Below, piece by piece: positions 1 to 64,000 of a DNA stretch of 64,000 bases (positions are counted from its first letter, which is position 1; every line of letters begins with the position of its first letter). Position numbers and translations under genes: made by a program. Below the pieces are notes generated by a model. The model made no database searches. It was not told the origin of the DNA and worked only from the letters and a program-made list of their open reading frames with translations. Origin of the DNA: Kineosporia babensis. GTDB lineage: Bacteria > Actinomycetota > Actinomycetes > Actinomycetales > Kineosporiaceae. The stretch is from positions 682,001 to 746,000 of the forward strand of contig NZ_JAJOMB010000001.1 in NCBI RefSeq assembly GCF_021129305.1, in the 5' to 3' direction.

Positions 1-83
1 ACGGCCGCCGCCGTAGCGACGTTCCATTCGTAGAGCCCGAAGGCCAGCTGGTGATCGCCCTGCGCCGCCAACTCGTAGCGAAG
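1..83 (-). pseudogene. Edge fragment resembling an Abi-like protein, truncated or starting here
   Basis: Read on the minus strand, these bases give an open stretch ending off the left edge that contains GDHQLAFGLYEWN. This resembles the conserved GDxxLALxLYxWN segment near the N-terminus of actinobacterial Abi-like proteins (my recollection of the family). A TGA codon lies in the same frame at 84-86, and upstream I see no ATG or GTG with a ribosome site, only a TTG at 71-69. The fragment is therefore either a decayed gene or one whose upstream part was lost. Only about 27 residues are visible, so the assignment is weak. Confidence 0.25.
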
Positions 84-813
84 TCACCAGTGCGCTAGGA
101 AAACAGAACGCTGCTCCGGCTCGGACGGTTCGACATGCCCAGTCGTTAACCAGAGGTGCCGAAGTCGGGTGCAGTGCTGGTTCATTGCGTCAATGCCCAG
201 GGAGCCACGTCGCAGTCGGCGGCGTCGTGGAGGTCGAGGCCGAGTCATCCAGGACGCGCCATGCTCGCTTCCGCCACCCTGGCGCCGGACAGCTGCACTC
301 CACCAAAGCCATTAACGCGTAAACAAAGTGCTGTCAGAGACACTTTGTTTACGCGTTACCGGGTGGGCGCCCCAACGCGGTACGGAGCGTGGTCACGGTG
401 CCGGCGCCCAGGCCAAGCAGTCGCAGTCGTCGTGGAAGATCGAATCGCGGTCTGGGCAGAGGTCGAGCCCGGTTCAACGGTGGCCAGCGCGCTCGAGATG
501 CTTGCAGAAACGGTGCGCAAGTATGCGCTTTCCATCGTGAGCCATGTCGAATCAGCCCAGCTGATGACATCTGTCTGGCCCTGACGCCTGTGTCAGTCAC
601 CAACGAGAAGATGCAGGAAACCTCAGTTGACATCCGGTTCTAACGCCGTCACTCTAGGTGCGAAGACCCCGGAACGATCCCTGGCAGAGGCCATATCGCC
701 GGGGTTACGCCTTTGGCGGCCCAGGGGCGGCTATCCCGACGTCGGCGGTGTCGAGGCCGAGTACATCCCTGGTTGTTCCCGCAAACCCGTAGGAGTGGGG
801 CCGAGTCTGGGAA
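84..813. other. Stretch without a supported gene
   Basis: Several overlapping short frames exist on both strands, but none has a convincing ribosome site, domain or the strong third-position G/C bias of the rest of the window. The frame running to the TGA at 582-584 on the plus strand looks most protein-like in its last ~50 codons (roughly 420-584) but has no plausible start; it may be a relic. Base composition around 300-360 and 500-640 is visibly more A+T-rich than the neighbouring operons. The stretch holds the inverted repeat at 313-358. Confidence 0.5.
313..358. repeat. Perfect 18-bp inverted repeat with 10-nt spacer
   Basis: The left arm (313-330) reads taacgcgtaaacaaagtg and the right arm (341-358) is its exact reverse complement; the spacer is 331-340. 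The arms are A+T-rich compared with this genome and no T-run follows, so it does not look like a simple terminator. It could be a regulator operator, a recombinase or transposase end, or a replication/partition-type site. No gene next to it explains it. Confidence 0.75.
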
Positions 814-846
814 GGCCCGGCGGTCGTCAGCAACGACCACCGGGCC
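814..846 (-). terminator. Hairpin terminator after the glucanase pair
   Basis: The arms 814-826 and 834-846 pair over 13 positions with one mismatch around a short loop. The hairpin lies 12 bases beyond the GH64 stop codon, so it probably ends the GH16-GH64 transcript on the minus strand. No clear T-run follows, as is common in high-G+C actinobacteria. Confidence 0.65.
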
Positions 847-858
847 CATTGTCCTATC

Positions 859-2013
859 TCAGAACGGCTGAAGCGTCAGCGTCACGTTCTTGGGCGCGTT
901 GTCCTGGATGTACGAGGCCTGTTCGCAGACATCGTCGTAGGCGAAGCCGTAGGCCTTGCCGTCGACGGTGTTCTCGTGCAGGACCCGGGAGTAGTGGTTG
1001 GTGATGTTGTTGCGGTAGTACGAGGCCGGCGTGGTGATCGGCTGGTTGTTCTGCAGCAGGACGCTGCGGTTCAGCGAGGCGGCCAGGATGGCGCCGATCG
1101 GGCCGCTGACCCCGTCGTTGGGTGAGACCAGGGCACCGTTGCAGAAGAAGACGTCGCGGGTGGTGGGCTTGGCGAAGGTGGCCTTGACCGCACCGTTCTG
1201 CCGGAAGACGAAGTTGTTGCCCTCGACCCGGCCGACGTACTTCTGGTTGTTGGCCGTCATGTTCAGGTCTCGCGTGCTGTAGTGCTGCCAGCGGCCGTCG
1301 ATCTCGGCGTCGAAGTAGGTCTTGGAGAACAGGCCGGCGTCGATGCCGTGGCCGGGGGCGATCACCCGCAGGTTGCCCTGCACCAGCTTCTCGAAACCGG
1401 CCTGCTTCTTCAGCGCCTCGAAGACCTTCGCGCGGCCGCCGTCCTTCCACTGCGCGATCGACTGGGTCTTGCTGCCGCCGAGCGTGATGTACATGGGCAG
1501 GCCGAACATGTCCACCATGGTGGTGTTGCAGAACATGCCCGCGTCGTTGTTCGTGAACTCCATGAAGTCGTGCACGATGTTGTAGGACGGGTCGCTGCTG
1601 ACCCAGCCGGCCGGGTACTGCAGGCCCACGCCGCTGCCGGTGCCGACCACCTTGAACTTGAGCTGCTGCCCGATCGAGATGTAGACCCGGCCCGAAAGGG
1701 TGGCCAGCGGCAAGGTGTTCAGCTCGCTGAGCCGGATGCCGTAGTTGGTGAAGCCGTTGTTGCTGTTGTCGGACAGCGCGATCTCGGCGAAGTTGCCGTC
1801 CTTCTTGATGTGACCCATCTTGCCGGTGCTCAGGTGGGTCCCGACCGCGTGCACCCAGATCTGGTCGCTGCTCTTGCCGGTGTTGTTCACGATCTTCAGC
1901 GGCAGACCGTTGGCGGCGTGGACGAGCTGGGGCAGGCCGAAGAAGCCTGCGGCTCCCAGGACGCTGCCGCCGATGGCTCCGCGGATCAGGGTGCGACGGT
2001 TCAACGAGGGCAT
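859..2013 (-). CDS. GH64 family beta-1,3-glucanase, secreted
   Basis: Encodes 384 residues. The N-terminus carries a twin-arginine-type signal (NRRTLIRG at 5-12, hydrophobic 13-30, cleavage probably after VHA at 31-33), so export of a folded protein by Tat is likely. The mature part matches the thaumatin-like GH64 family, which releases laminaripentaose from beta-1,3-glucan. Glu152 (in FMEFT) and Asp168 (in MVDMF) lie 16 residues apart, the same spacing as the catalytic Glu154/Asp170 known for the Streptomyces matensis enzyme. There is no extra carbohydrate-binding module. It lies 36 bases downstream of the GH16 gene on the same strand and is probably cotranscribed with it. The pair would attack fungal or algal beta-1,3-glucan outside the cell. 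Confidence 0.9.
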   Translation of the reverse strand: MPSLNRRTLIRGAIGGSVLGAAGFFGLPQLVHAANGLPLKIVNNTGKSSDQIWVHAVGTHLSTGKMGHIKKDGNFAEIALSDNSNNGFTNYGIRLSELNTLPLATLSGRVYISIGQQLKFKVVGTGSGVGLQYPAGWVSSDPSYNIVHDFMEFTNNDAGMFCNTTMVDMFGLPMYITLGGSKTQSIAQWKDGGRAKVFEALKKQAGFEKLVQGNLRVIAPGHGIDAGLFSKTYFDAEIDGRWQHYSTRDLNMTANNQKYVGRVEGNNFVFRQNGAVKATFAKPTTRDVFFCNGALVSPNDGVSGPIGAILAASLNRSVLLQNNQPITTPASYYRNNITNHYSRVLHENTVDGKAYGFAYDDVCEQASYIQDNAPKNVTLTLQPF

Positions 2014-2049
2014 GGCTCTATTCCTAAAAGTGTGAGGGTTAAACGGGAC

Positions 2050-3510
2050 TCAACGAACGAAGGTGAACGAGTCAAGGTCGACGAACTCGGACGGCTGGCC
2101 TGAGGTGAAGGTCAGGTAGACGTCGTGCGTGCCGGTGATCGCGGACATCTCGCCCGGAATATCCTTGAACTTGTCCCAGCCGCCGGTGTTGGCGACCGAG
2201 ATGGTCGAGACCGGCTCGGCACTTTCGCTGTCCAGCCGGACCTCGATCAGGCCGCTCACACCGTTCTCGGCTCCGGAAGCGGCCTGGGCGACGAAGGTGT
2301 GCGCGGGCTGCTGCCCGAAGTTCACGCCCTTGAACACGGCCGAGTCACCGTCGGCGATGTTGCCCAGCTTCTTCGCGTTGCCGTTGGCCGCGGTCTTGAT
2401 CCCGCGCTCGGTGTCGAAGCTTTCGGCCCGGATGGTGCTGAACGCGTCGCGGTTGCCCGGTTCCTGGGTGTCGACGGGTTCCTCGGACTCGACCGGCTCG
2501 CTCGATTCCTCGGGCTGCGTAGTCTCCCCGGCGTCTCCAGTTTGCCCGGCTTCCTCGGTTTGCCCGGCGTCCTCAGTCGACTCGGAACCGCCCTTCTGCG
2601 AGACCGACACGTAGTCAACCACCATGGGCCGGCCCTCGGCGGTCTGCTCGGTCGGCATCCCCGGCCAGCCGCCACCCACGGCGACGTTCAGGATCAGGAA
2701 GAAGCCGTGGTCGGTGGCCTTGGACCAGGTGTCCGCGGAGACCTGGTCGGCCTTGACCGTGTGGTAGTTCTCGCCGTCGACGTACCAGCGGATCTGCTCG
2801 GGCGAGGTGCTGCGGTCGAGTTCCACCGCGTAGGTGTGGAAGTCGGCCTGCAGACTCGGGCTGAACCCGGTCTTGCTGTTGCCCAGGCCGGTGTGCTCGT
2901 TGCACTCCCCGCCCGGGGCCGTGCCGCAGTGGACGGTGCCGTGCAGGGTGTTTTCGCCGTTGACGTTCTCCATCACGTCGATCTCGCCGATGCCCGGCCA
3001 GTTGTTGTAGACGCCGCGGAACGGCTCGCCCAGCGACCAGAAGGCCGGCCAGATGCCCTGCGCCTCGGCGCCACTCACGTCGGGCAGCTTGATCCGGCTC
3101 TCGAACCGGACCACCCCACCCTCGGGAGCCGCGAAGTCGCTGCGCTGGGTCTCGATCCGGGCCGACGTCCAGCCACCGTTGCCATCACGCCGCGGGGTGA
3201 TGTTCAGGTTGCCTTCGCCGTCCAGGCTGACGTTCTCGGGACTGTCGGTGTGGGCGGCAATTTCGCCGGTACCCCAGTTGGCGGCGCCACCCGGGTAGCT
3301 GTGGCCGATGTCGAACAGCCAGTTCTCGGACGACGGTGAGGAACCCTGGGCGCCGTCGAAGTCGTCCTGCCAGACCGTGCTGAATCCTTCGGGAGCGGGG
3401 GCGGTGTTGCCTGGGGAGGCGACGGCCAGAGCGGCCGCTACGGCCAATGCGACCGCTCCGGAAGCGATGACGGCCGTCCTGCGGGTACGCGAAAGACGTT
3501 TCTGTGACAT
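2050..3510 (-). CDS. GH16 family beta-glucanase (laminarinase-type) with C-terminal CBM6-like module
   Basis: Encodes 486 residues. A basic N-terminus and hydrophobic run at about 12-32 form a Sec-type signal. The catalytic GH16 jellyroll spans about 42-305; the family signature GEIDVMEN lies at 175-182, giving nucleophile Glu176, Asp178 and acid/base Glu181. An acidic Ser/Glu/Thr/Pro linker (about 308-352) joins it to a module of about 130 residues resembling CBM6 (IRAESFD near its start, VDLDSFTFV at its end). It probably hydrolyses beta-1,3- or mixed-linkage glucan. The start ATG is preceded by GAAGAGG. The leader (gccctgaag-a-ggatcac) is nearly identical to that of the chitinase upstream, hinting at shared control or duplicated leaders. 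Confidence 0.9.
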   Translation of the reverse strand: MSQKRLSRTRRTAVIASGAVALAVAAALAVASPGNTAPAPEGFSTVWQDDFDGAQGSSPSSENWLFDIGHSYPGGAANWGTGEIAAHTDSPENVSLDGEGNLNITPRRDGNGGWTSARIETQRSDFAAPEGGVVRFESRIKLPDVSGAEAQGIWPAFWSLGEPFRGVYNNWPGIGEIDVMENVNGENTLHGTVHCGTAPGGECNEHTGLGNSKTGFSPSLQADFHTYAVELDRSTSPEQIRWYVDGENYHTVKADQVSADTWSKATDHGFFLILNVAVGGGWPGMPTEQTAEGRPMVVDYVSVSQKGGSESTEDAGQTEEAGQTGDAGETTQPEESSEPVESEEPVDTQEPGNRDAFSTIRAESFDTERGIKTAANGNAKKLGNIADGDSAVFKGVNFGQQPAHTFVAQAASGAENGVSGLIEVRLDSESAEPVSTISVANTGGWDKFKDIPGEMSAITGTHDVYLTFTSGQPSEFVDLDSFTFVR

Positions 3511-3534
3511 GAAAGTGATCCTCTTCAGGGCAGG

Positions 3535-3544
3535 TTCACGTGAA
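3535..3544. promoter_or_regulatory. Palindrome TTCACGTGAA upstream of the GH16 gene
   Basis: A perfect 10-bp palindrome lies 24 bases before the GH16 start, in the gap after the chitinase gene. It shares ACGTGAA with the palindrome upstream of the chitinase (5255-5270), so both may be sites for one regulator. This is inference from sequence similarity only. Confidence 0.3.
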
Positions 3545-3547
3545 GGG

Positions 3548-3584
3548 CCGGCGCCCGGCCCTATCAGGGCAGGCCGGGCGCCGG
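3548..3584 (-). terminator. Strong G+C-rich hairpin after the chitinase gene
   Basis: The arms 3548-3560 and 3572-3584 are perfect 13-bp inverted repeats around an 11-nt loop, 18 bases past the chitinase stop. It should terminate the chitinase transcript and leave the GH16-GH64 pair on its own promoter. Confidence 0.75.
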
Positions 3585-3602
3585 GTCTAGGGGATGCGCC
3601 GA

Positions 3603-5198
<1,596 letters not shown>

Positions 5199-5254
5199 GG
5201 TGATCCCCTTCAGGGCGGGAGTCATGATTTATGAAGGCTCTTTAATTAAGTGCC

Positions 5255-5270
5255 GATACGTGAACGTATC
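5255..5270. promoter_or_regulatory. Candidate operator upstream of the chitinase gene
   Basis: gatacg-tgaa-cgtatc is an inverted repeat with perfect 6-bp arms, 57 bases before the chitinase start. It does not fit the DasR box that controls many actinobacterial chitinases. A second small palindrome (cccgatcggg) follows at 5273-5282. The regulator is unknown. Confidence 0.4.
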
Positions 5271-5408
5271 AGCCCGATCGGGCCCTGAGCGCCGCCCGGA
5301 AAGCGTTTAGGAATCATTTAGGTACGGCCAAAGAAGCTCATACCTGTGTCAGCGCCGATGCAGTGTTGTGACTGGCGCCCGCGCCTCAAAGCCGGTAGAT
5401 GGAGCGGC

Positions 5409-6464
5409 TCAGAGCGTGTAGCGGTCGACCCCGAAGTTGTCCTCGTCCAGCACGATTCCACCGGCCGCCTCGACCAGCGCGCGGGTGGTGCGGGCGATCA
5501 GCGGCGCGACGTGCGCCCGGCCGGTCCGGAAGTCCTCCGGCGGGTAACGCATTTCCCGCTCCGAGGGGTCGAGGGGCTGCCAGCGCACCTCGTACGTCAC
5601 CAGTTCCTCGTTGGCCCAGGGCTGCCCGGCCACCGTGGGGTCGTCGGCGTCGGTGAGGTGGACCAGCACCTCGACCACCCCGTGCCGGCCGAAGTCGTTC
5701 ACGATCGCGAAGCCGTCGATCACGTCGTCCTCGCTGAGCATCCGGCGGTCGCGCTCGTCGGCGGCGGCGTGCAGACGCTGCAGGTCCTGCTGACTGAGCG
5801 GGCTGCGCCCGACATCCTCCAGCAGGCTCGCCCCGCTGTAGGCCTCGGCCGGCGGGCCGGCCCAGTCCTCCCCATCGACCGCGAGCACCGCCCCCGGCAT
5901 CTCCCGGTTCACGATGCCGAGCAGGACGTCGGGCTCGAGCCAGGTCTTGGAGTGCACCACGTAGTCGACCGCGCGATCCGGGTCGGGCTGGATCAGCTGC
6001 AGCGTGCCCGCGACGCGCACCGCGCCGCCGATCCGCCGGGCCAGACTGACCATCAGCTGCAGCGCGCGGCCTTCGTCGCGCCAGGGCAGACCTTCGGGGA
6101 AGGCGTAGGCAAGGCCGTCGCGATCGTCCACGCCGGGCAGCGGCGGGTCTTCCCGCTCGACCGGAGCCTCCAGGCAGTAACAGACCGTCCAGGGCATGGG
6201 GACGCCCGCGTCCACCGCGTCTTCCATCGACAGCTGGTAGGGGCCGGTGAGCTGGCTGTGCCGGCCGAGCTGGACCTCGCCGCTGTCGTACAGGTCGCTG
6301 TGCGGGATCCGGTCGCGCACCAGCGTGTCGACCACTTCGAGATCGACCGTGGTGGGGCACAGCAGCAGGTGGCGGGCGGCCAGGTCCAGAACCGAGATGC
6401 CCTGCTCGACCTCGGGAGCAGGCGCAGGCGCCTGCTGCTTGTCACGTCCCCATCGCCCCGCCAC
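5409..6464 (-). CDS. Hypothetical cytoplasmic protein
   Basis: Encodes about 351 residues. I chose the GTG at 6464 because GGGAGG lies eight bases before it; the frame stays open upstream but without another ribosome site. No signal peptide, membrane segment or catalytic motif is recognisable. The protein is acidic and mixed alpha/beta in character (for example DDVIDGFAIVNDFGRHGVVEVLVHLTD). The plus-strand tRNA gene starts 122 bases from its start codon in the divergent direction. I do not recognise the family and propose no function. Confidence 0.7.
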   Translation of the reverse strand: MAGRWGRDKQQAPAPAPEVEQGISVLDLAARHLLLCPTTVDLEVVDTLVRDRIPHSDLYDSGEVQLGRHSQLTGPYQLSMEDAVDAGVPMPWTVCYCLEAPVEREDPPLPGVDDRDGLAYAFPEGLPWRDEGRALQLMVSLARRIGGAVRVAGTLQLIQPDPDRAVDYVVHSKTWLEPDVLLGIVNREMPGAVLAVDGEDWAGPPAEAYSGASLLEDVGRSPLSQQDLQRLHAAADERDRRMLSEDDVIDGFAIVNDFGRHGVVEVLVHLTDADDPTVAGQPWANEELVTYEVRWQPLDPSEREMRYPPEDFRTGRAHVAPLIARTTRALVEAAGGIVLDEDNFGVDRYTL

Positions 6465-6529
6465 GAACGCAGCCTCCCGTTGAAGATCCTCGGGGCAAAG
6501 GTTAGCAACCGAGACGGGGTGCCGGAGGG

Positions 6530-6559
6530 TTGGCCACAAGCCGCCCGGACTTTGATACT
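6530..6559 (+). promoter_or_regulatory. Promoter of the tRNA-Gly gene
   Basis: TTGGCC (6530-6535) and GATACT (6554-6559) are separated by 18 bases, close to the housekeeping sigma-70-type consensus, and lie 27 bases before the mature tRNA. Confidence 0.6.
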
Positions 6560-6586
6560 GTGTGTCCGCCCGATCAGTTCGGGCCT

Positions 6587-6660
6587 GCGGGTGTAGTTCA
6601 ATGGTAGAACATCAGCTTCCCAAGCTGACAGTGCGGGTTCGATTCCCGTCACCCGCTCCA
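6587..6660 (+). tRNA. tRNA-Gly (anticodon CCC)
   Basis: A full cloverleaf can be drawn: the 7-bp acceptor stem GCGGGTG/CACCCGC, D-stem GTTC/GAAC, anticodon stem TCAGC/GCTGA with loop TTCCCAA, and T-arm CGGGTTCGATTCCCG. The anticodon is CCC, reading GGG codons. The CCA end is encoded (6658-6660). A sigma-70-type promoter precedes it. Confidence 0.97.
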
Positions 6661-6667
6661 CACGCAA

Positions 6668-6705
6668 AGCGCCAGGTCAGAGGCTCGCAGCCGCTGCCTG
6701 GTGCT
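6668..6705 (+). terminator. Imperfect hairpin just after the tRNA
   Basis: agcgccaggt (6668-6677) pairs with gcctggtgct (6696-6705) at 8 of 10 positions, starting seven bases after the encoded CCA. It may end the tRNA transcript. No T-run follows, so the call is tentative. Confidence 0.4.
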
Positions 6706-6822
6706 TCGTCGTTCCGGGTCCGGAACCCCGCCTTGTGCCACTGGTGTGCCATTAGCCCGCAGCGGGCCCGGCTCGGAGCACCCTCCGGCCCGGGCCGCTG
6801 CTACTACTACTGGCGCAATGTC

Positions 6823-6858
6823 GTCACCAGCGGTTCAGGCGTCACCAGCGGTTCAGGC
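6823..6858. repeat. Perfect 18-bp tandem duplication over a stop codon
   Basis: gtcaccagcggttcaggc occurs twice in a row (6823-6840 and 6841-6858). On the minus strand each copy encodes Leu-Asn-Arg-Trp-stop in the frame of the adjacent secreted protein gene. That gene thus ends in its own stop plus a second in-frame copy of its last four codons and stop just downstream. Confidence 0.9.
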
Positions 6859-7891
6859 CGTTCTCGTCGTAGGCCTTCACGCTGAAGGTCAGGCCGGAAC
6901 GCCAGTTGCCGTAGCTGAGGCCGAACTTCCGGGTGCTCTTGGCCGGCAGGCCGGTCAGCCAGTCGTTCGCGTAGCCGGCCACGACACCGCGCCGGTCGCG
7001 GGCCAGGACCACAACGTTCACGTTGGCGGCCTTCTTGCTGGAGGCGCTGGTGACCTTGCCCGTCCAGGTGTAGGAGACCAGGCCGCTGCGGGTCTTGCGT
7101 ACCTTCTTCACGCCCGAGACCTTCAGGCTCTTCTGCGGCTGGGCCGAGGTGGTGTCGGTGTCGATCCCGGTCAGCTTGAAGGACTTCACCTTGGCGAACA
7201 CCTTGGGCGGGATGCTGCCGGGGATCGTCTGGAACGGGACCCGCTGGCCCGGGGCGATGGCCAGGTTCGGGCGCAGGCTCTCCCGGTCGAACTTGCGCAG
7301 GCGCTTGCCCTTGGCGTCGTAGTAGGCGATGTCGACAGCGTCGGCGAACATCCACTGGTCCGAGGCGTTGACGATCTCGCCGACGATCGTGCTGGAGGGG
7401 AGGTTGCCGAACTGCGAGGTCAAGATGCTCACCCCGGCCGAGGCGGGGGCCACGCGGGCGAGCAGGTCGTACTTCTTGGACTTGCTGTAGCCCTTGGTCG
7501 AGGCCACCCGGAGGAAGTACGTGCCCGGGTTCACCATTCGCCCGATGCTCTCGGCGCTGGTACCGGACTTGTCCGAGGCGTTCAGCTGCTTGCCCGCGTC
7601 GTTGTACAGGCGCAGGTTGTAGTCGGCCGGGAGGGTGCCGAGCATCGCGTAGAGGTAGCTGCGCTCGGCCACTTTCAGGCGGTACCAGTTCTGCTGGCTC
7701 TTGCTGCCCAGGGCTGCCTTCTGCCAGGAGTTCTGCTTGACCGGAGCCTGCTTGCGCGCGGCGGACAGGGTGTGTGCGGGCCCGGAGGAGCTCGCTGCTG
7801 CGGCCTGACCGGCGAGCAACGACAGCAGAAGTCCCGAGACCAGCACGGCGATCGGCAGCCGGAGCCGCCGTCGCCTTGTTGCAGACGCCAC
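6842..7891 (-). CDS. Secreted protein of unknown function with PPC-like domain
   Basis: Encodes 349 residues. Signal peptide about 1-33 (RRRRLRLP, hydrophobic run, AAAA cleavage region). Residues about 50-150 look like a pre-peptidase C-terminal (PPC)-type beta-sandwich (WYRLKV, YNLRLYND, NPGTYFLRV). Residues about 165-270 resemble FxLYD-type domains (IVGEIVNASDQ, VDIAYYDAKGK, IAPGQRVPF), and a similar beta-rich segment ends the protein. No catalytic motif is seen. The role is probably extracellular binding or adhesion, but that is inference. The last codons and stop are duplicated in tandem. Confidence 0.7.
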   Translation of the reverse strand: MASATRRRRLRLPIAVLVSGLLLSLLAGQAAAASSSGPAHTLSAARKQAPVKQNSWQKAALGSKSQQNWYRLKVAERSYLYAMLGTLPADYNLRLYNDAGKQLNASDKSGTSAESIGRMVNPGTYFLRVASTKGYSKSKKYDLLARVAPASAGVSILTSQFGNLPSSTIVGEIVNASDQWMFADAVDIAYYDAKGKRLRKFDRESLRPNLAIAPGQRVPFQTIPGSIPPKVFAKVKSFKLTGIDTDTTSAQPQKSLKVSGVKKVRKTRSGLVSYTWTGKVTSASSKKAANVNVVVLARDRRGVVAGYANDWLTGLPAKSTRKFGLSYGNWRSGLTFSVKAYDENGLNRW

Positions 7892-8039
7892 GTCATACCT
7901 CTCAAATCGTGATGAAGGGGTGTGATCGTAGGGCAGATGATCATGGGGGACGTCCGTGATCGGGTCACGATTGCGGGTCGACGCAGCGAGCGGGTGCCTC
8001 GAGCCGCACCGCGGCAGATGCGCATCTAGGATTCACGAG

Positions 8040-9107
8040 GTGACCGTTTCGACCCGGCTGCATCGTGGTGCTCGCATCGAGGATGCGGTGATGGCCCGGC
8101 TCGCCCGGGTGCTGCGCCGCTTCGGCTGGCGCCCGCTGGCGGTGCCGTTCACGGCCTACGGATCGGCGCCGGCCCACACCGCCCCGGCCGGGTCTGAAGG
8201 CTGGGTGCGGGTTCTGCTCCGGGTGAAGCTGAGTTCGCAGCGGGCCACCGCCGAAGAGGTCGCCGGTGGACGCTGGTGGCGGAAGTTCTTCACGGTCGGG
8301 CTTTCCGGGGTTCCGGTTCAGGTGCGAGTCGGCAGTTTCAGCCACGAGATCAGCAGCGACCGGGGCGGGTACGTGGACGTCGTGGTGCCCAGCGATCTGA
8401 CGCCGGGCTGGCACGAGCTGCAGGTCTCGGTGGTGGGCCGGCCCCCGGCCACGGCCCGGCTGCGGGTGGTCGGCCCGGACGAGCGGTTCGGGCTGGTCAG
8501 CGATATCGACGACACGGTGATGATCACCGCCCTGCCGCGGCCACTGCTGGCGTTCTGGAACACCTTCGTGGTGAAGGCGACCAACCGCCGGCCGGTGCCG
8601 GGGATGGCGGCGTTGTACGGCCGGTTGCGGCATCAGGAACCGGACGGGTTCGTGGTCTACCTGTCCACCGGAGCCTGGAACGTGGCCCGGGCGCTGGCGC
8701 TGTTCCTGGAGCACCACGACTATCCGCGCGGGCCGCTGCTGATGACCGATTGGGGGCCGACCACCGACAGCTGGTTCCGCTCCGGCCGGGACCACAAGCA
8801 CCGGGAGCTGCGCCGCCTGGTGGCCGATTTCCCGCAGCTTCGCTGGGTACTGGTCGGCGACGACGGCCAGCACGACCCGCAGCTGTACGAGGAGCTGGCC
8901 GACGAGGTGCCCGAGGCCCTGCGGATGGTGCTGATCCGTCAGCTGACCACGGTGGAGCAGGTGCTGACCCACGGTACGCCGCTGCCCCCGGAGGATGCCG
9001 CCCTGAACGCCCCCAGCCCGGTGCTTTGGCTGCGCGGCCCCGACGGTTCGGCCCTGGCCGCGCAGCTCCCCACCGACGAAACCGAAGATCCCGAAAAGGG
9101 CACCTGA
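8040..9107 (+). CDS. App1-type phosphatidate phosphatase domain protein (DUF2183)
   Basis: Encodes about 355 residues from the GTG at 8040, chosen because the text that follows (RLHRGARIEDAV) fits the family N-terminus; the frame is open further upstream. The HAD-like App1/DUF2183 domain starts at about 160 with SDIDDTVM, the DxDxT phosphatase motif, and continues with VYLSTGAWN and LVGDDGQHDPQLY. In yeast App1 such domains dephosphorylate phosphatidate. The bacterial proteins are mostly uncharacterised, so a lipid or phosphate-ester substrate is inferred. Cytoplasmic; no membrane segment. Monocistronic, with a hairpin right after its stop. Confidence 0.8.
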   Translation: MTVSTRLHRGARIEDAVMARLARVLRRFGWRPLAVPFTAYGSAPAHTAPAGSEGWVRVLLRVKLSSQRATAEEVAGGRWWRKFFTVGLSGVPVQVRVGSFSHEISSDRGGYVDVVVPSDLTPGWHELQVSVVGRPPATARLRVVGPDERFGLVSDIDDTVMITALPRPLLAFWNTFVVKATNRRPVPGMAALYGRLRHQEPDGFVVYLSTGAWNVARALALFLEHHDYPRGPLLMTDWGPTTDSWFRSGRDHKHRELRRLVADFPQLRWVLVGDDGQHDPQLYEELADEVPEALRMVLIRQLTTVEQVLTHGTPLPPEDAALNAPSPVLWLRGPDGSALAAQLPTDETEDPEKGT

Positions 9108-9108
9108 G

Positions 9109-9162
9109 CGCCCACGTGCGCACACCGTCCTCAAATTTGCTCTGGGTGTGTCGCCGTGGGCG
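9109..9162. terminator. Imperfect bidirectional hairpin between convergent genes
   Basis: cgcccacg...cacacc (from 9109) pairs with gggtgtg...cgtgggcg (to 9162) with a short internal mismatch. It lies between the stop codons of the plus-strand phosphatase and the minus-strand MerR gene. Confidence 0.55.
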
Positions 9163-9176
9163 GCCCGGTGGCTGCG

Positions 9177-9995
9177 TCAGTCGCGGAAGACGGCGACCTG
9201 TAGCTCGGTGACCCAGGTGGACTCGTCCCCCATGCCGTAGTTGAGGTACAGCTCCCGGTTCAGCCCGTCGGCGCGGTACCCGCTGGCATCGATCCAGCGC
9301 ACCAGCTGCTGCTCAGTAGCCATCACCCCGTCCATCGAGCCGTGATGCAGGATGGTCGCCGCCTGCTCGATGCCGGGCAGATCGATCACCTCGAAGTCGT
9401 GCTCCGCGCCGAGCTCCAGATTGACCGGGCAACCGGCGTGAACCAGTACTCCGTCAGCCTTTTCCTCGTACCAGGCAATCGCCGGGCCGGTCATCGCGAC
9501 GCCGGCGCTCTGCATCCGCTCGTGCAGTTGCCCGTACAGCGGCTGGATCACCGGGCCCACTTCATCCGGGTTGAAACCCTTTGCCTCGCCGGACAACTGG
9601 GCCAGCCGAACGGCCGGGACCGACTTGATCTGGACGTCCTCGGTAGCCATGATGCCTTCTTTCTCGATGATCGAGAGCCTCACCTCGACCTGGGTGAGCC
9701 GGGCAGCGTCCTGGCGCATCTGACTTTCCAGCTCGGCCCGGCGCAGCCGCAGCATGCCGCGCAGCTCACCGGCCTCGAGCTGGTCGTCGATGATCGAAAG
9801 GACCTGCTCCAGGGTGAATCCCAGGTCTTTCAGGGCGACGATCCGGTTCAGCCGGGACAGCTGGGCCGCCTGGTAGAACCGGTACCCGCTGACCGGATCC
9901 ACCTGAGCCGGCCGCAGCAGTCCGAGCCGGTCGTAGTGGTGCAGCATCCGCACCGATACCCGGCCGTGCCTGGCGAAGTCTCCGATGGTGAACAT
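9177..9995 (-). CDS. MerR family transcriptional activator with GyrI-like effector domain
   Basis: Encodes 272 residues. The N-terminal winged helix (1-70; FTIGDFARHGRVSVRMLHHYDRLGLL) is a classic MerR DNA-binding domain. A coiled-coil dimerisation helix spans about 75-115. From about 120 a GyrI-like/AraC-type effector-binding domain (VQIKSVPAVRLAQLSG, AIAWYEE) suggests sensing of a bulky, often toxic, small molecule, as in BltR/BmrR. No cognate efflux gene is adjacent. The long-spacer promoter just upstream suggests autoregulation. Confidence 0.92.
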   Translation of the reverse strand: MFTIGDFARHGRVSVRMLHHYDRLGLLRPAQVDPVSGYRFYQAAQLSRLNRIVALKDLGFTLEQVLSIIDDQLEAGELRGMLRLRRAELESQMRQDAARLTQVEVRLSIIEKEGIMATEDVQIKSVPAVRLAQLSGEAKGFNPDEVGPVIQPLYGQLHERMQSAGVAMTGPAIAWYEEKADGVLVHAGCPVNLELGAEHDFEVIDLPGIEQAATILHHGSMDGVMATEQQLVRWIDASGYRADGLNRELYLNYGMGDESTWVTELQVAVFRD

Positions 9996-10004
9996 GATGC
10001 TCCA

Positions 10005-10035
10005 GGTCTACGGCCTGACACGATGTCAGGGTCAA
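10005..10035 (-). promoter_or_regulatory. MerR-type promoter with operator in a 19-bp spacer
   Basis: On the minus strand TTGACC (10035-10030) and TAGACC (10010-10005) are separated by exactly 19 bases. The palindrome CCTGACA-TCG-TGTCAGG (10030-10014) fills the spacer. The over-long spacer with a dyad inside is the hallmark of MerR-activated promoters. It drives the regulator's own gene. Confidence 0.8.
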
Positions 10036-10079
10036 GCCTGGCAGCACACTCACCGCCCGAGGGACGAAAACGGAGAAAC

Positions 10080-10114
10080 CCGGGACGGACGCTTCCGGTT
10101 GGCGCCCGTCCCGG
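10080..10114 (-). terminator. Hairpin after the acyl-CoA dehydrogenase gene
   Basis: ccgggacgg (10080-10088) and ccgtcccgg (10106-10114) are perfect 9-bp arms, six bases beyond the stop codon of the minus-strand dehydrogenase. Confidence 0.65.
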
Positions 10115-10120
10115 CGAGGA

Positions 10121-11974
10121 TCAGAAGGCGGCCTCGTCCAGCTCCATCAGGGAGTTGTCGGTGCCCTCCAGAATCGCCCGCTCCACCGCCAGACGCGGCA
10201 GCACCTGCGCCGCGAAGAACGACGCCGCGGCCACCTTGCCCTGGTAGAAGGCCTGGTCAGCAGCCTTGGGCCGGCCCTCCAGGGCGGTCAGGGCCACGTC
10301 GGCCTGGCGCAGCAGCAGCCAGCCGACCAGCAGGTCACCGGCGGCCAGCAGCAGCCGGGTGGTGTTCTGGCCGACCTTGTAGACGTTCTTGACGTCAGCC
10401 CCCTCCACCCGGGTATCGGCCGTGCGTACCACCTTGAGCAGGTGCGCCACCATCCCGCCGAAGTCCTCGCAGGCCTTGCCGAGCAGTTCGCGCTGCGCCG
10501 CCAGCCGGCCGTCACCCGGGTCGGCCTTGGCGAACTCGGTGATCTGCTCGGTGACCGCAGACAGCGCCCGGCCCTTGTCCCGCACGATCTTCCGGAAGAA
10601 GAAGTCGGTGCCCTGGATCGCGGTGGTGCCCTCGTACAGCGTGTCGATCTTGGCGTCCCGGACGTACTGCTCCAGCGGGTAGTCCTGGAGGAAGCCGGAA
10701 CCACCGAACGTCTGCAGACTTTCCGAGCCGAGCAGAGTCCAGGCCCGTTCCGAACCGGCGCCCTTCACGATCGGCAGCAGGAAGTCGTTCAGCCGCTCGG
10801 CATCCTCGTCGTGCTCGCCCCGGGCCTGGGCGATCTTCACCGCGTCCTGCTGCACCGAGGTGAAATGCACCAGTGCGCGCAGACCTTCGGCGTAGGCCTT
10901 CTGGGTCATCAGCGAGCGGCGCACGTCGGGGTGGTGGGTGATGGTGACCCGGGGCGCGGTCTTGTCCTGCATCTGGGTCAGGTCGGCGCCCTGCACCCGC
11001 TCCTTGGCGTACTCCAGCGCGTTCAGGTAGCCGGTCGAGAGGGTGGCAATGGCCTTGGTACCGACCATCATCCGGGCGCTTTCGATGATCTGGAACATCT
11101 GCGCGATGCCGTTGTGCACGTCGCCGAGCAGGGTGCCGACCGCCGGGACGTCGTCCACCTCACCGAAGCGCACCTCGCAGGTGGTGGAGACCTTCAGGCC
11201 CATCTTGTGCTCGACGTTGGTAACGAAAGCGCCGTTGCGCTCGCCCAGTTCGCCGGTGGCCAGGTCGACGTGGAACTTCGGCACGATGAACAGTGAGAGG
11301 CCCTTGGTGCCCAGGCCGGCGCCCTCGGGGCGGGCCAGCACGAAGTGCAGGATGTTGTCGGACAGGTTGTGCTCGCCCGAGGTGATGAAGCGCTTGACCC
11401 CGGTGATGTGCCAGGTGCCGTCGGGCTGCTGGACGGCCTTGGACCGCCCGGCCCCGACGTCCGAGCCGGCGTCCGGCTCGGTGAGCACCATGGTGGCGCC
11501 CCAGCGCTTGTCGATCAGCAGCTCGGCCAGGCGCTGCTGGTCCGGGGTGCCGAGCCGGTAGAGCATGTTGCTGAAGTCGAAACCCGAGGCGTACATGTGG
11601 ATCGCCGGGTTGGCGCCGAGCAGGAACTCCAGCATCGCCCAGCGCAGCGAGCTGGGCGCGGAGGTGCCGCCGATCTCGGTCGGCACCCCCATCTGCCAGA
11701 AGCCGGAGTCGGCGTAGGTGTTGTAGGCCGCCACAAAGGCGGGCGGCAGGGTGGCGGAGTGCGTGGCCGGGTCGAAAACCGGCGGATTGCGGTCGCTGTC
11801 GACGGCGGACGGGGCCAGCTCCTCGGTGGCCAGGCGGGACATCTCGCGCAGCATCTCGCGCGCGGTCTCGCCGTCGATGTCCTCGAACGGAGCGCTCCCC
11901 AGCACCTGGTCCCGGCCGAAGACCTCGAACAGGTTGAACTCGACGTCGCGCAGATTGTGGCGGTAGTGACTCAT
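10121..11974 (-). CDS. Acyl-CoA dehydrogenase, long (617-residue) class
   Basis: FAD-dependent alpha,beta-dehydrogenation of an acyl-CoA, first step of beta-oxidation. At 617 residues it belongs to the class with an extra N-terminal segment and a C-terminal acetyltransferase-like extension (FadE5/DmdC type). Visible motifs: [13 protein letters not shown] (FAD and substrate loop), KRFITSGEH, and [14 protein letters not shown], whose Glu is the probable catalytic base. Cytoplasmic. It stands alone between a hairpin and its own promoter, with a 20-bp dyad upstream that probably binds a TetR-type fatty-acid repressor encoded elsewhere. Chain length cannot be read from sequence. Confidence 0.92.
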
Positions 11975-12000
11975 CGTTGCGTCCCCTCGGCCGTCAGACC

Positions 12001-12020
12001 TACTAAGTTACTGCTTAGTA
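12001..12020. promoter_or_regulatory. Candidate TetR-type operator of the acyl-CoA dehydrogenase gene
   Basis: tactaag-ttactg-cttagta has perfect 7-bp arms, 27 bases upstream of the start codon. It is beside the A+T-rich stretch taatataatttt (12019-12030), a likely -10 region. Size and symmetry suit a TetR-family repressor; no such gene is adjacent. Confidence 0.55.
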
Positions 12021-12119
12021 ATATAATTTTAGAGGAGGATTTCCTCCCCGGCCAGGGATATCGCGCGAGGTGTCCCTCAGGTGCCGTAACCGACCTGGGC
12101 GTTTCCGGCAAAAACCGAA

Positions 12120-12149
12120 CGGCCGGCTGCCCCTGGGGGCAACCGGCCG
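12120..12149 (-). terminator. Hairpin after the YeaQ-type gene
   Basis: The arms 12120-12132 and 12137-12149 pair over 13 bp with one mismatch around a 4-nt loop, 36 bases beyond the stop of the minus-strand gene. Confidence 0.65.
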
Positions 12150-12185
12150 AAGCGGTTTCGGATCCGGCCCGGGGGCCGGTGGGGG

Positions 12186-12461
12186 TCAGCGAATGCTGCG
12201 ACCCCGACCGCCGGTCCTCAGGCTAGAGGCCAGCGCGACACCGATGGCGGCGAGCGCCACCTGGGCCAGGATCTCGATCCAGTCGATACCGCTCGTGTCC
12301 CGCATCGGGCCGACGATGGCAGTACCGATGAGCGCCGCAATGATGCCGATGCCGATGGTCATCCAGATCGGCACGTTCTGCTTGCCGGGAACGACGAGAC
12401 GCCCCAGGGCACCGATGACCAATCCGATGATGATCGCGGAAATGATGCCGCCGATTTCCAT
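12186..12461 (-). CDS. GlsB/YeaQ/YmgE family stress-response membrane protein
   Basis: Encodes 91 residues from the ATG at 12461, which has GGAGGAG before it; the frame extends upstream without a site. Three hydrophobic segments (about 3-22, 29-50, 60-82) with conserved glycines (IIGLVIGALGRLVVPG) match the small transglycosylase-associated/YeaQ membrane family, which is induced by envelope or osmotic stress in several bacteria. The molecular role is not known for the family. Confidence 0.88.
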   Translation of the reverse strand: MEIGGIISAIIIGLVIGALGRLVVPGKQNVPIWMTIGIGIIAALIGTAIVGPMRDTSGIDWIEILAQVALAAIGVALASSLRTGGRGRSIR

Positions 12462-12607
12462 GCTGGACACTCCTCCGGAACCGAACCGGGCAGCTCCTCT
12501 GCCCGGTGCTGACTCAAGAGTTGATCTACTCGGCGGCGCCTGCAATTTGAGACGTCAACCCCCTGCTGGAGTGACGTTCTGCAGACAAGTACGGCGATAA
12601 TCCCTGA

Positions 12608-13144
12608 ATGGAGCAAACGGGGCATCCGGTTCAGGTCTTCGACCTGGGGCCCCGGCTGCCCTGGGGGTGCCTGACCACCGGAGTCGCCCTGATCAGTTTC
12701 ATGGAAGTGGTGGGGGTGGCGGCGCTGCTTTTCGCCGTACTGCCCGACGATGCCGCCGCGGTGGCCACCGGGTTCGTGCTGGTGCCCTCTGCCGTCCTGC
12801 TGGTGGTGCTGGCCAGCGCGCTCAGGGGCCGGATCGTGGTGGACCAGAACGGTCTGACGTTGCGTTTCGGCCTGCTCGGGGGCGCCCGGGTGCCGCGCCG
12901 GCTGATCGGCCGGGCCGAGCGCTACGACCCGGCCACCACGCTGAACCCGATCGGGCTGGGGATCGACGTGCCGTTCGGCTCGGGCCGGGCCACCGCCACC
13001 CGGGGCGGGCAGGTTCCGTTCGTCCGGGTCACGCTGCGCGGGCCGGCCCGGGTGCGGCTCACCGTGTGCCGTTTCGCGGTGGCGAACGAGCTGGTCCTGA
13101 GCACCTCCCGGCCCGACGAGCTGGTCGATCTGCTGAGCTCGTGA
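12608..13144 (+). CDS. Small membrane protein, hypothetical, PH-like C-terminal part
   Basis: Encodes 178 residues. Two membrane segments (about 22-45 and 50-70) are followed by a cytoplasmic beta-rich part (RIVVDQNGLTLRFGLLGGARVPRRLIGRAERYD) of the sort seen in bacterial PH-domain membrane proteins. Ends 18 bases before the next frame opens and about 60 bases before the aldehyde dehydrogenase start, so cotranscription is possible. No function can be assigned. Confidence 0.7.
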   Translation: MEQTGHPVQVFDLGPRLPWGCLTTGVALISFMEVVGVAALLFAVLPDDAAAVATGFVLVPSAVLLVVLASALRGRIVVDQNGLTLRFGLLGGARVPRRLIGRAERYDPATTLNPIGLGIDVPFGSGRATATRGGQVPFVRVTLRGPARVRLTVCRFAVANELVLSTSRPDELVDLLSS

Positions 13145-13207
13145 GGTATCGCGGCCGATGTTTTGGAAGTATCGCGGCCGGGTGCAGTGCCGGGTCATGA
13201 TGGTTGG

Positions 13208-14935
13208 ATGACCACCCAGGCGCCCCCGCACCCGAGGTTCAGCGCAGTCGACTCCGCCCTCGCCGATCTGGACCGGGGCGTGGAGATCTGGGCTCGTACG
13301 TCGTTGCCGGCCAGACGTCTGCTACTGGCCCGGGTCCACGCCCTGACCGCGTTGTACGCGCACGACTGGGTGCAGGCCGCGGCCGGGATCAAGGGCCTGC
13401 CCGAGGACTCGCCGCTGACCGGGGAGGAGTGGCTGGCCGGGCCGTACACCATGCTCACCGGCCTGGCCACGATGATCGACAGCCTGCGGGCGCTGCAGCG
13501 GGGGCACAGCCCGGTGGACGGGTATCGCTTCGGCACGGCACCGGGTGGGCGGACCACGCTGCGGGTGCTGCCGCAGACCGGCATGGACCGGCTGATCATG
13601 AGCGGGTATTCGGCCGAGGTCTGGCTGCCGCCGGGGGTTTCCGCCGACCAGGTGCGTACTCAGGCCGGGCAGGAGCAACGCCAGGCCGGGCGGGAGGTGG
13701 GCATCGGGGCGGTGCTGGGGGCGGGCAACGTCTCCTCGATCCCGGTGCTGGATGCGCTGCACGAGCTGTTCGCGGCCGACCGGGTGGCCCTGGTGAAGCT
13801 GAACCCGGTGATGGACCCGCTGCTCGGGGCGTTCCAGGCGGTGCTGCGGCCGCTGATCGAGCACGGCGTGCTGCGGATCGTGACCGGCGGCGCCGAGGTG
13901 GGCCATTACCTGGTGCATCATCCTCTGGTCGGACACGTGCACATCACCGGCAGCGCGCAGACCCACGACGCCATCGTGTTCGGCACCGGGCCCGAGGGGG
14001 CGGCCCGCAAGCAGGCCGGTACCCCGCAGCTGGCCAAGCCGATCAGCAGCGAACTGGGCGGGGTGTCGCCGGCGATCGTGCTGCCCGGGCGCTGGTCCAG
14101 GGCCGATCTGCGGTTCCAGGCCGAGAATGTGGTCAGCCAGCGGCTGCACAACAACGGCTACAACTGTGTGGCCACGCAGGTGGTGGTGATCAGCTCCGAC
14201 TGGGCGCAGAAGCATCAGTTCCTGGCCGAGCTGCGCCGGGCACTGAACGCGGCGCCCCGGCGCAAGGCCTATTACCCGGGCAGTGAGCAGCGGGTCCAGG
14301 CGGTGTTGGACACCTGCCCCACCTCCGAGCGCCTCGATCACGGCCGGGTGCTGGTCGGCCCGCTGGCGGCTGGCTCGCCCGAAGCCGAATATGTTTTCGA
14401 TGCGGAAGTTTTCGGACCGGCTCTGGCCGTGGTGACGCTGCCGGGCGAGGGGCGGGAGTTCCTGTCGGAGGCGGTCACGCTGGCGAACGAGAAGATCAGC
14501 GGAACGCTCGGTGCCTGCCTGATCGTGGACCCGGCCACCCGGCGCGCACTCGGCCCGCAGTTCGAGAATGAACTGGCCAGAATGCGTTACGGCTGCATCG
14601 GCGTTAATGTCTGGATCGGGCTGGGATACCAGATTCCGGCAGTGCCCTGGGGCGCTTTCCCGGGCAACGAACTGGCCGAGGTGGGCAGCGGAATCGGCAT
14701 GGTGCACAACGCGCTGTTTCTGCAGAACCCGGAACGCTCGGTGATCCGCGGGCCTTTCCGCCCGGCCCCGCCTCGCTCATTGTTGGGTGGGGAGCTCTCT
14801 TTTGCGCCGTCACGGCCGCCGTGGTTCGTGAACAACCGAACGGCGCACCTCACCGGAGCGGCGCTTACCTCTTACGCTGCGAAATCCTCGTGGGACAAGC
14901 TGCCGAGGATTGTTTTTTCCGCACTTAAGGGCTGA
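13208..14935 (+). CDS. Aldehyde dehydrogenase superfamily protein
   Basis: Encodes 575 residues from the ATG at 13208 (MTTQAPPHP). The ALDH fold is evident: KLNPVMD in the coenzyme region, HITGSAQTHD (the FTGS-like turn), SSELGGVSP with the general-base Glu, and NNGYNCVATQ with the catalytic Cys. The N-terminal ~80 residues are longer than in standard ALDHs and the catalytic surroundings are divergent, so this belongs to a less-studied branch. NAD(P)-dependent oxidation of an aldehyde is likely; the substrate is unknown. Confidence 0.82.
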   Translation: MTTQAPPHPRFSAVDSALADLDRGVEIWARTSLPARRLLLARVHALTALYAHDWVQAAAGIKGLPEDSPLTGEEWLAGPYTMLTGLATMIDSLRALQRGHSPVDGYRFGTAPGGRTTLRVLPQTGMDRLIMSGYSAEVWLPPGVSADQVRTQAGQEQRQAGREVGIGAVLGAGNVSSIPVLDALHELFAADRVALVKLNPVMDPLLGAFQAVLRPLIEHGVLRIVTGGAEVGHYLVHHPLVGHVHITGSAQTHDAIVFGTGPEGAARKQAGTPQLAKPISSELGGVSPAIVLPGRWSRADLRFQAENVVSQRLHNNGYNCVATQVVVISSDWAQKHQFLAELRRALNAAPRRKAYYPGSEQRVQAVLDTCPTSERLDHGRVLVGPLAAGSPEAEYVFDAEVFGPALAVVTLPGEGREFLSEAVTLANEKISGTLGACLIVDPATRRALGPQFENELARMRYGCIGVNVWIGLGYQIPAVPWGAFPGNELAEVGSGIGMVHNALFLQNPERSVIRGPFRPAPPRSLLGGELSFAPSRPPWFVNNRTAHLTGAALTSYAAKSSWDKLPRIVFSALKG

Positions 14936-15038
14936 GTCCCACTTCACAAAAAGGCCGTGTCCGTACTGCTCTGGGTGTACAACTCCAGGAGGATGCCAAA
15001 ACGTCCGTTCGGCGATAAACCTTACTTAGGGATTTTCT

Positions 15039-15055
15039 GCCCTCACGGTGAGGGC
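15039..15055. promoter_or_regulatory. Palindrome upstream of the PAP2 gene
   Basis: GCCCTCAC-G-GTGAGGGC is a perfect 8+1+8 dyad about 110 bases before the PAP2 start, in an otherwise gene-free gap. The loop is too short for an efficient terminator, so a protein-binding site is more likely. The regulator is unknown. Confidence 0.4.
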
Positions 15056-15164
15056 GGTAGTTCGTCGAGGACGGGAGCATTCCGATGCGGGCAGGTGCGC
15101 GGGCCATTCGAGGAAAGACGCCGACCGGCAGCGGTTTGCGCGCGGCGGACGTCAGGCTCGGGTA

Positions 15165-16028
15165 ATGGCGATCTGTCCTGCGGAATCTCTCACACCGTCG
15201 GCCTCGCCAGCCTCGCCAGACGAAATCTCTTCAGGGCAACGGATTTCCGAACGACAGGAACGAGTTCGGCCTCGCGGCGGGGTGATCGGCCAGCTTTTTC
15301 TGGTGGTCGGCGCCTGGCTGGCCTATTCGGGGGCCCGCTCGTTCTCCGGGCAGGACGTGCAGTCCGCAGTTGAACGCGGGCAGGCGATCCTGCGACTGGA
15401 CGACGCGCTCGGCTTCGGCTGGGTGCTCGACGTGAACGAGTGGGCCCTGCAGCACGGTGTGCTGGCGGTGCCGCTGTCGATCGGTTACGCCAGCCTGCAC
15501 TACCTGGTGACTCCGCTGGTGCTGGTCTGGCTCTGGCGCCGGCACCCGTCGGCCTACCAGGCGGCGCTGTTCTCGCTGATCGTGATGTCAGCGATCGGCC
15601 TGGTCGTCTTCGTCGCGATGCCGGTCGCCCCGCCCCGGCTGCTGCCCGGGTTCGCCTGGATGGACATGCTGAAGGTCTGGTCGGACTACGGCTGGTGGGG
15701 CGGCGGGGCCAGTGCCCCGCGCGGCTTCGAGCACCTCACCAACCAGTACGCGGCGGTGCCGAGTCTGCACGTGGGCTGGGCGATGTGGTGCGCCTGGGCC
15801 TGGCGGCGCAGCGGAGGGCGGTTCGCCCGGCGCTACGGCTGGCTGTACCCGTTCGGGGTGGCGGTGACGGTGGTGGTCACCGGCAATCACTACGTGATCG
15901 ACGTGGTCACCGGGCTGGCCGTGGCCGCCGTGGCTTGCTGGTTCACACCCCGATTGATGACGTGGTGGTCGGCTCGGCGGCGAACGGAACCGGTGGGTGC
16001 CGGTTCGGTTGTGGTCGGAGCCCGGTAG
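15165..16028 (+). CDS. PAP2 superfamily membrane phosphatase/transferase
   Basis: Encodes about 287 residues from the ATG at 15165; the start is uncertain because no strong ribosome site is visible. Five to six membrane segments follow a Ser/Pro-rich N-terminus. Catalytic motifs of the PAP2 (Aur1/Ipt1-like) group are present: PSLHVGWAMW and GNHYVIDVVTG, carrying the two His and the Asp. Acts on lipid or isoprenoid phosphates at the membrane; in actinobacteria such proteins include inositol-phosphotransferase-like enzymes. The exact substrate is unknown. Confidence 0.85.
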   Translation: MAICPAESLTPSASPASPDEISSGQRISERQERVRPRGGVIGQLFLVVGAWLAYSGARSFSGQDVQSAVERGQAILRLDDALGFGWVLDVNEWALQHGVLAVPLSIGYASLHYLVTPLVLVWLWRRHPSAYQAALFSLIVMSAIGLVVFVAMPVAPPRLLPGFAWMDMLKVWSDYGWWGGGASAPRGFEHLTNQYAAVPSLHVGWAMWCAWAWRRSGGRFARRYGWLYPFGVAVTVVVTGNHYVIDVVTGLAVAAVACWFTPRLMTWWSARRRTEPVGAGSVVVGAR

Positions 16029-16041
16029 CGCCGGGGACGAA

Positions 16042-16079
16042 GTCGGCCCCACCCCGGTGGTCTCCAGGGTGGGGCCGAC
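16042..16079. terminator. Bidirectional hairpin terminator
   Basis: Perfect 13-bp arms gtcggccccaccc (16042-16054) and gggtggggccgac (16067-16079) with a 12-nt loop, placed between the convergent PAP2 and Gly/Ser-rich protein genes. Confidence 0.8.
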
Positions 16080-16121
16080 GCTTGTGTTTCAGTCAGATCC
16101 GCGCGAGCTGGGCGGATCAGA

Positions 16122-17867
<1,746 letters not shown>

Positions 17868-18295
17868 GGAGGTGATTCCTTCGTTCGTTCTTGTGAGGGA
17901 GTTGGGAAGTTACTGCCTCGCTGGGGTTTTCCTGAGCGAGTGCTGTGGCAATTCACTTCTCATTCGCTTGTTGCCGTTCCGTGACCTATGGGTAGTTGTG
18001 AGCATCCGATCGCGCTTTGTAGCCAAGAATCATGGCAACCCGGGCAACTGGACGCTGGTCCAAAAAGTGATCCAAAACCGGCCAGGCATCGGGGAAAACC
18101 ACCAGACTTACCTGAAATTAACCTCTACCTAACGACTTTCGTAGTGGTCGGGATTAGTCTCTGGTCTGTACAAATTCTTCGGGCAACCGATGCCTGAGGC
18201 AACCAAAAAGCGCTTCGAGGCCAACCCTCGTTCACCATTTGTTCATCTTGGTGGTTGCTCCGAAAGGGTGAACGCACCACCGCTCCGCACCAAAA
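17868..18295. other. Long intergenic region upstream of the Gly/Ser-rich protein gene
   Basis: No frame here is convincing on either strand. Composition is lower in G+C than the flanks. On the minus strand gtcacggaacggcaac (17985-17970) weakly recalls the direct-repeat GTAACG boxes of the actinobacterial response regulator MtrA. The region is long enough for a regulated promoter and structured leader, but I could not identify a known riboswitch in it. Confidence 0.4.
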
Positions 18296-18333
18296 CGCAA
18301 CGCCCTCCCCGGCGGACCGAGGAGGGCGTTGCG
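18296..18333 (-). terminator. Perfect hairpin after the 18.4-kb gene
   Basis: cgcaacgccctcc (18296-18308) and ggagggcgttgcg (18321-18333) form 13 perfect pairs around a 12-nt loop, 18 bases past the stop of the minus-strand gene. Confidence 0.75.
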
Positions 18334-18351
18334 CTTGTGTCTGGGCGTTTT

Positions 18352-19140
18352 TCAGTCGACCTGCCGGAGCTTCTCCACCTCGAGGGTGGCCAGGGAGTCG
18401 GCCAGCTCGGCCGCGGCCTCCGCATCGTCACCGGCGATCTGGACCCCCGCCACCAACTCGTCCACCCGGACCAGCATCCGCACCACCGAGCGTCCGTCCG
18501 CGGCGCTGGTGCTCGCCCAGGTCTGCTGCGAGCCACTGACTTCGTGGGACAGCTCCTCGACCGGGTCGTTCCAGGTGCAGCCACTGGTGTTGGTGGCCAG
18601 CGTGGTGATCGCGTCGGAGGCGGCATCGGTACTGGCCCAGCGGGTGACGGTGAGCGAGACCTCGGTCTCTCCGCTCCAGCGCCATTCCCGTTGCTGGGCG
18701 TTGTCAGTGACCCCGGGCTCGGCCGTACCGGTGGGGCCGGCACAGCTCAGCCCGTCGATCAGTTCGGGGTCGACCGAGCCGGAACTGGCCCCGGCCGCCG
18801 CCCCGGTGAGGGTGGAACCGGGTGGCAGCTCGGACTCGGTGAACCCCACCGAGTCGGGTACTTCGGCCGCTGCCCGCTGTTCCTGCTTGGGCAGCAGCAC
18901 CGCCCCGAGGTCGCCGGTGGGACTCTTCTCGACCGTGGCCAGCTGCCAGCCGACCGGCACCGCGATCAGCACGGCGAGAGCCCCGACCGCAGCCCCGAGC
19001 CGTTGCGAGCGCAGTCTTCGCGAACGTCGCCGGCTGCCGGCCGCCAGCGCGCCGACATCGACGGACGACTCGTGCAGCCGCTCGTGCAGAGCGACGTCGA
19101 GTCGCGCTGCGAGCTCGTCGTCGGCTCCTTGCTCCGTCAT
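18352..19140 (-). CDS. Single-pass membrane protein, hypothetical
   Basis: Encodes 262 residues from the ATG at 19140, which has GAGGAAAGG upstream; the frame is open further 5' without a site. Residues 1-46 are cytoplasmic and end in a basic cluster (RRRSRRLRSQR). A membrane segment spans about 47-67, and the rest is extracytoplasmic with two Cys (LSCAG, SGCTW) that may pair. The topology resembles membrane-anchored proteins encoded beside ECF sigma factors, but no sigma factor is adjacent. Lies 196 bases downstream of the S9 peptidase gene on the same strand. Confidence 0.7.
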   Translation of the reverse strand: MTEQGADDELAARLDVALHERLHESSVDVGALAAGSRRRSRRLRSQRLGAAVGALAVLIAVPVGWQLATVEKSPTGDLGAVLLPKQEQRAAAEVPDSVGFTESELPPGSTLTGAAAGASSGSVDPELIDGLSCAGPTGTAEPGVTDNAQQREWRWSGETEVSLTVTRWASTDAASDAITTLATNTSGCTWNDPVEELSHEVSGSQQTWASTSAADGRSVVRMLVRVDELVAGVQIAGDDAEAAAELADSLATLEVEKLRQVD

Positions 19141-19336
19141 CGCGCGCCTTTCCTCACATCTCAGGTCCCGTGCGCCGGCATCCCGTCGGCGTCCTCCCCG
19201 GGGCAGACGCCAGCTGGGAGTCGAACGTTGCACAATCAACGGAAAGTTTCTCGGTCCGGTGCGCCGGTGCACCATCGGCCGGAGCACCGAGCGTCCGCTG
19301 GTGCGTCCGGGCCTCGCCGGTACCCCTCCCCACGCG

Positions 19337-21325
19337 TCAGCGCAGCAGGTCAGGGGCCTTCCAGGGCTCGCCGTGGACGGTCTCGGCGAGGAACGCGAAC
19401 ACCGTCTGGTACCACAGCCGCAGGTTCTGCGGCTTGAGGATCCAGTGGTTCTCGTCGGGGAAAACGAGCAGCCGGTGCGCCATGGTTCCGGTCTTGCCGA
19501 CGTTCAGTTCGCCGAGCGTGGTGTAGAGCGCCAGGGCCTGGCCGATCGGGACCCGGAAGTCCTTGTCGCCGTGGATCACCAGCATCGGGGTGGTGATCGC
19601 CTCGGCGTACCGGGACGGCGAGTGCTCGGCCCGCATCCGGGCATCCATGATCTGCCGCCAGTAGAAGCCGGCGTCGGAGGTCACCCGGAAGTTCTCCAGG
19701 TCCCAGAGGCCGGCGTGGGTCACGATGCCGCGGAAGCGATCGGTGTGCCCGGCCACCCAGTTGGCCATGTAGCCGCCGTAGGAGGCGCCCATCGCGGCGG
19801 TGCGCTCGGCATCGATGTCCTCGCGGGCCACCGTGACGTCGGTGATCGCCATCAGGTCGGAGAACACCGGCTCGGGCCAGCCGAGGGGGCCGCGATTGAT
19901 GAATCCGAGACCGTAGCCGGTGGACATGGCCGGGTCGGGCAGCAGCACGGCGTAGCCCTGGGCGGCCGCCAGCCACGGGTTCCAGCGCCAGGACCAGGAG
20001 TTCCACGAGCTCCAGGGACCGCCGTGGATCCACAGCAGCAGCGGCGCCGGACGGTTGGCGGCGGCGCCTTCGGGCAGGACCAGCCAGGCCCGCACGGTGC
20101 TGCCGTCCTCGGCCGTGGTCTCGATCTCGGTGAGTGTGCCGGGCAGCGGCAGCTCTTCGGCCGGCCCCCGCAGAGCAGTGACCTCGCCGGTGCGCGGGTC
20201 GATCCGGACCGGGGCCGGTGGCGCGTCGAAGGCCGAGCGCAGGGCGTACAGCCAGGCGCCGTCCGGGGTGAGGGCCAGGTCGGTGAAAGCGCCGGATTCG
20301 GTGAGCTTTCGGGCGGTGCGGCCCTCCAGGTCGATCCGGAAGACCGGGCTGTGGCCCTGGTCGTCGGCGGTGACCAGCAGCGCTTCGCCGTCCGGGGTCC
20401 AGATCGGGGTGGACACGGCCCAGCGGTCCCATTCCGGGGCGGCCTCGTGCACCTGCCCGCTGTCCAGGTGCACGATCATCAGCCGCTGGTCGCCCGCCCC
20501 CTGCAGCGTGTTCTGCGCCTCGGCCAGGTACGCCACCTTGGAACCGTCCGGCGAGACCGCCACGCTCAGCACGTCGACGAGGGGGTCGTCCACCAGGGTG
20601 CGGCGAGCCCCGGTGGCCACGTCGATCGTGATCAGGGTGTCGCGCACGATGCCGCCGGGATCTACCACCTTCCAGCCGCAGACGACGGTGGTGCCGTCCG
20701 GGGTAAGCGCGTAGTGCGGGGTAGGGCGCAGGGCCGGCCCGGTGGGCCCGGTGAGGTCGCGGGTGGTGCCGCCCGGTTCCAGCACGAAGAGCCGATCGGC
20801 CGCCGGACCCCAGAACTCGTCCCACCAGCGGAACGGCACGCTCTCGTGCAGGGTGGCGCTGATCTTGAGTTCCCGGCGGGCCTTGTGCCGGCGCTCGTCC
20901 TCCCCGGTGCTGGCCGAGGAGGGCAGGGTCGGCGAGGTGAGGACGACCGTGCCGGAGCCGGCGGCGACCCGGGTGCTGCTGATCCCGCCCGGGCGGGTGG
21001 CGAACGGGCGAGCCTCACCGCGCTCGGCCGGCAACAGCCACAGCGAGGGCGGGCGTTCGTCCTCGTCGTCGTCCGGATCCGGGCGGGCCGAGGTGAACAG
21101 CAGCGAACCGTCGGGCCGGAACACCGGCGCGCTCTCGCTGTCCGAGCCCCAGGTCAGCCGGCGCGCGGGCGGGCCCTGCGGATCGGTCGAGACCTCCCAC
21201 AGCGAACCGGTGAAACTCGTGCGCTTGGGACCGAGCGCCGAGACCGCGACCACCAGCCGGCTGCCGTCGGGGGCCACGGTCAGACCGGAGAGTCTCGACA
21301 GCTCGAGAAAGCGATCCAGATTCAC
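19337..21325 (-). CDS. S9 family serine peptidase (prolyl oligopeptidase/acylaminoacyl-peptidase type)
   Basis: Encodes 662 residues without a signal peptide. An N-terminal seven-bladed propeller (about 1-400; repeated LTPDGxxV/VSPDGSKV blade turns) precedes an alpha/beta-hydrolase domain. Catalytic motifs: IHGGPW (oxyanion region), GASYGGYMANW (nucleophile Ser), IHGDKDFRVP (Asp) and DENHWI (His). It should hydrolyse short peptides in the cytoplasm. Starts 13 bases after the CopD-CtaG gene ends, so the two are probably cotranscribed. Confidence 0.92.
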   Translation of the reverse strand: MNLDRFLELSRLSGLTVAPDGSRLVVAVSALGPKRTSFTGSLWEVSTDPQGPPARRLTWGSDSESAPVFRPDGSLLFTSARPDPDDDEDERPPSLWLLPAERGEARPFATRPGGISSTRVAAGSGTVVLTSPTLPSSASTGEDERRHKARRELKISATLHESVPFRWWDEFWGPAADRLFVLEPGGTTRDLTGPTGPALRPTPHYALTPDGTTVVCGWKVVDPGGIVRDTLITIDVATGARRTLVDDPLVDVLSVAVSPDGSKVAYLAEAQNTLQGAGDQRLMIVHLDSGQVHEAAPEWDRWAVSTPIWTPDGEALLVTADDQGHSPVFRIDLEGRTARKLTESGAFTDLALTPDGAWLYALRSAFDAPPAPVRIDPRTGEVTALRGPAEELPLPGTLTEIETTAEDGSTVRAWLVLPEGAAANRPAPLLLWIHGGPWSSWNSWSWRWNPWLAAAQGYAVLLPDPAMSTGYGLGFINRGPLGWPEPVFSDLMAITDVTVAREDIDAERTAAMGASYGGYMANWVAGHTDRFRGIVTHAGLWDLENFRVTSDAGFYWRQIMDARMRAEHSPSRYAEAITTPMLVIHGDKDFRVPIGQALALYTTLGELNVGKTGTMAHRLLVFPDENHWILKPQNLRLWYQTVFAFLAETVHGEPWKAPDLLR

Positions 21326-21338
21326 CCGATTCGTCCTA

Positions 21339-23396
21339 TCACGAAGCCGGGGGCTTCTCCTCCCCCTTGGCCTCTTCAGGCGTGATCTTCTTGTTGCCGG
21401 AGAGCTTGGCCAGCATGGCGTTGTAGGCCTCGAGCTCGGCGTCGCCGTCGCGGTCGGCCTTGCGGTCGTAGCGGCGCTGCTCGCGGTCGTCCGAGCGGGC
21501 CCACTGCACCATCAGCACCACGGCGATCAGCAGGGTCGGGAACTCGCCGATGCCCCAGCCGATGCCACCGCCGGCCTGCTGGTCGGTGAGCAGGTCCTCG
21601 CCCCAGGTGCGGCCCAGATTGCCGAAGAACTCGGCCTGCAGCACGGTCTCGCCGTTCATCATCGCCAGGAAGAAGAAGGCGTGGAAGGCCATGGTGGCCA
21701 GCAGCACGATCAGCCGCAGCGGGTAGCCGAAACGCTGCGGGCCGGGATCGACGCCGATCATGGTCCAGGCGAACAGGTAGCCGCTGAGCAGGAAGTGCAC
21801 GTTCATCAGCACGTGGCCGGTGTGTGTGGTCAGCGCCAGCTCGAACAGGCCGGAGTAGTAGAAGACCACCAGGCTGCCGGCGAACAGCGGGGCCGCCGCC
21901 GGTGGGAACGAGACCACCTTCAGGTAGCGCGACTCGGTGATGATCAGCAGCCACTCCCGCGGGCCCCGGCTGCCGTCGCGGCGGGCGGTGAGGGTGCGCA
22001 GGGCCAGGGTGATCGGGGCCGAGAGCACCAGCAGCGGCGGCACCATCATCGACAGCATCATGTGCATGACCATGTGGCCGCTGAACGTGACCCGGCCGTA
22101 CACCGCCGGGCCCGACGAGGTGGTGTAGACCAGCAGGGCGATGCCGAGGACGAGGGCGACGGTGCGCCCCAGCGGCCAGGAGTCGCCCCGCCGGCGCAGC
22201 TTCTGGACCCCGGCGAAGTAGGCCAGGGCGCCGACCGCGGCCACCACGACCCACAGCAGGTCGGGCTGCCATTGGGTGAACCAGCGGGCCAGGGTGGGTT
22301 CGGGCGGCATCGGGTAACCGGTGATCGCCTCGGCGATGTCGGTGGTGCGCTCGCCGGCGGTCGGCGGGGGCGTGCGCGAAAGGGCCGAGGCCAGGCCGAA
22401 GGCGACCGCCATCACGCCGAGCTCGACCACCGCCAGCCGGGTGAAGGCGCCGCGCTTGCCGGCCTCGAGGTCGGGCAGGGTGGCCTCGCGGTGCCGGTAG
22501 CCGAACAGGCCGAGCAGCACCAGGGCCGCGGTCTTGCCCAGCAGAAGCAGGCCGTAGCTGGTACCCAGGGTCTCGCCCAGGCTGCTCGGGCCACCGATCC
22601 GCAGGTAGGAGTTGATCAGGCCGGACAGCCCGATCGCGATGAACGACCAGAGCGCGAAGGTGGAGTAGCGCTGCGCGGCCCGGGCCAGCACCGGGCCCTT
22701 GATCGTGGGGGCGAGCAGCAGCAGCGCGGACAGCCCGCCGACCCACACCGCGGCGCCGATCAGGTGCAGGCCGAGGCTGGTGACCGCGGTCTGGTGGTCG
22801 CCGCTGCTGCTGGCGTGGCCGTTCAGCGCGGTCGGGATCAGGCACAGCAGCGCCCCGGCGGACAGCCAGGCGGCCGACGTCGTCTTCACCGCACCGGCCG
22901 CGAGCAGACCGATCACCGCGGCACCGGCGGCGGTCAGGCCGAGCCCCCGGCCCAGGTCGATGTCGCGGGTGTAGGCGACCAGCTGGCTGCCGAAGCCCGG
23001 GCTGTCGATCGGTGAGCCGAGCACGTCGGCGAGGTTGAAGACCAGCAGGGCGATCGCGGCCAGCGCCCAGACGGTGGAGGAGGCCGCGGCGATCAGGAAG
23101 GCCGGGCGGTGCGCCTGGCCGCCCTTGCCCACCGGCAGGGCCAGCGCGGTCAGCAGCAGCACGCCCACGGTGAGCGCGCCGGCGATGTCGGCGACCACCC
23201 GGGCCAGGATCAGGCCCCAGCGCACCATCGGGCCCGGGTCCTGCAGGATGCTCGGCTTGACCGCGCCGGAACCGGCGGCCGCCAGCGCGGCGGTGCCCAG
23301 GGCGAGCACCACCAGGACGGTGCCGATGGTGGCGGTCCGGCCGGTGTCGAGCGAGGGACGGGTCTGGGTCGTGCTGCTCACTGGGTGGTCATCCAC
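21339..23396 (-). CDS. CopD-CtaG fusion: copper transport / cytochrome oxidase assembly membrane protein
   Basis: Encodes 685 residues; a GTG start at 23396 is used, with another possible GTG 15 bases downstream. About 15 membrane segments. The first half (about 1-330) matches the CopD copper-resistance domain (AAVWVGGLSALLLLAPTIK). The second half (about 395-625) matches CtaG of caa3 oxidase assembly (GHMVMHMMLSMMVPPLLVLSAP with its Met/His set, HAFFFLAMMNGETVL). A charged Lys/Glu-rich cytoplasmic tail ends it. This fusion is common in actinobacteria and links copper uptake to CuA/CuB supply of terminal oxidase. No oxidase genes are adjacent. Confidence 0.9.
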   Translation of the reverse strand: MDDHPVSSTTQTRPSLDTGRTATIGTVLVVLALGTAALAAAGSGAVKPSILQDPGPMVRWGLILARVVADIAGALTVGVLLLTALALPVGKGGQAHRPAFLIAAASSTVWALAAIALLVFNLADVLGSPIDSPGFGSQLVAYTRDIDLGRGLGLTAAGAAVIGLLAAGAVKTTSAAWLSAGALLCLIPTALNGHASSSGDHQTAVTSLGLHLIGAAVWVGGLSALLLLAPTIKGPVLARAAQRYSTFALWSFIAIGLSGLINSYLRIGGPSSLGETLGTSYGLLLLGKTAALVLLGLFGYRHREATLPDLEAGKRGAFTRLAVVELGVMAVAFGLASALSRTPPPTAGERTTDIAEAITGYPMPPEPTLARWFTQWQPDLLWVVVAAVGALAYFAGVQKLRRRGDSWPLGRTVALVLGIALLVYTTSSGPAVYGRVTFSGHMVMHMMLSMMVPPLLVLSAPITLALRTLTARRDGSRGPREWLLIITESRYLKVVSFPPAAAPLFAGSLVVFYYSGLFELALTTHTGHVLMNVHFLLSGYLFAWTMIGVDPGPQRFGYPLRLIVLLATMAFHAFFFLAMMNGETVLQAEFFGNLGRTWGEDLLTDQQAGGGIGWGIGEFPTLLIAVVLMVQWARSDDREQRRYDRKADRDGDAELEAYNAMLAKLSGNKKITPEEAKGEEKPPAS

Positions 23397-23445
23397 TTCT
23401 GTTCTTCGTTCGGCGCGGCCGCCGATCGCCGCAGCGGCCGGATCG

Positions 23446-24258
23446 TCACAGCCGTCGGTCGGCCAGCACGGGGAACTTCTGCCGGTACTGCGCGGCGGCC
23501 TCCAGGTCGACGTCCGCCACCAGAACGGTCTCGTCGTCCGGGCCGGCCTCGGCCAGCACCTCGCCGGTGGCCGAGACCACCTGGCTGTGCCCGCCCATTC
23601 TGACGCCCGCGTGCGTCCCGGCCGTGTTGCACTGAATCACGATGGCCTGGTTCTCGATCGCCCGGGCCCGGCCGAGCACCCGCCAGTGCTCCACCCGGGC
23701 GGCCGGCCAGGCGGCGGGCACCACGAACAGCTCGGCCCCGGCGGCGCTCAGGTTGCGGAAGAGTTCTGGGAAGCGCAGGTCGTAGCAGGTGGCCAGGCCG
23801 GCGGTGACGTGGCCGGAGCCGGTCTGCAGGCCGGCCGTGACCAGCTCGGTGCCGGCCTCGATCAGGTCGGGCTCGCCGGCACTGAACCCGAACCGGTGCA
23901 CCTTGCGGTAGCTGACCATGGGCAGGCCGTCGCGATCGATCAGCACCGAGGTGTTCCAGAGCCCACGCCCCTGCGGACCCCGGTCGGCGCCCTCGGCGGC
24001 CCGCTCGATGATCGAGCCGGCGTGCACGTAGGCGCCGATCTCCTGGGCCGCCCGGCAGATCGCGGTGACGGTAGGCCCCTCGACCGGCTCGGCGGCCTCG
24101 GACCAGCCCTGATAGCCGAAACCGGTCGGCGCCCAGAGCTCGGGCAGCACCACCAGATCGGCGCCGGACTGGGCCGCGACCAGTGCGGCGGCGCGGGCCA
24201 CCCGCTCGGCAACCGGTTCGTCGTCCGGATAGGCCAGCTGGAGCACGTGTACGCGCAT
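23446..24258 (-). CDS. Carbon-nitrogen hydrolase (nitrilase superfamily)
   Basis: Encodes 270 residues from the ATG at 24258 (MRVHVLQLAY). The catalytic triad is visible: Glu in LPELWAPTG, Lys in YRKVHRFGF, Cys in TCYDLRFPELFR. The length and motifs fit the omega-amidase/Nit2-like branch, which cleaves amides of small acids. Cytoplasmic. Ends 49 bases upstream of the CopD-CtaG start on the same strand and is divergent from the exporter gene at 24435. Confidence 0.9.
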   Translation of the reverse strand: MRVHVLQLAYPDDEPVAERVARAAALVAAQSGADLVVLPELWAPTGFGYQGWSEAAEPVEGPTVTAICRAAQEIGAYVHAGSIIERAAEGADRGPQGRGLWNTSVLIDRDGLPMVSYRKVHRFGFSAGEPDLIEAGTELVTAGLQTGSGHVTAGLATCYDLRFPELFRNLSAAGAELFVVPAAWPAARVEHWRVLGRARAIENQAIVIQCNTAGTHAGVRMGGHSQVVSATGEVLAEAGPDDETVLVADVDLEAAAQYRQKFPVLADRRL

Positions 24259-24434
24259 GACGGCCAGCGTACGGGGCACCCCTGTCAGTCTGTCCGGCTG
24301 ATCCCCGGCCGATCCCGGCTGATCTCTGGTGCGCGCAGGCTTACCTGCCGGCCCGACTCGTCCGATGCTTGCCTGGAAACCTGCCCGTCCGGCACCGACC
24401 AGGTGCGCCGGACCGGGCCTGCCCAGGGAGTTGC

Positions 24435-26147
24435 ATGTCCACGCCACCCCGCGAACCGGAGCCTGCGGAGCCCGAACCCGGCCAGATCATGGCCGATCCG
24501 GGCACCACGCCGGAGCCCGGCGCCGCCGGCGCGCTGACCCATCGCCAGATCGTGGTGATCATCAGCGGCCTGATGATGGGCATGCTGCTGGCCGCGCTGG
24601 ACCTGACCATCGTCTCCACCTCGATCCGGACCATCTCCGACGACCTGGACGGGCTCAGCGTTCAGGCCTGGGTGACCACGGCCTACCTGATCACCTCGAC
24701 GATCAGCACCCCGCTGTACGGCAAGCTCTCCGACCTGTACGGACGGCGGCCGTTCTTCCTCACCGCGATCTCGCTGTTCGTGGTCGGCTCCGCGCTGTGC
24801 GGCCTGGCCCAGGACATGTACCAGCTGGCCGCCTTCCGGGCGTTCCAGGGGCTGGGCGCGGGCGGGCTGTTCTCGCTCGCCCTGGCCATCGTCGGCGACA
24901 TCGTCCCGCCCCGGGAAAGAGCCCGCTACCAGGGCTACTTCCTGGCCGTGTTCGGCTCCTCGAGCGTGCTCGGGCCGCTGGTCGGCGGGTTCTTCGCGAG
25001 CGCCGAGGAGATCCTGTGGGTCAGCGGCTGGCGCTGGGTCTTCCTGATCAACGTCCCGATCGGGATCATCGCCCTGAGCGTGGTGGCCCGGGTGCTGCAC
25101 ATCCCGCACACCCGCCGCGAGCACCGGATCGACGTGCCCGGCGCGGTGGCCCTGACGATGATGCTGGTGCCGCTGCTGATCGTCGCCGAGCAGGGCCGGG
25201 AGTGGGGCTGGACCAGCGGCGCCGCCGTGCTCTGCTACGTGATCGGGGGGTCCGGCTTCATCGGCTTCCTGAGCGCCGAGTGGCGGATCGGGGACGACGC
25301 GCTGCTGCCGATCCGGCTGCTGAACAACCAGACCTTCACCGTCGGCTCCACCCTGAACTTCATCATCGGGATGGGGATGTTCGGCGGCCTGGCCGCGCTG
25401 CCGCTGTACCTGCAGATCGTGAAGGGCCACTCGCCGACCGAGTCCGGCCTGCTGATGCTGCCGCTGACCGCCGGGATGATGACCGGCTCGATCGTCTCCG
25501 GGCAGTTCATCTCCCGGACCGGCCGCTACAAGATCTTCCCGATCGCCGGCTCGGTGCTGTTCTCGCTCGGGATGTTCCTGTACTCGACGATGGACGTGGA
25601 CACCCCGCTGGTCGTGGTCGGCGGATTCGCCCTGCTCTTCGGTCTGGGGCTGGGGTTCAACATGCAGACGCTGGTGCTGGCGATGCAGAACTCGGTGCCG
25701 CCGCGGGACATGGGGGTGGCCACCTCCTCGGCCACGTTCTTCCGGCAGATGGGCGGGACGCTGGGCACCGCGGTGTTCCTGTCGGTGCTGTTCGGCTCGG
25801 TGGTCGGCAACGTCGCGGACGAGATCGCCAAGGCGGCCCAGGATCCGGACTCGGCCTTCAGCAAGGCACTGGCCGACCCCGCGGTGGCATCCGACCCGGA
25901 CAACGCACCGATCGTGAACCTGGTGAAGAACGGCGGGGGCGCAGGCATCTCGATCGACGACTCCTCATTCCTGAGCCGGCTCGATCCGGCGCTGGCCCGG
26001 CCGGTGCTGGAGGGTTTCGCGCAGTCCATGCACCTGGTCTTCCTGATCGGTGCGTCAGTGCTGGTGCTGGCCTTCGCGATCAGCTGGTTCCTGCCGGAGG
26101 AGAAGCTGCGTACTCAGTCGGGTCTGCAGGCGCGGGCCGCCGAGTAA
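24435..26147 (+). CDS. DHA2-family (EmrB/QacA) MFS drug exporter, 14 TM
   Basis: Encodes 570 residues from the ATG at 24435, with GGGAG before it. Typical motif C of drug:H+ antiporters (AVFGSSSVLGPLVGGFFA) and motif A (GKLSDLYGRRPFF) are seen, with LDLTIVSTSIRTI in TM1. A long extracytoplasmic loop (about 470-530) lies before the last membrane helix. Likely exports a hydrophobic drug or metabolite. No regulator gene is adjacent, and the promoter lies in the 176-base gap shared with the divergent nitrilase gene. Confidence 0.92.
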   Translation: MSTPPREPEPAEPEPGQIMADPGTTPEPGAAGALTHRQIVVIISGLMMGMLLAALDLTIVSTSIRTISDDLDGLSVQAWVTTAYLITSTISTPLYGKLSDLYGRRPFFLTAISLFVVGSALCGLAQDMYQLAAFRAFQGLGAGGLFSLALAIVGDIVPPRERARYQGYFLAVFGSSSVLGPLVGGFFASAEEILWVSGWRWVFLINVPIGIIALSVVARVLHIPHTRREHRIDVPGAVALTMMLVPLLIVAEQGREWGWTSGAAVLCYVIGGSGFIGFLSAEWRIGDDALLPIRLLNNQTFTVGSTLNFIIGMGMFGGLAALPLYLQIVKGHSPTESGLLMLPLTAGMMTGSIVSGQFISRTGRYKIFPIAGSVLFSLGMFLYSTMDVDTPLVVVGGFALLFGLGLGFNMQTLVLAMQNSVPPRDMGVATSSATFFRQMGGTLGTAVFLSVLFGSVVGNVADEIAKAAQDPDSAFSKALADPAVASDPDNAPIVNLVKNGGGAGISIDDSSFLSRLDPALARPVLEGFAQSMHLVFLIGASVLVLAFAISWFLPEEKLRTQSGLQARAAE

Positions 26148-26311
26148 TTGCAGACGTTGTGCGCGCCGGAGCGTGATGGCGCGGCTCTCGCGGCGCGCAC
26201 CTGGATCAAACCGACCAACCGGGCGGGCAAACGTCTTCAATGACCGAGAGGTGACCGCCCGTGACAATGCGGGCGTCGTGATCCTCATCTTGCTCTGGCA
26301 GGCTTGCCGGG

Positions 26312-26689
26312 ATGAACATCCTGATCAAAGTCGTGGTCAACGCCGTGGCCATCTGGGTCGCCACCGCGATCGTGCCGGGGGTCGAGGTGTCCGGTGGGGA
26401 CACCGGGCAGACCGTGCTCACCCTGCTGGTCGTCGGGGCGATCTTCGGTGTGGTGAACGCCGTCATCAAACCGGTGGTGAAACTCTTTTCTTTCCCGTTC
26501 TACATCCTCACACTGGGTTTGTTCGCTTTTGTGGTCAATGCCCTGATGCTGGAACTGGTGGCCTGGCTGTCGGACCAGCTCAGCATCTCGTTCACCATCG
26601 ACGACTTCTTCTGGTCGGCGATCGGCGCGGCCGTGGTGGTCACGCTGGTGAGCATGGTGCTGAATCTGGCTCTCCCGGACGGTGACTGA
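26312..26689 (+). CDS. Phage-holin-family (YvlD-like) membrane protein
   Basis: Encodes 125 residues with four membrane segments (about 4-20, 34-52, 58-80, 95-118). The sequence NAVIKPVVKLFSFPFYILTLGLF is characteristic of the Phage_holin_4_2/YvlD family, which is chromosomal in many bacteria and not evidence of a prophage. The function is unknown; some members are linked to envelope stress. Confidence 0.88.
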   Translation: MNILIKVVVNAVAIWVATAIVPGVEVSGGDTGQTVLTLLVVGAIFGVVNAVIKPVVKLFSFPFYILTLGLFAFVVNALMLELVAWLSDQLSISFTIDDFFWSAIGAAVVVTLVSMVLNLALPDGD

Positions 26690-26850
26690 ACGTAGCTGCA
26701 GTTAGCGCGTCCGGCCGCAGATCCGGGCGGTGTGCGGCAGGACCCGGGTGAGCGTGGGAGGATCGACCGGTCGAGAGCCGTGCGAGCCGTCTGCCGGAGT
26801 CGAGTCCGGCGGCCGACGGTCCGGACGGCTGTGGAAGGGGAAACGGCAAC

Positions 26851-28470
26851 GTGGACGACGAGCAGGGGCCCTGGTGGACCCGCCCGCCGGAGCCAGGTCC
26901 GCGGGTGAGCCTGCGCGACGAGGACCGTGACACGAAGACGACCCTGGAGGACGACGAGTCCTCCGACCCGTACGACACGGAGATCTACCGCCCGGCAGCG
27001 TCCGAGCCGGCTGGTTCCGCGGCCGAGGGGGCGCCTGGTTTCGCGCCCTGGTTCGCCCAGCCGGAATCGCCCGACCAGGGCGCTCCAGCCGGCCCAGGCG
27101 GCCCGACCGGTTCGGTACCGGCCTCGCCGCAGACCCAGCCGAACCGCACCACCCGGTCGGGGCGGCGGGCGGCCCGGTCGGCCCCGGACGAGCCCTCGCC
27201 GTACGCCAGCCCCGGTTCGGATGCCTCCAGCTCGGACACCCCAGCCTCGGGCGCCCCCGCCTCGGGCGCCCCTGACTCGGGAGTTCCGGCGCAGGGCGGC
27301 TGGCCGGACGCGACTCCGGTACCGCAACCTCCTCAGGCTGCTCCGGTGGCCCAGGATCCGGCGGTCCAGAACGCGGCCACCATGCCGCTGCCGTTGATCG
27401 ACGAGCCGGGTGGTCAGCCGTCGCCGGACGCCACCCAGCCCGCGCCGCAGGCACCCCCGAAGCCCAAGAAGCCGCCGGTGATCCGCCGGGTGGCGGCGCC
27501 CGACCCGCCGGCCACGCCCGCCCGGCAGGCCAAGCCGAAGGCGGTCCCGACCGACCGCAACGCCTACGCGCCGCCGCAGAACGGGGACATCTGGGCAACC
27601 TTCAGCGGCCCGATCCCGCTGCCCGACGAGGTGCTGGCGCAGCGCGGCCAGGCGCCGCAGAAGAAGACCGCGGCCCCGCCGCCCCCGCCCCGGCCGGAAC
27701 CCGAGGCCGGCGGTGACGGCGATGGCCAGAATCCGCTCAAGCGATTCCTCACCGTCCAGGTGCCCGAGGCCCGCTTCGTGCTGATCGCCGTGGCCGGTGG
27801 TCTGGTGGTGCTGCTGATCATGCTGGTCGCGATGCTCAGCGGGGGCGGCCCGGGCAGCAGCGGCGACGAGAGCGAGCCCGAGGAGTCACCCACCGGCCTG
27901 AGCGGAATGCGGGCGAACGGCCTGAGCGAGGTCAAGGCGGTGGCGGCGTCCAAGCTGCTGCAGCGGGCCGACGCCAATCCCGGGGGCCAGGTGGTCGAGG
28001 CCTACGAGTGGCAGGACAAGAACGGCAAGAACCTGGTGGCGGCGATCGCGGTGGCGGCCGACCGGCGCAAGACCACGCTCAAGGTGGTCCACGTGGTCGG
28101 CCTGGAGGACAACGGCGACCCGCGAGTGCTGCGGGTGATGACCGATCCGGATCTGCCGGCCTGTGACAAGCGCGGCGGCACGGCCGAGTTCGCCCCGGGC
28201 GGGATGCAGATCCAGGACCTGGACAGCAACGGCTACGCCGAGGTGATCGTCGGCTGGTCCTCGCGCTGTGGGCGCAAGGCCACCCTGGAGAGCACGGCCA
28301 AGCTGGCGCTGCTCAGCAACGGCGACAAGTACATCGTCCGGGGCGAGGGGGTGCTGCAGTCCGATTCGGGCAGCACCACCCCCGAGCCCGGCATCGACAA
28401 GTGGCCGGCCGGGTTCTACGACACGGTCAGCAAGCGCTACGCCGAGCAGTTCTTCCCGGTCAGCCAGTAG
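26851..28470 (+). CDS. Pro-rich membrane-anchored hypothetical protein
   Basis: Encodes 539 residues from a GTG with GAAGGGG upstream. About 290 N-terminal residues are Pro/Ala/Ser-rich and probably disordered in the cytoplasm. A membrane segment lies at about 308-330 (FVLIAVAGGLVVLLIMLVAML). The extracytoplasmic part has an FG-GAP-like acidic turn (DLDSNGYAEVIVGW) and three Cys. The TAG stop (28468-28470) is composed of a TA target and the first base of the inserted repeat at 28470; the same TAG recurs on the other side of the insert. Confidence 0.75.
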   Translation: MDDEQGPWWTRPPEPGPRVSLRDEDRDTKTTLEDDESSDPYDTEIYRPAASEPAGSAAEGAPGFAPWFAQPESPDQGAPAGPGGPTGSVPASPQTQPNRTTRSGRRAARSAPDEPSPYASPGSDASSSDTPASGAPASGAPDSGVPAQGGWPDATPVPQPPQAAPVAQDPAVQNAATMPLPLIDEPGGQPSPDATQPAPQAPPKPKKPPVIRRVAAPDPPATPARQAKPKAVPTDRNAYAPPQNGDIWATFSGPIPLPDEVLAQRGQAPQKKTAAPPPPPRPEPEAGGDGDGQNPLKRFLTVQVPEARFVLIAVAGGLVVLLIMLVAMLSGGGPGSSGDESEPEESPTGLSGMRANGLSEVKAVAASKLLQRADANPGGQVVEAYEWQDKNGKNLVAAIAVAADRRKTTLKVVHVVGLEDNGDPRVLRVMTDPDLPACDKRGGTAEFAPGGMQIQDLDSNGYAEVIVGWSSRCGRKATLESTAKLALLSNGDKYIVRGEGVLQSDSGSTTPEPGIDKWPAGFYDTVSKRYAEQFFPVSQ

Positions 28471-28632
28471 GGTCTGTCCTGCGGATCATGGCCGTAGCGA
28501 GGAGGTGCCCGGGGCGTCGGCTGGGCGTGGCCGGTGGGGCCCCTCGCAATGGTTTTGCGTGGGGCCACGCCGGACGCGGTCAGACGGCGCCCCGGGTGCC
28601 CCGCAGTAGGCAAAGATCCGCAGGACAGGCCC
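28470..28632. mobile_element. MITE-like element, copy A (163 bp)
   Basis: Ends in near-perfect 18-bp terminal inverted repeats: gggtctgtcctgcggatc (28470-28487), and 28615-28632, whose complement differs at one base. TA dinucleotides flank both ends (28468-28469 and 28633-28634) as a likely 2-bp target duplication. There is no reading frame inside. A second, shorter relative at 63583-63683 shares both ends, an identical 21-base core (28492-28512) and a similar right arm. Copy A has about 60 extra bases in the middle that form an internal hairpin (ggcgtggcc...ggccacgcc). The ends and TA duplication suit an IS630- or IS5/IS427-type transposase acting in trans. Confidence 0.75.
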
Positions 28633-28641
28633 TAGCCGCTT

Positions 28642-30261
28642 TCAGCGCAGCAGCGGCAGGTACAGAGGCACGTAGCTGCTGTCCCGGTCGGCGGATCCTC
28701 GCCACCGGGTCAGCAGGTTCGTCTTCGCCGGTACCGGTTCCCCGGCCAGCACGCCCTCCAGCTCGGCGAACGGTTCCACGCCGGACAGCACGTCCAGCAC
28801 TGCCTCCCAAAGTGCAGGCTCCGCCGCCGGGCTGCGGTCGGCCAGCGCCGCGACCATCCCGCCGACGTGGTTGATCAGCAGGCAGTAGGCCACCCGGTCC
28901 CAGCCTCGCTCACGCGGGGTGCCGACGTGGGCCCGCACCCGCTCGGGCATGGCGGCCAGGTCTTCGGCCCGGCGCTCGCGCACCAGTTTCACGCCTTCCA
29001 GATCGCGCAGCACCACCTGGGCGGGCATGCCGTCACCGTCCAGGCCGACGATCACGTTCTGCAGATGCGCCTCGAAAACCACGCCGTGCCGGGCGAAGGC
29101 GTACAGCACCGGCGGCACCACCTGGCGCAGGTAGCGCTGCCACCAGTCCAGCAGCAGCTCACGGTCGGCGGTGATCCGCTGCAGCAGCCGGGCCAGCGCC
29201 GGGTGGGGCAGTGGCTCGGTGAAGGCGGCTGCGGGGACCGCGCGCACGCCCGGATGCAGCTTGCCCTGCAGTCCTTCGCGCCGGATCACGCCGAGCTGGT
29301 CGGCCAGGCCTGGGCCGAGATCGGCGGTCAGGCCGGAGGTTTCCCGCAGCAGCACGGTGCCGGGGAACCGGGTGGCCAGGTTGCGGCGCAGCGGTTCGAG
29401 CAGTCCGGCCAGGGTGACCGCGGCCTGCACCTCGTGCCAGGGGTTGATCCGCAGACAGTTGGTGATCAGCACGCTGAGGCTGAGTTTCACGAACTCGCGG
29501 TCGTCGGCCGCGACGGTGCGCACCGATGAGGTGGGGCGCATCAGGGGACCACTCGGGCCGAGGTCGATCGCCCGGCCGTCGGCGAGCGCGGCGGGAAACT
29601 CCTCACCCCGCGACAGGATTGCGTACTGCCAGGGGTGCAGCGGCAGCAAGCGGTAGCCCTCCGGGGCGCTGACCTCGTCGGGCAAAGCGGTTTCGGGAAT
29701 CCGGATTTCACGTACCAGGTCGGCCCGCACCGCGATCTGGTGCAGCTGGAACCGGGCACCCAGCTCCGGGGCGTAGCGGCGAACCTCGTCCGGCCTACCG
29801 GAACGTGCCTTCGGCGCCGGGTGGTTCCGGTGCCCGGTCAGCAGCGACTGTTCCAGATCGAGGTAGCCGTCCTCGGCCTGCGGCGGCCGGGACAGCGCCT
29901 GTGCGATCAGGGCGTGCGAGGCCTCGATCTGCGCGGGCAGGTGGTCGGCCGAGGCTCCGGTGATGGCGGCCAGTTCCTCGTCCAGCAGGGCCAGCAGCTC
30001 ACGCCAGCTCAGGCCGGCCGGGTCCGGGGCCTCGGCCAGATGCACCTGGCCGGTGAACGGCGGCTCGAATGTTCCACGGGAAACATTGCTCATCGGCCGC
30101 CGGAGCCGGGCTCTTAAGGACCGGGCCGATTTCTCCAGCTGGATGATCACCCAGTCCGGGCCGTCGGGTACCACGTTGCCGGCCGGGCCGGAGACCTCGC
30201 GGACCAGGCAGTTCAGCAACGCCACGACGGTGACGGCCTCGGCGCTGACCGGCTCGGTCAC
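28642..30261 (-). CDS. IucA/IucC-family NIS siderophore synthetase (second of two)
   Basis: Encodes about 539 residues. The GTG at 30261 is preferred because GGGGGAGGG stands ten bases before it; an alternative GTG at 30300 overlaps the previous stop. Family motifs: LLPLHPWQYA, RPTSSVRTV (nucleotide binding), RINPWHE, VFEAHLQNVIV (the ExHxQN active-site motif), LRDLEG. Such enzymes adenylate a carboxylate (often citrate) and condense it with an amine or alcohol to build non-ribosomal-peptide-independent siderophores. It follows the other synthetase closely, so they probably act in sequence. Its stop faces the MITE copy A. Confidence 0.93.
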   Translation of the reverse strand: MTEPVSAEAVTVVALLNCLVREVSGPAGNVVPDGPDWVIIQLEKSARSLRARLRRPMSNVSRGTFEPPFTGQVHLAEAPDPAGLSWRELLALLDEELAAITGASADHLPAQIEASHALIAQALSRPPQAEDGYLDLEQSLLTGHRNHPAPKARSGRPDEVRRYAPELGARFQLHQIAVRADLVREIRIPETALPDEVSAPEGYRLLPLHPWQYAILSRGEEFPAALADGRAIDLGPSGPLMRPTSSVRTVAADDREFVKLSLSVLITNCLRINPWHEVQAAVTLAGLLEPLRRNLATRFPGTVLLRETSGLTADLGPGLADQLGVIRREGLQGKLHPGVRAVPAAAFTEPLPHPALARLLQRITADRELLLDWWQRYLRQVVPPVLYAFARHGVVFEAHLQNVIVGLDGDGMPAQVVLRDLEGVKLVRERRAEDLAAMPERVRAHVGTPRERGWDRVAYCLLINHVGGMVAALADRSPAAEPALWEAVLDVLSGVEPFAELEGVLAGEPVPAKTNLLTRWRGSADRDSSYVPLYLPLLR

Positions 30262-30296
30262 TTCCAGACGTCCCTCCCCCTGGAGGATCGGCCCGG

Positions 30297-32081
30297 TCAC
30301 AGGTAGGTGGGCGCGTCTGCGCCGTAGAACTTGTTCACGTCGGCAGCTCCGGTGCGAGATTTGGGTAGCAGGGTCGCGGCGGTCAGCGTCCGTTTCACCG
30401 GAAGTCTCTCCGCCCGGATGATTCCTGAGTTCACGAGTGCGGTGTCGCGTGCGTGCGGGTGCGCGCCGGCGAGTTCCTGCAGCAGCGGGCGGACCCGGGC
30501 GAGCAGCGGGCCGACCGGCCGGTCCAGTCCCCGGCCGGTCTCGATCAGTACCGAGGCCACGCACTGGTGCAGCGTGGTGGTGACGAACATGGCGGCCAGA
30601 TCCACCGGGTCCTTGGCGATCAGGCGGTGATCGCTCAGGCCGGTGGGAGCGGCTTCGCCGAGGGCCGGTCCGGCCAGATCCGGGTCGACCAGGCAGCTGT
30701 CCAGGTCACGCAGGAGCAGGCGTAGCCCGGAGTTCTGGTCAAGGACCACGAGCACGTTCTGCGGGTGCGCCTCGTGCACGATGCCGTACTTCAGCCAGAG
30801 CGAGAGTTGCCAGGTCAGCAGCGTGCGCAGGTAGGCATCGAGGAACGCGTCGAGGTCTCCGGCGAAGTACTGCCCGGCCAGCACCTCGACCAGCAACCGA
30901 CCGTCCCAGCGGCGGGCGGTGAGCGCGGCCACCGGTAGCACCTGAGCGTTGGCCAGGTCGGGCCAGCGGCGGATCAGCACGGCCAGGTGATTGTCGGCGT
31001 GCAGCCAGGTGGACTCGTCGGCGGTCAGCACGCTGTGCCGGAACTCCTCGTCGCGCTGCAGCAGGTCCTGCAGGCTGCGGGTGAGCACGGCGCCGTCGGC
31101 GAGCGAGGCGCGGCTGACCAGGCGAAGGTTCAGCCGGCCGAGAGTGCGCATCGGCAGCGGGGTCTTGAGATGCACGGACTGATCGGCCTCGGGCACCACC
31201 GTGCGCATCGAGAGGGTGGGCCTGACTTGCAGCCTAGGCGCGGGCAAGGGCTGCCAGGGGACGTCGGTCAGGGCTTCGGCGAGGAGTTGCTTGGTCATCG
31301 CCGGGTGGACCGGGAAGACCTGCTGGCCTTCGGCTTCGGGCCACCAGTCGGGTAGTTCGCCGCCTGCCGTGACGTGGCTGGTGGGGACGCTGACCCAGCG
31401 CAGGCCGAAGCGAGGGGCGTGTTCGGGGGCCCAGCGCGGCAGGTCGGCGGGTTTGAGCCCGACGCGGGCGATGGAGAGGGGGTAGATCGGGTGGTCGCGG
31501 TGGGCGGCGAGAGCCTCGGCGACAAGCCAAGAATCAGCATTGCCCCGCAGCTGTCCGAAAATGGTGGCCCGGCGCCGATCCCGCACCTGAGCAGACCCGG
31601 CTGCGGACCTGGCCTCGACCATGAGCGCCTCGAACCCGGCCCGGAACTCCTCTCCCAACTCAGGCGCCACGCTGGTGAGCAGTTCAACCTCCAGCGCGCG
31701 CACGAAAGACCCCAGTTGCCGGGCCTGAGAACGCCCTCGCACCCCGACCTGCAGCACGAACGGCGAGCGCATCACCAGATCGCTGACCAGGTCTCCTCGT
31801 TCGACCGAACCGGCTCGCACCGGCATCCGCAGGCCGTTCAGAGCCAGCCACAGGTCGTTGCTCGACGATTCGGTGCGCCGGGTCCAGCCAATGGCCGAAC
31901 GCCGCCCCGCCATTCGCGGCCGGGAGCCGGCCAGACGAGGACCAGCAGCCGGCAGCAGTACGCCCCGGCTGCGCAGTCCGGCCACGTCCTCACGCAGCAG
32001 AGCCGTGCCCAGCCGCAGGATCAGATCCCGTTCCCAGCGCGCGACCCGCGACCCCGAGCCCAGTGCCCGCGCGGCCCTCAC
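30297..32081 (-). CDS. IucA/IucC-family NIS siderophore synthetase (first of two)
   Basis: Encodes 594 residues from the GTG at 32081, which overlaps the TGA of the ATP-grasp gene by four bases (GTGA), implying translational coupling. Motifs: FPVHPAMTKQLL, RPTLSMRTV, IVHEAHPQNVLVVL (ExHxQN), LLRDLDS. It is clearly distinct from the downstream paralogue, so the two probably catalyse different condensations. The C-terminal FhuF-like/helical part is complete. Expected substrates are citrate or another dicarboxylate plus an amine or hydroxyl partner, but the sequence does not tell which. Confidence 0.93.
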   Translation of the reverse strand: MRAARALGSGSRVARWERDLILRLGTALLREDVAGLRSRGVLLPAAGPRLAGSRPRMAGRRSAIGWTRRTESSSNDLWLALNGLRMPVRAGSVERGDLVSDLVMRSPFVLQVGVRGRSQARQLGSFVRALEVELLTSVAPELGEEFRAGFEALMVEARSAAGSAQVRDRRRATIFGQLRGNADSWLVAEALAAHRDHPIYPLSIARVGLKPADLPRWAPEHAPRFGLRWVSVPTSHVTAGGELPDWWPEAEGQQVFPVHPAMTKQLLAEALTDVPWQPLPAPRLQVRPTLSMRTVVPEADQSVHLKTPLPMRTLGRLNLRLVSRASLADGAVLTRSLQDLLQRDEEFRHSVLTADESTWLHADNHLAVLIRRWPDLANAQVLPVAALTARRWDGRLLVEVLAGQYFAGDLDAFLDAYLRTLLTWQLSLWLKYGIVHEAHPQNVLVVLDQNSGLRLLLRDLDSCLVDPDLAGPALGEAAPTGLSDHRLIAKDPVDLAAMFVTTTLHQCVASVLIETGRGLDRPVGPLLARVRPLLQELAGAHPHARDTALVNSGIIRAERLPVKRTLTAATLLPKSRTGAADVNKFYGADAPTYL

Positions 32082-33295
32082 CCGATCACCCAATCCCCGC
32101 CGGCCAGGAACTCGCTGGTCACGGCCTCGACTCCGGCCGGGTCCGGACCGGTGACGGTGACCGAGCCCAGGTAGTCGCGGTTGGTGCCGGTGACCTGGAC
32201 CTGCGCACCCACCGGCTTCATCGGGCGGTAGTTCAGCCGGTAGCTGCGGCCCTGCCACTCGCGAACCTCGGAGAACTCGTCCGGCGCCCGGTGCAGCACG
32301 CCGCCCCGGTCCACCAGCACCCAGTGCACCACCCCCGCCCGGTGCGTCGAGCGTCCTGAATCCGGCTCTTTCAGGGGTTCGCCGATCAGGAGCCGGAACA
32401 GGTCGTGGAACAGCGTCTCCTCGAGCAGGCGGGCCATCGCGAAATCGCAGTGGTCGCCGATCAGCCGGTCGTTCACCTCGACGATCCGCGGCCCGGCGGC
32501 GGTGAGCACGAATTCGGTGTGGCAGGCCCCGAATCCGGCTCCCAGAACTTGTAACTGCTTGAGGACGTTTGCGGTCACCGCCGGGTCGGGCTGCGGATCC
32601 CAGGTCAGGCGCTCCTCGATGAAGTATGGCGGCGGTGACACCCGGGTTTGCCAGCTGCCCAGAACGCGTAGCCGGGTTCCGTCGCCGAAGGTCTCCAGGG
32701 TCTGCAGCGGCCCCTCGAGCAGACCCTCCAGCAGCAGATCGCTCTCCCGGCGGCGGGAGCGGACGTCGGCCACCCGCTGCACCAGCTCTTCCCGGTCGCG
32801 CACCATCACGACGTCTTCGCTGGCCACGCCTTCTGCGGGTTTGAGCACGACCGGGTAAGGGATTTCGGCCTCGTCCGGAAGCGCGCTGCCGGGCACCAGC
32901 CGCTGGCAGTAGGTGTCGTCCAGGCCGGCCGAGCGCAGACTCGCCCGCATCAGGCCCTTGTCGCGGGCGCGCTGGGCCGAACGCCAGTCCTTGCCGGGCA
33001 GATCCAGGTAGTGCGCCACCAGAGCGGTCTGCACCTGAAGGTGGTCGCTGTTGCTGATCACCGCGAGCGGAGTGCCGGTGGCCTCGATGGTGGCCAGCAC
33101 GGCGCGGACGTCCTGGACGGCGCAGCCGACCACCTCGGGCCGGCCCAGCCGGTCGTGGCGACCTGCGTAGGCACGGCGATGCGCGTCCGGTTCGTCGGTC
33201 AGGATCCGCACCGCGAACCCCAGATCATGGGCGGCGGGGAGCAGCCCGTGGGTGACGGTGTCGGTGGGATTTCGGGCAAGCAGCACCACGGCCAT
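32078..33295 (-). CDS. ATP-grasp ligase of the siderophore cluster
   Basis: Encodes 405 residues from the ATG at 33295 (GGAG upstream). The ATP-grasp fold is supported by DKGLMRASLRSAGL, YPVVLKPAEGVASEDVV (Lys of the ATP loop), LLEGLLEGP and RIVEVNDRLIGDH (metal-binding Glu/Asn). Such ligases join an acid to an amine via an acyl phosphate. In the vibrioferrin cluster PvsA plays such a role next to two NIS synthetases, so this protein may add an amino acid or similar unit here. First gene of the minus-strand operon, controlled by the iron box at 33505. Confidence 0.85.
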   Translation of the reverse strand: MAVVLLARNPTDTVTHGLLPAAHDLGFAVRILTDEPDAHRRAYAGRHDRLGRPEVVGCAVQDVRAVLATIEATGTPLAVISNSDHLQVQTALVAHYLDLPGKDWRSAQRARDKGLMRASLRSAGLDDTYCQRLVPGSALPDEAEIPYPVVLKPAEGVASEDVVMVRDREELVQRVADVRSRRRESDLLLEGLLEGPLQTLETFGDGTRLRVLGSWQTRVSPPPYFIEERLTWDPQPDPAVTANVLKQLQVLGAGFGACHTEFVLTAAGPRIVEVNDRLIGDHCDFAMARLLEETLFHDLFRLLIGEPLKEPDSGRSTHRAGVVHWVLVDRGGVLHRAPDEFSEVREWQGRSYRLNYRPMKPVGAQVQVTGTNRDYLGSVTVTGPDPAGVEAVTSEFLAGGDWVIG

Positions 33296-33504
33296 GTGGA
33301 TCACTCCAACACGAGCCACTGTGCGGCAGACAGCCGCTCGGGTGCACGGCGACCGCACTCCCCACGCCACTCTGGCTGAGCGCAACTCGGAAGTTGCTCT
33401 GGGTTACTCAAGTGGCTGCTCCCGAACACCGAGAAGAAGGGGGCGCATACAACGCGTGGCACGTTCGGATCTCCCGCGAATGTCGACGTCGGCCTACCTG
33501 CGAT

Positions 33505-33523
33505 TAAGGACAGCCTTACCTTA
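33505..33523. promoter_or_regulatory. IdeR/DmdR-type iron box
   Basis: TAAGGACAGCCTTACCTTA agrees at 13 of 19 positions with the IdeR/DmdR consensus (TTAGGTTAGGCTAACCTAA as I remember it). It overlaps the probable -10 (TATAGT, 33522-33527) of the FhuF-type gene and lies in the divergent gap, so one box could repress both directions when iron is sufficient. Confidence 0.75.
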
Positions 33524-33569
33524 TAGTTGCTGCAGGCAGTGACCCGGACATCTCGAAGGGAGCTTGATA

Positions 33570-34391
33570 GTGGCAGGTCAGAGTGCCATTCGACTGCTCT
33601 CGCGTCCTACCGGTCAGTCACCAGCGGTGATCGATGCGAACCCGGTGATGCTGCTGGCCCAGCAGTTGACGATTCTCGACCCGGGCTATGCGGCACTCGC
33701 CTTCGACCAGATCGGGCCGGGGTCCCAGTGGTTCACTCCGCGTGAGGTGATGCAGGCCATGCTGGCCTCACGCGCGTCGCACACCCAGGCCGGGCCGGCC
33801 GTGATGGGTGCGCGCCTGGCCGGAAGCCTGGGCTACGCGGCAGCTGGGCGGCTGGGCGTGGCCATGGCCGTGGCCGGCCGGGCCTACGACACCGGCCCGG
33901 ATTCGCTGATGCTGCGGTTGGACGAAGACGCGCTGGTGGCCCAGATCGCCGTGCGCTCGGCGCGAATGGCCGTTCTGCCCAACGATCCGCTGGCCGGTCG
34001 GCCGGACGTCACCGTTGTCGAGGACCGGGCGGCGCTTGCTTCATGGGCCGCCCGGGGTGCCTACGCCACGCTCGCCCCGCTGATCGACGAGGTGCACGCG
34101 CAGACCCGCTACGGCGGGGTCGCGATGTGGAACCAGATCGCCGACTCGGTGCTCAGCCCGGCCACCAAAGCCCCACTCCTGGCCGGGCAGAGCCAGGAAG
34201 CCGGGCGCTCGATAGGCCAATTGTTGCTGGATGCCCTGGTTGCTGAGGGGGCCCCAATCCGCCGCCGGGGAACCGTTCGCCCGGCCCAGAGCGAAACCGG
34301 CGGCGCGGTACTCGATCCCGTCCGGGGTATGTGCTGCCTGGTCTACCGTCAGGACAAGGACAAGTGCGGCGGCTGCCCGCTGGTCAAGTGA
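33570..34391 (+). CDS. FhuF-type (2Fe-2S) ferric-siderophore reductase
   Basis: Encodes 273 residues from the GTG at 33570, eight bases after GAAGGGA. The C-terminus carries the FhuF cysteine pattern: Cys255, Cys256, Cys266, Cys269 (CC-x9-C-x2-C), which binds a 2Fe-2S cluster; the body matches the ferric-iron-reductase family. It releases iron from imported ferric siderophore in the cytoplasm. Divergent from the biosynthetic operon across the iron box. Its last 43 bases overlap the 3' end of the convergent MFS gene. Confidence 0.9.
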   Translation: MAGQSAIRLLSRPTGQSPAVIDANPVMLLAQQLTILDPGYAALAFDQIGPGSQWFTPREVMQAMLASRASHTQAGPAVMGARLAGSLGYAAAGRLGVAMAVAGRAYDTGPDSLMLRLDEDALVAQIAVRSARMAVLPNDPLAGRPDVTVVEDRAALASWAARGAYATLAPLIDEVHAQTRYGGVAMWNQIADSVLSPATKAPLLAGQSQEAGRSIGQLLLDALVAEGAPIRRRGTVRPAQSETGGAVLDPVRGMCCLVYRQDKDKCGGCPLVK

Positions 34392-35758
34392 TCCTCCTCC
34401 CGCTCCAGCCGTGACCCCAGGGCCAGAACACCGGCCTGAGACAGCGCGAGCACCAGGAACAGCCAAAGCACCCAGTCCTGCGCCACCGACTGCAGCAGCC
34501 CCAGCAATGTCACTCCCACTGAGGCCCCGAACTGCACGGTCATGAACAAGGCCGTACTCCCGGCCGCTTGCTCCCCTGGCGCCAGCACCCCGTACGCGCC
34601 GGCCACGGTCGGCGCCGCGGTGGCCCCGAAACCCAGACCTACGACCAGGAAGAGGACGTAGAGAGCGGGCAGGGGTAGGTCGTCGTGGGCCAGGGCGAAG
34701 GTCAGCAAGCCGGCCAAGGTCACCGCAGCACCGCCCATCACCAGCGGCCTTGCTCCCATCGTGTCGCTGAGCCGGCCGCTGGAGGTCATCGAGATCAGCA
34801 GCCCCACCCCCAGCGCGCTGACCAGAATGCCCTGCTCCAGCCCGGACAGGCCGAAGCGCTCGACGCCGAAGACCGGCAGCGAGGTGAGCAGCGCGAACAT
34901 GGTCAGCCCGACCAGCCCCATGATCGCCATGCTGGGCCCGAAGGCCGGGCGGCCGAGCAGGCGCAGATCGAACGCCGGCGGACGGGTCAGGCGCCGGGCG
35001 TAGGGCACGTATCCGGCCAGGAGCAGCGCGCCGAGCAGGCCGATCAGGACCAGCATCAGGCTGGGACCCGACTCGCCTGAGCGGTTGAGCGCGAAGAGCA
35101 CGGCCACGAAACCTACGGTCAGCATCAGCAGGCCAGGTATGTCGGCCCGGCTTCGGTTGATTGGGGACGTTGTGGGCGCCGGGATCTCCAGCGTTCGGGT
35201 GGCGCCGAGCACGGCTACCAGGACGAGCAGGCCCAGCGGCAGGTTGATCAGGAAGATCCACTGCCAGTGGCCGGTCTGCAGAAGCAGTCCTCCGACCAGC
35301 GGCCCGGCCACCGGCGCGACGTTGACCACCATCGACATCACGCCCATGACCCGGCCCATCCGGTTCTGCGGGGCCAAGGTGGCGGCCAGGGTCATCGCGG
35401 TCGGCTCGACCATGCCGCCGCCGATGCCCTGGATCACCCGGAACGCGATCAGCGCGGGCAGCGACCAGGCCAGTGCGGTCAGGCCGGAGCCGAGCATGAA
35501 CAGCAGCAGGCCGACGACGAACATCGTGCGCGGGCCGTACCGGGTGGTGAGCCAGTTCAGCACCGGCAGCACCGCGGCCACAGCCAGCAGATAGGCGATC
35601 GTCGCCCACACCACCTGGTCGAGCCGGGCGTCGAACGAGGTGGCCAGCGTGTCCAGGGCAACTGCCACAACGGTGCCGTCGAGGACGGCGAGCAGAGCGG
35701 CTCCGGCCACGGCAGCGACGGCGGGCCGGTAGTGGGGCCGCACGTTGTTTACTGTCAT
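34349..35758 (-). CDS. DHA2-type MFS exporter, probable siderophore exporter
   Basis: Encodes 469 residues from the ATG at 35758 (MTVNNVRPHY). Fourteen predicted membrane segments; LDGTVVAVALDTLATSF in TM1, RYGPRTMFVVG (motif A) and VAPVAGPLVGGLL (motif C) mark a proton-driven DHA2 exporter. Its place beside NIS synthetases is like PvsC of the vibrioferrin cluster, so siderophore export is likely; drug export is the alternative. It overlaps the FhuF-type gene tail to tail and is divergent from a TetR gene, which probably represses it. Confidence 0.88.
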   Translation of the reverse strand: MTVNNVRPHYRPAVAAVAGAALLAVLDGTVVAVALDTLATSFDARLDQVVWATIAYLLAVAAVLPVLNWLTTRYGPRTMFVVGLLLFMLGSGLTALAWSLPALIAFRVIQGIGGGMVEPTAMTLAATLAPQNRMGRVMGVMSMVVNVAPVAGPLVGGLLLQTGHWQWIFLINLPLGLLVLVAVLGATRTLEIPAPTTSPINRSRADIPGLLMLTVGFVAVLFALNRSGESGPSLMLVLIGLLGALLLAGYVPYARRLTRPPAFDLRLLGRPAFGPSMAIMGLVGLTMFALLTSLPVFGVERFGLSGLEQGILVSALGVGLLISMTSSGRLSDTMGARPLVMGGAAVTLAGLLTFALAHDDLPLPALYVLFLVVGLGFGATAAPTVAGAYGVLAPGEQAAGSTALFMTVQFGASVGVTLLGLLQSVAQDWVLWLFLVLALSQAGVLALGSRLEREEDHLTSGQPPHLSLS

Positions 35759-35769
35759 GGCCGCCAAAC

Positions 35770-35790
35770 TAAACTCACTGGTTCAATTTA
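35770..35790. promoter_or_regulatory. Candidate TetR operator between exporter and regulator
   Basis: The gap between the divergent MFS and TetR starts is short and A+T-rich. taaact...aattta at its ends pairs at five of six positions around a central cactggttc. Symmetry is weak, so the exact site is uncertain. Confidence 0.3.
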
Positions 35791-35855
35791 TCCAACCGCT
35801 AAGTGCGGTACAGCTGCCTTAGGCGTCAGAAGAATCTCGACCTAGAATCAACTCC

Positions 35856-36461
35856 GTGGCACCCAGGGACCGTAGGCGCGACATCCTCGAAGCAGCCGCC
35901 CCGATCTTCGGCGACGAGGGGTACGAACGAGCCAGCATCGAGGCGATCGCCGGCCGGGCCGGAGTTTCCAAGCCCACGGTGTACAGCCACTTCGGCGGCA
36001 AGGAGCAGCTGTTCCGGGAGTCGGTGGCCGACTCGGCGCGGCAGCAGAACGAGGCTGCGCTGGGCGCGATCCTGGCCCTCGACCTGAGCCCTCAGAACTG
36101 GCGCGAGAGCCTGTTCCAGCTCGGCCTGGCCCTGGCCGACTGCTCGCTGAGCCCGTGCTCGGTGTACCTGGACCGGATGATCGCCGCCGAGATCGGCCGC
36201 GACCCGGAGATCTACGAGGTGGTGCAGACCCGGGCGGTGCGTCCGGTGCAGGAGGCGCTGGCCGGGCGGATGGCCATGCTGGGCAACGCCGGCCACCTGA
36301 AGATCGACGATCCGGCCCGGGCTGGGCGGCAGTTCCTGGTGCTGGTCAACGCCGAACTGCCGGATCTGACGATGCTGGGCACCCGGCGGATCTCGGCCGA
36401 GGAGTTCGAGGCGGCAGTTCGGCTGGGAGTGGAGACGTTCCTGCGGGCCTACGCGAGCTGA
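35856..36461 (+). CDS. TetR/AcrR family transcriptional repressor
   Basis: Encodes 201 residues from a GTG. The N-terminal helix-turn-helix is canonical (ILEAAAPIFGDEGYERASIEAIAGRAGVSKPTVYSHFGGKEQLF across about 9-52). The C-terminal ligand domain resembles the AefR-like group. Divergent from the MFS exporter, which it most likely controls. The ligand could be the siderophore or an unrelated toxic compound. Confidence 0.92.
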   Translation: MAPRDRRRDILEAAAPIFGDEGYERASIEAIAGRAGVSKPTVYSHFGGKEQLFRESVADSARQQNEAALGAILALDLSPQNWRESLFQLGLALADCSLSPCSVYLDRMIAAEIGRDPEIYEVVQTRAVRPVQEALAGRMAMLGNAGHLKIDDPARAGRQFLVLVNAELPDLTMLGTRRISAEEFEAAVRLGVETFLRAYAS

Positions 36462-36530
36462 GCCGGCCTCCCGGTTCTCGGCCCGGGCGCGATGGGTTGG
36501 CCCTGCTGGCGCGGTCGGCAGCTCGGCCTA

Positions 36531-36662
36531 GCCCGATTCGGTCAATTCAGGTGGCGTGACCGGTCGGTTCAGACGGCTCGATCGGCCGGTCGAACTGGCG
36601 TGGCCGGTCGGTCCAGGCGGCGCGATCGGTCGGTCTGGGTGGCGTGACCGGTCGATTCAGCC
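36531..36662. repeat. 22-bp tandem repeat, five clear units plus one decayed
   Basis: Units begin at 36553, 36575, 36597, 36619 and 36641, exactly 22 bases apart; 36531-36552 is a more decayed sixth. The shared core is GGCGxGAxCGGTCGGTxC, containing the palindrome gaccggtc in several units. The array sits between the convergent TetR and Gfo/Idh genes. The 22-base period is close to two helical turns, so the palindromes all face one side of the DNA. Confidence 0.85.
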
Positions 36663-36706
36663 GGACTACCAGGGGCGGGCCCAGCTGGATCTTCTTTGGT
36701 AGCCGG
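36661..36706 (-). terminator. Hairpin after the Gfo/Idh gene
   Basis: ccggactacca (36661-36671) pairs with tggtagccgg (36697-36706) with one bulged base. It lies a few bases past the stop of the minus-strand operon and abuts the tandem repeat. Confidence 0.5.
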
Positions 36707-36712
36707 ACCGCT

Positions 36713-37888
36713 TCACCGAACTTGCTGCCCCCGGAAAAGGCGGCCGCGGGCCACGGGCGAGTGCGCGGGCATCTCCAAACCGGCCAGGGCACCTACCCCC
36801 GCGGACCAGACTCCGGGGGCACCGGCGTCCTTAATTGGCACTGTTCTCCCCAGCGCGGCCGAGGTGTACGTGGCCATGGTGCAGGCCAGGGTGTGCAGCG
36901 CGTCTCTGCCCGTCGCGGCCGGGCGGCCCCCGGAAGCCACTGCGTCGGCGATGTCAGCCAGGGCGTCCGCCATGCTTACGGACATCTTCTGCGGGAGTTC
37001 GACGCCGGTCGGCACGTCTTCGCGGCGGGTTCCCTCGACGGTGGTGACCGTGAGCCCAGCCAGTGGCGCCCAGGGAGGGGTGCTGTCGTCGACGTAGCTG
37101 ATCATCAGCCTGCCCTCGGTGCCGGTGACCTGTACCCCGCCCGGGCCGTGCCCCCAGGCCATGTTGACCATCGCCACGCCGGTGCGCTCGCCTACGTCGG
37201 CCTCGAAACGCGCCAGGGCCATGGTCTCGACGCCGTCGCCGCGGGAACCGGGTAGGTCGGCATCAGCGAAACCGGAGACTCGGACAAAGGGCGCTCCCAG
37301 GAGATGCTCGGCCAGGTAGACGGCGTGCAGCATGTCCATCAGTACGCCACCCCCTGCTGCGGCCGGGTCATGCCGCCAAAGGGGGCGGTAACTGCCGGCA
37401 CCGGGGAGATCGAGTACGCCTAGGTAGTTCACGGTGACCGCTCGTACGGCGCCCAGCTCACCCGAGGCAATGATCCGCAGTGCAGTGGTGATCTCGGGCA
37501 GGAACAGGTAGTTGTGCACCACGCCGAGTACTACCCCCGCTGCCTCGGCCGCCTTCACCGCAGCTTCGGCGTCGGCCGGGATGGAGGCCAGTGGCTTCTC
37601 GCAGATGATGTGTTTGCCGGCTTCCGCCGCGGCGATCAGCAGATCTCGGCGCAAGTGCTGCGGGGTGCAGACATCGACGATGTCCACTTCTGGGGCGCAA
37701 ATCGCTTCGAGGGGGTCGACGTAGGCCTGCGCGTGGGTTGCTTCGGCGGCCATCTGCAACCGGGCCGGGGTGGGATCGGCCACCGCGACGACCTGGTAGC
37801 GCTCCGGATCGGCCAGGAAGGCGGGCAGGTGGGCGTTCAGGGCGATGTTGCCGCAGCCGATCAGGGCCACCCGCAGCGGTTGCTTCAC
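36713..37888 (-). CDS. Gfo/Idh/MocA family NAD(P)-dependent oxidoreductase
   Basis: Encodes 391 residues. An N-terminal Rossmann fold (VALIGCGNIALNAHLPAF, GxGxxA-like) is followed by the family signature CEKPLA (Lys in ICEKPLAS) and a C-terminal alpha/beta domain with HGPGGVQVTGTEG. Oxidises or reduces a sugar, inositol or related polyol. It is the last gene of the ABC importer operon: its ATG overlaps the ATPase stop by four bases, so it probably acts on the imported sugar. Confidence 0.9.
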   Translation of the reverse strand: MKQPLRVALIGCGNIALNAHLPAFLADPERYQVVAVADPTPARLQMAAEATHAQAYVDPLEAICAPEVDIVDVCTPQHLRRDLLIAAAEAGKHIICEKPLASIPADAEAAVKAAEAAGVVLGVVHNYLFLPEITTALRIIASGELGAVRAVTVNYLGVLDLPGAGSYRPLWRHDPAAAGGGVLMDMLHAVYLAEHLLGAPFVRVSGFADADLPGSRGDGVETMALARFEADVGERTGVAMVNMAWGHGPGGVQVTGTEGRLMISYVDDSTPPWAPLAGLTVTTVEGTRREDVPTGVELPQKMSVSMADALADIADAVASGGRPAATGRDALHTLACTMATYTSAALGRTVPIKDAGAPGVWSAGVGALAGLEMPAHSPVARGRLFRGQQVR

Positions 37889-38694
37889 TCGGTCGTTCCC
37901 TCGGAGGCTGGGGCAGTCGGGGTACCAGAAGGACGCAACTCATGGGCGAGGGCAGCCAACTCGTCACCACCGGCCATCTGCTGGGTGAGGTCTTCCAGCG
38001 TGATCTCGGAACGGGGTGAATCCAGTTCCGTACGGCCCCGTTTCAGCACGATGAAGTGGTCGCCGACCAGGTGGGCGTGATGCGGGTTGTGGGTGATGAA
38101 GACGACGCCGAGGCCCGCATCCCGCGCTGCCGCAGTATATTTCAGCACCACACCGGACTGCTTGACGCCGAGCGCGGCGGTGGGTTCGTCGAGGATCAGC
38201 ACCCGGGCACCGAAGTAGACCGCTCGGGCGATGGCCACGCACTGGCGCTGCCCGCCGGAAAGGGTGCCGATCGGCTGGTTGATGTCCTGCACGGCGATGC
38301 CCATCTTGCGCAGCTCTTCGTCGGCGATCCGGCGCATCTCGCGGATCCGCAGCCCGGCCAGCGGGTACGATCTATGGCGAAGCTCGGCTCCGAGGAAGAA
38401 GTTTCGCCAGACCTCCATCAGCGGCACCACGGCCAGGTCCTGGTAGACGGTGGCGATCCCGCGTTCGAGGGCCTGGCGCGGCGAGTCGAACACCAGGGTC
38501 TCGCCGTGCACCTGGAACGTGCCCTCGGTGTGCGCGTGCAGGCCGGACATGATCTTGATCAGGGTGGACTTGCCCGCGCCGTTGTCGCCGAGCACGCAGG
38601 TGACCCGGCCGGCCGGCACCGTGAGGTCGATCCCCTGCAGCGCCCGGATCGGCCCGTAGGTCTTGCCCACCCCCTGCATCTGGATCAGGCTCAC
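37885..38694 (-). CDS. Sugar ABC transporter ATP-binding protein (single-domain FrcA type)
   Basis: Encodes 269 residues from the GTG at 38694, overlapping the permease stop (GTGA). Walker A GDNGAGKST, Q-loop ATVYQDL, signature LSGGQRQ, Walker B VLILDEPTAALG. Only one nucleotide-binding domain is present, unlike the double RbsA/XylG proteins; this matches FrcA of the Sinorhizobium fructose importer. Energises uptake through the RbsC-type permease. Confidence 0.92.
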   Translation of the reverse strand: MSLIQMQGVGKTYGPIRALQGIDLTVPAGRVTCVLGDNGAGKSTLIKIMSGLHAHTEGTFQVHGETLVFDSPRQALERGIATVYQDLAVVPLMEVWRNFFLGAELRHRSYPLAGLRIREMRRIADEELRKMGIAVQDINQPIGTLSGGQRQCVAIARAVYFGARVLILDEPTAALGVKQSGVVLKYTAAARDAGLGVVFITHNPHHAHLVGDHFIVLKRGRTELDSPRSEITLEDLTQQMAGGDELAALAHELRPSGTPTAPASEGTTE

Positions 38695-39746
38695 AGCAAC
38701 CCCCTGCGGCTCGAGTCGGCCAGCGACTTCACGTACAGGTTGACCAGCACGGCCAGCAGCAGCATCACCCCGAGGAAGGCCTTGAACCAGTTCGGGTCCC
38801 AGCCCGCGTAGACGATGCCCAGGCTGGTCATGCCGAAGATGAACGCGCCGATCGCCACCCCGATCACATTGCCGTAGCCGCCGGTCAGCAGCGTGCCGCC
38901 CACCACCGCGGCGATGATGTAGAGGAACTCGTTGCCCACGCCGTTGCCGGCCTGCAGGGTGTTGAACCGGTAGAGGGTGTGCATGCCGACGAACCAGCCC
39001 AGGAACGAGACCGTCATGAACAGGCCGATCTTGGTGCGCACCACCGGCACGCCGACCGCCCGGGCGCTGTCCTGACCGCCCCCGACGGCGAAGACCCAGT
39101 TGCCGGTGCGGGTGCGCTGCAGCACCCAGACGGCCAGCGCGGCGAAGGCCAGCCACCAGATCACCGTGCCCCAGACCGTCACCCCGCCGATCTCGAAGCT
39201 CGACGAGAAGACGTTCCCCAGCCGGCCGTACCCGTCCATCTGCGAGATGTCCGGCGAGGTCACCGAGCCGGTGACCGCCTTGGTGATCCCCAGGTTGGCG
39301 CCCTGCAGCACGAAGAACGTGCCCAGGGTGATCAGGAAGCTCGGGATGCCGGTGCGCATCACCAGGTAACCGTTGACGAAGCCGATCAGCAGGCACAGGG
39401 CCAGGCTGAGCAGGGCGCCGACCCACAGGTCGATGCCGAACCACCAGCAGAACATCGAGTTGGCCAGGCCCGCGGTGGTGACGATCACCCCGGCCGAGAG
39501 GTCGAACTCGCCGCCGATCATCAGCAGGCCCACGCCGATCGCGACGATGCCGATGGTGGACGACTGGTACAGCACGGTCAGGAACGAGTCGCCGGAGCGG
39601 AAGGCCGGGGCGGCGAGCAGGAAAAAGATCAGGATGACGACGGCGGCCGCGGTGGCGCCGATCTCCGGGCGGGCGAACAGCCGGCGGGAGAGGTAGCCGT
39701 CCAGGCCGGGGGTGCTCGAGACCAGGTCCTCCTGGGTGCTGGTCAT
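38691..39746 (-). CDS. Sugar ABC transporter permease (RbsC/FrcC type)
   Basis: Encodes 351 residues with about ten membrane helices (IVAIGVGLLMIGGEFDLSAGVIV is the typical early segment with the GGxDLS-like motif). Its ATG overlaps the stop of the binding-protein gene (ATGA) and its stop overlaps the ATPase start, so the four genes are translated as a chain. Works as a homodimer in the membrane with the FrcA-like ATPase. Confidence 0.92.
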   Translation of the reverse strand: MTSTQEDLVSSTPGLDGYLSRRLFARPEIGATAAAVVILIFFLLAAPAFRSGDSFLTVLYQSSTIGIVAIGVGLLMIGGEFDLSAGVIVTTAGLANSMFCWWFGIDLWVGALLSLALCLLIGFVNGYLVMRTGIPSFLITLGTFFVLQGANLGITKAVTGSVTSPDISQMDGYGRLGNVFSSSFEIGGVTVWGTVIWWLAFAALAVWVLQRTRTGNWVFAVGGGQDSARAVGVPVVRTKIGLFMTVSFLGWFVGMHTLYRFNTLQAGNGVGNEFLYIIAAVVGGTLLTGGYGNVIGVAIGAFIFGMTSLGIVYAGWDPNWFKAFLGVMLLLAVLVNLYVKSLADSSRRGLL

Positions 39747-40723
39747 CAGCGGGTCCCGTTCTGCACGAACGGCAGGATCTGCTCGATGTTCTCGCTGTCC
39801 ACGAACGACGGGCCGGTCAGCACGGCCTCGCCGCCGCCGAGGTCGTTGCCGTTCTTCACCGCCAGGTAGAGCGAGGTGATCGCCATGAAACCCTGCATGT
39901 AGGGCTGCTGGTCGATGGAGAACTCGATCTCGCCGTCCTGGATCGCCTGAGCGGCCTCCTGATTCAGGTCGAAGGTGACCAGTTTCGCCGAACTGCCGCT
40001 GGCGTCCTTTGCTTTGATCGCATCCGCAGCAATCGGGGCACCCAGGCTGACGATGTAGTCGATCGACGGATCCTGCGCCAGCTTGGCCTGCAGGGTCGCC
40101 GTCACGGCGGCGTCGTCGGCTCCGTTGACCTGCAGGTTCTCGGTGGCCGGAACCCCCTTGGCGACACCCGCACAGCGGGCCTCCAGCGACACCGACCCGG
40201 CCTGGTGGATCACGCAGAGCGGATGCTGGGCGCCCTCGGAGGCCAGCCGCTCCCCGGCTGCCTCACCGGCCCGGGTCTCGTCCGAGCCGAAGTACATGTC
40301 CGCGCCCAGCCGCTGGTAGTCCTCGATCCCGGCGTTCAGCCCGACGATCGGGATCCCGGCGTCTGCAGCCGATTTCACCGGCCCGGCCAGCGCTTCGGGA
40401 GTGACCAGCGTGGTGGCGATGCCGTCGACCTTGCTGTCCACCGCGTTCTGGATCAGCGTGGCCTGCTTGCCGGCATCCGGGTCGTTGGAGTACTTCAGCT
40501 CGATCCCGGCGTTCTGCGCGGCCTGCTCGGCTCCGGCCCGGACGATGTCCCAGAACGAGTCTCCCGGGGTCTCGTGGGTGACCATGGCGATGGTGTACCC
40601 GGAGTTGTCCCCCGCCGTCCCGGCCTCACGTTCCGGCTCCTTGACCCGCCCGCCCTCACTGCAGGCGGCCAGCGAGGCCACCAGCCCCACCGTCGCGAGC
40701 AGCGCAATTCCCGTTCTGAGCAT
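39746..40723 (-). CDS. Sugar-binding lipoprotein of the ABC importer (periplasmic-binding-protein-like, cluster B)
   Basis: Encodes 325 residues. The N-terminus has a lipoprotein signal (LAACSEG, lipidated Cys at about 21). The mature part is a two-lobed sugar-binding fold (YTIAMVTHETPGDSFWD, VDGIATTLVTPEALAGPV, GIPIVGLNAG, SDETRAGEAAGERL) like RbsB/FrcB. Gives substrate specificity; the sugar cannot be read off but a pentose, hexose or inositol is likely. First gene of the operon, divergent from GntR. Confidence 0.92.
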   Translation of the reverse strand: MLRTGIALLATVGLVASLAACSEGGRVKEPEREAGTAGDNSGYTIAMVTHETPGDSFWDIVRAGAEQAAQNAGIELKYSNDPDAGKQATLIQNAVDSKVDGIATTLVTPEALAGPVKSAADAGIPIVGLNAGIEDYQRLGADMYFGSDETRAGEAAGERLASEGAQHPLCVIHQAGSVSLEARCAGVAKGVPATENLQVNGADDAAVTATLQAKLAQDPSIDYIVSLGAPIAADAIKAKDASGSSAKLVTFDLNQEAAQAIQDGEIEFSIDQQPYMQGFMAITSLYLAVKNGNDLGGGEAVLTGPSFVDSENIEQILPFVQNGTR

Positions 40724-40881
40724 GCGAATTCCCCTTCGCCGCCAGGTCTGGATTCAGCTGGGCAAATCTTTCTATGTTCGCTTGTCAGTAGTTACAGTCA
40801 TAACGGTCGGGGGTGCCCGACAGCCAGATCAATGCCCCGGGACGGATCCGGCGCCGAACGGCGTCTGGGGAGGTGGCGGCC

Positions 40882-41658
40882 ATGCCGGTCGATCCGGCCC
40901 TGAGCTCGCTGGTGATCGACCGCGCGAGCCCGGTGCCGCTGTACTTCCAGCTCGCCCAGCACCTGGAACAGGCCATCGACAGCGGCCGGCTGGCGCCGAA
41001 CACCATGCTGGCCAACGAGATCCAGCTGGCCGACCAGATCGGCCTGTCCCGGCCGACGGTGCGCCGGGCGATGCAGTACCTGGTGGACAAGGGGCTGCTG
41101 GTGCGCCGACGCGGAGTGGGCACCCGGGTGGTGCAGCCGCGGGTGCGCCGGCCGCTGGAACTCACCAGCCTCTACGACGACCTGGCCGCCGGGGGCCGTT
41201 CACCGCAGACTCGCGTGCTGTCCAACACCGTAGAGCCGGTTCGGCCCGACATCGCCGAGATCCTGTCGCTGCCCGCCGGCACCCCGGTGGTGTCGCTGGT
41301 GCGGCTACGCTCGGCCGACGGCCGCCCGATCGCCCGGCTGACCAACCATCTCGTCGGCAACCTCCCGGGGCTGAGCACACCGGCCCTGGAGCAGCACGGC
41401 CTGTACGCGTTGCTGCGCGGGGCCGGGGTGATCCTGCAGGCCGCGCAGCAGAGCATCGGGGCGCGCACCGCCACCGCGGCCGAGGCCCGCCTGCTGGAAG
41501 AGGCCAAGGGGGCGGCCCTGCTGACCATGAACCGGCTCACCTTCGACGAGCGGGGCCGGGCGGTGGAGTACGGCACCCACATCTACGTGGCCGCGCGGCA
41601 CAGCTTCGAGCTGAGCCTGCTGACCCACCGTGGATCATCGCGACCGGGGCGCACATGA
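40882..41658 (+). CDS. GntR family regulator, HutC subfamily (UTRA effector domain)
   Basis: Encodes 258 residues from the ATG at 40882 with GGGGAGG eight bases upstream. The winged-helix domain covers about 10-78 (PLYFQLAQHLEQAIDSGRL, ANEIQLADQIGLSRPTVRRAM). The UTRA ligand domain (about 95-245; PLELTSLYDDLAAGG, LLTMNRLTFDERGRAVEYG) binds a metabolite. Divergent from the sugar importer operon, so it probably represses it until the sugar or its phosphate is present. I see no clean palindrome in the 158-base gap. Confidence 0.92.
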   Translation: MPVDPALSSLVIDRASPVPLYFQLAQHLEQAIDSGRLAPNTMLANEIQLADQIGLSRPTVRRAMQYLVDKGLLVRRRGVGTRVVQPRVRRPLELTSLYDDLAAGGRSPQTRVLSNTVEPVRPDIAEILSLPAGTPVVSLVRLRSADGRPIARLTNHLVGNLPGLSTPALEQHGLYALLRGAGVILQAAQQSIGARTATAAEARLLEEAKGAALLTMNRLTFDERGRAVEYGTHIYVAARHSFELSLLTHRGSSRPGRT

Positions 41659-41839
41659 CAGACTCTTCGTAATTGTCAAGTCACCCCGGGTGTCAATATT
41701 CGGCCAGAACGGGCGTACGCTGCGTTGTGTGCTCAATGCGGATAGTCGCGGCCGGAGAACCCGGACCCGGCTTCCGCCAGATGCAACCGCCGCGAGCCCT
41801 GCGCGCCAGGTGCAGGGCCGGAACGAGGGAGCCGTTGCG

Positions 41840-42706
41840 GTGAAGCTGGACACCAACCCGTGGGGCCGCTGGTACGAGGTCGGCGACCGGGTCTTCGTGC
41901 GGCGCAACCGCACACTCGATGTGAATGCCGGGCTGGTGCTGGGTGATCAGCGCTGCCTGGTGATCGACACCCGCAGCAGCGAGCGCGAGGGGCAGGAGCT
42001 GCACCGGGCGGTCCGTTCCATCACCCCGGCGCCCTACACGGTGGCGCTCACCCATGCGCACTTCGACCACTGCTTCGGCACCTCGGTGTTCACCGATGCC
42101 CAGCCGGAGTGCGAGGTCTGGTCGCACGAGCGCGCACTGGCCGAGCTGGCGGTCTCCGGGGTGCAGCAGCGGCTGGAGATCTCGGGCTGGCTGCGCGAGT
42201 CCGGGGAGGAGGTGCTGGCCGACGAGCTCGACGCGGTCCGGCTGATCCTGCCCAACCGCACGATGAGCAGCGACGACATCAGTCTCGACCTGGGTGGCCG
42301 GCAGGTGGTGCTGCACCACGCGGGCCGTGGGCACACCGACAACGACATGGTGATCGATGTGCCGGACGCGGGGGTCACCTTCCTCGGTGACCTGGTCGAG
42401 CAGGGCGCCCCGCCCTCGTTCGACCACTCCTATCCGCTGGACTGGCCCGCCACCCTGACCCGGCTGCTGGAACGGGCCGGGCCGGTGATCGTGCCCGGGC
42501 ACGGCAATCCGGTGGACCCGGATTTCGTGCGCCGGCAGCGCACCGAGATCGCCGAGGTGGCCGATCTGGCCCGCAAACTGCCGCCCGGCCTGGAGGACTC
42601 CGAACTGGAGTGGCACGCCAACCGGCTGGCGGTCGGCGGGGCGGCCGGTTTCATCGCGCTGCGCCGGGCTCAGGAGCACTTGGCGGAACTGGCCCAGCTC
42701 CAGTAG
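41840..42706 (+). CDS. Metallo-beta-lactamase fold hydrolase
   Basis: Encodes 288 residues from the GTG at 41840 (GAGGGA nine bases before). The metal site THAHFDH (HxHxDH) is intact; further ligands are His in LHHAGRGHTDND, Asp in TFLGDLVE and His in VPGHGNP. General type of glyoxalase II-like or quinolone-response hydrolases; substrate unknown. Runs in the same direction as the MurF-like gene 42 bases downstream, so they may be cotranscribed. Confidence 0.88.
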   Translation: MKLDTNPWGRWYEVGDRVFVRRNRTLDVNAGLVLGDQRCLVIDTRSSEREGQELHRAVRSITPAPYTVALTHAHFDHCFGTSVFTDAQPECEVWSHERALAELAVSGVQQRLEISGWLRESGEEVLADELDAVRLILPNRTMSSDDISLDLGGRQVVLHHAGRGHTDNDMVIDVPDAGVTFLGDLVEQGAPPSFDHSYPLDWPATLTRLLERAGPVIVPGHGNPVDPDFVRRQRTEIAEVADLARKLPPGLEDSELEWHANRLAVGGAAGFIALRRAQEHLAELAQLQ

Positions 42707-42748
42707 ACCGTAGGATCGTGCCTTCGTGAAGCAGGAGGGAACGGTTCT

Positions 42749-44221
42749 GTGATCCAGGTGGGCGACGTCCTCGCGGCGATCGAGGATGCCGAGGTCGTGC
42801 GGAGGAACGCCGAGTCTTTCGGCCGGGCGAGCGTCGACACCCGGGACATCACCGGTGGTGAGCTGTTCGTGGCCATCCCCGGCCCGACCCGGGACGGGCA
42901 CGACTTCGCCGCCGCGGCGGTGCGGGCCGGTGCCACCGGGGTGCTGATCAGCCGGGCTCTGGCCGACACCCCGGAGCTGGCCGATCTCGACGCCACGGTG
43001 ATCCGGGTGCCGGACACGCTGATCGCGCTGCAGGAGGCGGCCCGGCACGCCCGTGGCCGCAGCACCGCCTCGGTGGTCGCGGTGACCGGCTCGGCCGGGA
43101 AGACCACCGCCAAGACGCTGATCGCGCAGGTGCTCACCGCCAAGTTCGAGATCCTGGCGAACAAGGCCAGTTTCAACAACCACCTGGGGGTGCCGCTGAC
43201 CCTGGCCCAGATCGAGCCCGGGCACAGCCACGTGATCTCCGAGATCGGCACCAACCATCCGGGCGAGATCGGGCACCTGGCCGGGCTGGTCGGCCCGGAC
43301 GTCGCGCTGGTCACCAACGTCGGCTTCGCCCACCTGGGCAACTTCGCCGACCAGCAGGAACTGGCGCTGGAGAAGACCGACATCTTCAACCACACCCGCC
43401 CCGGCGGGACGTGGATCGTGAACGGTGACGACGAACTGCTCACCCGGACCACGCTCGCCCTGCCGGGCGCCGCGCAGGCCACGGTGGTGCGGGTCGGGTT
43501 CGAGGCCGGTAACGACCTGCGCGCGGTCGACGTCGAGGTGGACGAGCACGGCACCCGCGGCGTGATCGAGGTGGACGGGCAGTCGCTGCCGTTCAGCATC
43601 GCGGCGGCCGGGCGGCATTTCGGCTACGCGGTGATGCTGGCGGTCGCGGTCGGCCGGGTCTACGGCATCGCGCCCTCGGAGAGCATCGAGGCGTTGCGCG
43701 GAGTGCAGCCGCCGGCCGGGCGGGCCTCGCTGCGCCGGGTCGACGACCAGCTGCTGATGATCGACGACAGCTACAACGGCAGCCCGGACGCGATGATCGG
43801 CTCGCTCGACCTCCTCGCCGCCCTGCCCGGTCAGGTCAAGGTGGCGGTGCTCGGGCAGATGGGCGAGCTCGGTGACTTCTCGCACGAGCTGCACACCCGG
43901 GTCGGGCACAAGGCGGCCTCCAGCGTCACCGACCTGATCACGGTCGGGCCGAACGCCGCGCCGTTGCAGGCCGGGGCCGTGGAGAAGGGCCTGGCGGCGG
44001 AGCAGGTGCATACCGCGGGTTCCGCGATGGAGGCGTTCGAGCAGGTCAAGGCCGTGCTGCAGGACCATGACGGGACGGCTGTGGTGCTGGCCAAGGGCGC
44101 CCGGGCGATGCACATGGAGCGGGTCTACCTGGGCCTGGCCGGGCACACCGTGGCCTGCGCGCTGACCTCGTGCCCGCTCTACATCAACTGCGCGGACTGC
44201 CCCAAGCTGGCAACCGGCTGA
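42749..44221 (+). CDS. MurF-like Mur ligase with four-cysteine C-terminal tail
   Basis: Encodes 490 residues from a GTG with GGAGGG nine bases upstream. All three Mur ligase domains are present: UDP-binding N-terminal domain (about 1-100, SVDTRDITGGELFVAI), ATP domain (P-loop TGSAGKTT at 113-120, Lys118; NKASFNNHLGVPLTL; ISEIGTNHPGEI) and C-terminal domain (MIDDSYNGSPDAM). These fit UDP-MurNAc-tripeptide:D-Ala-D-Ala ligase. It stands outside any division/cell-wall cluster and may be a second, specialised copy. After the usual fold it carries Cys470, Cys475, Cys481 and Cys484 (C-x4-C-x5-C-x2-C), which could bind a metal or Fe-S cluster. Tail-to-tail overlap of 43 bases with the transglutaminase gene. 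Confidence 0.8.
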   Translation: MIQVGDVLAAIEDAEVVRRNAESFGRASVDTRDITGGELFVAIPGPTRDGHDFAAAAVRAGATGVLISRALADTPELADLDATVIRVPDTLIALQEAARHARGRSTASVVAVTGSAGKTTAKTLIAQVLTAKFEILANKASFNNHLGVPLTLAQIEPGHSHVISEIGTNHPGEIGHLAGLVGPDVALVTNVGFAHLGNFADQQELALEKTDIFNHTRPGGTWIVNGDDELLTRTTLALPGAAQATVVRVGFEAGNDLRAVDVEVDEHGTRGVIEVDGQSLPFSIAAAGRHFGYAVMLAVAVGRVYGIAPSESIEALRGVQPPAGRASLRRVDDQLLMIDDSYNGSPDAMIGSLDLLAALPGQVKVAVLGQMGELGDFSHELHTRVGHKAASSVTDLITVGPNAAPLQAGAVEKGLAAEQVHTAGSAMEAFEQVKAVLQDHDGTAVVLAKGARAMHMERVYLGLAGHTVACALTSCPLYINCADCPKLATG

Positions 44222-46602
44222 GCCTGGTTCAGCCGCTCGGTTTCCTGCTCGAAAACGGCTGCGGCCCGGCGGCATTCCTCGCTGCCGGGCGTGGTCGCGG
44301 AGTAAAGAGCCCGATTGAGGACGTCGAACGCGCCTTCCAGCGCGTCCTTCTGTTCCGGGGCGGTGTAGTAACGCGGGCCGACCAGGCGGTTTCGTAGTTC
44401 GGTCAGCGTCTCGTTGTCCGCGCGGGCCGCCCCTTGGGCGGCGAGCGCTGTTTCCAAGTCCTGGAACGCTTTTCGTAAGGCTGGATCGTAAGGCGGGCGG
44501 ACGTCTCCAATTGGCTCGTGCTTGCGGAAACGGGCGATGAGCTGGGCGATCCGGCGGAGCAGAAAACGCCGGAACAGCCAGAGGCCGAGGAGCACGCCGG
44601 CGAGCAGCACCGGGCCGAGCACCCCGCTGAAGAACGCCGAGGCGCGGGTGACCAGGTCGTTCGTCACGCGGTTGAACGTCTGGTTCAGGCCGTCGAGGAA
44701 GCCGCGTTGCAGGCCGCCGGGCGGAGTGGCCTCGGAGGTCACCCAGCCGACGCCAGGGAACCAGACCTCCGCCCAGGCGTGCGCCTGAGCCTGGCGAATC
44801 ATCTGCCGTCCGCCGTCCAGCAGTTCCTGCCCCTGGGCCAGGTAGCCGACCACCATCCGGGCCGGAATTCCGCCGGAGCGCAGCAACATCACGGCGGCGC
44901 TGGCGTAGTGCTCGCAGAAGCCCTGATGCGATTCGAAGAGGGCGAAGTCGACGGCGTCACGGCCGGGCGGGGGTACGGGGGCGTCGAGCGTGTAGCTCAT
45001 TGTCTCGGCCAGACGAGCTTCGACGGCCTTCACTGCGGCGAGCCGGTCGGGGGCGGCGGAGACCAGTTGCTGACCTAGATCGCGGACGCGTACGGGCAGG
45101 TTTTCGGGCACCTGTAGGTAGCGAGGGTCGACGCCGGTGTTGTCATCGCTGAACGCGGTGCCGATGGATGCCGGGTTGCTGGTGTCGGGGTAGACCAGGC
45201 TGCTCACCGTGTACGAGTCCTCGTCCTCGCTGGGGAGCAGAACCCGGTCGCCGGTGGAGACGAACGTCCGCTCGGCGTAGTCGCTGGGCAGGTCGGCGGA
45301 GAGCACCCGGCCGGGGGCGATCAGCTGGGACGTACCGTTGCCACGGATCACCACCTGGTCGGTGCGCGTGTTTCCGCTCTGGTCGGCGTCGTTTTCGTCC
45401 ACAGTGTTGCCGTCGAGGGTGTTGGCTCCGCCGTCCAGGCCGAAATCTTCGGTTACCCCGAGGTCGTCGTTTCCGATACCCAGGTCACCGGGGTCAGCGG
45501 GGTTGGTTAGATCTTCGTCCGGGTTCACTGGTGGCGTTGCGTTCGGTTCCGGAATTTGAGACGTCTCTGGGCCAGTTTGGTCTTCGCTGTATGGGTTTTC
45601 GCCGGACGTGTTGGCCGAGTCGTCGCCGTCGGTGGTGAGCAGGGCTCGGTCGCCGCTCTGGGTGACGGTGGTGCGCAGGCCCGGGTTACCGGTGACCTGC
45701 CAGCCTTCGCCGTTGTAGAAGTCCAGATTGGCGGTGCGCCAGTGGCTCGGGCTGTCGGCCGGCACCTCGGCCACCGGGTAGTCACCCAGCGGGCCGCGGG
45801 AATTCAGGTTCATCCGGCCGCCCAGGAACTTGGTCTCCCAGGCTCGGGTGTTGTTGCTGGCGGACTGGTCGGCGGCGGCGCCGGCCGCGTTGGCGTTGCC
45901 CAGGTTCTGCAGCTCCGCTCCCCCGGCCACGAAGGCCAGCCCGGAGCTCAGGGCGATGGCCAGGATCACCGGCACCAACCGCCAGCGGAAGGCTGCGGCC
46001 AACGCCGATTCGGTGGACTCGACCGGGCCGGTCCCGCGGCGGGTGACGGTGGTGCGTACCTCGGGGTTGGGCGTGGCCAGGAAGTTGAGCCGGGTCAGGG
46101 CCAGCAGGGCGGACGGCCAGCCGATCACGATGGGCACCAGCAGACGCAGACCGGAGGGGGCGGCGACGCAGGCCAGACCGAGTACGGCGGTGCCCAGGAC
46201 CAGGGCTGACTGGGTACCGCGGCGGTGCCCGATCTCCAGCGTCACGGCGATCAGCGAGCCGGCCGCCAGGGCAGCGAGCAGGCCCAGGGGTAGCCCGGCC
46301 GGTACGGCCAGCACGTTGGCGGCCATACCTAGGGCGCTGGAGGCGTTGCCGGTGATCAGGTTCTGCGGGCCGGTCAGCGCGGTCAGCACCACCACCAGGC
46401 CGAGCGCCGCCCCGGCGACCGCGCTGCGCCCCCAGGAAGCGGTGGTGAGGTGCGGGAGCCACGTGGGCACGAACGTGCCGACCAGCCCGATGAGCACCAT
46501 CACCAGCAGGCAGACCACGGCCGGCAGCAGCCCCGCCAGACCCAGCGCCAACGCGGCGGAGATCAGGGTGAGCAGGGTCGGCGGATTCTTCATGTCGTTC
46601 AC
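44179..46602 (-). CDS. TgpA-type membrane transglutaminase-like protein
   Basis: Encodes about 807 residues. The GTG at 46602 overlaps the DUF58 stop (GTGA); an ATG nine bases later is an alternative. Seven to eight membrane helices (about 8-240) precede a large extracytoplasmic part with an acidic, Asn/Asp-rich insertion and the transglutaminase-like core: Cys in HQGFCEHYASAAVMLLR, His in AHAWAEVWFPGVGW. The usual Asp position reads SEATPPGG, a Glu instead. A last membrane helix and cytoplasmic DUF4129-like tail follow. Probably a protease or protein cross-linking enzyme of the envelope, in operon with MoxR and DUF58. Confidence 0.88.
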   Translation of the reverse strand: MNDMKNPPTLLTLISAALALGLAGLLPAVVCLLVMVLIGLVGTFVPTWLPHLTTASWGRSAVAGAALGLVVVLTALTGPQNLITGNASSALGMAANVLAVPAGLPLGLLAALAAGSLIAVTLEIGHRRGTQSALVLGTAVLGLACVAAPSGLRLLVPIVIGWPSALLALTRLNFLATPNPEVRTTVTRRGTGPVESTESALAAAFRWRLVPVILAIALSSGLAFVAGGAELQNLGNANAAGAAADQSASNNTRAWETKFLGGRMNLNSRGPLGDYPVAEVPADSPSHWRTANLDFYNGEGWQVTGNPGLRTTVTQSGDRALLTTDGDDSANTSGENPYSEDQTGPETSQIPEPNATPPVNPDEDLTNPADPGDLGIGNDDLGVTEDFGLDGGANTLDGNTVDENDADQSGNTRTDQVVIRGNGTSQLIAPGRVLSADLPSDYAERTFVSTGDRVLLPSEDEDSYTVSSLVYPDTSNPASIGTAFSDDNTGVDPRYLQVPENLPVRVRDLGQQLVSAAPDRLAAVKAVEARLAETMSYTLDAPVPPPGRDAVDFALFESHQGFCEHYASAAVMLLRSGGIPARMVVGYLAQGQELLDGGRQMIRQAQAHAWAEVWFPGVGWVTSEATPPGGLQRGFLDGLNQTFNRVTNDLVTRASAFFSGVLGPVLLAGVLLGLWLFRRFLLRRIAQLIARFRKHEPIGDVRPPYDPALRKAFQDLETALAAQGAARADNETLTELRNRLVGPRYYTAPEQKDALEGAFDVLNRALYSATTPGSEECRRAAAVFEQETERLNQAQPVASLGQSAQLM

Positions 46603-47627
46603 GCGGGCCCGATCCGCTGCAACCCGAACGGAATGGTCGAGGCCTCCACCACGACCTTGCCCGGGGCCCGGCGGGCGGTCTGGACCGCCTCGCGGAACTC
46701 CCTGATCGCGGCCTCGTCCGGGGGTTCGGCGTTCGCGCTGTTCAGGCTGCTGAACCAGTCCAGGATCAGCTGCTCGTCGGTGCCGGTCCAGGCCGGTACG
46801 CCCGGGGCCAGGAGGGTTACGTCGGCGTGGCTGGCGACCGCTGCGCAGGCCGACCAGGCGGCCAGGGCGAGGAGTTCCTCCCAGTCCTCGTCCTGCGGCG
46901 ATCCGGTGATCGCCAGTACCAGCCGGACTTCGACCTCGGGCTCCTGCACCACCACGATCAGCCGTCCGGGCTGGCCCAGCGCGGCCTGACGCGCGGTGGC
47001 CCGCCAGTTCACGTGCCTGCGCTCGTCCCCGTGACGCCATTCCCTCAGGCCGTGGGGCTCAGATCCTGGGGGTAGAAGCCGGGCCCCGACGGCGTCCTCG
47101 ATCGACCTACGTCCGCTCTCCAGCTCTACCCCCGGAACCCGGGCCGGGTGCACCACGATCTCCGCGCGCCCCCGGATCCTTCGGCTGTGCGAGGCCATGC
47201 CGAACGGCGCCAGGGCGTAGAGGTGTACCTCGTGGATCTCGGCCTGACCTCGGTGCACCGGCCTGCGGGGGAAAGCGAGCCGAACGTGGTCGCCCGGGGC
47301 CAGCGGGGGTACGGCCAGATGGATCGGGGCCAGGCCTTTGCATTCGTGCAGGATCGCGAAGCCCGGTAGGAGGCGTTTGCCGTCGTTGCGTACGGTCAGC
47401 AGTTGCTCGACCGGTTCGTCCACCACCATCCGCTCGGGCGAGCGGAAGGCCACCGACACCGACTTCAGGTCCGGGCGCATCACCTGCGAGAGCACCACCG
47501 GGACGAACAGGGCGAAGGCGACCAGGAGCAGCCAGGGGTTCAGGGCCCGGACCGCGATCGCCGCCAGCACCGCCGCCAGCATGATCGCCAGCCAGCCGCC
47601 GGGCGTGATCGGCCGCAGAATGCCCAT
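46599..47627 (-). CDS. DUF58 domain membrane protein
   Basis: Encodes 342 residues. Two membrane helices (about 10-50) are followed by a beta-rich part and the DUF58 motif EWRHGDERRHVNWRATAR, then a von Willebrand A-like segment. DUF58 proteins nearly always accompany MoxR AAA+ ATPases and act with them in envelope or complex maturation. The gene starts 15 bases after moxR ends. Confidence 0.9.
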   Translation of the reverse strand: MGILRPITPGGWLAIMLAAVLAAIAVRALNPWLLLVAFALFVPVVLSQVMRPDLKSVSVAFRSPERMVVDEPVEQLLTVRNDGKRLLPGFAILHECKGLAPIHLAVPPLAPGDHVRLAFPRRPVHRGQAEIHEVHLYALAPFGMASHSRRIRGRAEIVVHPARVPGVELESGRRSIEDAVGARLLPPGSEPHGLREWRHGDERRHVNWRATARQAALGQPGRLIVVVQEPEVEVRLVLAITGSPQDEDWEELLALAAWSACAAVASHADVTLLAPGVPAWTGTDEQLILDWFSSLNSANAEPPDEAAIREFREAVQTARRAPGKVVVEASTIPFGLQRIGPA

Positions 47628-47642
47628 CTGATCTCCGTCCGC

Positions 47643-48563
47643 TCAGACCGGGACCGGGACGGGCTGGGCTCGGACCAGCTCGGTGATCAGCACGTCGGCC
47701 GCAGTGGCCACCGCCGGGACGATGCGGTGGGCGAGCACGGGGACGGCCAGTTCGGCGACGTCTTCGGGGGTCACGTACTCCCGGCCGTGCAGCACTGCGC
47801 GGGCTTGCGCGCAGCGGGCCAGGGCGATCGCCGCGCGGGAGCCCGCGCCGACGCGGATGCGCTGGTCGGAGCGGGTGGAACGGGTGAGTTTGACCGCGTA
47901 CTGCAGCACCGGCTCGGCCAGGAACACGCCCTGGACCGCCTCCCGCAGCAGATTCAGGCCGGTGGGGTCGAGCACGGCCTCCAGGGACTCGACGGTCGGG
48001 CCGGTGAGCTGCTCGCGGACCACGGTGAACTCGTCCACCGCGGTCAGAGGTTTCAGGTGCAGGCGCACGGCGAAACGGTCCAGCTGTCCCTCCGGCAGGG
48101 GGTAGGTGCCGTGCTGCTCGACCGGGTTCTGGGTGGCCACCAGGAAGAAGTTCGGCGGTACCGGGTGCCGGACGCCGTCCACCGTCACCATCCGCTCGGC
48201 CATCACCTCGAGCAGGGCGGACTGGGTGCGCGGCGGCATCCGGTTGAGCTCGTCGACCAGCAGGACGTCGGCGAAGACCGGGCCGGGGACGAAGCTGAAC
48301 TCGCGGCTGCTGGGGTCCCAGACGGCGGAACCGGTGATGTCGGCCGGCATCAGGTCGGCGGTGGCCTGGACCCGCTGGAAGACGCCGCCCACCGTTCGGG
48401 CCACCGACTGTGCGAGGGTGGTCTTGCCGGTTCCCGGCGCGTCCTCGATCAGGACGTGCCCGCCGGCGAGGACGGCGATGGACAGTAGCTCCACCGCGGC
48501 GTGCTGGCCCCGGACCACCTGCTCGATATTGGCCACCAGGCGGGCGGCGGGCGCGACGTCCAT
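47643..48563 (-). CDS. MoxR family AAA+ ATPase
   Basis: Encodes 306 residues. Walker A EDAPGTGKTTLAQ, Walker B VLLVDELNRMPP, sensor-1 FFLVATQNPVEQHGTYPLPEGQLDRF. Chaperone-like ATPase that with DUF58 and TgpA partners remodels proteins at the membrane. First gene of the three-gene minus-strand operon; GTGACCTGG repeats lie upstream. Confidence 0.93.
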   Translation of the reverse strand: MDVAPAARLVANIEQVVRGQHAAVELLSIAVLAGGHVLIEDAPGTGKTTLAQSVARTVGGVFQRVQATADLMPADITGSAVWDPSSREFSFVPGPVFADVLLVDELNRMPPRTQSALLEVMAERMVTVDGVRHPVPPNFFLVATQNPVEQHGTYPLPEGQLDRFAVRLHLKPLTAVDEFTVVREQLTGPTVESLEAVLDPTGLNLLREAVQGVFLAEPVLQYAVKLTRSTRSDQRIRVGAGSRAAIALARCAQARAVLHGREYVTPEDVAELAVPVLAHRIVPAVATAADVLITELVRAQPVPVPV

Positions 48564-48629
48564 GCACTCTTGCGTCGGCAGCGGACCGCGTTGCTTGAAG
48601 TAACGACGTCACCTGAAGTGAACCAAGGC

Positions 48630-48671
48630 GTGACCTGGCCGTGACCTGGGCCGGTCTCAGGTGTGACCTGG
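48630..48671. promoter_or_regulatory. Phased GTGACCTGG repeats upstream of moxR
   Basis: GTGACCTGG occurs at 48630, 48641 and 48663, spaced 11 and 22 bases apart, i.e. one and two helical turns. The last copy is part of the dyad AGGT-GTG-ACCT (48659-48669). Related half-sites (tcacctgaagtga, 48609-48621) lie nearby. The cluster sits in the divergent gap between moxR and the 48.8-kb membrane protein gene and looks like a cooperative multi-site operator. Confidence 0.5.
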
Positions 48672-48770
48672 GGTAAGCCGGGCAAAGCAGCTGTGCTGGG
48701 CTCATGGCTGAGTCGGCTAAGGTGCGCGACCGGCGAGCCTTCGAGATCCACCGGTGAATAAGGAGAGACG

Positions 48771-50606
48771 ATGACCCGCGATTCGGCGTCCGGCAAGGGA
48801 CCCGAAACCGATCCGGCGAAGGAGGTCACGGAAGCTCCCGAGGCCACCGACGCGAGTACCGACAAGAGCGCTGCGGGCTCCGAAGCCACGAAGCCGGTGG
48901 CGGTCGACACCACCAGCGACGAGCCCGGCGACACGCAGGACACCACGGACGAGGGTGCGCTGGGCGCCGCTGGGTCCGGGGCGAGCGAGGTTGCTGCGGC
49001 TGAGACGGCCGACCCGAAGGCCGGCGAGGCCAAGACCGGGGATGCTGCTGCGACCGGCTCTGACGCCGACGCGGTCAAGGCTGACGCGGCTGCTGCTGGA
49101 ACGACCTCGTCCGACGCTGCGGCGAGCTCTGACTCGTCCGACTCCGGCTCGTCGCCCGACCTCACGCTGAAGCCGCTGCCGACCGCCCCGGGCAACCAGA
49201 AGGCGGCCGACTCGGACGCTGCTGACTCCCAGGCAGGCACCGCCACGACCGGCACCTCTGCTGCGGCGGCCACCACGGCGTCCCCTGCTGTTGCCGCGAC
49301 CGACAGCGCTGCGGCGACCTCTCCCGCCGAGGCGACAACTGCGTCCGCTGTTTCTGACGCAACCAACGACGCTCCGGCAACCTCCCCTGCCGAGGCGACA
49401 ACCGCGTCCCCTGTTTCTGACGCAACCAACGACGCTCCGGCGACCACCGCTGGTTCGGACTCTACGGACGGCGTTGAGGTGATCTCCTCCGACGAGGCGA
49501 CCACCGCGTCCGCTGGTTCTGAGCCCCCGGCGGGCCAGACCGAGAAGCACTCCACGCTCTTCCCCTTGGTCGGCACCCTGGTGGCCCTGGCCGCCATCGC
49601 TGCCCTCCTGATCGGCTCGATGGCCCTACCCATCGCCAAGAGCGCTCCGGAGGGCGTGCCGGTCGGCGTCGCCGGTTCCGACGAGGAACTGCGGGGCCAG
49701 CTGACCACGCTGATGGAGCAGATCGGCGACCAGCTGGGCGGCGACGGCACCTTCAAGGTCAGCCAGTTCGACAGCCGGGACGAGCTTCAGGCGGCCACCG
49801 AGGACCGCGAGGTCTACGGCGGCTTCTTCCTGAACGTCGACACCGCTGAGGCCGAGATGCTGATCGCCACGGCGGGCGGCATCGAGGTCTCGGACGCTCT
49901 GCAGGCCGTGGCCAGCGCGCTGCAGCAGCAGGCGCAGATTCCGGTCACCGTCACCGACGTGGTCGAGCAGCCCACCGACGACCTGCGGGGTAAGGGTCTT
50001 TCCGCGGCTGCACTGCCGCTGGCCATCGCCACCGCGCTGCCGGTCTTCGGTCTGATCGCGCTCTACCGGCGCCGTCCGCTGGCTCAGCTCGGGGGCGCGG
50101 TTCTGGCTTCCGTGTTCACCGGTCTGACCATCGGCGCTGTGCTTACCTACGGCTCCGGCTCCACCGCGGGCGGCAACTTCGTGCTCCTGTCGGCCGGTCT
50201 GGCCGCAGGGACGCTGGCCACCACCCTGATCCTGCTCGGCATCCACGCGCTGACCGGGCGGATCGGCCTGGGCGTGGGTACGGCGCTGCTCATCGTGTTC
50301 GGCGCTCCGCTGGCCGGGCTGAGCGTTCCGCCGGAGTGGCTGCCCGACCCGTGGGGCACGATCGGGCAGATCCTGCCCCCGGGTGCGACCGCGACGGTGC
50401 TGCGCTCGATGGCGTTCTTCGAGGGCGGGGGTAGCCGCGCCGCCCTGCTGGTGATGGTGATGTGGGCCGTCGTCGGGCTGATGCTGCTGGCTCTGGGCAC
50501 GCTGCTGAACCGCAGCAACCAGCGGCTGGAGCAGCTCCAGGCCGATGAGGAGGCTGCCCGCCAGGAGGTCGACCTCGACGACGACAAGGCTCCGGCCACC
50601 GTCTGA
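48771..50606 (+). CDS. YhgE/ABC-2-like membrane protein with long disordered N-terminus
   Basis: Encodes 611 residues; AAGGAGAG precedes the ATG. About 255 residues at the N-terminus are Ala/Thr/Ser/Asp/Glu-rich with no order-promoting pattern, including a 21-residue tandem repeat. A membrane helix (about 262-285), an extracytoplasmic domain (about 288-405) and five further helices (about 412-585) follow, the 1+5 layout of YhgE/Pip- and ABC-2-type permease proteins. No ATPase partner is adjacent. Function unknown; export of an envelope component or phage-receptor-like role are both only guesses. Confidence 0.75.
   Translation: MTRDSASGKGPETDPAKEVTEAPEATDASTDKSAAGSEATKPVAVDTTSDEPGDTQDTTDEGALGAAGSGASEVAAAETADPKAGEAKTGDAAATGSDADAVKADAAAAGTTSSDAAASSDSSDSGSSPDLTLKPLPTAPGNQKAADSDAADSQAGTATTGTSAAAATTASPAVAATDSAAATSPAEATTASAVSDATNDAPATSPAEATTASPVSDATNDAPATTAGSDSTDGVEVISSDEATTASAGSEPPAGQTEKHSTLFPLVGTLVALAAIAALLIGSMALPIAKSAPEGVPVGVAGSDEELRGQLTTLMEQIGDQLGGDGTFKVSQFDSRDELQAATEDREVYGGFFLNVDTAEAEMLIATAGGIEVSDALQAVASALQQQAQIPVTVTDVVEQPTDDLRGKGLSAAALPLAIATALPVFGLIALYRRRPLAQLGGAVLASVFTGLTIGAVLTYGSGSTAGGNFVLLSAGLAAGTLATTLILLGIHALTGRIGLGVGTALLIVFGAPLAGLSVPPEWLPDPWGTIGQILPPGATATVLRSMAFFEGGGSRAALLVMVMWAVVGLMLLALGTLLNRSNQRLEQLQADEEAARQEVDLDDDKAPATV
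49314..49439 (+). repeat. 63-bp in-frame tandem duplication
   Basis: Two consecutive 63-base units (49314-49376, 49377-49439) encode ATSPAEATTAS-x-VSDATNDAP twice, x being Ala then Pro. Nucleotide identity is very high, so the duplication is recent. It lies inside the disordered N-terminus of the 48.8-kb gene. Confidence 0.9.
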
Positions 50607-50620
50607 AAGTTCTGAACGAA

Positions 50621-50656
50621 CAGCAGGGGCCTACGGACGTCCGTGGGCCCCTGCTG
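50621..50656. terminator. Bidirectional hairpin with T-run
   Basis: cagcaggggcc (50621-50631) pairs perfectly with ggcccctgctg (50646-50656), and the interior acggac/gtccgt continues the stem after one mismatch. It separates the convergent 48.8-kb gene and the cupin gene; ctgtttgg follows on the plus strand. Confidence 0.8.
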
Positions 50657-50666
50657 CTGTTTGGTT

Positions 50667-51113
50667 CTACTGAGCGGCCAGGCGCCAGTCGCGGAAGTCG
50701 AAGCCCGGGGTGACCACACAGCCGACCAGGACGGGTTGGTCACCGGCTGGGCGGGCGGTCTGCCAGGTACCGGCCGGGACCAGCAGCTGCGGGCTCTGCT
50801 CGAGATCGGTGCCCAGGATCGACTCCACCGCCACGCCCGGCCCGGCCTCGTCGGTACCGCCCAGACCCAGCGCCAGTGGGCCGCCGCGCTGGTGGATCCA
50901 CAGCTCGTCGGAGCGCACCTGGTGCCAGGCCGAGACCTCACCGGGCAGCAGCAGGAAGACGATCGAGGTGGCCAGCGACCGGGGGCCCTCGTAACCGCCG
51001 GGAAGGTGCTCGGGTGGCAACTCGATCGTGGAGCGGTAAGTCTCGGCGAACCAGCCGCCCTCGGGATGCTGCTGCAGGTTGAGACCGGTGGCCCATTCGG
51101 GAAGCGTCGGCAT
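50667..51113 (-). CDS. DUF985 cupin-fold protein
   Basis: Encodes 148 residues from the ATG at 51113. HPEGGWFAETYRS, SIVFLLLPGEVSAWHQV and VTPGFDFRDWRLA are hallmark segments of the DUF985 cupin family. His residues in the barrel could hold a metal, but the biochemical role is not established. Divergent from purB. Confidence 0.88.
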   Translation of the reverse strand: MPTLPEWATGLNLQQHPEGGWFAETYRSTIELPPEHLPGGYEGPRSLATSIVFLLLPGEVSAWHQVRSDELWIHQRGGPLALGLGGTDEAGPGVAVESILGTDLEQSPQLLVPAGTWQTARPAGDQPVLVGCVVTPGFDFRDWRLAAQ

Positions 51114-51209
51114 GGCCTGCACGCTATCCCCGCTGATGCCCCTTCGCGCCTGATCAGGGGGCTTTGGGGCCTGGCGTCGGGCGGTCGGCGGCCGTGGGAG
51201 CATGGGCGG

Positions 51210-52646
51210 GTGACCCAGCTCAGCTCCCCGCGCCCCGGACAGTCCCTGCACGCGCCCGGCCGGCTGAACGCGCCGCCGAACGTCCTGGGCGAGAACGTGC
51301 CGCTGGGGCCGCTGGACGGCCGTTACCGGGCCGCCGTCGCCCCGCTCACCCAGCACCTGTCCGAAGCCGCGCTGAACCAGCGCCGGGTGCACGTCGAGGT
51401 CGAGTGGCTGATCCACCTGTGCGAGACCGGCTCGGTGCCGGGCCTGCGCCGCCTCACCCCGGACGAGATCACCTACCTGCGCAGCGTCGCCGCCGACTTC
51501 AACGCCGAGAGCGTGGCCGAGCTGGCCGAGACCGAGCGGGTCACCCTGCACGACGTCAAGGCCGTCGAGTACTACGTGAAGAAGCGGATGGAAGGGAACT
51601 CGCTCGCCGACCTGGGCGAGATCGTCCACCTGTTCTGCACCAGCGAGGACATCAACAACCTGGCCTACGCGCTGATGGTGCGCGACGCCACCGCGCTGGT
51701 CTGGCTGCCCCGGGCCTGGGCGCTGCACGAGGACGTCGCCGACCTGGCCCGCGAACTGCGCGACCTGCCGATGCTGGCGCGTACCCACGGTCAGCCGGCC
51801 ACCCCGACCACGCTCGGCAAGGAACTGGCGGTGCTGGCCCACCGGCTGGGCCGGCAGCTGCGCCGGATCGACAACACCGAGTTCCTGGGCAAGATCAACG
51901 GCGCCACCGGGACGTTCTCGGCGCACGTGGCCGGCGCCCCGGACACCGACTGGATCGAGGTCTCGCGCACCTTCGTCGAGCACCTGGGCCTGACCTGGAA
52001 CCCGCTGACCACGCAGATCGAGTCGCACGACTGGCAGGCCGAGCTGTACTCCGACGTGGCCCGGTTCAACCGGGTGCTGCACAACCTGTGCACCGACGTC
52101 TGGACGTACATCTCGATGGGCTACTTCATCCAGGTGCGGGGCCAGGGCACGGTCGGCTCCTCGACCATGCCGCACAAGGTCAACCCGATCCGCTTCGAGA
52201 ACGCCGAGGCCAACCTCGAGGTCAGCAACGGCCTGTTCGGCGTGCTGGAGTCCACCCTGGTCACCTCGCGCCTGCAGCGGGATCTGACCGACTCCTCGAT
52301 GCAGCGCAACATCGGCACCGCGTTCGGGCACTCGTTGCTGGCGATCGACAACGCGCGCAAGGGTCTGGCCGGGCTGGACGCCGACCCGGCGGCGCTGGCC
52401 CGTGACCTGGACGCGACGTGGGAGGTGCTGGGCGAGGCGGTGCAGTCGGTGATGCGGGTGCACGGTCTGGAGCAGCCGTACGAGCGGCTGAAGGAGCTGA
52501 CCCGCGGCCGCAAGGTCGACGCCGAGGTGATGCGCGAGTTCGTGTCCGGCCTGGGTCTGCCCGAGGACGTGGCCAAGGAGCTGATCGAGCTGACCCCGGG
52601 TACGTACGTGGGTGTGGCCTCGAAGCTGGTGGATCAACTGCGTTAG
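51210..52646 (+). CDS. purB: Adenylosuccinate lyase
   Basis: Encodes 478 residues from the GTG at 51210 with GGGAG upstream. The fumarase/aspartase superfamily signature GSSTMPHKVNPI is present, along with ARTHGQPATPTTLGKEL (catalytic His region) and TSEDINN. NVPLGPLDGRYR near the start matches the longer, E. coli-like PurB branch. Catalyses two steps of purine synthesis: SAICAR to AICAR and adenylosuccinate to AMP. It is alone here, away from other pur genes. Confidence 0.95.
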   Translation: MTQLSSPRPGQSLHAPGRLNAPPNVLGENVPLGPLDGRYRAAVAPLTQHLSEAALNQRRVHVEVEWLIHLCETGSVPGLRRLTPDEITYLRSVAADFNAESVAELAETERVTLHDVKAVEYYVKKRMEGNSLADLGEIVHLFCTSEDINNLAYALMVRDATALVWLPRAWALHEDVADLARELRDLPMLARTHGQPATPTTLGKELAVLAHRLGRQLRRIDNTEFLGKINGATGTFSAHVAGAPDTDWIEVSRTFVEHLGLTWNPLTTQIESHDWQAELYSDVARFNRVLHNLCTDVWTYISMGYFIQVRGQGTVGSSTMPHKVNPIRFENAEANLEVSNGLFGVLESTLVTSRLQRDLTDSSMQRNIGTAFGHSLLAIDNARKGLAGLDADPAALARDLDATWEVLGEAVQSVMRVHGLEQPYERLKELTRGRKVDAEVMREFVSGLGLPEDVAKELIELTPGTYVGVASKLVDQLR

Positions 52647-52661
52647 GACGTTTGTCAGGGC

Positions 52662-52697
52662 GGGCCGGGGTCATCTGGACTCCGGCCCGTTTCTGGT
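52662..52697 (+). terminator. Hairpin plus T-rich tail after purB
   Basis: cgggccgg (52662-52669) and ccggcccg (52683-52690) are perfect 8-bp arms, followed by tttctggtttt, 15 bases past the purB stop. Confidence 0.8.
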
Positions 52698-52714
52698 TTT
52701 GGTAGAGGCTGGGA

Positions 52715-52731
52715 ATACCCCCGGCCGGTAT
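52715..52731. promoter_or_regulatory. CsoR-type operator 1
   Basis: ATACC-cccggcc-GGTAT is a perfect 5-bp dyad within a G/C core, the type of site bound by CsoR repressors. It lies 54 bases before csoR, probably at the -35 region. Confidence 0.55.
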
Positions 52732-52746
52732 GCGTTGGGGGTTGGC

Positions 52747-52762
52747 ATACCCTAGGGGGGTA
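52747..52762. promoter_or_regulatory. CsoR-type operator 2
   Basis: ATACCCTAGGGGGGTA is a near-palindrome of the CsoR type (ATACCC...GGGTA) close to the csoR ribosome site (GAGGAG). With operator 1 it would let copper-free CsoR block the csoR-copZ-copA promoter. Confidence 0.6.
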
Positions 52763-52785
52763 GGGTTTCGTCGCGAGGAGATGCC

Positions 52786-53067
52786 ATGCCTGGATATGCC
52801 GGTACCAAAGAGGACTATCTGAAGCGGCTGCGCCGGATCGAGGGTCAGGTGCGCGGGCTGCAGCGGATGGTGGACGAGGACACGTACTGCATCGACGTGC
52901 TGACCCAGGTGTCGGCGGTGACCAAGGCCCTGCAGGCGGTGAGCCTGGGGCTGCTGGAGGATCACATGTCGCACTGCGTGGTCGAGGCCGCGCGACAGGG
53001 CGACGACGAGGCCCGGGTCAAGATCGCCGAGGCCGCGGACGCGATCGCCCGGCTCGTACGCAGCTGA
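52786..53067 (+). CDS. csoR: CsoR family copper-sensing repressor
   Basis: Encodes 93 residues. All-helical DUF156 protein ([20 protein letters not shown]) with the copper ligands in register: Cys35, His60, Cys64, matching the Cys-x24-His-x3-Cys pattern of Mycobacterium tuberculosis CsoR. Cu(I) binding releases DNA. It leads the copper operon and has two CsoR-type sites upstream, so it is autoregulated. Confidence 0.92.
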
Positions 53068-53138
53068 AGCCCAACTCCGACGAGACGTTCCCTACCGACG
53101 TGCGCACCCCGTCCCAAGTTTGAAGGAGCAAGCCAGCC

Positions 53139-53360
53139 ATGAGCACCACGACGATCGATGTCACCGGAATGACCTGCGGCCACTGCGTTTCCGCGGTCAC
53201 CTCGGAACTGTCGGCCATTCCGGGCGTCACCAAGGTCGAGGTCGATCTGCACGCGGGCGGCATCACCCCGGTGACCATCACCAGCGCGGCCGAGCTCGAT
53301 CCCACCCAGGTGGCCGCGGCCGTCGACGAGGCCGGGTACGAGCTCGCCCCGAGGGCCTGA
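53139..53360 (+). CDS. copZ: Copper chaperone, HMA domain
   Basis: Encodes 73 residues; GAAGGAG precedes the ATG. A single heavy-metal-associated ferredoxin-like fold with GMTCGHC (Cys13, Cys16) binding Cu(I). It hands copper to the ATPase encoded two bases after its stop codon and to CsoR. Confidence 0.92.
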
Positions 53361-53362
53361 CC

Positions 53363-55525
53363 ATGGCCGACGTAGCGGTTCGGGACGGGCAGCAGCGCCA
53401 GGTCGAGCTCGCGATCGGCGGGATGACCTGCGCGGCCTGCGCCACCCGGATCGAGAAGAAGCTGAACCGGATGGACGGGGTGGACGCCACCGTCAATCTG
53501 GCCACCGAGCGCGCACATGTGCTGGTGGCCAAGGGGATTGACGATTCTGCCCTGATCTCGGTGGTGGAGGCGACCGGGTACACCGCCCAGCTGCCCGAGC
53601 CGCACCAGGCCTCCGACGAGAACACCCACCAGGAAACGGTTCTCAAGCCGCGGTTGATTCTGGCGGCCGTTCTCACCGTTCCGGTGCTGGCCCTCTCGAT
53701 GGTGCCGGCCACCCAGTTCCCGGGTTGGGAATGGGTGGCGCTGGCGCTGTCCGCACCGGTCGTGACCTGGGCGGCCTGGCCGTTCCACCGGTCCGCGGGG
53801 ATCAATGCCCGGCACCTGGCGGCCACGATGGACACGCTGGTCTCGATCGGCGTGATCGCGGCCACGCTCTGGTCGCTGGTCGCAATGCTGACCGACAGCG
53901 GTGAGCCTTACCTCGAAATTGCCACGGTGGTAACGACCTTCCTGCTGACTGGGCGTTTCCTGGAGGCCCGGGCCCGGCGCAGTTCAGGGGCTGCCCTGCG
54001 GTCCTTGCTCGACCTCGGCGCGCACGACGTGAACCTGCTGCGCGACGGGCAGGAAGTTCGGGTGCGCGCCGAAGAACTCGCCGTGGGAGACCTTTTCGTG
54101 GTCCGGCCCGGGGAGCGGATCGGCACGGACGGCGTGGTGGTCGAGGGCAGCAGCGACGTGGACGAGTCGATGCTGACCGGTGAGCCGGTGCCGGTGCACG
54201 TGGAGCCCGGGGCGAACGTGACCGGGGCCTGCGTGAACGGTGGCGGGCGGATCGTGGTGCGGGCCAGCCGGGTCGGGGCCGACACCACGCTGTCGCGGAT
54301 CACCCGGATCGTGCAGGAAGCACAGTCGGGCAAGGCCCGGGCGCAACGGCTGGCCGACCGGGTCTCCAGCGTGTTCGTGCCTGCGGTGCTGGTGCTTTCG
54401 GTGCTCAGCCTGGTGTTGTGGCTGGTGCTCACCGGGGACGGGCAGGCGGCCGGGATCGCGGCGGTGTCGGTGCTGATCATCGCCTGCCCGTGCGCGCTGG
54501 GTCTGGCTATTCCGACGGCGTTGCTGGTCGGTACCGGGCGGGGGGCTCAGTTGGGCATCCTGATCCGCGGGCCGCAGACGCTGGAGGACGCCAAGCACGT
54601 GGACGTGATCGTGCTGGACAAGACCGGGACGCTGACCCAGGGCCGGATGAGCCTGGCCGAGGTCACGGTGGCCGACGGGTTCGAGCGGGACGAGGTGCTG
54701 CGGCTGGCCGCGGCGGTCGAGCACGCCGGGGAGCATCCGCTGGGACGGGCTGTTGTGGCTGCGGTTTCGGGGCAGCTGCCCGCGGTGACCGAGTTCGCCA
54801 GCACGCGAGGCCTGGGAGTCGAAGGGACGGTGGACGGGCACCGGGTGCGGGTCGGTCGGCCTTCGTGGAAACCAACGGACGTGGTTTGGCCGGCGGTTCT
54901 GGACGAGGCAGTGCTCGCGGCCGAAGGCCGGACCGCGGTCGTGGCCTGGATCGACGGCCGGCCGGCGGCCGTGCTGACCATCGCGGACACAATCAAGCCA
55001 GGCGCCCGCGAAGCCATTTCGCAGCTGCGGGCGCTCGGGCTGACGCCGATGCTGGCCACTGGAGACAACGAGTCCACGGCCCGGGCGGTTGCTGCCTCGG
55101 TCGGGATCGCGCCGGACGACGTGTTCGCCGAGCTGATGCCGGAGGAGAAGGTCGCGGTGGTGGAGCGGCTGCAGGCGGCCGGGCGCCAGGTGGCGATGGT
55201 CGGCGACGGTGTGAACGACGCGGCCGCACTGGCCACCGCCCGGCTGGGCCTGGCCCTCGGCACCGGAACCGATGCGGCGATGGAGGCCGGGGACATCACC
55301 CTGGTCCGCGGCGAGATGGCCAGCGTGCCGCAGGCGATCCGGTTGTCCCGGGCCACCTCGCGGATCGTCCGGCAGAACCTGGCCTGGGCCTTCGGCTACA
55401 ACGTGGCGGCCCTTCCGCTGGCGGCGTTCGGCCTGCTCAACCCCATGATCGCGGGTCTCGCGATGGCGCTGAGCAGCGTGGCCGTGGTGACCAACTCGCT
55501 GCGCCTGCGCCGGTTCAAGAGCTGA
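53363..55525 (+). CDS. copA: Cu(I)-exporting P1B-type ATPase
   Basis: Encodes 720 residues from the ATG at 53363, two bases after the copZ stop. One N-terminal HMA domain (GMTCAAC at 20-26), eight membrane helices, the CPC copper motif at 375-377, phosphorylation site Asp419 in DKTGT, HP motif at 458-459, and hinge GDGVNDA from 614. These define a CopA-type copper exporter at the cytoplasmic membrane. Last gene of the csoR-copZ-copA operon. Its final 11 bases overlap the convergent peptidase gene, and no terminator hairpin fits between. Confidence 0.94.
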
Positions 55526-57197
55526 GGAGCTCGCGGATCCGGCGCCAGGCCAGCAGCGGGTTGGTGGTGCGGCCGGTCAGCACCGAGGCCTGGCTCAGAC
55601 CGTAGCCGGGCTTCGGTGCCGCGGTGCCCTTGCAGGTAGCCCCGGCAGCGGGCAGCTTGCCCGTGGTCAGGAACTTCTCGACCTTCTTGTCCACGCAGGC
55701 GTTACCCCCGGCGTAGATGCCGTGATCGCCCTCGCCCTTGACCGTCAGCAGCCGGGCCCCGGCGAAGCCCGCGGCCGCCGCCTGAGCTCCTTCGATCGGC
55801 GTGGCCGGGTCGTGCTCGGACTGCACCATCAGCACCGGCGGCAGGTCTTTCCCGTTCGGCACCGGCAGTTTCGCCTCCTCGGGCCGCTTCCAGAAGGCAC
55901 ACGGCTGGCTGATTGTGGACCAGCCGATCAGCGGGTTCTTCGCCCCGGCCTCGGCCGAGGCCGTGACCAGCGCGTCCCGGCCACTCGTCCAGGCCGTGTC
56001 CTGGCAGGTGACGGCCAGGAAGGTGGTGCTCGCGGCATCACCCGAGAAGGTCCGGCGCATTCCAGTACGGCGGATCGCCGTCACCCGCTGGCGCACTTTG
56101 TAGGCGAGTTTGTCGGCGGTACGGAACTTTCCGCTGCTCTGCGCCCGCACGTAGTTCTTCAGGTCCATCAGCACCGCGGCCGCGTCGGGGAACATCACCT
56201 TGGCGTAGAGCGTGCTGGCAACGATGTCGTCGAGGGTGGCCGCATCCTCCACCGGGGCGTCCGGCGTCATCTGCGAGCGCAGCTTCTCGTAGCTGGCCAG
56301 CACCGCCTTCTTGGTGGTGCCGAGGCCGTAGACGCTGTGGTACTTGGCCATCCAGGTGGCGAAGTCGGACTCGAAGCGGCGCTGGAAGCCCAGTGGCTGA
56401 CGGTTGAAGGCCTCCTGCCAGGTGCTGGTGAACTCGACGTTGGAGTCGAAGACCATCCGCCCGGCCCGCTGCGGGAACGCCGTGGCGTAGTGCGCGCCCA
56501 GCCAGGTGCCGGAGGAGAAGCCCAGCCAGTTGACCTTCTCCTGCCCGGCGAGCCGGCGCAGCAGGTCCACGTCCTGCACGGTCTGCGCGGTGGTGACGTA
56601 CTTGCGCAGGTCGCCACCGGCCACCTCGCAGGCTTTGGCGGTGAGCTCGGCGGCATCGAGCATCAGCCCGATGTTGGCCTCGGTCCGCACCCGCGGGTCC
56701 ACGGTCAGGTCGCTCACCCCGCCGCAGGTCAGGTTGCTCGAGCCGCCGGTGCCGCGCACGTCCATGCCGTACACGTCCTGGGTGCTCAGCAGCTTCTTCC
56801 GATTGGCGCTGACCAGTAGGAACGGAAACTCCGCACCCTCCGCGCCGGGCCCGCCCGGGTTGGTGAAGAGCATCGCCGGGTTCTTCGCCTTGACGCTCTT
56901 CAGCCGGCTGACCTTGATCCGCAGGTCGGCCCCGGCCTGGGGCACGTTCCAGTCCCGGGGCGCCAGCATGGTCGCGCACTCCAGCCGGTAGTAGACCGCG
57001 GGCAGGCCCGGCAGTTCGGCCTTGTCCAGGCAGGGCTTCCAGGTCAGCTGCTGGGTGTCGTAGCGGCCGATCGCCTCGGCGGCCCGCACCGGGTCCTTCA
57101 CGGCCTGCGCCGCCGGTGGCGCCCCGAGCAGGATGCTCCCGGCCACCGCGCTGATCAGGACACAGGTGCCGGCGCGCCGGAAGACCCGAGACTGCAT
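55515..57197 (-). CDS. Secreted tripeptidyl-aminopeptidase-like alpha/beta hydrolase
   Basis: Encodes 560 residues. Signal peptide about 1-32 (QAV cleavage). Nucleophile elbow GFSSG at 226-230 (Ser228), Asp in QSEHDPATP, His in EGDHGIYAG, and a C-terminal TAP-like domain. Related to Streptomyces SlpD/SlpE and tripeptidyl aminopeptidase, which trim N-termini of extracellular proteins. The usual Tyr after the nucleophile is Ser. Several Cys pairs suggest disulfides, fitting secretion. Confidence 0.9.
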
Positions 57198-57305
57198 CGT
57201 GTGGTTTCCCCAAAGTCGGCGTACCGGAATGAATCCCGATCGCTGCGATGACTGCTGCGGTCACCGACTCTGCCACGTGAAAAGAAGTAGTGTCACATCA
57301 GGTAA

Positions 57306-58547
57306 TCAGCGGATGGCGTTCAGTCGCCGTCGTAGCCGGGCCGAGACGTCCTCGAAGGCCGAGCGCATCATCGCCGGGGTCGGGGTGGAGCCCATGATCG
57401 CCAGTTCGTCGGCCGGGGTGCTGGTGCCGTCGAGAAAGCGGATCACCCGGTCACTCGGGTGATCGGCGAAAAGCCCGGCGAAAAGCCCCGGTCCGTCGAC
57501 GTAGCCGCGATCGAGGGCGCGCAGCATCACCGCGTCCATCCAGCGGTGGCGCAGCGGGTACGGACGGGGCGGGACCGGCAGGCGGTCGGCCAGCAGCAAC
57601 TCGGCGATCTCGGCGGCCTGCCGTTGCATGGCCGAGAACGTGTAACCGGTGGACGCCCGGGTCGCCCCACCGGCGGTGCCGAGCCGGAAGAGGCGGTCAC
57701 CGGTGCGGCGGGCGAACGTGGCGTCGGTCATCGGGATCACGCCGTCCTCCACCGCTTCCACGGTGTAGGGCAGACCACCCCAGGCCCGGGCCAGGTAGGA
57801 ACGCAGCGCCTCGTCGTAGCGGTCGGGCTCCAGCACGGCCGGGCTGAACTCGGTGTACTCGATCAGTGCGGAATCGGCCGACAGCGGCAGGCAGTAGGCG
57901 AAAGCGACCCCGCGCGAGGGCTGCGGGACACTGAAATCCATCAGCGTGGCCACGTTCTCGTCAAGCTTGACCGCGCCCGGGGCGAAACGCACCGTCCAGC
58001 CACGGAAGTGCTGCAGCAGCGTGGTCGAGGCCGGCCCGGTGGGCGGCGTCGGCCGGGAGTCGAACACCCAGCTGGCCCGTACCCGTTCGTCGCCGGCCCG
58101 GACCACGGCGTGCGGCATGCCGTCGGTGACGTGGTCGGCCGCAGCGGTGATCCGGACCCCGCCGAGCCGTTCCAGCGCTGCGTCGGCGGCGGCGTAAAGG
58201 TCTGCGGAGCGCAACATCTGGTACCGAAGCGGAGCCAGATCGTAAGTGCGCGAGGCGCCCACCCCGTCTACCATTTTCATCGTCGGCCAGCTGCGCGTGA
58301 GCAGCGGCTCGACCCACTCCGGCTGCCCTTGCGGCCCGGCCCACCAGCACCAGGTCCGGTCCTGACCGGAGCGCCGCACCGGATCGATCAGCGCGATCGA
58401 GGGTGCCGGGCGACCGGATGCGCGGGCCGCGTGATCGAGCGCGAGCACCAGATTCAGCCCGGCGCCACCGCCGCCCACGATCGCGACGTCGACGACGATT
58501 CCGGCGCCGTGACTGACCTGGCTCATCTGATCGACCGTGACTGACAC
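57306..58547 (-). CDS. Lycopene cyclase (CrtY/CrtL family)
   Basis: Encodes 413 residues; an internal ATG at 58526 could be the real start. The dinucleotide-binding motif VAIVGGGGAGLNL near 20-32 and the downstream segments LPLSADSALIEYTEFSP and GGATRASTGYTFSAMQRQA are typical of FAD-dependent lycopene beta-cyclases. Makes beta-ionone rings on lycopene at the membrane. No other carotenoid gene (crtE, crtB, crtI) lies in the window, so it is an orphan here. Confidence 0.88.
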   Translation of the reverse strand: MSVTVDQMSQVSHGAGIVVDVAIVGGGGAGLNLVLALDHAARASGRPAPSIALIDPVRRSGQDRTWCWWAGPQGQPEWVEPLLTRSWPTMKMVDGVGASRTYDLAPLRYQMLRSADLYAAADAALERLGGVRITAAADHVTDGMPHAVVRAGDERVRASWVFDSRPTPPTGPASTTLLQHFRGWTVRFAPGAVKLDENVATLMDFSVPQPSRGVAFAYCLPLSADSALIEYTEFSPAVLEPDRYDEALRSYLARAWGGLPYTVEAVEDGVIPMTDATFARRTGDRLFRLGTAGGATRASTGYTFSAMQRQAAEIAELLLADRLPVPPRPYPLRHRWMDAVMLRALDRGYVDGPGLFAGLFADHPSDRVIRFLDGTSTPADELAIMGSTPTPAMMRSAFEDVSARLRRRLNAIR

Positions 58548-58942
58548 CGGCGTTCCGATCTGTGGGGGTTTTCAGGGGTCGAGTTCTCGCAGGCACAGAG
58601 CTTTTCGCGGGCCCGGGATGTTCCTGCGGCCCAAGAGTCTTCCGCGGCGTCTTCCGCGACCCAGGACGGGCGAGCGCTGACCGGCGCACCAACCGGTCCC
58701 CCGACATTGGTGGTGCGCCGGTCAGCGGCACGACGCCCGACCAGGGCGCCGGCCGTGCCCGCTGAGCTGGCGCGACGTCGGCGATGCCGATCCCATGGGC
58801 CCCCCGGCCCACACCGCAGACGTCGTCCCCTCGACAGCGCGCTCACTCTACACATAGTCATCGACCGTACTCATCGCGTAGTCGGGGTTTCGGCGGCAGA
58901 TCGTCGGAGGAGACGATGACGCATTCATCCCCTCGGCCGGTA
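58548..58942. other. Gene-free gap with a large hairpin
   Basis: No frame on either strand has a start, ribosome site and codon bias together. The gap contains the 16-bp inverted repeat at 58676-58726. It is 217 bases from the pxpA stop, farther than usual for a terminator, so a small RNA or regulatory structure is possible. Confidence 0.45.
58676..58726. repeat. Perfect 16-bp inverted repeat with 19-nt loop
   Basis: gctgaccggcgcacca (58676-58691) and tggtgcgccggtcagc (58711-58726) are exact complements. The hairpin is the strongest in the gap between pxpA and the lycopene cyclase gene. Confidence 0.8.
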
Positions 58943-59713
58943 TCACGCGGGGCGATCCGTGAATGACTGAACCCGGCCGCCGGAAGCTGATATCCGCTGC
59001 CGCACGGCCCGGGCGATCCCTACCGCTCCGGGCGTGTCGCCGTGCACGCAGATCGATTCCGCGTTCAGCGCGACCACACTCCCGTCGTCGGCGATCACGC
59101 CCTCGCCGGCCAGTAACCGGCGCACCTGCTCGGCGATCCGGGCCGGCTCGGTCAGCACCGCCCCGGGCTCGGATCGGGCCAGCAGACCACCGTCGGCGGT
59201 GTACTGCCGATCGGCGAACGCCTCGTTCACCACCCGCAGGCCGACCGCCGAGGCCTCTTGCAGCAGCAGGGAACCCGGCAGACCGAGCACCGCGAGCGTG
59301 GGGTCATAGGTGCGCACCGCGTCCACCACCGCTTTTGCCTGCTCCTGGTGGTGCACCACCGCGTGGTAGAGCGCGCCGTGCGGTTTGAGATAGCTGACCC
59401 GGCTGCCCGCGATCCGGGCGAAACCGTCCAGCGCCCCGAGCTGGTACAGCACGTCGTCGCGCAGTTCGGTGAAGGACGCGTCGATGAACCGGCGCCCGAA
59501 TCCGGCCAGGTCGCGGTAGGCCACCTGAGCCCCGATCGCCACCCCCGCGCCGACCGCGAGTTCGCAGCTGCGGCGCAGGGTGGAGGGATCACCGGCGTGG
59601 AAGCCACAGGCGATGTTCGCACTGCTGATCACCTCGATCAGCGCCGCGTCCTCACCCAGCGTCCAGCGGCCGAAGGACTCCCCGAGGTCGGCGTTCAAGT
59701 CGATGACGGGCAC
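58943..59713 (-). CDS. pxpA: 5-oxoprolinase subunit A (LamB/YcsF family)
   Basis: Encodes 256 residues from the GTG at 59713, chosen because family members begin just before IDLNADLGE; an ATG 36 bases upstream is possible. IDLNADLGESFGRW, SSANIACGFHAGDP, YLKPHGALYH and CVHGDTPGA are the conserved blocks. With PxpB and PxpC it hydrolyses 5-oxoproline to glutamate using ATP. PxpB and PxpC are not encoded in this window, which is unusual since they normally adjoin. Confidence 0.9.
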   Translation of the reverse strand: MPVIDLNADLGESFGRWTLGEDAALIEVISSANIACGFHAGDPSTLRRSCELAVGAGVAIGAQVAYRDLAGFGRRFIDASFTELRDDVLYQLGALDGFARIAGSRVSYLKPHGALYHAVVHHQEQAKAVVDAVRTYDPTLAVLGLPGSLLLQEASAVGLRVVNEAFADRQYTADGGLLARSEPGAVLTEPARIAEQVRRLLAGEGVIADDGSVVALNAESICVHGDTPGAVGIARAVRQRISASGGRVQSFTDRPA

Positions 59714-59830
59714 GAGTGAGATTGTTTCCCAGCAATCTGAACGTTTCATGACCAGCAGCTGTGGTGTGTCCCGTCCTTGGTGTCGCTTTTCTGCCAGCGC
59801 GGATCCTGATCAGCCGCGTAGCCTCGACGG

Positions 59831-60337
59831 ATGTCCCTCAGCTGGTCGGTTCTGCCCAGCCCGGTCGGTGATCTGCTCCTGGTCAGCCGGGCCGGCGCGC
59901 TCACCGGGCTGTTCTTCAGTCCGCACAAGGCAACCCATAAAACTTGGGACGAGGTGCGCACCTCGGGTGCCGAGGACGACCGGGAAGCGGTGCTCGCCGC
60001 TACCCGTTCGCAGCTCACCGAGTACTTCGACGGCGCCCGGACGCATTTCGACCTGCCGTTGGCCCCGTCCGGCAGCGGGTTCCAGCTCCGGGTCTGGGAG
60101 CAGCTACGGCTGATCGACTACGGCCGGACCGTTTCCTACGGCGCGATCGCCGCCCAGCTCGGCCTGGTGCCGGGGGCCTCGCGGGCGGTCGGGCTGGCCA
60201 ACGGGGCGAACCCGATCTCGATCATCGTGCCGTGCCACCGGGTGATCGGGGCGAACGGCTCGCTGACCGGTTACGGCGGCGGTCTGGACCGCAAGCGCTA
60301 TCTGCTCGATCTGGAACGGGACGACGCGCTCTTCTGA
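59831..60337 (+). CDS. ogt: Methylated-DNA--protein-cysteine S-methyltransferase
   Basis: Encodes 168 residues. The acceptor motif IIVPCHRVIG places the active Cys at 135, with GANPISI and GYGGGLDRK flanking. The N-terminal domain is short (Ogt type, without the Ada activator part). Repairs O6-alkylguanine and O4-alkylthymine in DNA in a suicide reaction. Its last 40 bases overlap the 3' end of the convergent FAD oxidase gene. Confidence 0.93.
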   Translation: MSLSWSVLPSPVGDLLLVSRAGALTGLFFSPHKATHKTWDEVRTSGAEDDREAVLAATRSQLTEYFDGARTHFDLPLAPSGSGFQLRVWEQLRLIDYGRTVSYGAIAAQLGLVPGASRAVGLANGANPISIIVPCHRVIGANGSLTGYGGGLDRKRYLLDLERDDALF

Positions 60338-61839
60338 ACCTGGTGGCCGGCTTCGTTCTGGGTCTTGCGACCGGTCTTGGCCGGAGCGGGGCGGTGGGGT
60401 TCGCTGTTGGCCGGGCGGCTGGGTTCGCTGTGGTTCGGGCGGCTGGGGTCTTTGTGGGCCGGGCGGCTGGGTTCGGGCAGCATCCGGCCCGGAGACAGAA
60501 TGCCCTCCGGGTCCAGGGCCTGCTTGATCGCCCGCATCGCGCTCATGTCGGCCGAGCTGCGGGTGAGCGGCAGCCAGCGGCGGTTGGCCAGGCCGATGCC
60601 GTGCTCGGCGCTGATGCTGCCGCCCAGTGAGGCGACCAGGTCCAGCACCGCCTCGGTGACCGCCCCGTCGGCGTCCTCCTCGACCGCGTTCAGCAGGTTG
60701 ACGTGCACGTTTCCCTCGGCGATGTGCCCGAACAGGATGGGCACGGCATGCCGGGCGACCTCGCGCACCACCTCCGCCAGCCGCCGCTCGAACAGCGAGA
60801 GCTGGTTCAGCGGCAGCGCGACGTCGAGCTTGACCGGGATGCCCTCGGCGCTGACCGCCTCGGTCTGCAGCTCGCGCAGCTCCCAGAGCCGGCGCCGGTC
60901 GGCCGCGGTGGCGACCAGGCAGACGTCGCGCACGCAGTCCAGGCCGGCCAGGAGTTCGGTGAGTTCCTCGAAGGCGTCCGGCCGGCCGTCGTCGTCGGCC
61001 AGATCGAAGAGCAGGTACAGCGGGTGCGGGCGGTCGAACGGCCGGGCCAGCCGCTCGTGCTCCAGCACCAGCTGCAGGCCGTCGTGGTGGAAGAACTCGG
61101 CGGCCTCGATCCCGGTGAAGTCGTGCTGGACGGCGTGCAGCACGGTGAGCGCATCGTCCACCGAGCGCACCGCGACCAGGGCGGTACCGACGATCTTGTG
61201 CGGGCGGATCAGGTCCAGCTGCACGGCGGTGATCACCCCCAGCGTGCCCTCGCTGCCGATCAGCAGCTGCACCAGGTCGTAGCCGGTGTTGTCCTTGGAC
61301 ACACCCGACATCCGGCGCACCACCGAGCCGTCGGCCAGCACCGCCTCCAGACCGCGGATCCGGAATCGGGCCACCCCGTGCCGCATCACCCGCTCACCGC
61401 CGGCGTTGGTGGCGGCGATCCCGCCCACCGTGGCGGTGTCCCGGGCGGAGAAGTCGAGCCCGACGTCCAGACCGGCGCTGCGGGCGGCCCGCTGGGCCTG
61501 CGCCAGGGTGGCCCCGGCGCCGGCCATCAGGGTGCGCCCGAGCGGGTCGAGCGGCCCGACCGAGTCCAGCCGGGCCATGCTCAGCACGACCTCGCCGTCC
61601 TGCGGCACCCCGGCCCCGACCAGGCCGGTGTTACCGCCCTGGGGCACCAGTGGGACACCCGCCGCGGCACACGCCCGGACCACCGCGGAGACCTGGGCGA
61701 CCGTGGCCGGGCGCACCACCGCGAGCGGTTTGCCGTGCCAGCGTCTCGTCCAGTCCTGCGCGTACGGCGCGACCGAGTCCGGGTCGGTGACGACATGCGT
61801 GTCCCCGACGATCTCGCGCAGGCCGGCGAGCAGGTCCAC
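60298..61839 (-). CDS. FAD-linked oxidase (GlcD/D-lactate dehydrogenase type)
   Basis: Encodes 513 residues. AGGAGG (61850-61855) touches the ATG at 61848, too close to serve it, but is ten bases from the GTG at 61839, which I take as the start. The PCMH-type FAD domain (VPQGGNTGLVGAGVP, FSARDTATVGGIAATNAGG, GSEGTLGVIT) and the C-terminal cap (HIAEGNVHVNL, SAEHGIG) match glycolate/D-2-hydroxyglutarate/D-lactate dehydrogenases. The C-terminus extends about 45 residues as a Pro/Ser/Arg/Lys-rich tail with PSRP repeats, absent from typical relatives. Confidence 0.9.
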   Translation of the reverse strand: MDLLAGLREIVGDTHVVTDPDSVAPYAQDWTRRWHGKPLAVVRPATVAQVSAVVRACAAAGVPLVPQGGNTGLVGAGVPQDGEVVLSMARLDSVGPLDPLGRTLMAGAGATLAQAQRAARSAGLDVGLDFSARDTATVGGIAATNAGGERVMRHGVARFRIRGLEAVLADGSVVRRMSGVSKDNTGYDLVQLLIGSEGTLGVITAVQLDLIRPHKIVGTALVAVRSVDDALTVLHAVQHDFTGIEAAEFFHHDGLQLVLEHERLARPFDRPHPLYLLFDLADDDGRPDAFEELTELLAGLDCVRDVCLVATAADRRRLWELRELQTEAVSAEGIPVKLDVALPLNQLSLFERRLAEVVREVARHAVPILFGHIAEGNVHVNLLNAVEEDADGAVTEAVLDLVASLGGSISAEHGIGLANRRWLPLTRSSADMSAMRAIKQALDPEGILSPGRMLPEPSRPAHKDPSRPNHSEPSRPANSEPHRPAPAKTGRKTQNEAGHQVQKSASSRSRSSR

Positions 61840-61993
61840 TGCGGGCATCCCTCCTAGGACCACGGCGCGTGGTGACGAACGGTGCGCACCCAGGCGGTTA
61901 CTGTCCGGGATGTCGCAATCCTTCGCGCGTGACTTTAGCGTGCCATCGGTCGCCGGTTGGAGGGCCGGAACGCTACGTTCCGCCAATGGAGAG

Positions 61994-62704
61994 TTACCTG
62001 TAACCCTGTGGTTTGGCCGAGCGGTTGTAGTTCGCCAGCTGAGCGGGCACCTGCCGGTCGTACGGCAGGTCCGGGGCCGGGAACGGCGGGCTGTAGGCCC
62101 GGCGCACGCCGATAGTGCCGGCCCAGTGGTGCAGCACCAGGTCTTCCTCGGCGTCCTGGGGCGGGCCGGTGCGGCTCTTCAGGGCCACGTCGTCCAGCGG
62201 CAGGCTGATCAGGACGACCTCGGCGAACTCCTCCGGCGTGGGCGGGCGGGAGTGGTTGGAGCGCCCCGCCACCAGGTGCTCGACGATCGCGTCCAGCCCG
62301 GCCAGCTTGGCCTGCGGGTCCTTGACCAGGCTGCCGGTGCCGCGCACGACGATGCTGCGGTAGTTCACGGTGTTGTCGACCTTGGCCCGGGCCAGCACCA
62401 GGCCGTCGAGCAGGGTGACGGTGGCACACAGCTTGATGTCACCGTCGGCGGCCAGCTCGGCCAGCCGCGACCAGCGGCCGACCCGCAGAAGAAGTTCCTC
62501 ACCCACCCGGGCGTGCACGGCGGGGACGACGATCGGGTCGCCGCTGTCGATGTAGGCGACATGGCACAGGAATGCCTCGTCCAGGGCGGCGTTGATGGCC
62601 TGGGCGTCGTACCGGGTCTGGTCGCTGCGACGGGTGTAGGTGGGCAGCTGGTCCGCAGCTGCCACCGAGTTACCGCCGCCGGCAGCGTTCGGTTCGGTCG
62701 TCAT
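61994..62704 (-). CDS. Pyridoxamine 5'-phosphate oxidase family protein
   Basis: Encodes 236 residues from the ATG at 62704. The split-barrel FMN fold is suggested by FLCHVAYIDSGDPIVVPAVHARVGEELLLRVG and VNYRSIVVRGTGSLV (Pyridox_ox_2 type). Such proteins bind FMN, F420 or heme; the reaction here is unknown. Cytoplasmic, single gene. Confidence 0.82.
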   Translation of the reverse strand: MTTEPNAAGGGNSVAAADQLPTYTRRSDQTRYDAQAINAALDEAFLCHVAYIDSGDPIVVPAVHARVGEELLLRVGRWSRLAELAADGDIKLCATVTLLDGLVLARAKVDNTVNYRSIVVRGTGSLVKDPQAKLAGLDAIVEHLVAGRSNHSRPPTPEEFAEVVLISLPLDDVALKSRTGPPQDAEEDLVLHHWAGTIGVRRAYSPPFPAPDLPYDRQVPAQLANYNRSAKPQGYR

Positions 62705-62888
62705 ACGAGCCGACCCTGCCCGAACCGCCCGGCCTTCGCCAGTCTCTGCGCCGTTCCAGTTGAGTCCATCACTCCAGGCATTCTTCCGGTCACCATCCGC
62801 CATCGACTGCCGTTTCCCAGTCTGGGCGAGGAACCACTTCCGTGCAGGCCCACCTGCGCGAGCCTGCTGCCCTGCTCACTTGCTGGGC

Positions 62889-63095
62889 TCACTTGCTGGG
62901 CTCGGGCACCTTGCAGTCGACCTTGGGGTTGGCGCCCATGTAGTTCAGCGGGCCGGCCACGATGCTGACCGCGATCGTCCCGGCGTCCGAGCAGCTCACA
63001 TCCGGATTGCTGTCCTCGTCGAAATAGCCGCGCTGGCCCGAGGCCAGGACACCGATGAGGAGCCAGACCACGATCACCACTGTCAGGATTCGCAT
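62889..63095 (-). CDS. Small exported or membrane protein, hypothetical
   Basis: Encodes 68 residues with GGAGGAAG just before the ATG. A hydrophobic N-terminal segment (about 3-19) is followed by a short extracytoplasmic part with two Cys (VSCSD, VDCKV) that could pair, and a second weakly hydrophobic stretch. Function unknown. Confidence 0.65.
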   Translation of the reverse strand: MRILTVVIVVWLLIGVLASGQRGYFDEDSNPDVSCSDAGTIAVSIVAGPLNYMGANPKVDCKVPEPSK

Positions 63096-63179
63096 CGCTT
63101 CCTCCGCGTGCCGATGTCGTTTCGATCTGCCGGAAAGCCGGACGAATTCCGGCCTTCCGGACTTGCGCCGTGTTGATCA

Positions 63180-63515
63180 CGATAGTGACGGGCGCGGATC
63201 CCGCCACTTGTGATCATCACCCGGCCGAACTGGCCGATTCGGCCGGACGGCGGTAGGGCCGGCCGGCGGGTGTGCAGGAACCAGCGTGGTCAGGACCGCC
63301 GCGGTCAGGCTGCCGAGCAGCACGCCGGCCTTGACGTGAAGCGGGCCGCCAGAACGGTCCCGCCGGCCTTTGTCAGCACCAGGCCGGCCAGATCGCCTTC
63401 GCCGGAACCGATTCCGAGCGCGTTGGCCAGGACGTAGAAAGATTGCCGGGGCGGCCGTTCCGACCACGGCGGCGACCACCGGCGGCACGGCCTGGCGCGG
63501 GTCCTCCGAAATGTG
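63180..63515 (-). pseudogene. Decayed NhaA-type Na+/H+ antiporter fragment
   Basis: Following the minus strand through two frame changes gives a continuous membrane-protein-like text. EDPRQAVPPVVAAVVG-TAAPAIF then FYVLANALGIGSG resemble the NhaA TM4 region (RDPRRAAxPVxAALGGMVVPALIYLALN). LAGLVLTKAGGTVLAAR followed by HVKAGVLLGSLTAAVLTTLV resembles the GLVLGKP and last-helix AKxGILxGSLLxAxLG parts. The central helices and the catalytic Asp-Asp pair are missing. I read this as a deleted, frameshifted nhaA relic, on remembered family patterns only. Confidence 0.4.
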
Positions 63516-63582
63516 GACAGCACCAATGACGTGCCGACCAGACTTCCCGGCTCGCCCTGGGCCAACCTTTACAACCGTTCCA

Positions 63583-63683
63583 GGGACTGTCCTGTGGATC
63601 AGACCGTAGCGAGGAGGTGCCCGGACGCGTCCAGACGACGTTCCGGGTTACCCACAGTCGGCCCAGATCCGCAGGACAGGACC
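63583..63683. mobile_element. MITE-like element, copy B (about 101 bp)
   Basis: Shares with copy A the end sequence ctgtcctg-x-ggatc (63587-63600) and the complementary right end gatccgcaggacagg (63666-63680). It also shares an identical 21-base core (63604-63624) and a right arm alike through cagacg...ccgggt...ccc. It lacks the central ~60 bases of copy A, the junction lying at ccgg. The right end abuts a TA but the left end is changed, so it is the more decayed copy. No coding capacity. Confidence 0.7.
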
Positions 63684-63726
63684 TAGAATCGAGACTGCAT
63701 TCGGGCCACGATCAGGGGGCAGACGG

Positions 63727-64000
63727 GTGAAGGACGATCGAAGAGCGCTCGTCCTGGCCGGGGGCGGCATCACCGGGATCGCATGGGAACTCGGCATCAT
63801 CGCCGGCCTGGCGGAACTCGGTGTGGATCTGGCCGATGCAGACCTGGTGATCGGCACGTCGGCCGGTTCGGTGGCGGGGGCACAGTTGCGCTCCGGTACC
63901 CCGATCGAGCGGCTGTATGCGGAACAGCTGCGGGATGCGCGGGGTGAGGTACGGGCTTCTCCCCCGCGGCGAACTCTGCTGCGGCGGGCGCTGATCGGGA
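63727..64000 (+). CDS. Patatin-like phospholipase, 5' part (runs off the window)
   Basis: Ninety-one codons are visible from the GTG at 63727. The glycine-rich oxyanion loop ALVLAGGGITGIAWELG and the nucleophile elbow GTSAGS (Ser45) are those of the patatin/RssA family of lipid acyl hydrolases. The Asp of the catalytic dyad would lie beyond the window. The start is 43 bases after MITE copy B, so the element may have changed its promoter region. Confidence 0.88.
   Translation, partial: MKDDRRALVLAGGGITGIAWELGIIAGLAELGVDLADADLVIGTSAGSVAGAQLRSGTPIERLYAEQLRDARGEVRASPPRRTLLRRALIG

Follow-up and report, generated by a model that had tools for sequence, protein, structure and literature searches.

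The locus described here probably holds the main part of a split vibrioferrin-type (pvs/avs-type) NIS siderophore pathway, with vibrioferrin or a near analogue as its predicted product. We regard it as a diverged member of the known vibrioferrin family, because the genome does carry, at another place, the gene for the one enzyme seemingly missing from the cluster, a PvsE-type decarboxylase. The observations are gene content, gene order, family placement, an iron box and the co-occurrence of the decarboxylase with the cluster. A first-pass annotation of this DNA had recognized much of the arrangement; its observations were confirmed in part, and its interpretation found partial support.

Table 1. 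Features at and beside the siderophore locus, which spans 28642..35758 of the window (the whole 64,000-nt stretch of Kineosporia babensis DNA analyzed).
Feature	Position	Strand	Basis
NIS2, PvsD/AcsD-like type A synthetase, 552 aa, GTG start in NIS1 stop (4 bp)	28642..30300	-	PF04183 + PF06276
NIS1, PvsB-like type B synthetase, 594 aa, GTG start in ATP-grasp stop (4 bp)	30297..32081	-	PF04183 + PF06276
ATP-grasp ligase, PvsA-like, 405 aa	32078..33295	-	PF13535; identities to pvs-type homologues
IdeR/DmdR-type iron box, between ATP-grasp and fhuF-like genes	33505..33523	.	Conserved in Kineosporia
FhuF-like ferric-siderophore reductase candidate, 273 aa	33570..34391	+	TIGR03951 below cut-off; Cys motif
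DHA2-family MFS, candidate siderophore exporter, 469 aa	34349..35758	-	PF07690; TIGR00711 below cut-off
TetR regulator, divergent from exporter	35856..36461	+	PF00440/PF14246

The three biosynthetic genes form a chained operon, as first annotated, and both overlaps read GTGA. The PvsA-like ATP-grasp gene directly precedes the synthetase genes. Its product scores 28.7 bits against PF13535 (cut-off 27) and is 39% identical to the Cupriavidus homologue and 30–36% identical to the Vibrio, Piscirickettsia and Pantoea homologues in pvs-type operons, the Pantoea protein being annotated as PvsA; identity to five actinobacterial homologues from other genera is 43–50%. Annotated records from Pantoea, Vibrio, Cupriavidus, Rhodococcus and Piscirickettsia share the order ATP-grasp, NIS, MFS, NIS, PLP enzyme. 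The PLP enzyme of the Rhodococcus record is annotated as an alanine racemase. Through these homologous operons with presumed products (the Vibrio record being from a Vibrio sp.), we compared the locus with pvsABCDE of Vibrio parahaemolyticus. As in pvsABCDE, the ATP-grasp, PvsB-type and PvsD-type genes overlap in the same order, and a PvsE-type decarboxylase is present in the genome. Unlike pvsABCDE, Kineosporia has its decarboxylase unlinked, its MFS protein is of the DHA2 type and encoded outside the operon, and it has a FhuF-like gene, an actinobacterial-type iron box and diverged synthetases.

Homologous operons are present in Streptomyces, Streptosporangiaceae and Actinomadura, and share with Kineosporia the ATP-grasp protein (46–50% identity) and two NIS proteins. 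The decarboxylase is linked in 66 of 80 named actinobacterial loci; in seven, including that of Kineosporia rhizophila (L080), it is missing although over 1.5 kb of sequence remained in which it could have been seen, and the other seven are cut or cannot be judged. Thus, unlike in Kineosporia, the decarboxylase lies mostly within the cluster, to which a binding-protein gene is sometimes adjacent. No MFS gene lies between the overlapping K. babensis operon genes; of the 74 named loci with NIS2 after ATP-grasp, 32 have a PvsC-like MFS, so an MFS gene within the operon is not general. The avsA-D genes of S. avermitilis are called a vibrioferrin-like siderophore cluster, with AvsD annotated as a diaminopimelate decarboxylase (PMC9394381). 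Our literature search found no product description for any actinobacterial member of these vibrioferrin-type clusters. The kineochelins, NRPS products of Actinokineospora (PMC13238742), were set aside as unrelated.

The same gene set was found in all five other Kineosporia genomes examined. As the K. babensis assembly is at draft stage (89 contigs), we considered a decayed or silent locus from which no siderophore is made. This appears very improbable: the three biosynthetic genes have near full-length, open-frame matches at 67–86% identity in 5/5 other Kineosporia, the iron box is likewise retained, and most otherwise invariant columns are kept (44/54 in NIS1, 67/77 in NIS2 and 47/49 in the ATP-grasp protein, where Kineosporia alters two).

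A genome-wide search located two IucA/IucC genes in K. babensis, both at the locus. The best PDB match of NIS1 is 7cbb, which we take to be SbnC, and that of NIS2 is AcsD (202 bits). Trees, among them one of the synthetases as suggested by the first-pass annotation, bear out its comparison with PvsA, PvsB and PvsD, as does the gene order in the five annotated operons. NIS1 groups with the PvsB-position synthetases of these operons in a type B clade of 21 rows (SH-aLRT 100), and NIS2 shares a type A clade of 25 rows (SH-aLRT 100) with the PvsD-position synthetases, among others. Within type A, NIS2 belongs to an 18-row clade of actinobacterial rows and Rhodococcus (SH-aLRT 99); how PvsD, the other type A rows and the Kineosporia group branch relative to one another is not resolved in this tree, which samples 12 of the 80 named loci by a quick method without bootstraps. 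A tight phylogenetic association with some cluster whose product is known had been expected to count against a new compound; we find grouping at the family level only, the Kineosporia proteins sitting on long stems (1.02 for NIS1, 0.77 for NIS2) with fixed changes of their own. In all four Kineosporia compared, NIS1 departs from 9 of 54 otherwise invariant columns and NIS2 from 10 of 77, versus at most four such group-fixed changes in either protein in other lineages. Glu-412, Arg-471 and Lys-528 of NIS2 (query numbering) align with AcsD Glu-442, Arg-501 and Lys-563, residues that have been linked to catalysis and to the recognition of L-serine (PMC3323832). NIS2 thus resembles the achromobactin enzyme AcsD in family and in these L-serine recognition residues.

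A staphyloferrin B-like or achromobactin-like siderophore would also fit the PDB matches of both synthetases, and in those pathways, too, an SbnH-type decarboxylase works alongside synthetases of types A and B. They employ three synthetases, however, as in the SbnC/SbnF-type cluster of genome G411, and achromobactin biosynthesis uses further synthetases; K. babensis has no third NIS gene. In addition, the ATP-grasp gene stands first, as in pvs-type operons, and NIS1 joins the PvsB-position rows with the SbnC-like row outside, a long branch that, according to a program warning, may be wrongly attached to the PvsB clade. We therefore consider such a product highly unlikely.

The first-pass annotation had reported PvsE as absent and had taken this to suggest a possibly new product. 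The gene is indeed absent from the window, but the genome-wide search revealed a PvsE/SbnH-type decarboxylase on another contig (G000:C67:74495-75670). It is 53–56% identical to an operon-encoded Streptomyces enzyme, and its best PDB match is 6knh (230 bits; presumably SbnH), ahead of BtrK (116) and diaminopimelate decarboxylases (≤91). The enzyme was found in 6/6 Kineosporia, outside the operon in each case, on another contig or, in G004, 2.6 Mb away; seven further genomes of the class also have it at a distance from the cluster. In the seven other genomes of the family, searches returned only matches of ≤34% identity, and NIS1 was likewise not found there. We then scored the best 3 and 4 candidates per genome in 394 genomes of the class, which makes the counts lower bounds, taken as raw genome numbers irrespective of kinship: all 30 genomes with a strong NIS1 (E ≤ 1e-39) hold the decarboxylase at E ≤ 1e-60, as do at least four of the other 364. 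In two of these four exceptions (G374 and G411), the decarboxylase gene adjoins a cluster with three NIS genes; in G345 the NIS genes are located elsewhere, and G405 encodes a close decarboxylase but no NIS protein at all.

The Kineosporia decarboxylases are placed among operon-encoded PvsE homologues, next to that of Actinomadura (89/87, not starred), on a stem of 0.94 in a tree that draws 24 rows from the 66 named loci with a linked decarboxylase. The root of this tree means little because its two outgroup rows are too distant (branch 10 each); L060, intended as the third, gave no match. One of 84 invariant columns is group-changed in Kineosporia, and 81 of 84 invariant PvsE columns are kept. 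Because the decarboxylase is encoded elsewhere in 6/6 Kineosporia and accompanies the cluster class-wide, the step from an absent PvsE to a new product no longer has its principal basis, and we reject that absence as a bare argument for new chemistry; a modified product is still conceivable.

The 19-bp iron box (TAAGGACAGCCTTACCTTA) lies where it was first noted. With a pattern built from five other Kineosporia loci, it is the sole match in the window (≤3 mismatches, both strands), and 100 shuffles of the window gave none. Its position between the ATP-grasp and fhuF-like genes is kept in 6/6 Kineosporia genomes; in K. babensis it is one of 8 distinct sites genome-wide (≤3 mismatches), and the eight Streptosporangiaceae loci and one Actinomadura locus scanned also have a box ahead of their ATP-grasp genes. 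The operon is probably iron-controlled through this predicted IdeR/DmdR box. No box was found in 12 fetched loci around unlinked decarboxylases (≤4 mismatches), nor at the K. babensis decarboxylase in the genome scan (≤3 mismatches), so co-regulation of operon and decarboxylase stays without support. The K. babensis gene adjoins a UvrD-type helicase gene and one for a protein without Pfam match, and no iron-related gene was seen among the neighbors tested.

The failure to find a box at the unlinked decarboxylase and the excess of changed invariant residues in the synthetases speak against a plain copy of the vibrioferrin system and make an analogue possible. The operon might then yield carboxy-vibrioferrin or another analogue, either retaining the carboxylate of serine or built with a different acceptor or amino acid, with the decarboxylase serving elsewhere. 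The absence of iron genes among the tested decarboxylase neighbors and the case of G405 are in line with this reading, which nevertheless strikes us as rather unlikely: the decarboxylase is universal in the Kineosporia examined and, like the cluster, was not found in the seven other family genomes, its PvsE columns are retained, and NIS2 preserves the L-serine triad. We give a similarly low chance to a new Kineosporia analogue with shifted synthetase specificity and decarboxylation uncoupled from iron control, made in carboxylated form or as a carboxylated/decarboxylated mixture.

The FhuF-like protein has no Pfam match at 0.001 and scores 27 bits against TIGR03951 (cut-off 63.85), so that its earlier assignment as a FhuF-type reductase is weak, but the C-terminal CC-x9-C-x2-C motif is kept in 6/6 Kineosporia. 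The usual spacing in the FhuF motif is about 10. Counting Kineosporia, 21 of 80 named loci have a divergent FhuF-like gene no more than 2 kb from the ATP-grasp gene. The DHA2 gene (TIGR00711, 223 bits; cut-off 230.2) is present as annotated but does not follow the operon: it sits past fhuF on the far side, convergent with it. Exporter homologues adjoin the cluster, and TetR homologues the exporter, in 5/5 other Kineosporia loci, the L018 exporter matches being split over two frames. TetR is probably a local regulator of the exporter; we are unsure whether it belongs to the siderophore pathway. With the binding protein of the Rhodococcus cluster as query, we obtained 17 matches in K. babensis, the best (38%) on contig C11, where an iron box and FecCD/ABC genes adjoin it, marking a candidate siderophore uptake system.

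In the favored vibrioferrin-type pathway, for which every substrate and step, the regulation and the product are inferred, NIS2 would activate citrate and couple it to L-serine, and the PvsE-type PLP decarboxylase would take off the serine carboxylate. The ATP-grasp ligase and NIS1 would attach alanine and 2-oxoglutarate, which together with citrate and serine would make up vibrioferrin or a close analogue. Export of the product is probably the role of the DHA2 protein, the FhuF-like protein may release iron after uptake, and IdeR/DmdR probably represses the operon under iron-replete conditions.

A gene missing from a cluster is not a step missing from the pathway: the cluster-only view tempts one to propose a novel scaffold, and the genome-wide search restores the pathway. 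Many soil actinobacteria carry vibrioferrin-type operons, and in Kineosporia and several Streptosporangiaceae genomes the decarboxylase is not linked to them. Vibrioferrin has been tentatively identified in one soil (PMC7527475), and the actinobacterial operons bear on which soil organisms could have made it.

We examined the layout of the locus and its conservation across Kineosporia. The ATP-grasp ligase and the two IucA/IucC synthetases, NIS1 and NIS2, form a chained operon, as the first-pass annotation had proposed, with 4-bp start/stop overlaps between ATP-grasp and NIS1 and between NIS1 and NIS2. The FhuF-like gene is divergent from this operon as described, but the exporter does not follow the operon and instead adjoins the FhuF-like gene end to end. 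All six genes (ATP-grasp, NIS1, NIS2, FhuF-like, exporter, and TetR) are matched in 5/5 other Kineosporia loci, and no IucA/IucC gene beyond NIS1 and NIS2 was found in the 9.4-Mb draft genome, in which the window spans G000:C1:682001-746000. In the locus of another genome (L018, G005, ∼5307–6538) the exporter homologue is matched in two different frames, which points to a disrupted gene or an error in sequencing.

Features of the siderophore locus and the decarboxylase (window positions unless a contig is named)
Feature	Position	Strand or arrangement
ATP-grasp ligase	33295-32078	- strand
NIS1	32081-30297	- strand
NIS2	30300-28642	- strand
Iron box TAAGGACAGCCTTACCTTA	33505-33523	pattern match
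FhuF-like gene	33570-34391	divergent from ATP-grasp/NIS1/NIS2
DHA2 exporter	35758-34349	end to end with FhuF-like gene
TetR gene		beyond DHA2 exporter, as seen from FhuF-like gene
Convergent gene	26851-28470	convergent
Palindromic repeat	28472-28634	between ends of NIS2 and convergent gene
PLP decarboxylase	contig C67, 74495-75670	

The convergent gene has a first half that looks proline-rich by eye and a C-terminal part matching NF046077 (74 bits, cut-off 60); its homologue lies on the NIS2 side in 4/5 other Kineosporia loci and on the exporter side in locus L014. The ∼160-bp palindromic repeat (predicted fold −128 kcal/mol, z −8.3) has at least 18 nearly full-length copies of ≥93% identity in the genome, with 40 candidates per genome scored, and diverged or partial copies in the five other Kineosporia, among the matches listed. 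Several copies have CTAGGGCCTGTCC-like ends in common, and the repeat resembles a small mobile element of the non-autonomous kind or a terminator-like one.

The best solved-structure matches of NIS1 and NIS2 are 7cbb and AcsD, respectively, and the synthetases at the PvsB and PvsD positions on a Vibrio plasmid match best to the same two structures. In a tree of 52 rows (quick method, no bootstraps, long-branch warning on the SbnC-like row), NIS1 belongs to a 21-row group (SH-aLRT 100) that also holds the PvsB-position synthetases of Vibrio, Pantoea, Cupriavidus, Piscirickettsia, and Rhodococcus; the PvsB and PvsD labels denote operon position, as the records say only IucA/IucC family, and the V. 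parahaemolyticus genes were not in the comparison. The type A clade to which NIS2 belongs has 25 rows (SH-aLRT 100), PvsD-position rows among them, and stands apart from DesD and SbnF-like rows; within it, Kineosporia NIS2 joins an 18-row actinobacterial clade including Rhodococcus (SH-aLRT 99). The proposed likeness to PvsB and PvsD is supported by the tree; the order of Kineosporia NIS2 relative to proteobacterial PvsD and other type A rows is not settled by it. AcsD residues Glu-442, Arg-501, and Lys-563, described as recognizing or activating l-serine (PMC3323832), align with Glu-412, Arg-471, and Lys-528 of NIS2, all retained in the four Kineosporia rows compared.

Both synthetases have diverged. 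Otherwise invariant columns are changed in all four Kineosporia members compared at 9/54 positions in NIS1 and 10/77 in NIS2, with no more than 4 such changes in NIS1 or NIS2 of any other single lineage; elsewhere Piscirickettsia shows 6 in ATP-grasp and Rhodococcus 6 in the decarboxylase. The Kineosporia stems are long (1.02 for NIS1, 0.77 for NIS2), but the Piscirickettsia end branches are comparable (1.0 each), so that drift with time is one reading of the divergence and changed specificity another.

The absence of PvsE, a PLP decarboxylase, holds for the window but not for the genome. The last gene of three homologous Streptomyces-group loci tested (L038, L040, and L046) encodes an Orn/DAP-type PLP decarboxylase, and in five annotated operons the genes run ATP-grasp, NIS, MFS, NIS, PLP enzyme. 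A Streptomyces-group query finds a 56% match on contig C67 (53% by BLAST), and the decarboxylase occurs in 5/5 other Kineosporia, likewise outside the cluster, with a distance of ∼2.6 Mb between them in G004, a genome of one contig. The best solved relatives of the C67 enzyme are 6knh (230 bits), which we take to be SbnH, BtrK (116), and diaminopimelate decarboxylases (≤91). In a 45-row tree the Kineosporia enzymes lie among operon-encoded PvsE homologues, beside those of Actinomadura (89/87, not starred).

NIS1 (E ≤ 1e-39) and the decarboxylase (E ≤ 1e-60) were each searched in apparently the same draw of 394 genomes of the class, with few candidates scored per genome, so that the counts are lower bounds; they are raw, ignoring kinship. 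NIS1 is present in 30/394 genomes (own included) and the decarboxylase in 30/30 of these, compared with 4/364 of the remainder, in which eight genomes match NIS1 more weakly (E 2e-13 to 1e-3). Among these four, the decarboxylase adjoins a three-NIS cluster of another kind in G374 and G411, and G345 has NIS genes elsewhere in the genome. The fourth, G405, encodes a close PvsE-type decarboxylase (57%) and has no IucA/IucC match; the enzyme could be a relic or have a second use. The G411 cluster (L165, L173, L175) is an actinobacterial, staphyloferrin B-like cluster outside staphylococci, whose SbnC-like (355 bits) and SbnF-like (544 bits) synthetases each score below the NCBIfam cut-off; it also has a third NIS gene, and a decarboxylase is nearby.

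The decarboxylase was read as linked in 21 of the 30 NIS1 genomes, as lying on another contig or far away in 8, and as indeterminable in G414 (NIS1 on a 4.5-kb contig). Cluster surroundings were viewed for six of the eight (G000, the own genome, G109, G202, G289, G398, G420); G351 and G412 were judged by contig number alone. Among the best 80 of 559 confirmed relatives (the named loci), kinship again ignored, a linked decarboxylase is present in 66 and absent from 7 that have >1.5 kb of sequence beyond; the other 7 are truncated or not judgeable. At family level, NIS1 and decarboxylase both occur in 6/6 Kineosporia, and neither was found in 7/7 other genomes.

The iron box claimed between the divergent genes is borne out. 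With a pattern read from five other Kineosporia loci and 3 mismatches allowed, TAAGGACAGCCTTACCTTA is the only site within the window, with 0 matches in 100 shuffles, and in aligned intergenic regions of six genomes the box is kept while its flanks drift. A box also shortly precedes the ATP-grasp gene in 8/8 Streptosporangiaceae and 1/1 Actinomadura loci scanned; in L081, the single Streptomyces locus included in the scan, only a distant box was found. A scan of both strands of the own genome returned 10 matches at 8 distinct sites (reversed control pattern: 1), 4 of these sites being within ∼1 kb of FecB-type binding-protein matches (contigs C11, C21, C56, C67). Gene context was viewed for C11 only: here (L199, G000:C11:136500-142500) a box lies just before the binding-protein gene, which is flanked by FecCD permease and ABC genes. 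This binding protein is the best own-genome match to that of a Rhodococcus pvs-type cluster, and the set is a candidate uptake system.

NIS2 would, by analogy with AcsD, form O-citryl-l-serine; the decarboxylase would convert it to the ethanolamine ester, and ATP-grasp and NIS1 would attach alanine and 2-oxoglutarate; this order is inferred. Passages in two reviews assign the steps otherwise, with serine decarboxylated first and PvsA forming the ester (PMC6836290, PMC5577590), and one of them calls the enzyme functions still untested. No iron box within 4 mismatches was found in 12 loci fetched around unlinked decarboxylases, and neither the own decarboxylase nor its three tested neighbors (a UvrD-type helicase, a LysR regulator, and a protein without match) points to iron. 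The missing box, these neighbors, and the synthetase changes count against a plain copy of vibrioferrin.

The avs cluster of S. avermitilis has been termed vibrioferrin-like, and one of its genes carries the annotation diaminopimelate decarboxylase (PMC9394381); a Streptomyces tunisialbus genome note mentions a weak (18%) vibrioferrin match (PMC7385001). Among the papers listed on Kineosporia siderophores and on vibrioferrin in Streptomyces and other actinomycetes, none dealing with this Kineosporia locus was found. Taken together, the locus adds one more member to the vibrioferrin-type family, unexceptional yet instructive, with its decarboxylase unlinked and both synthetases diverged.
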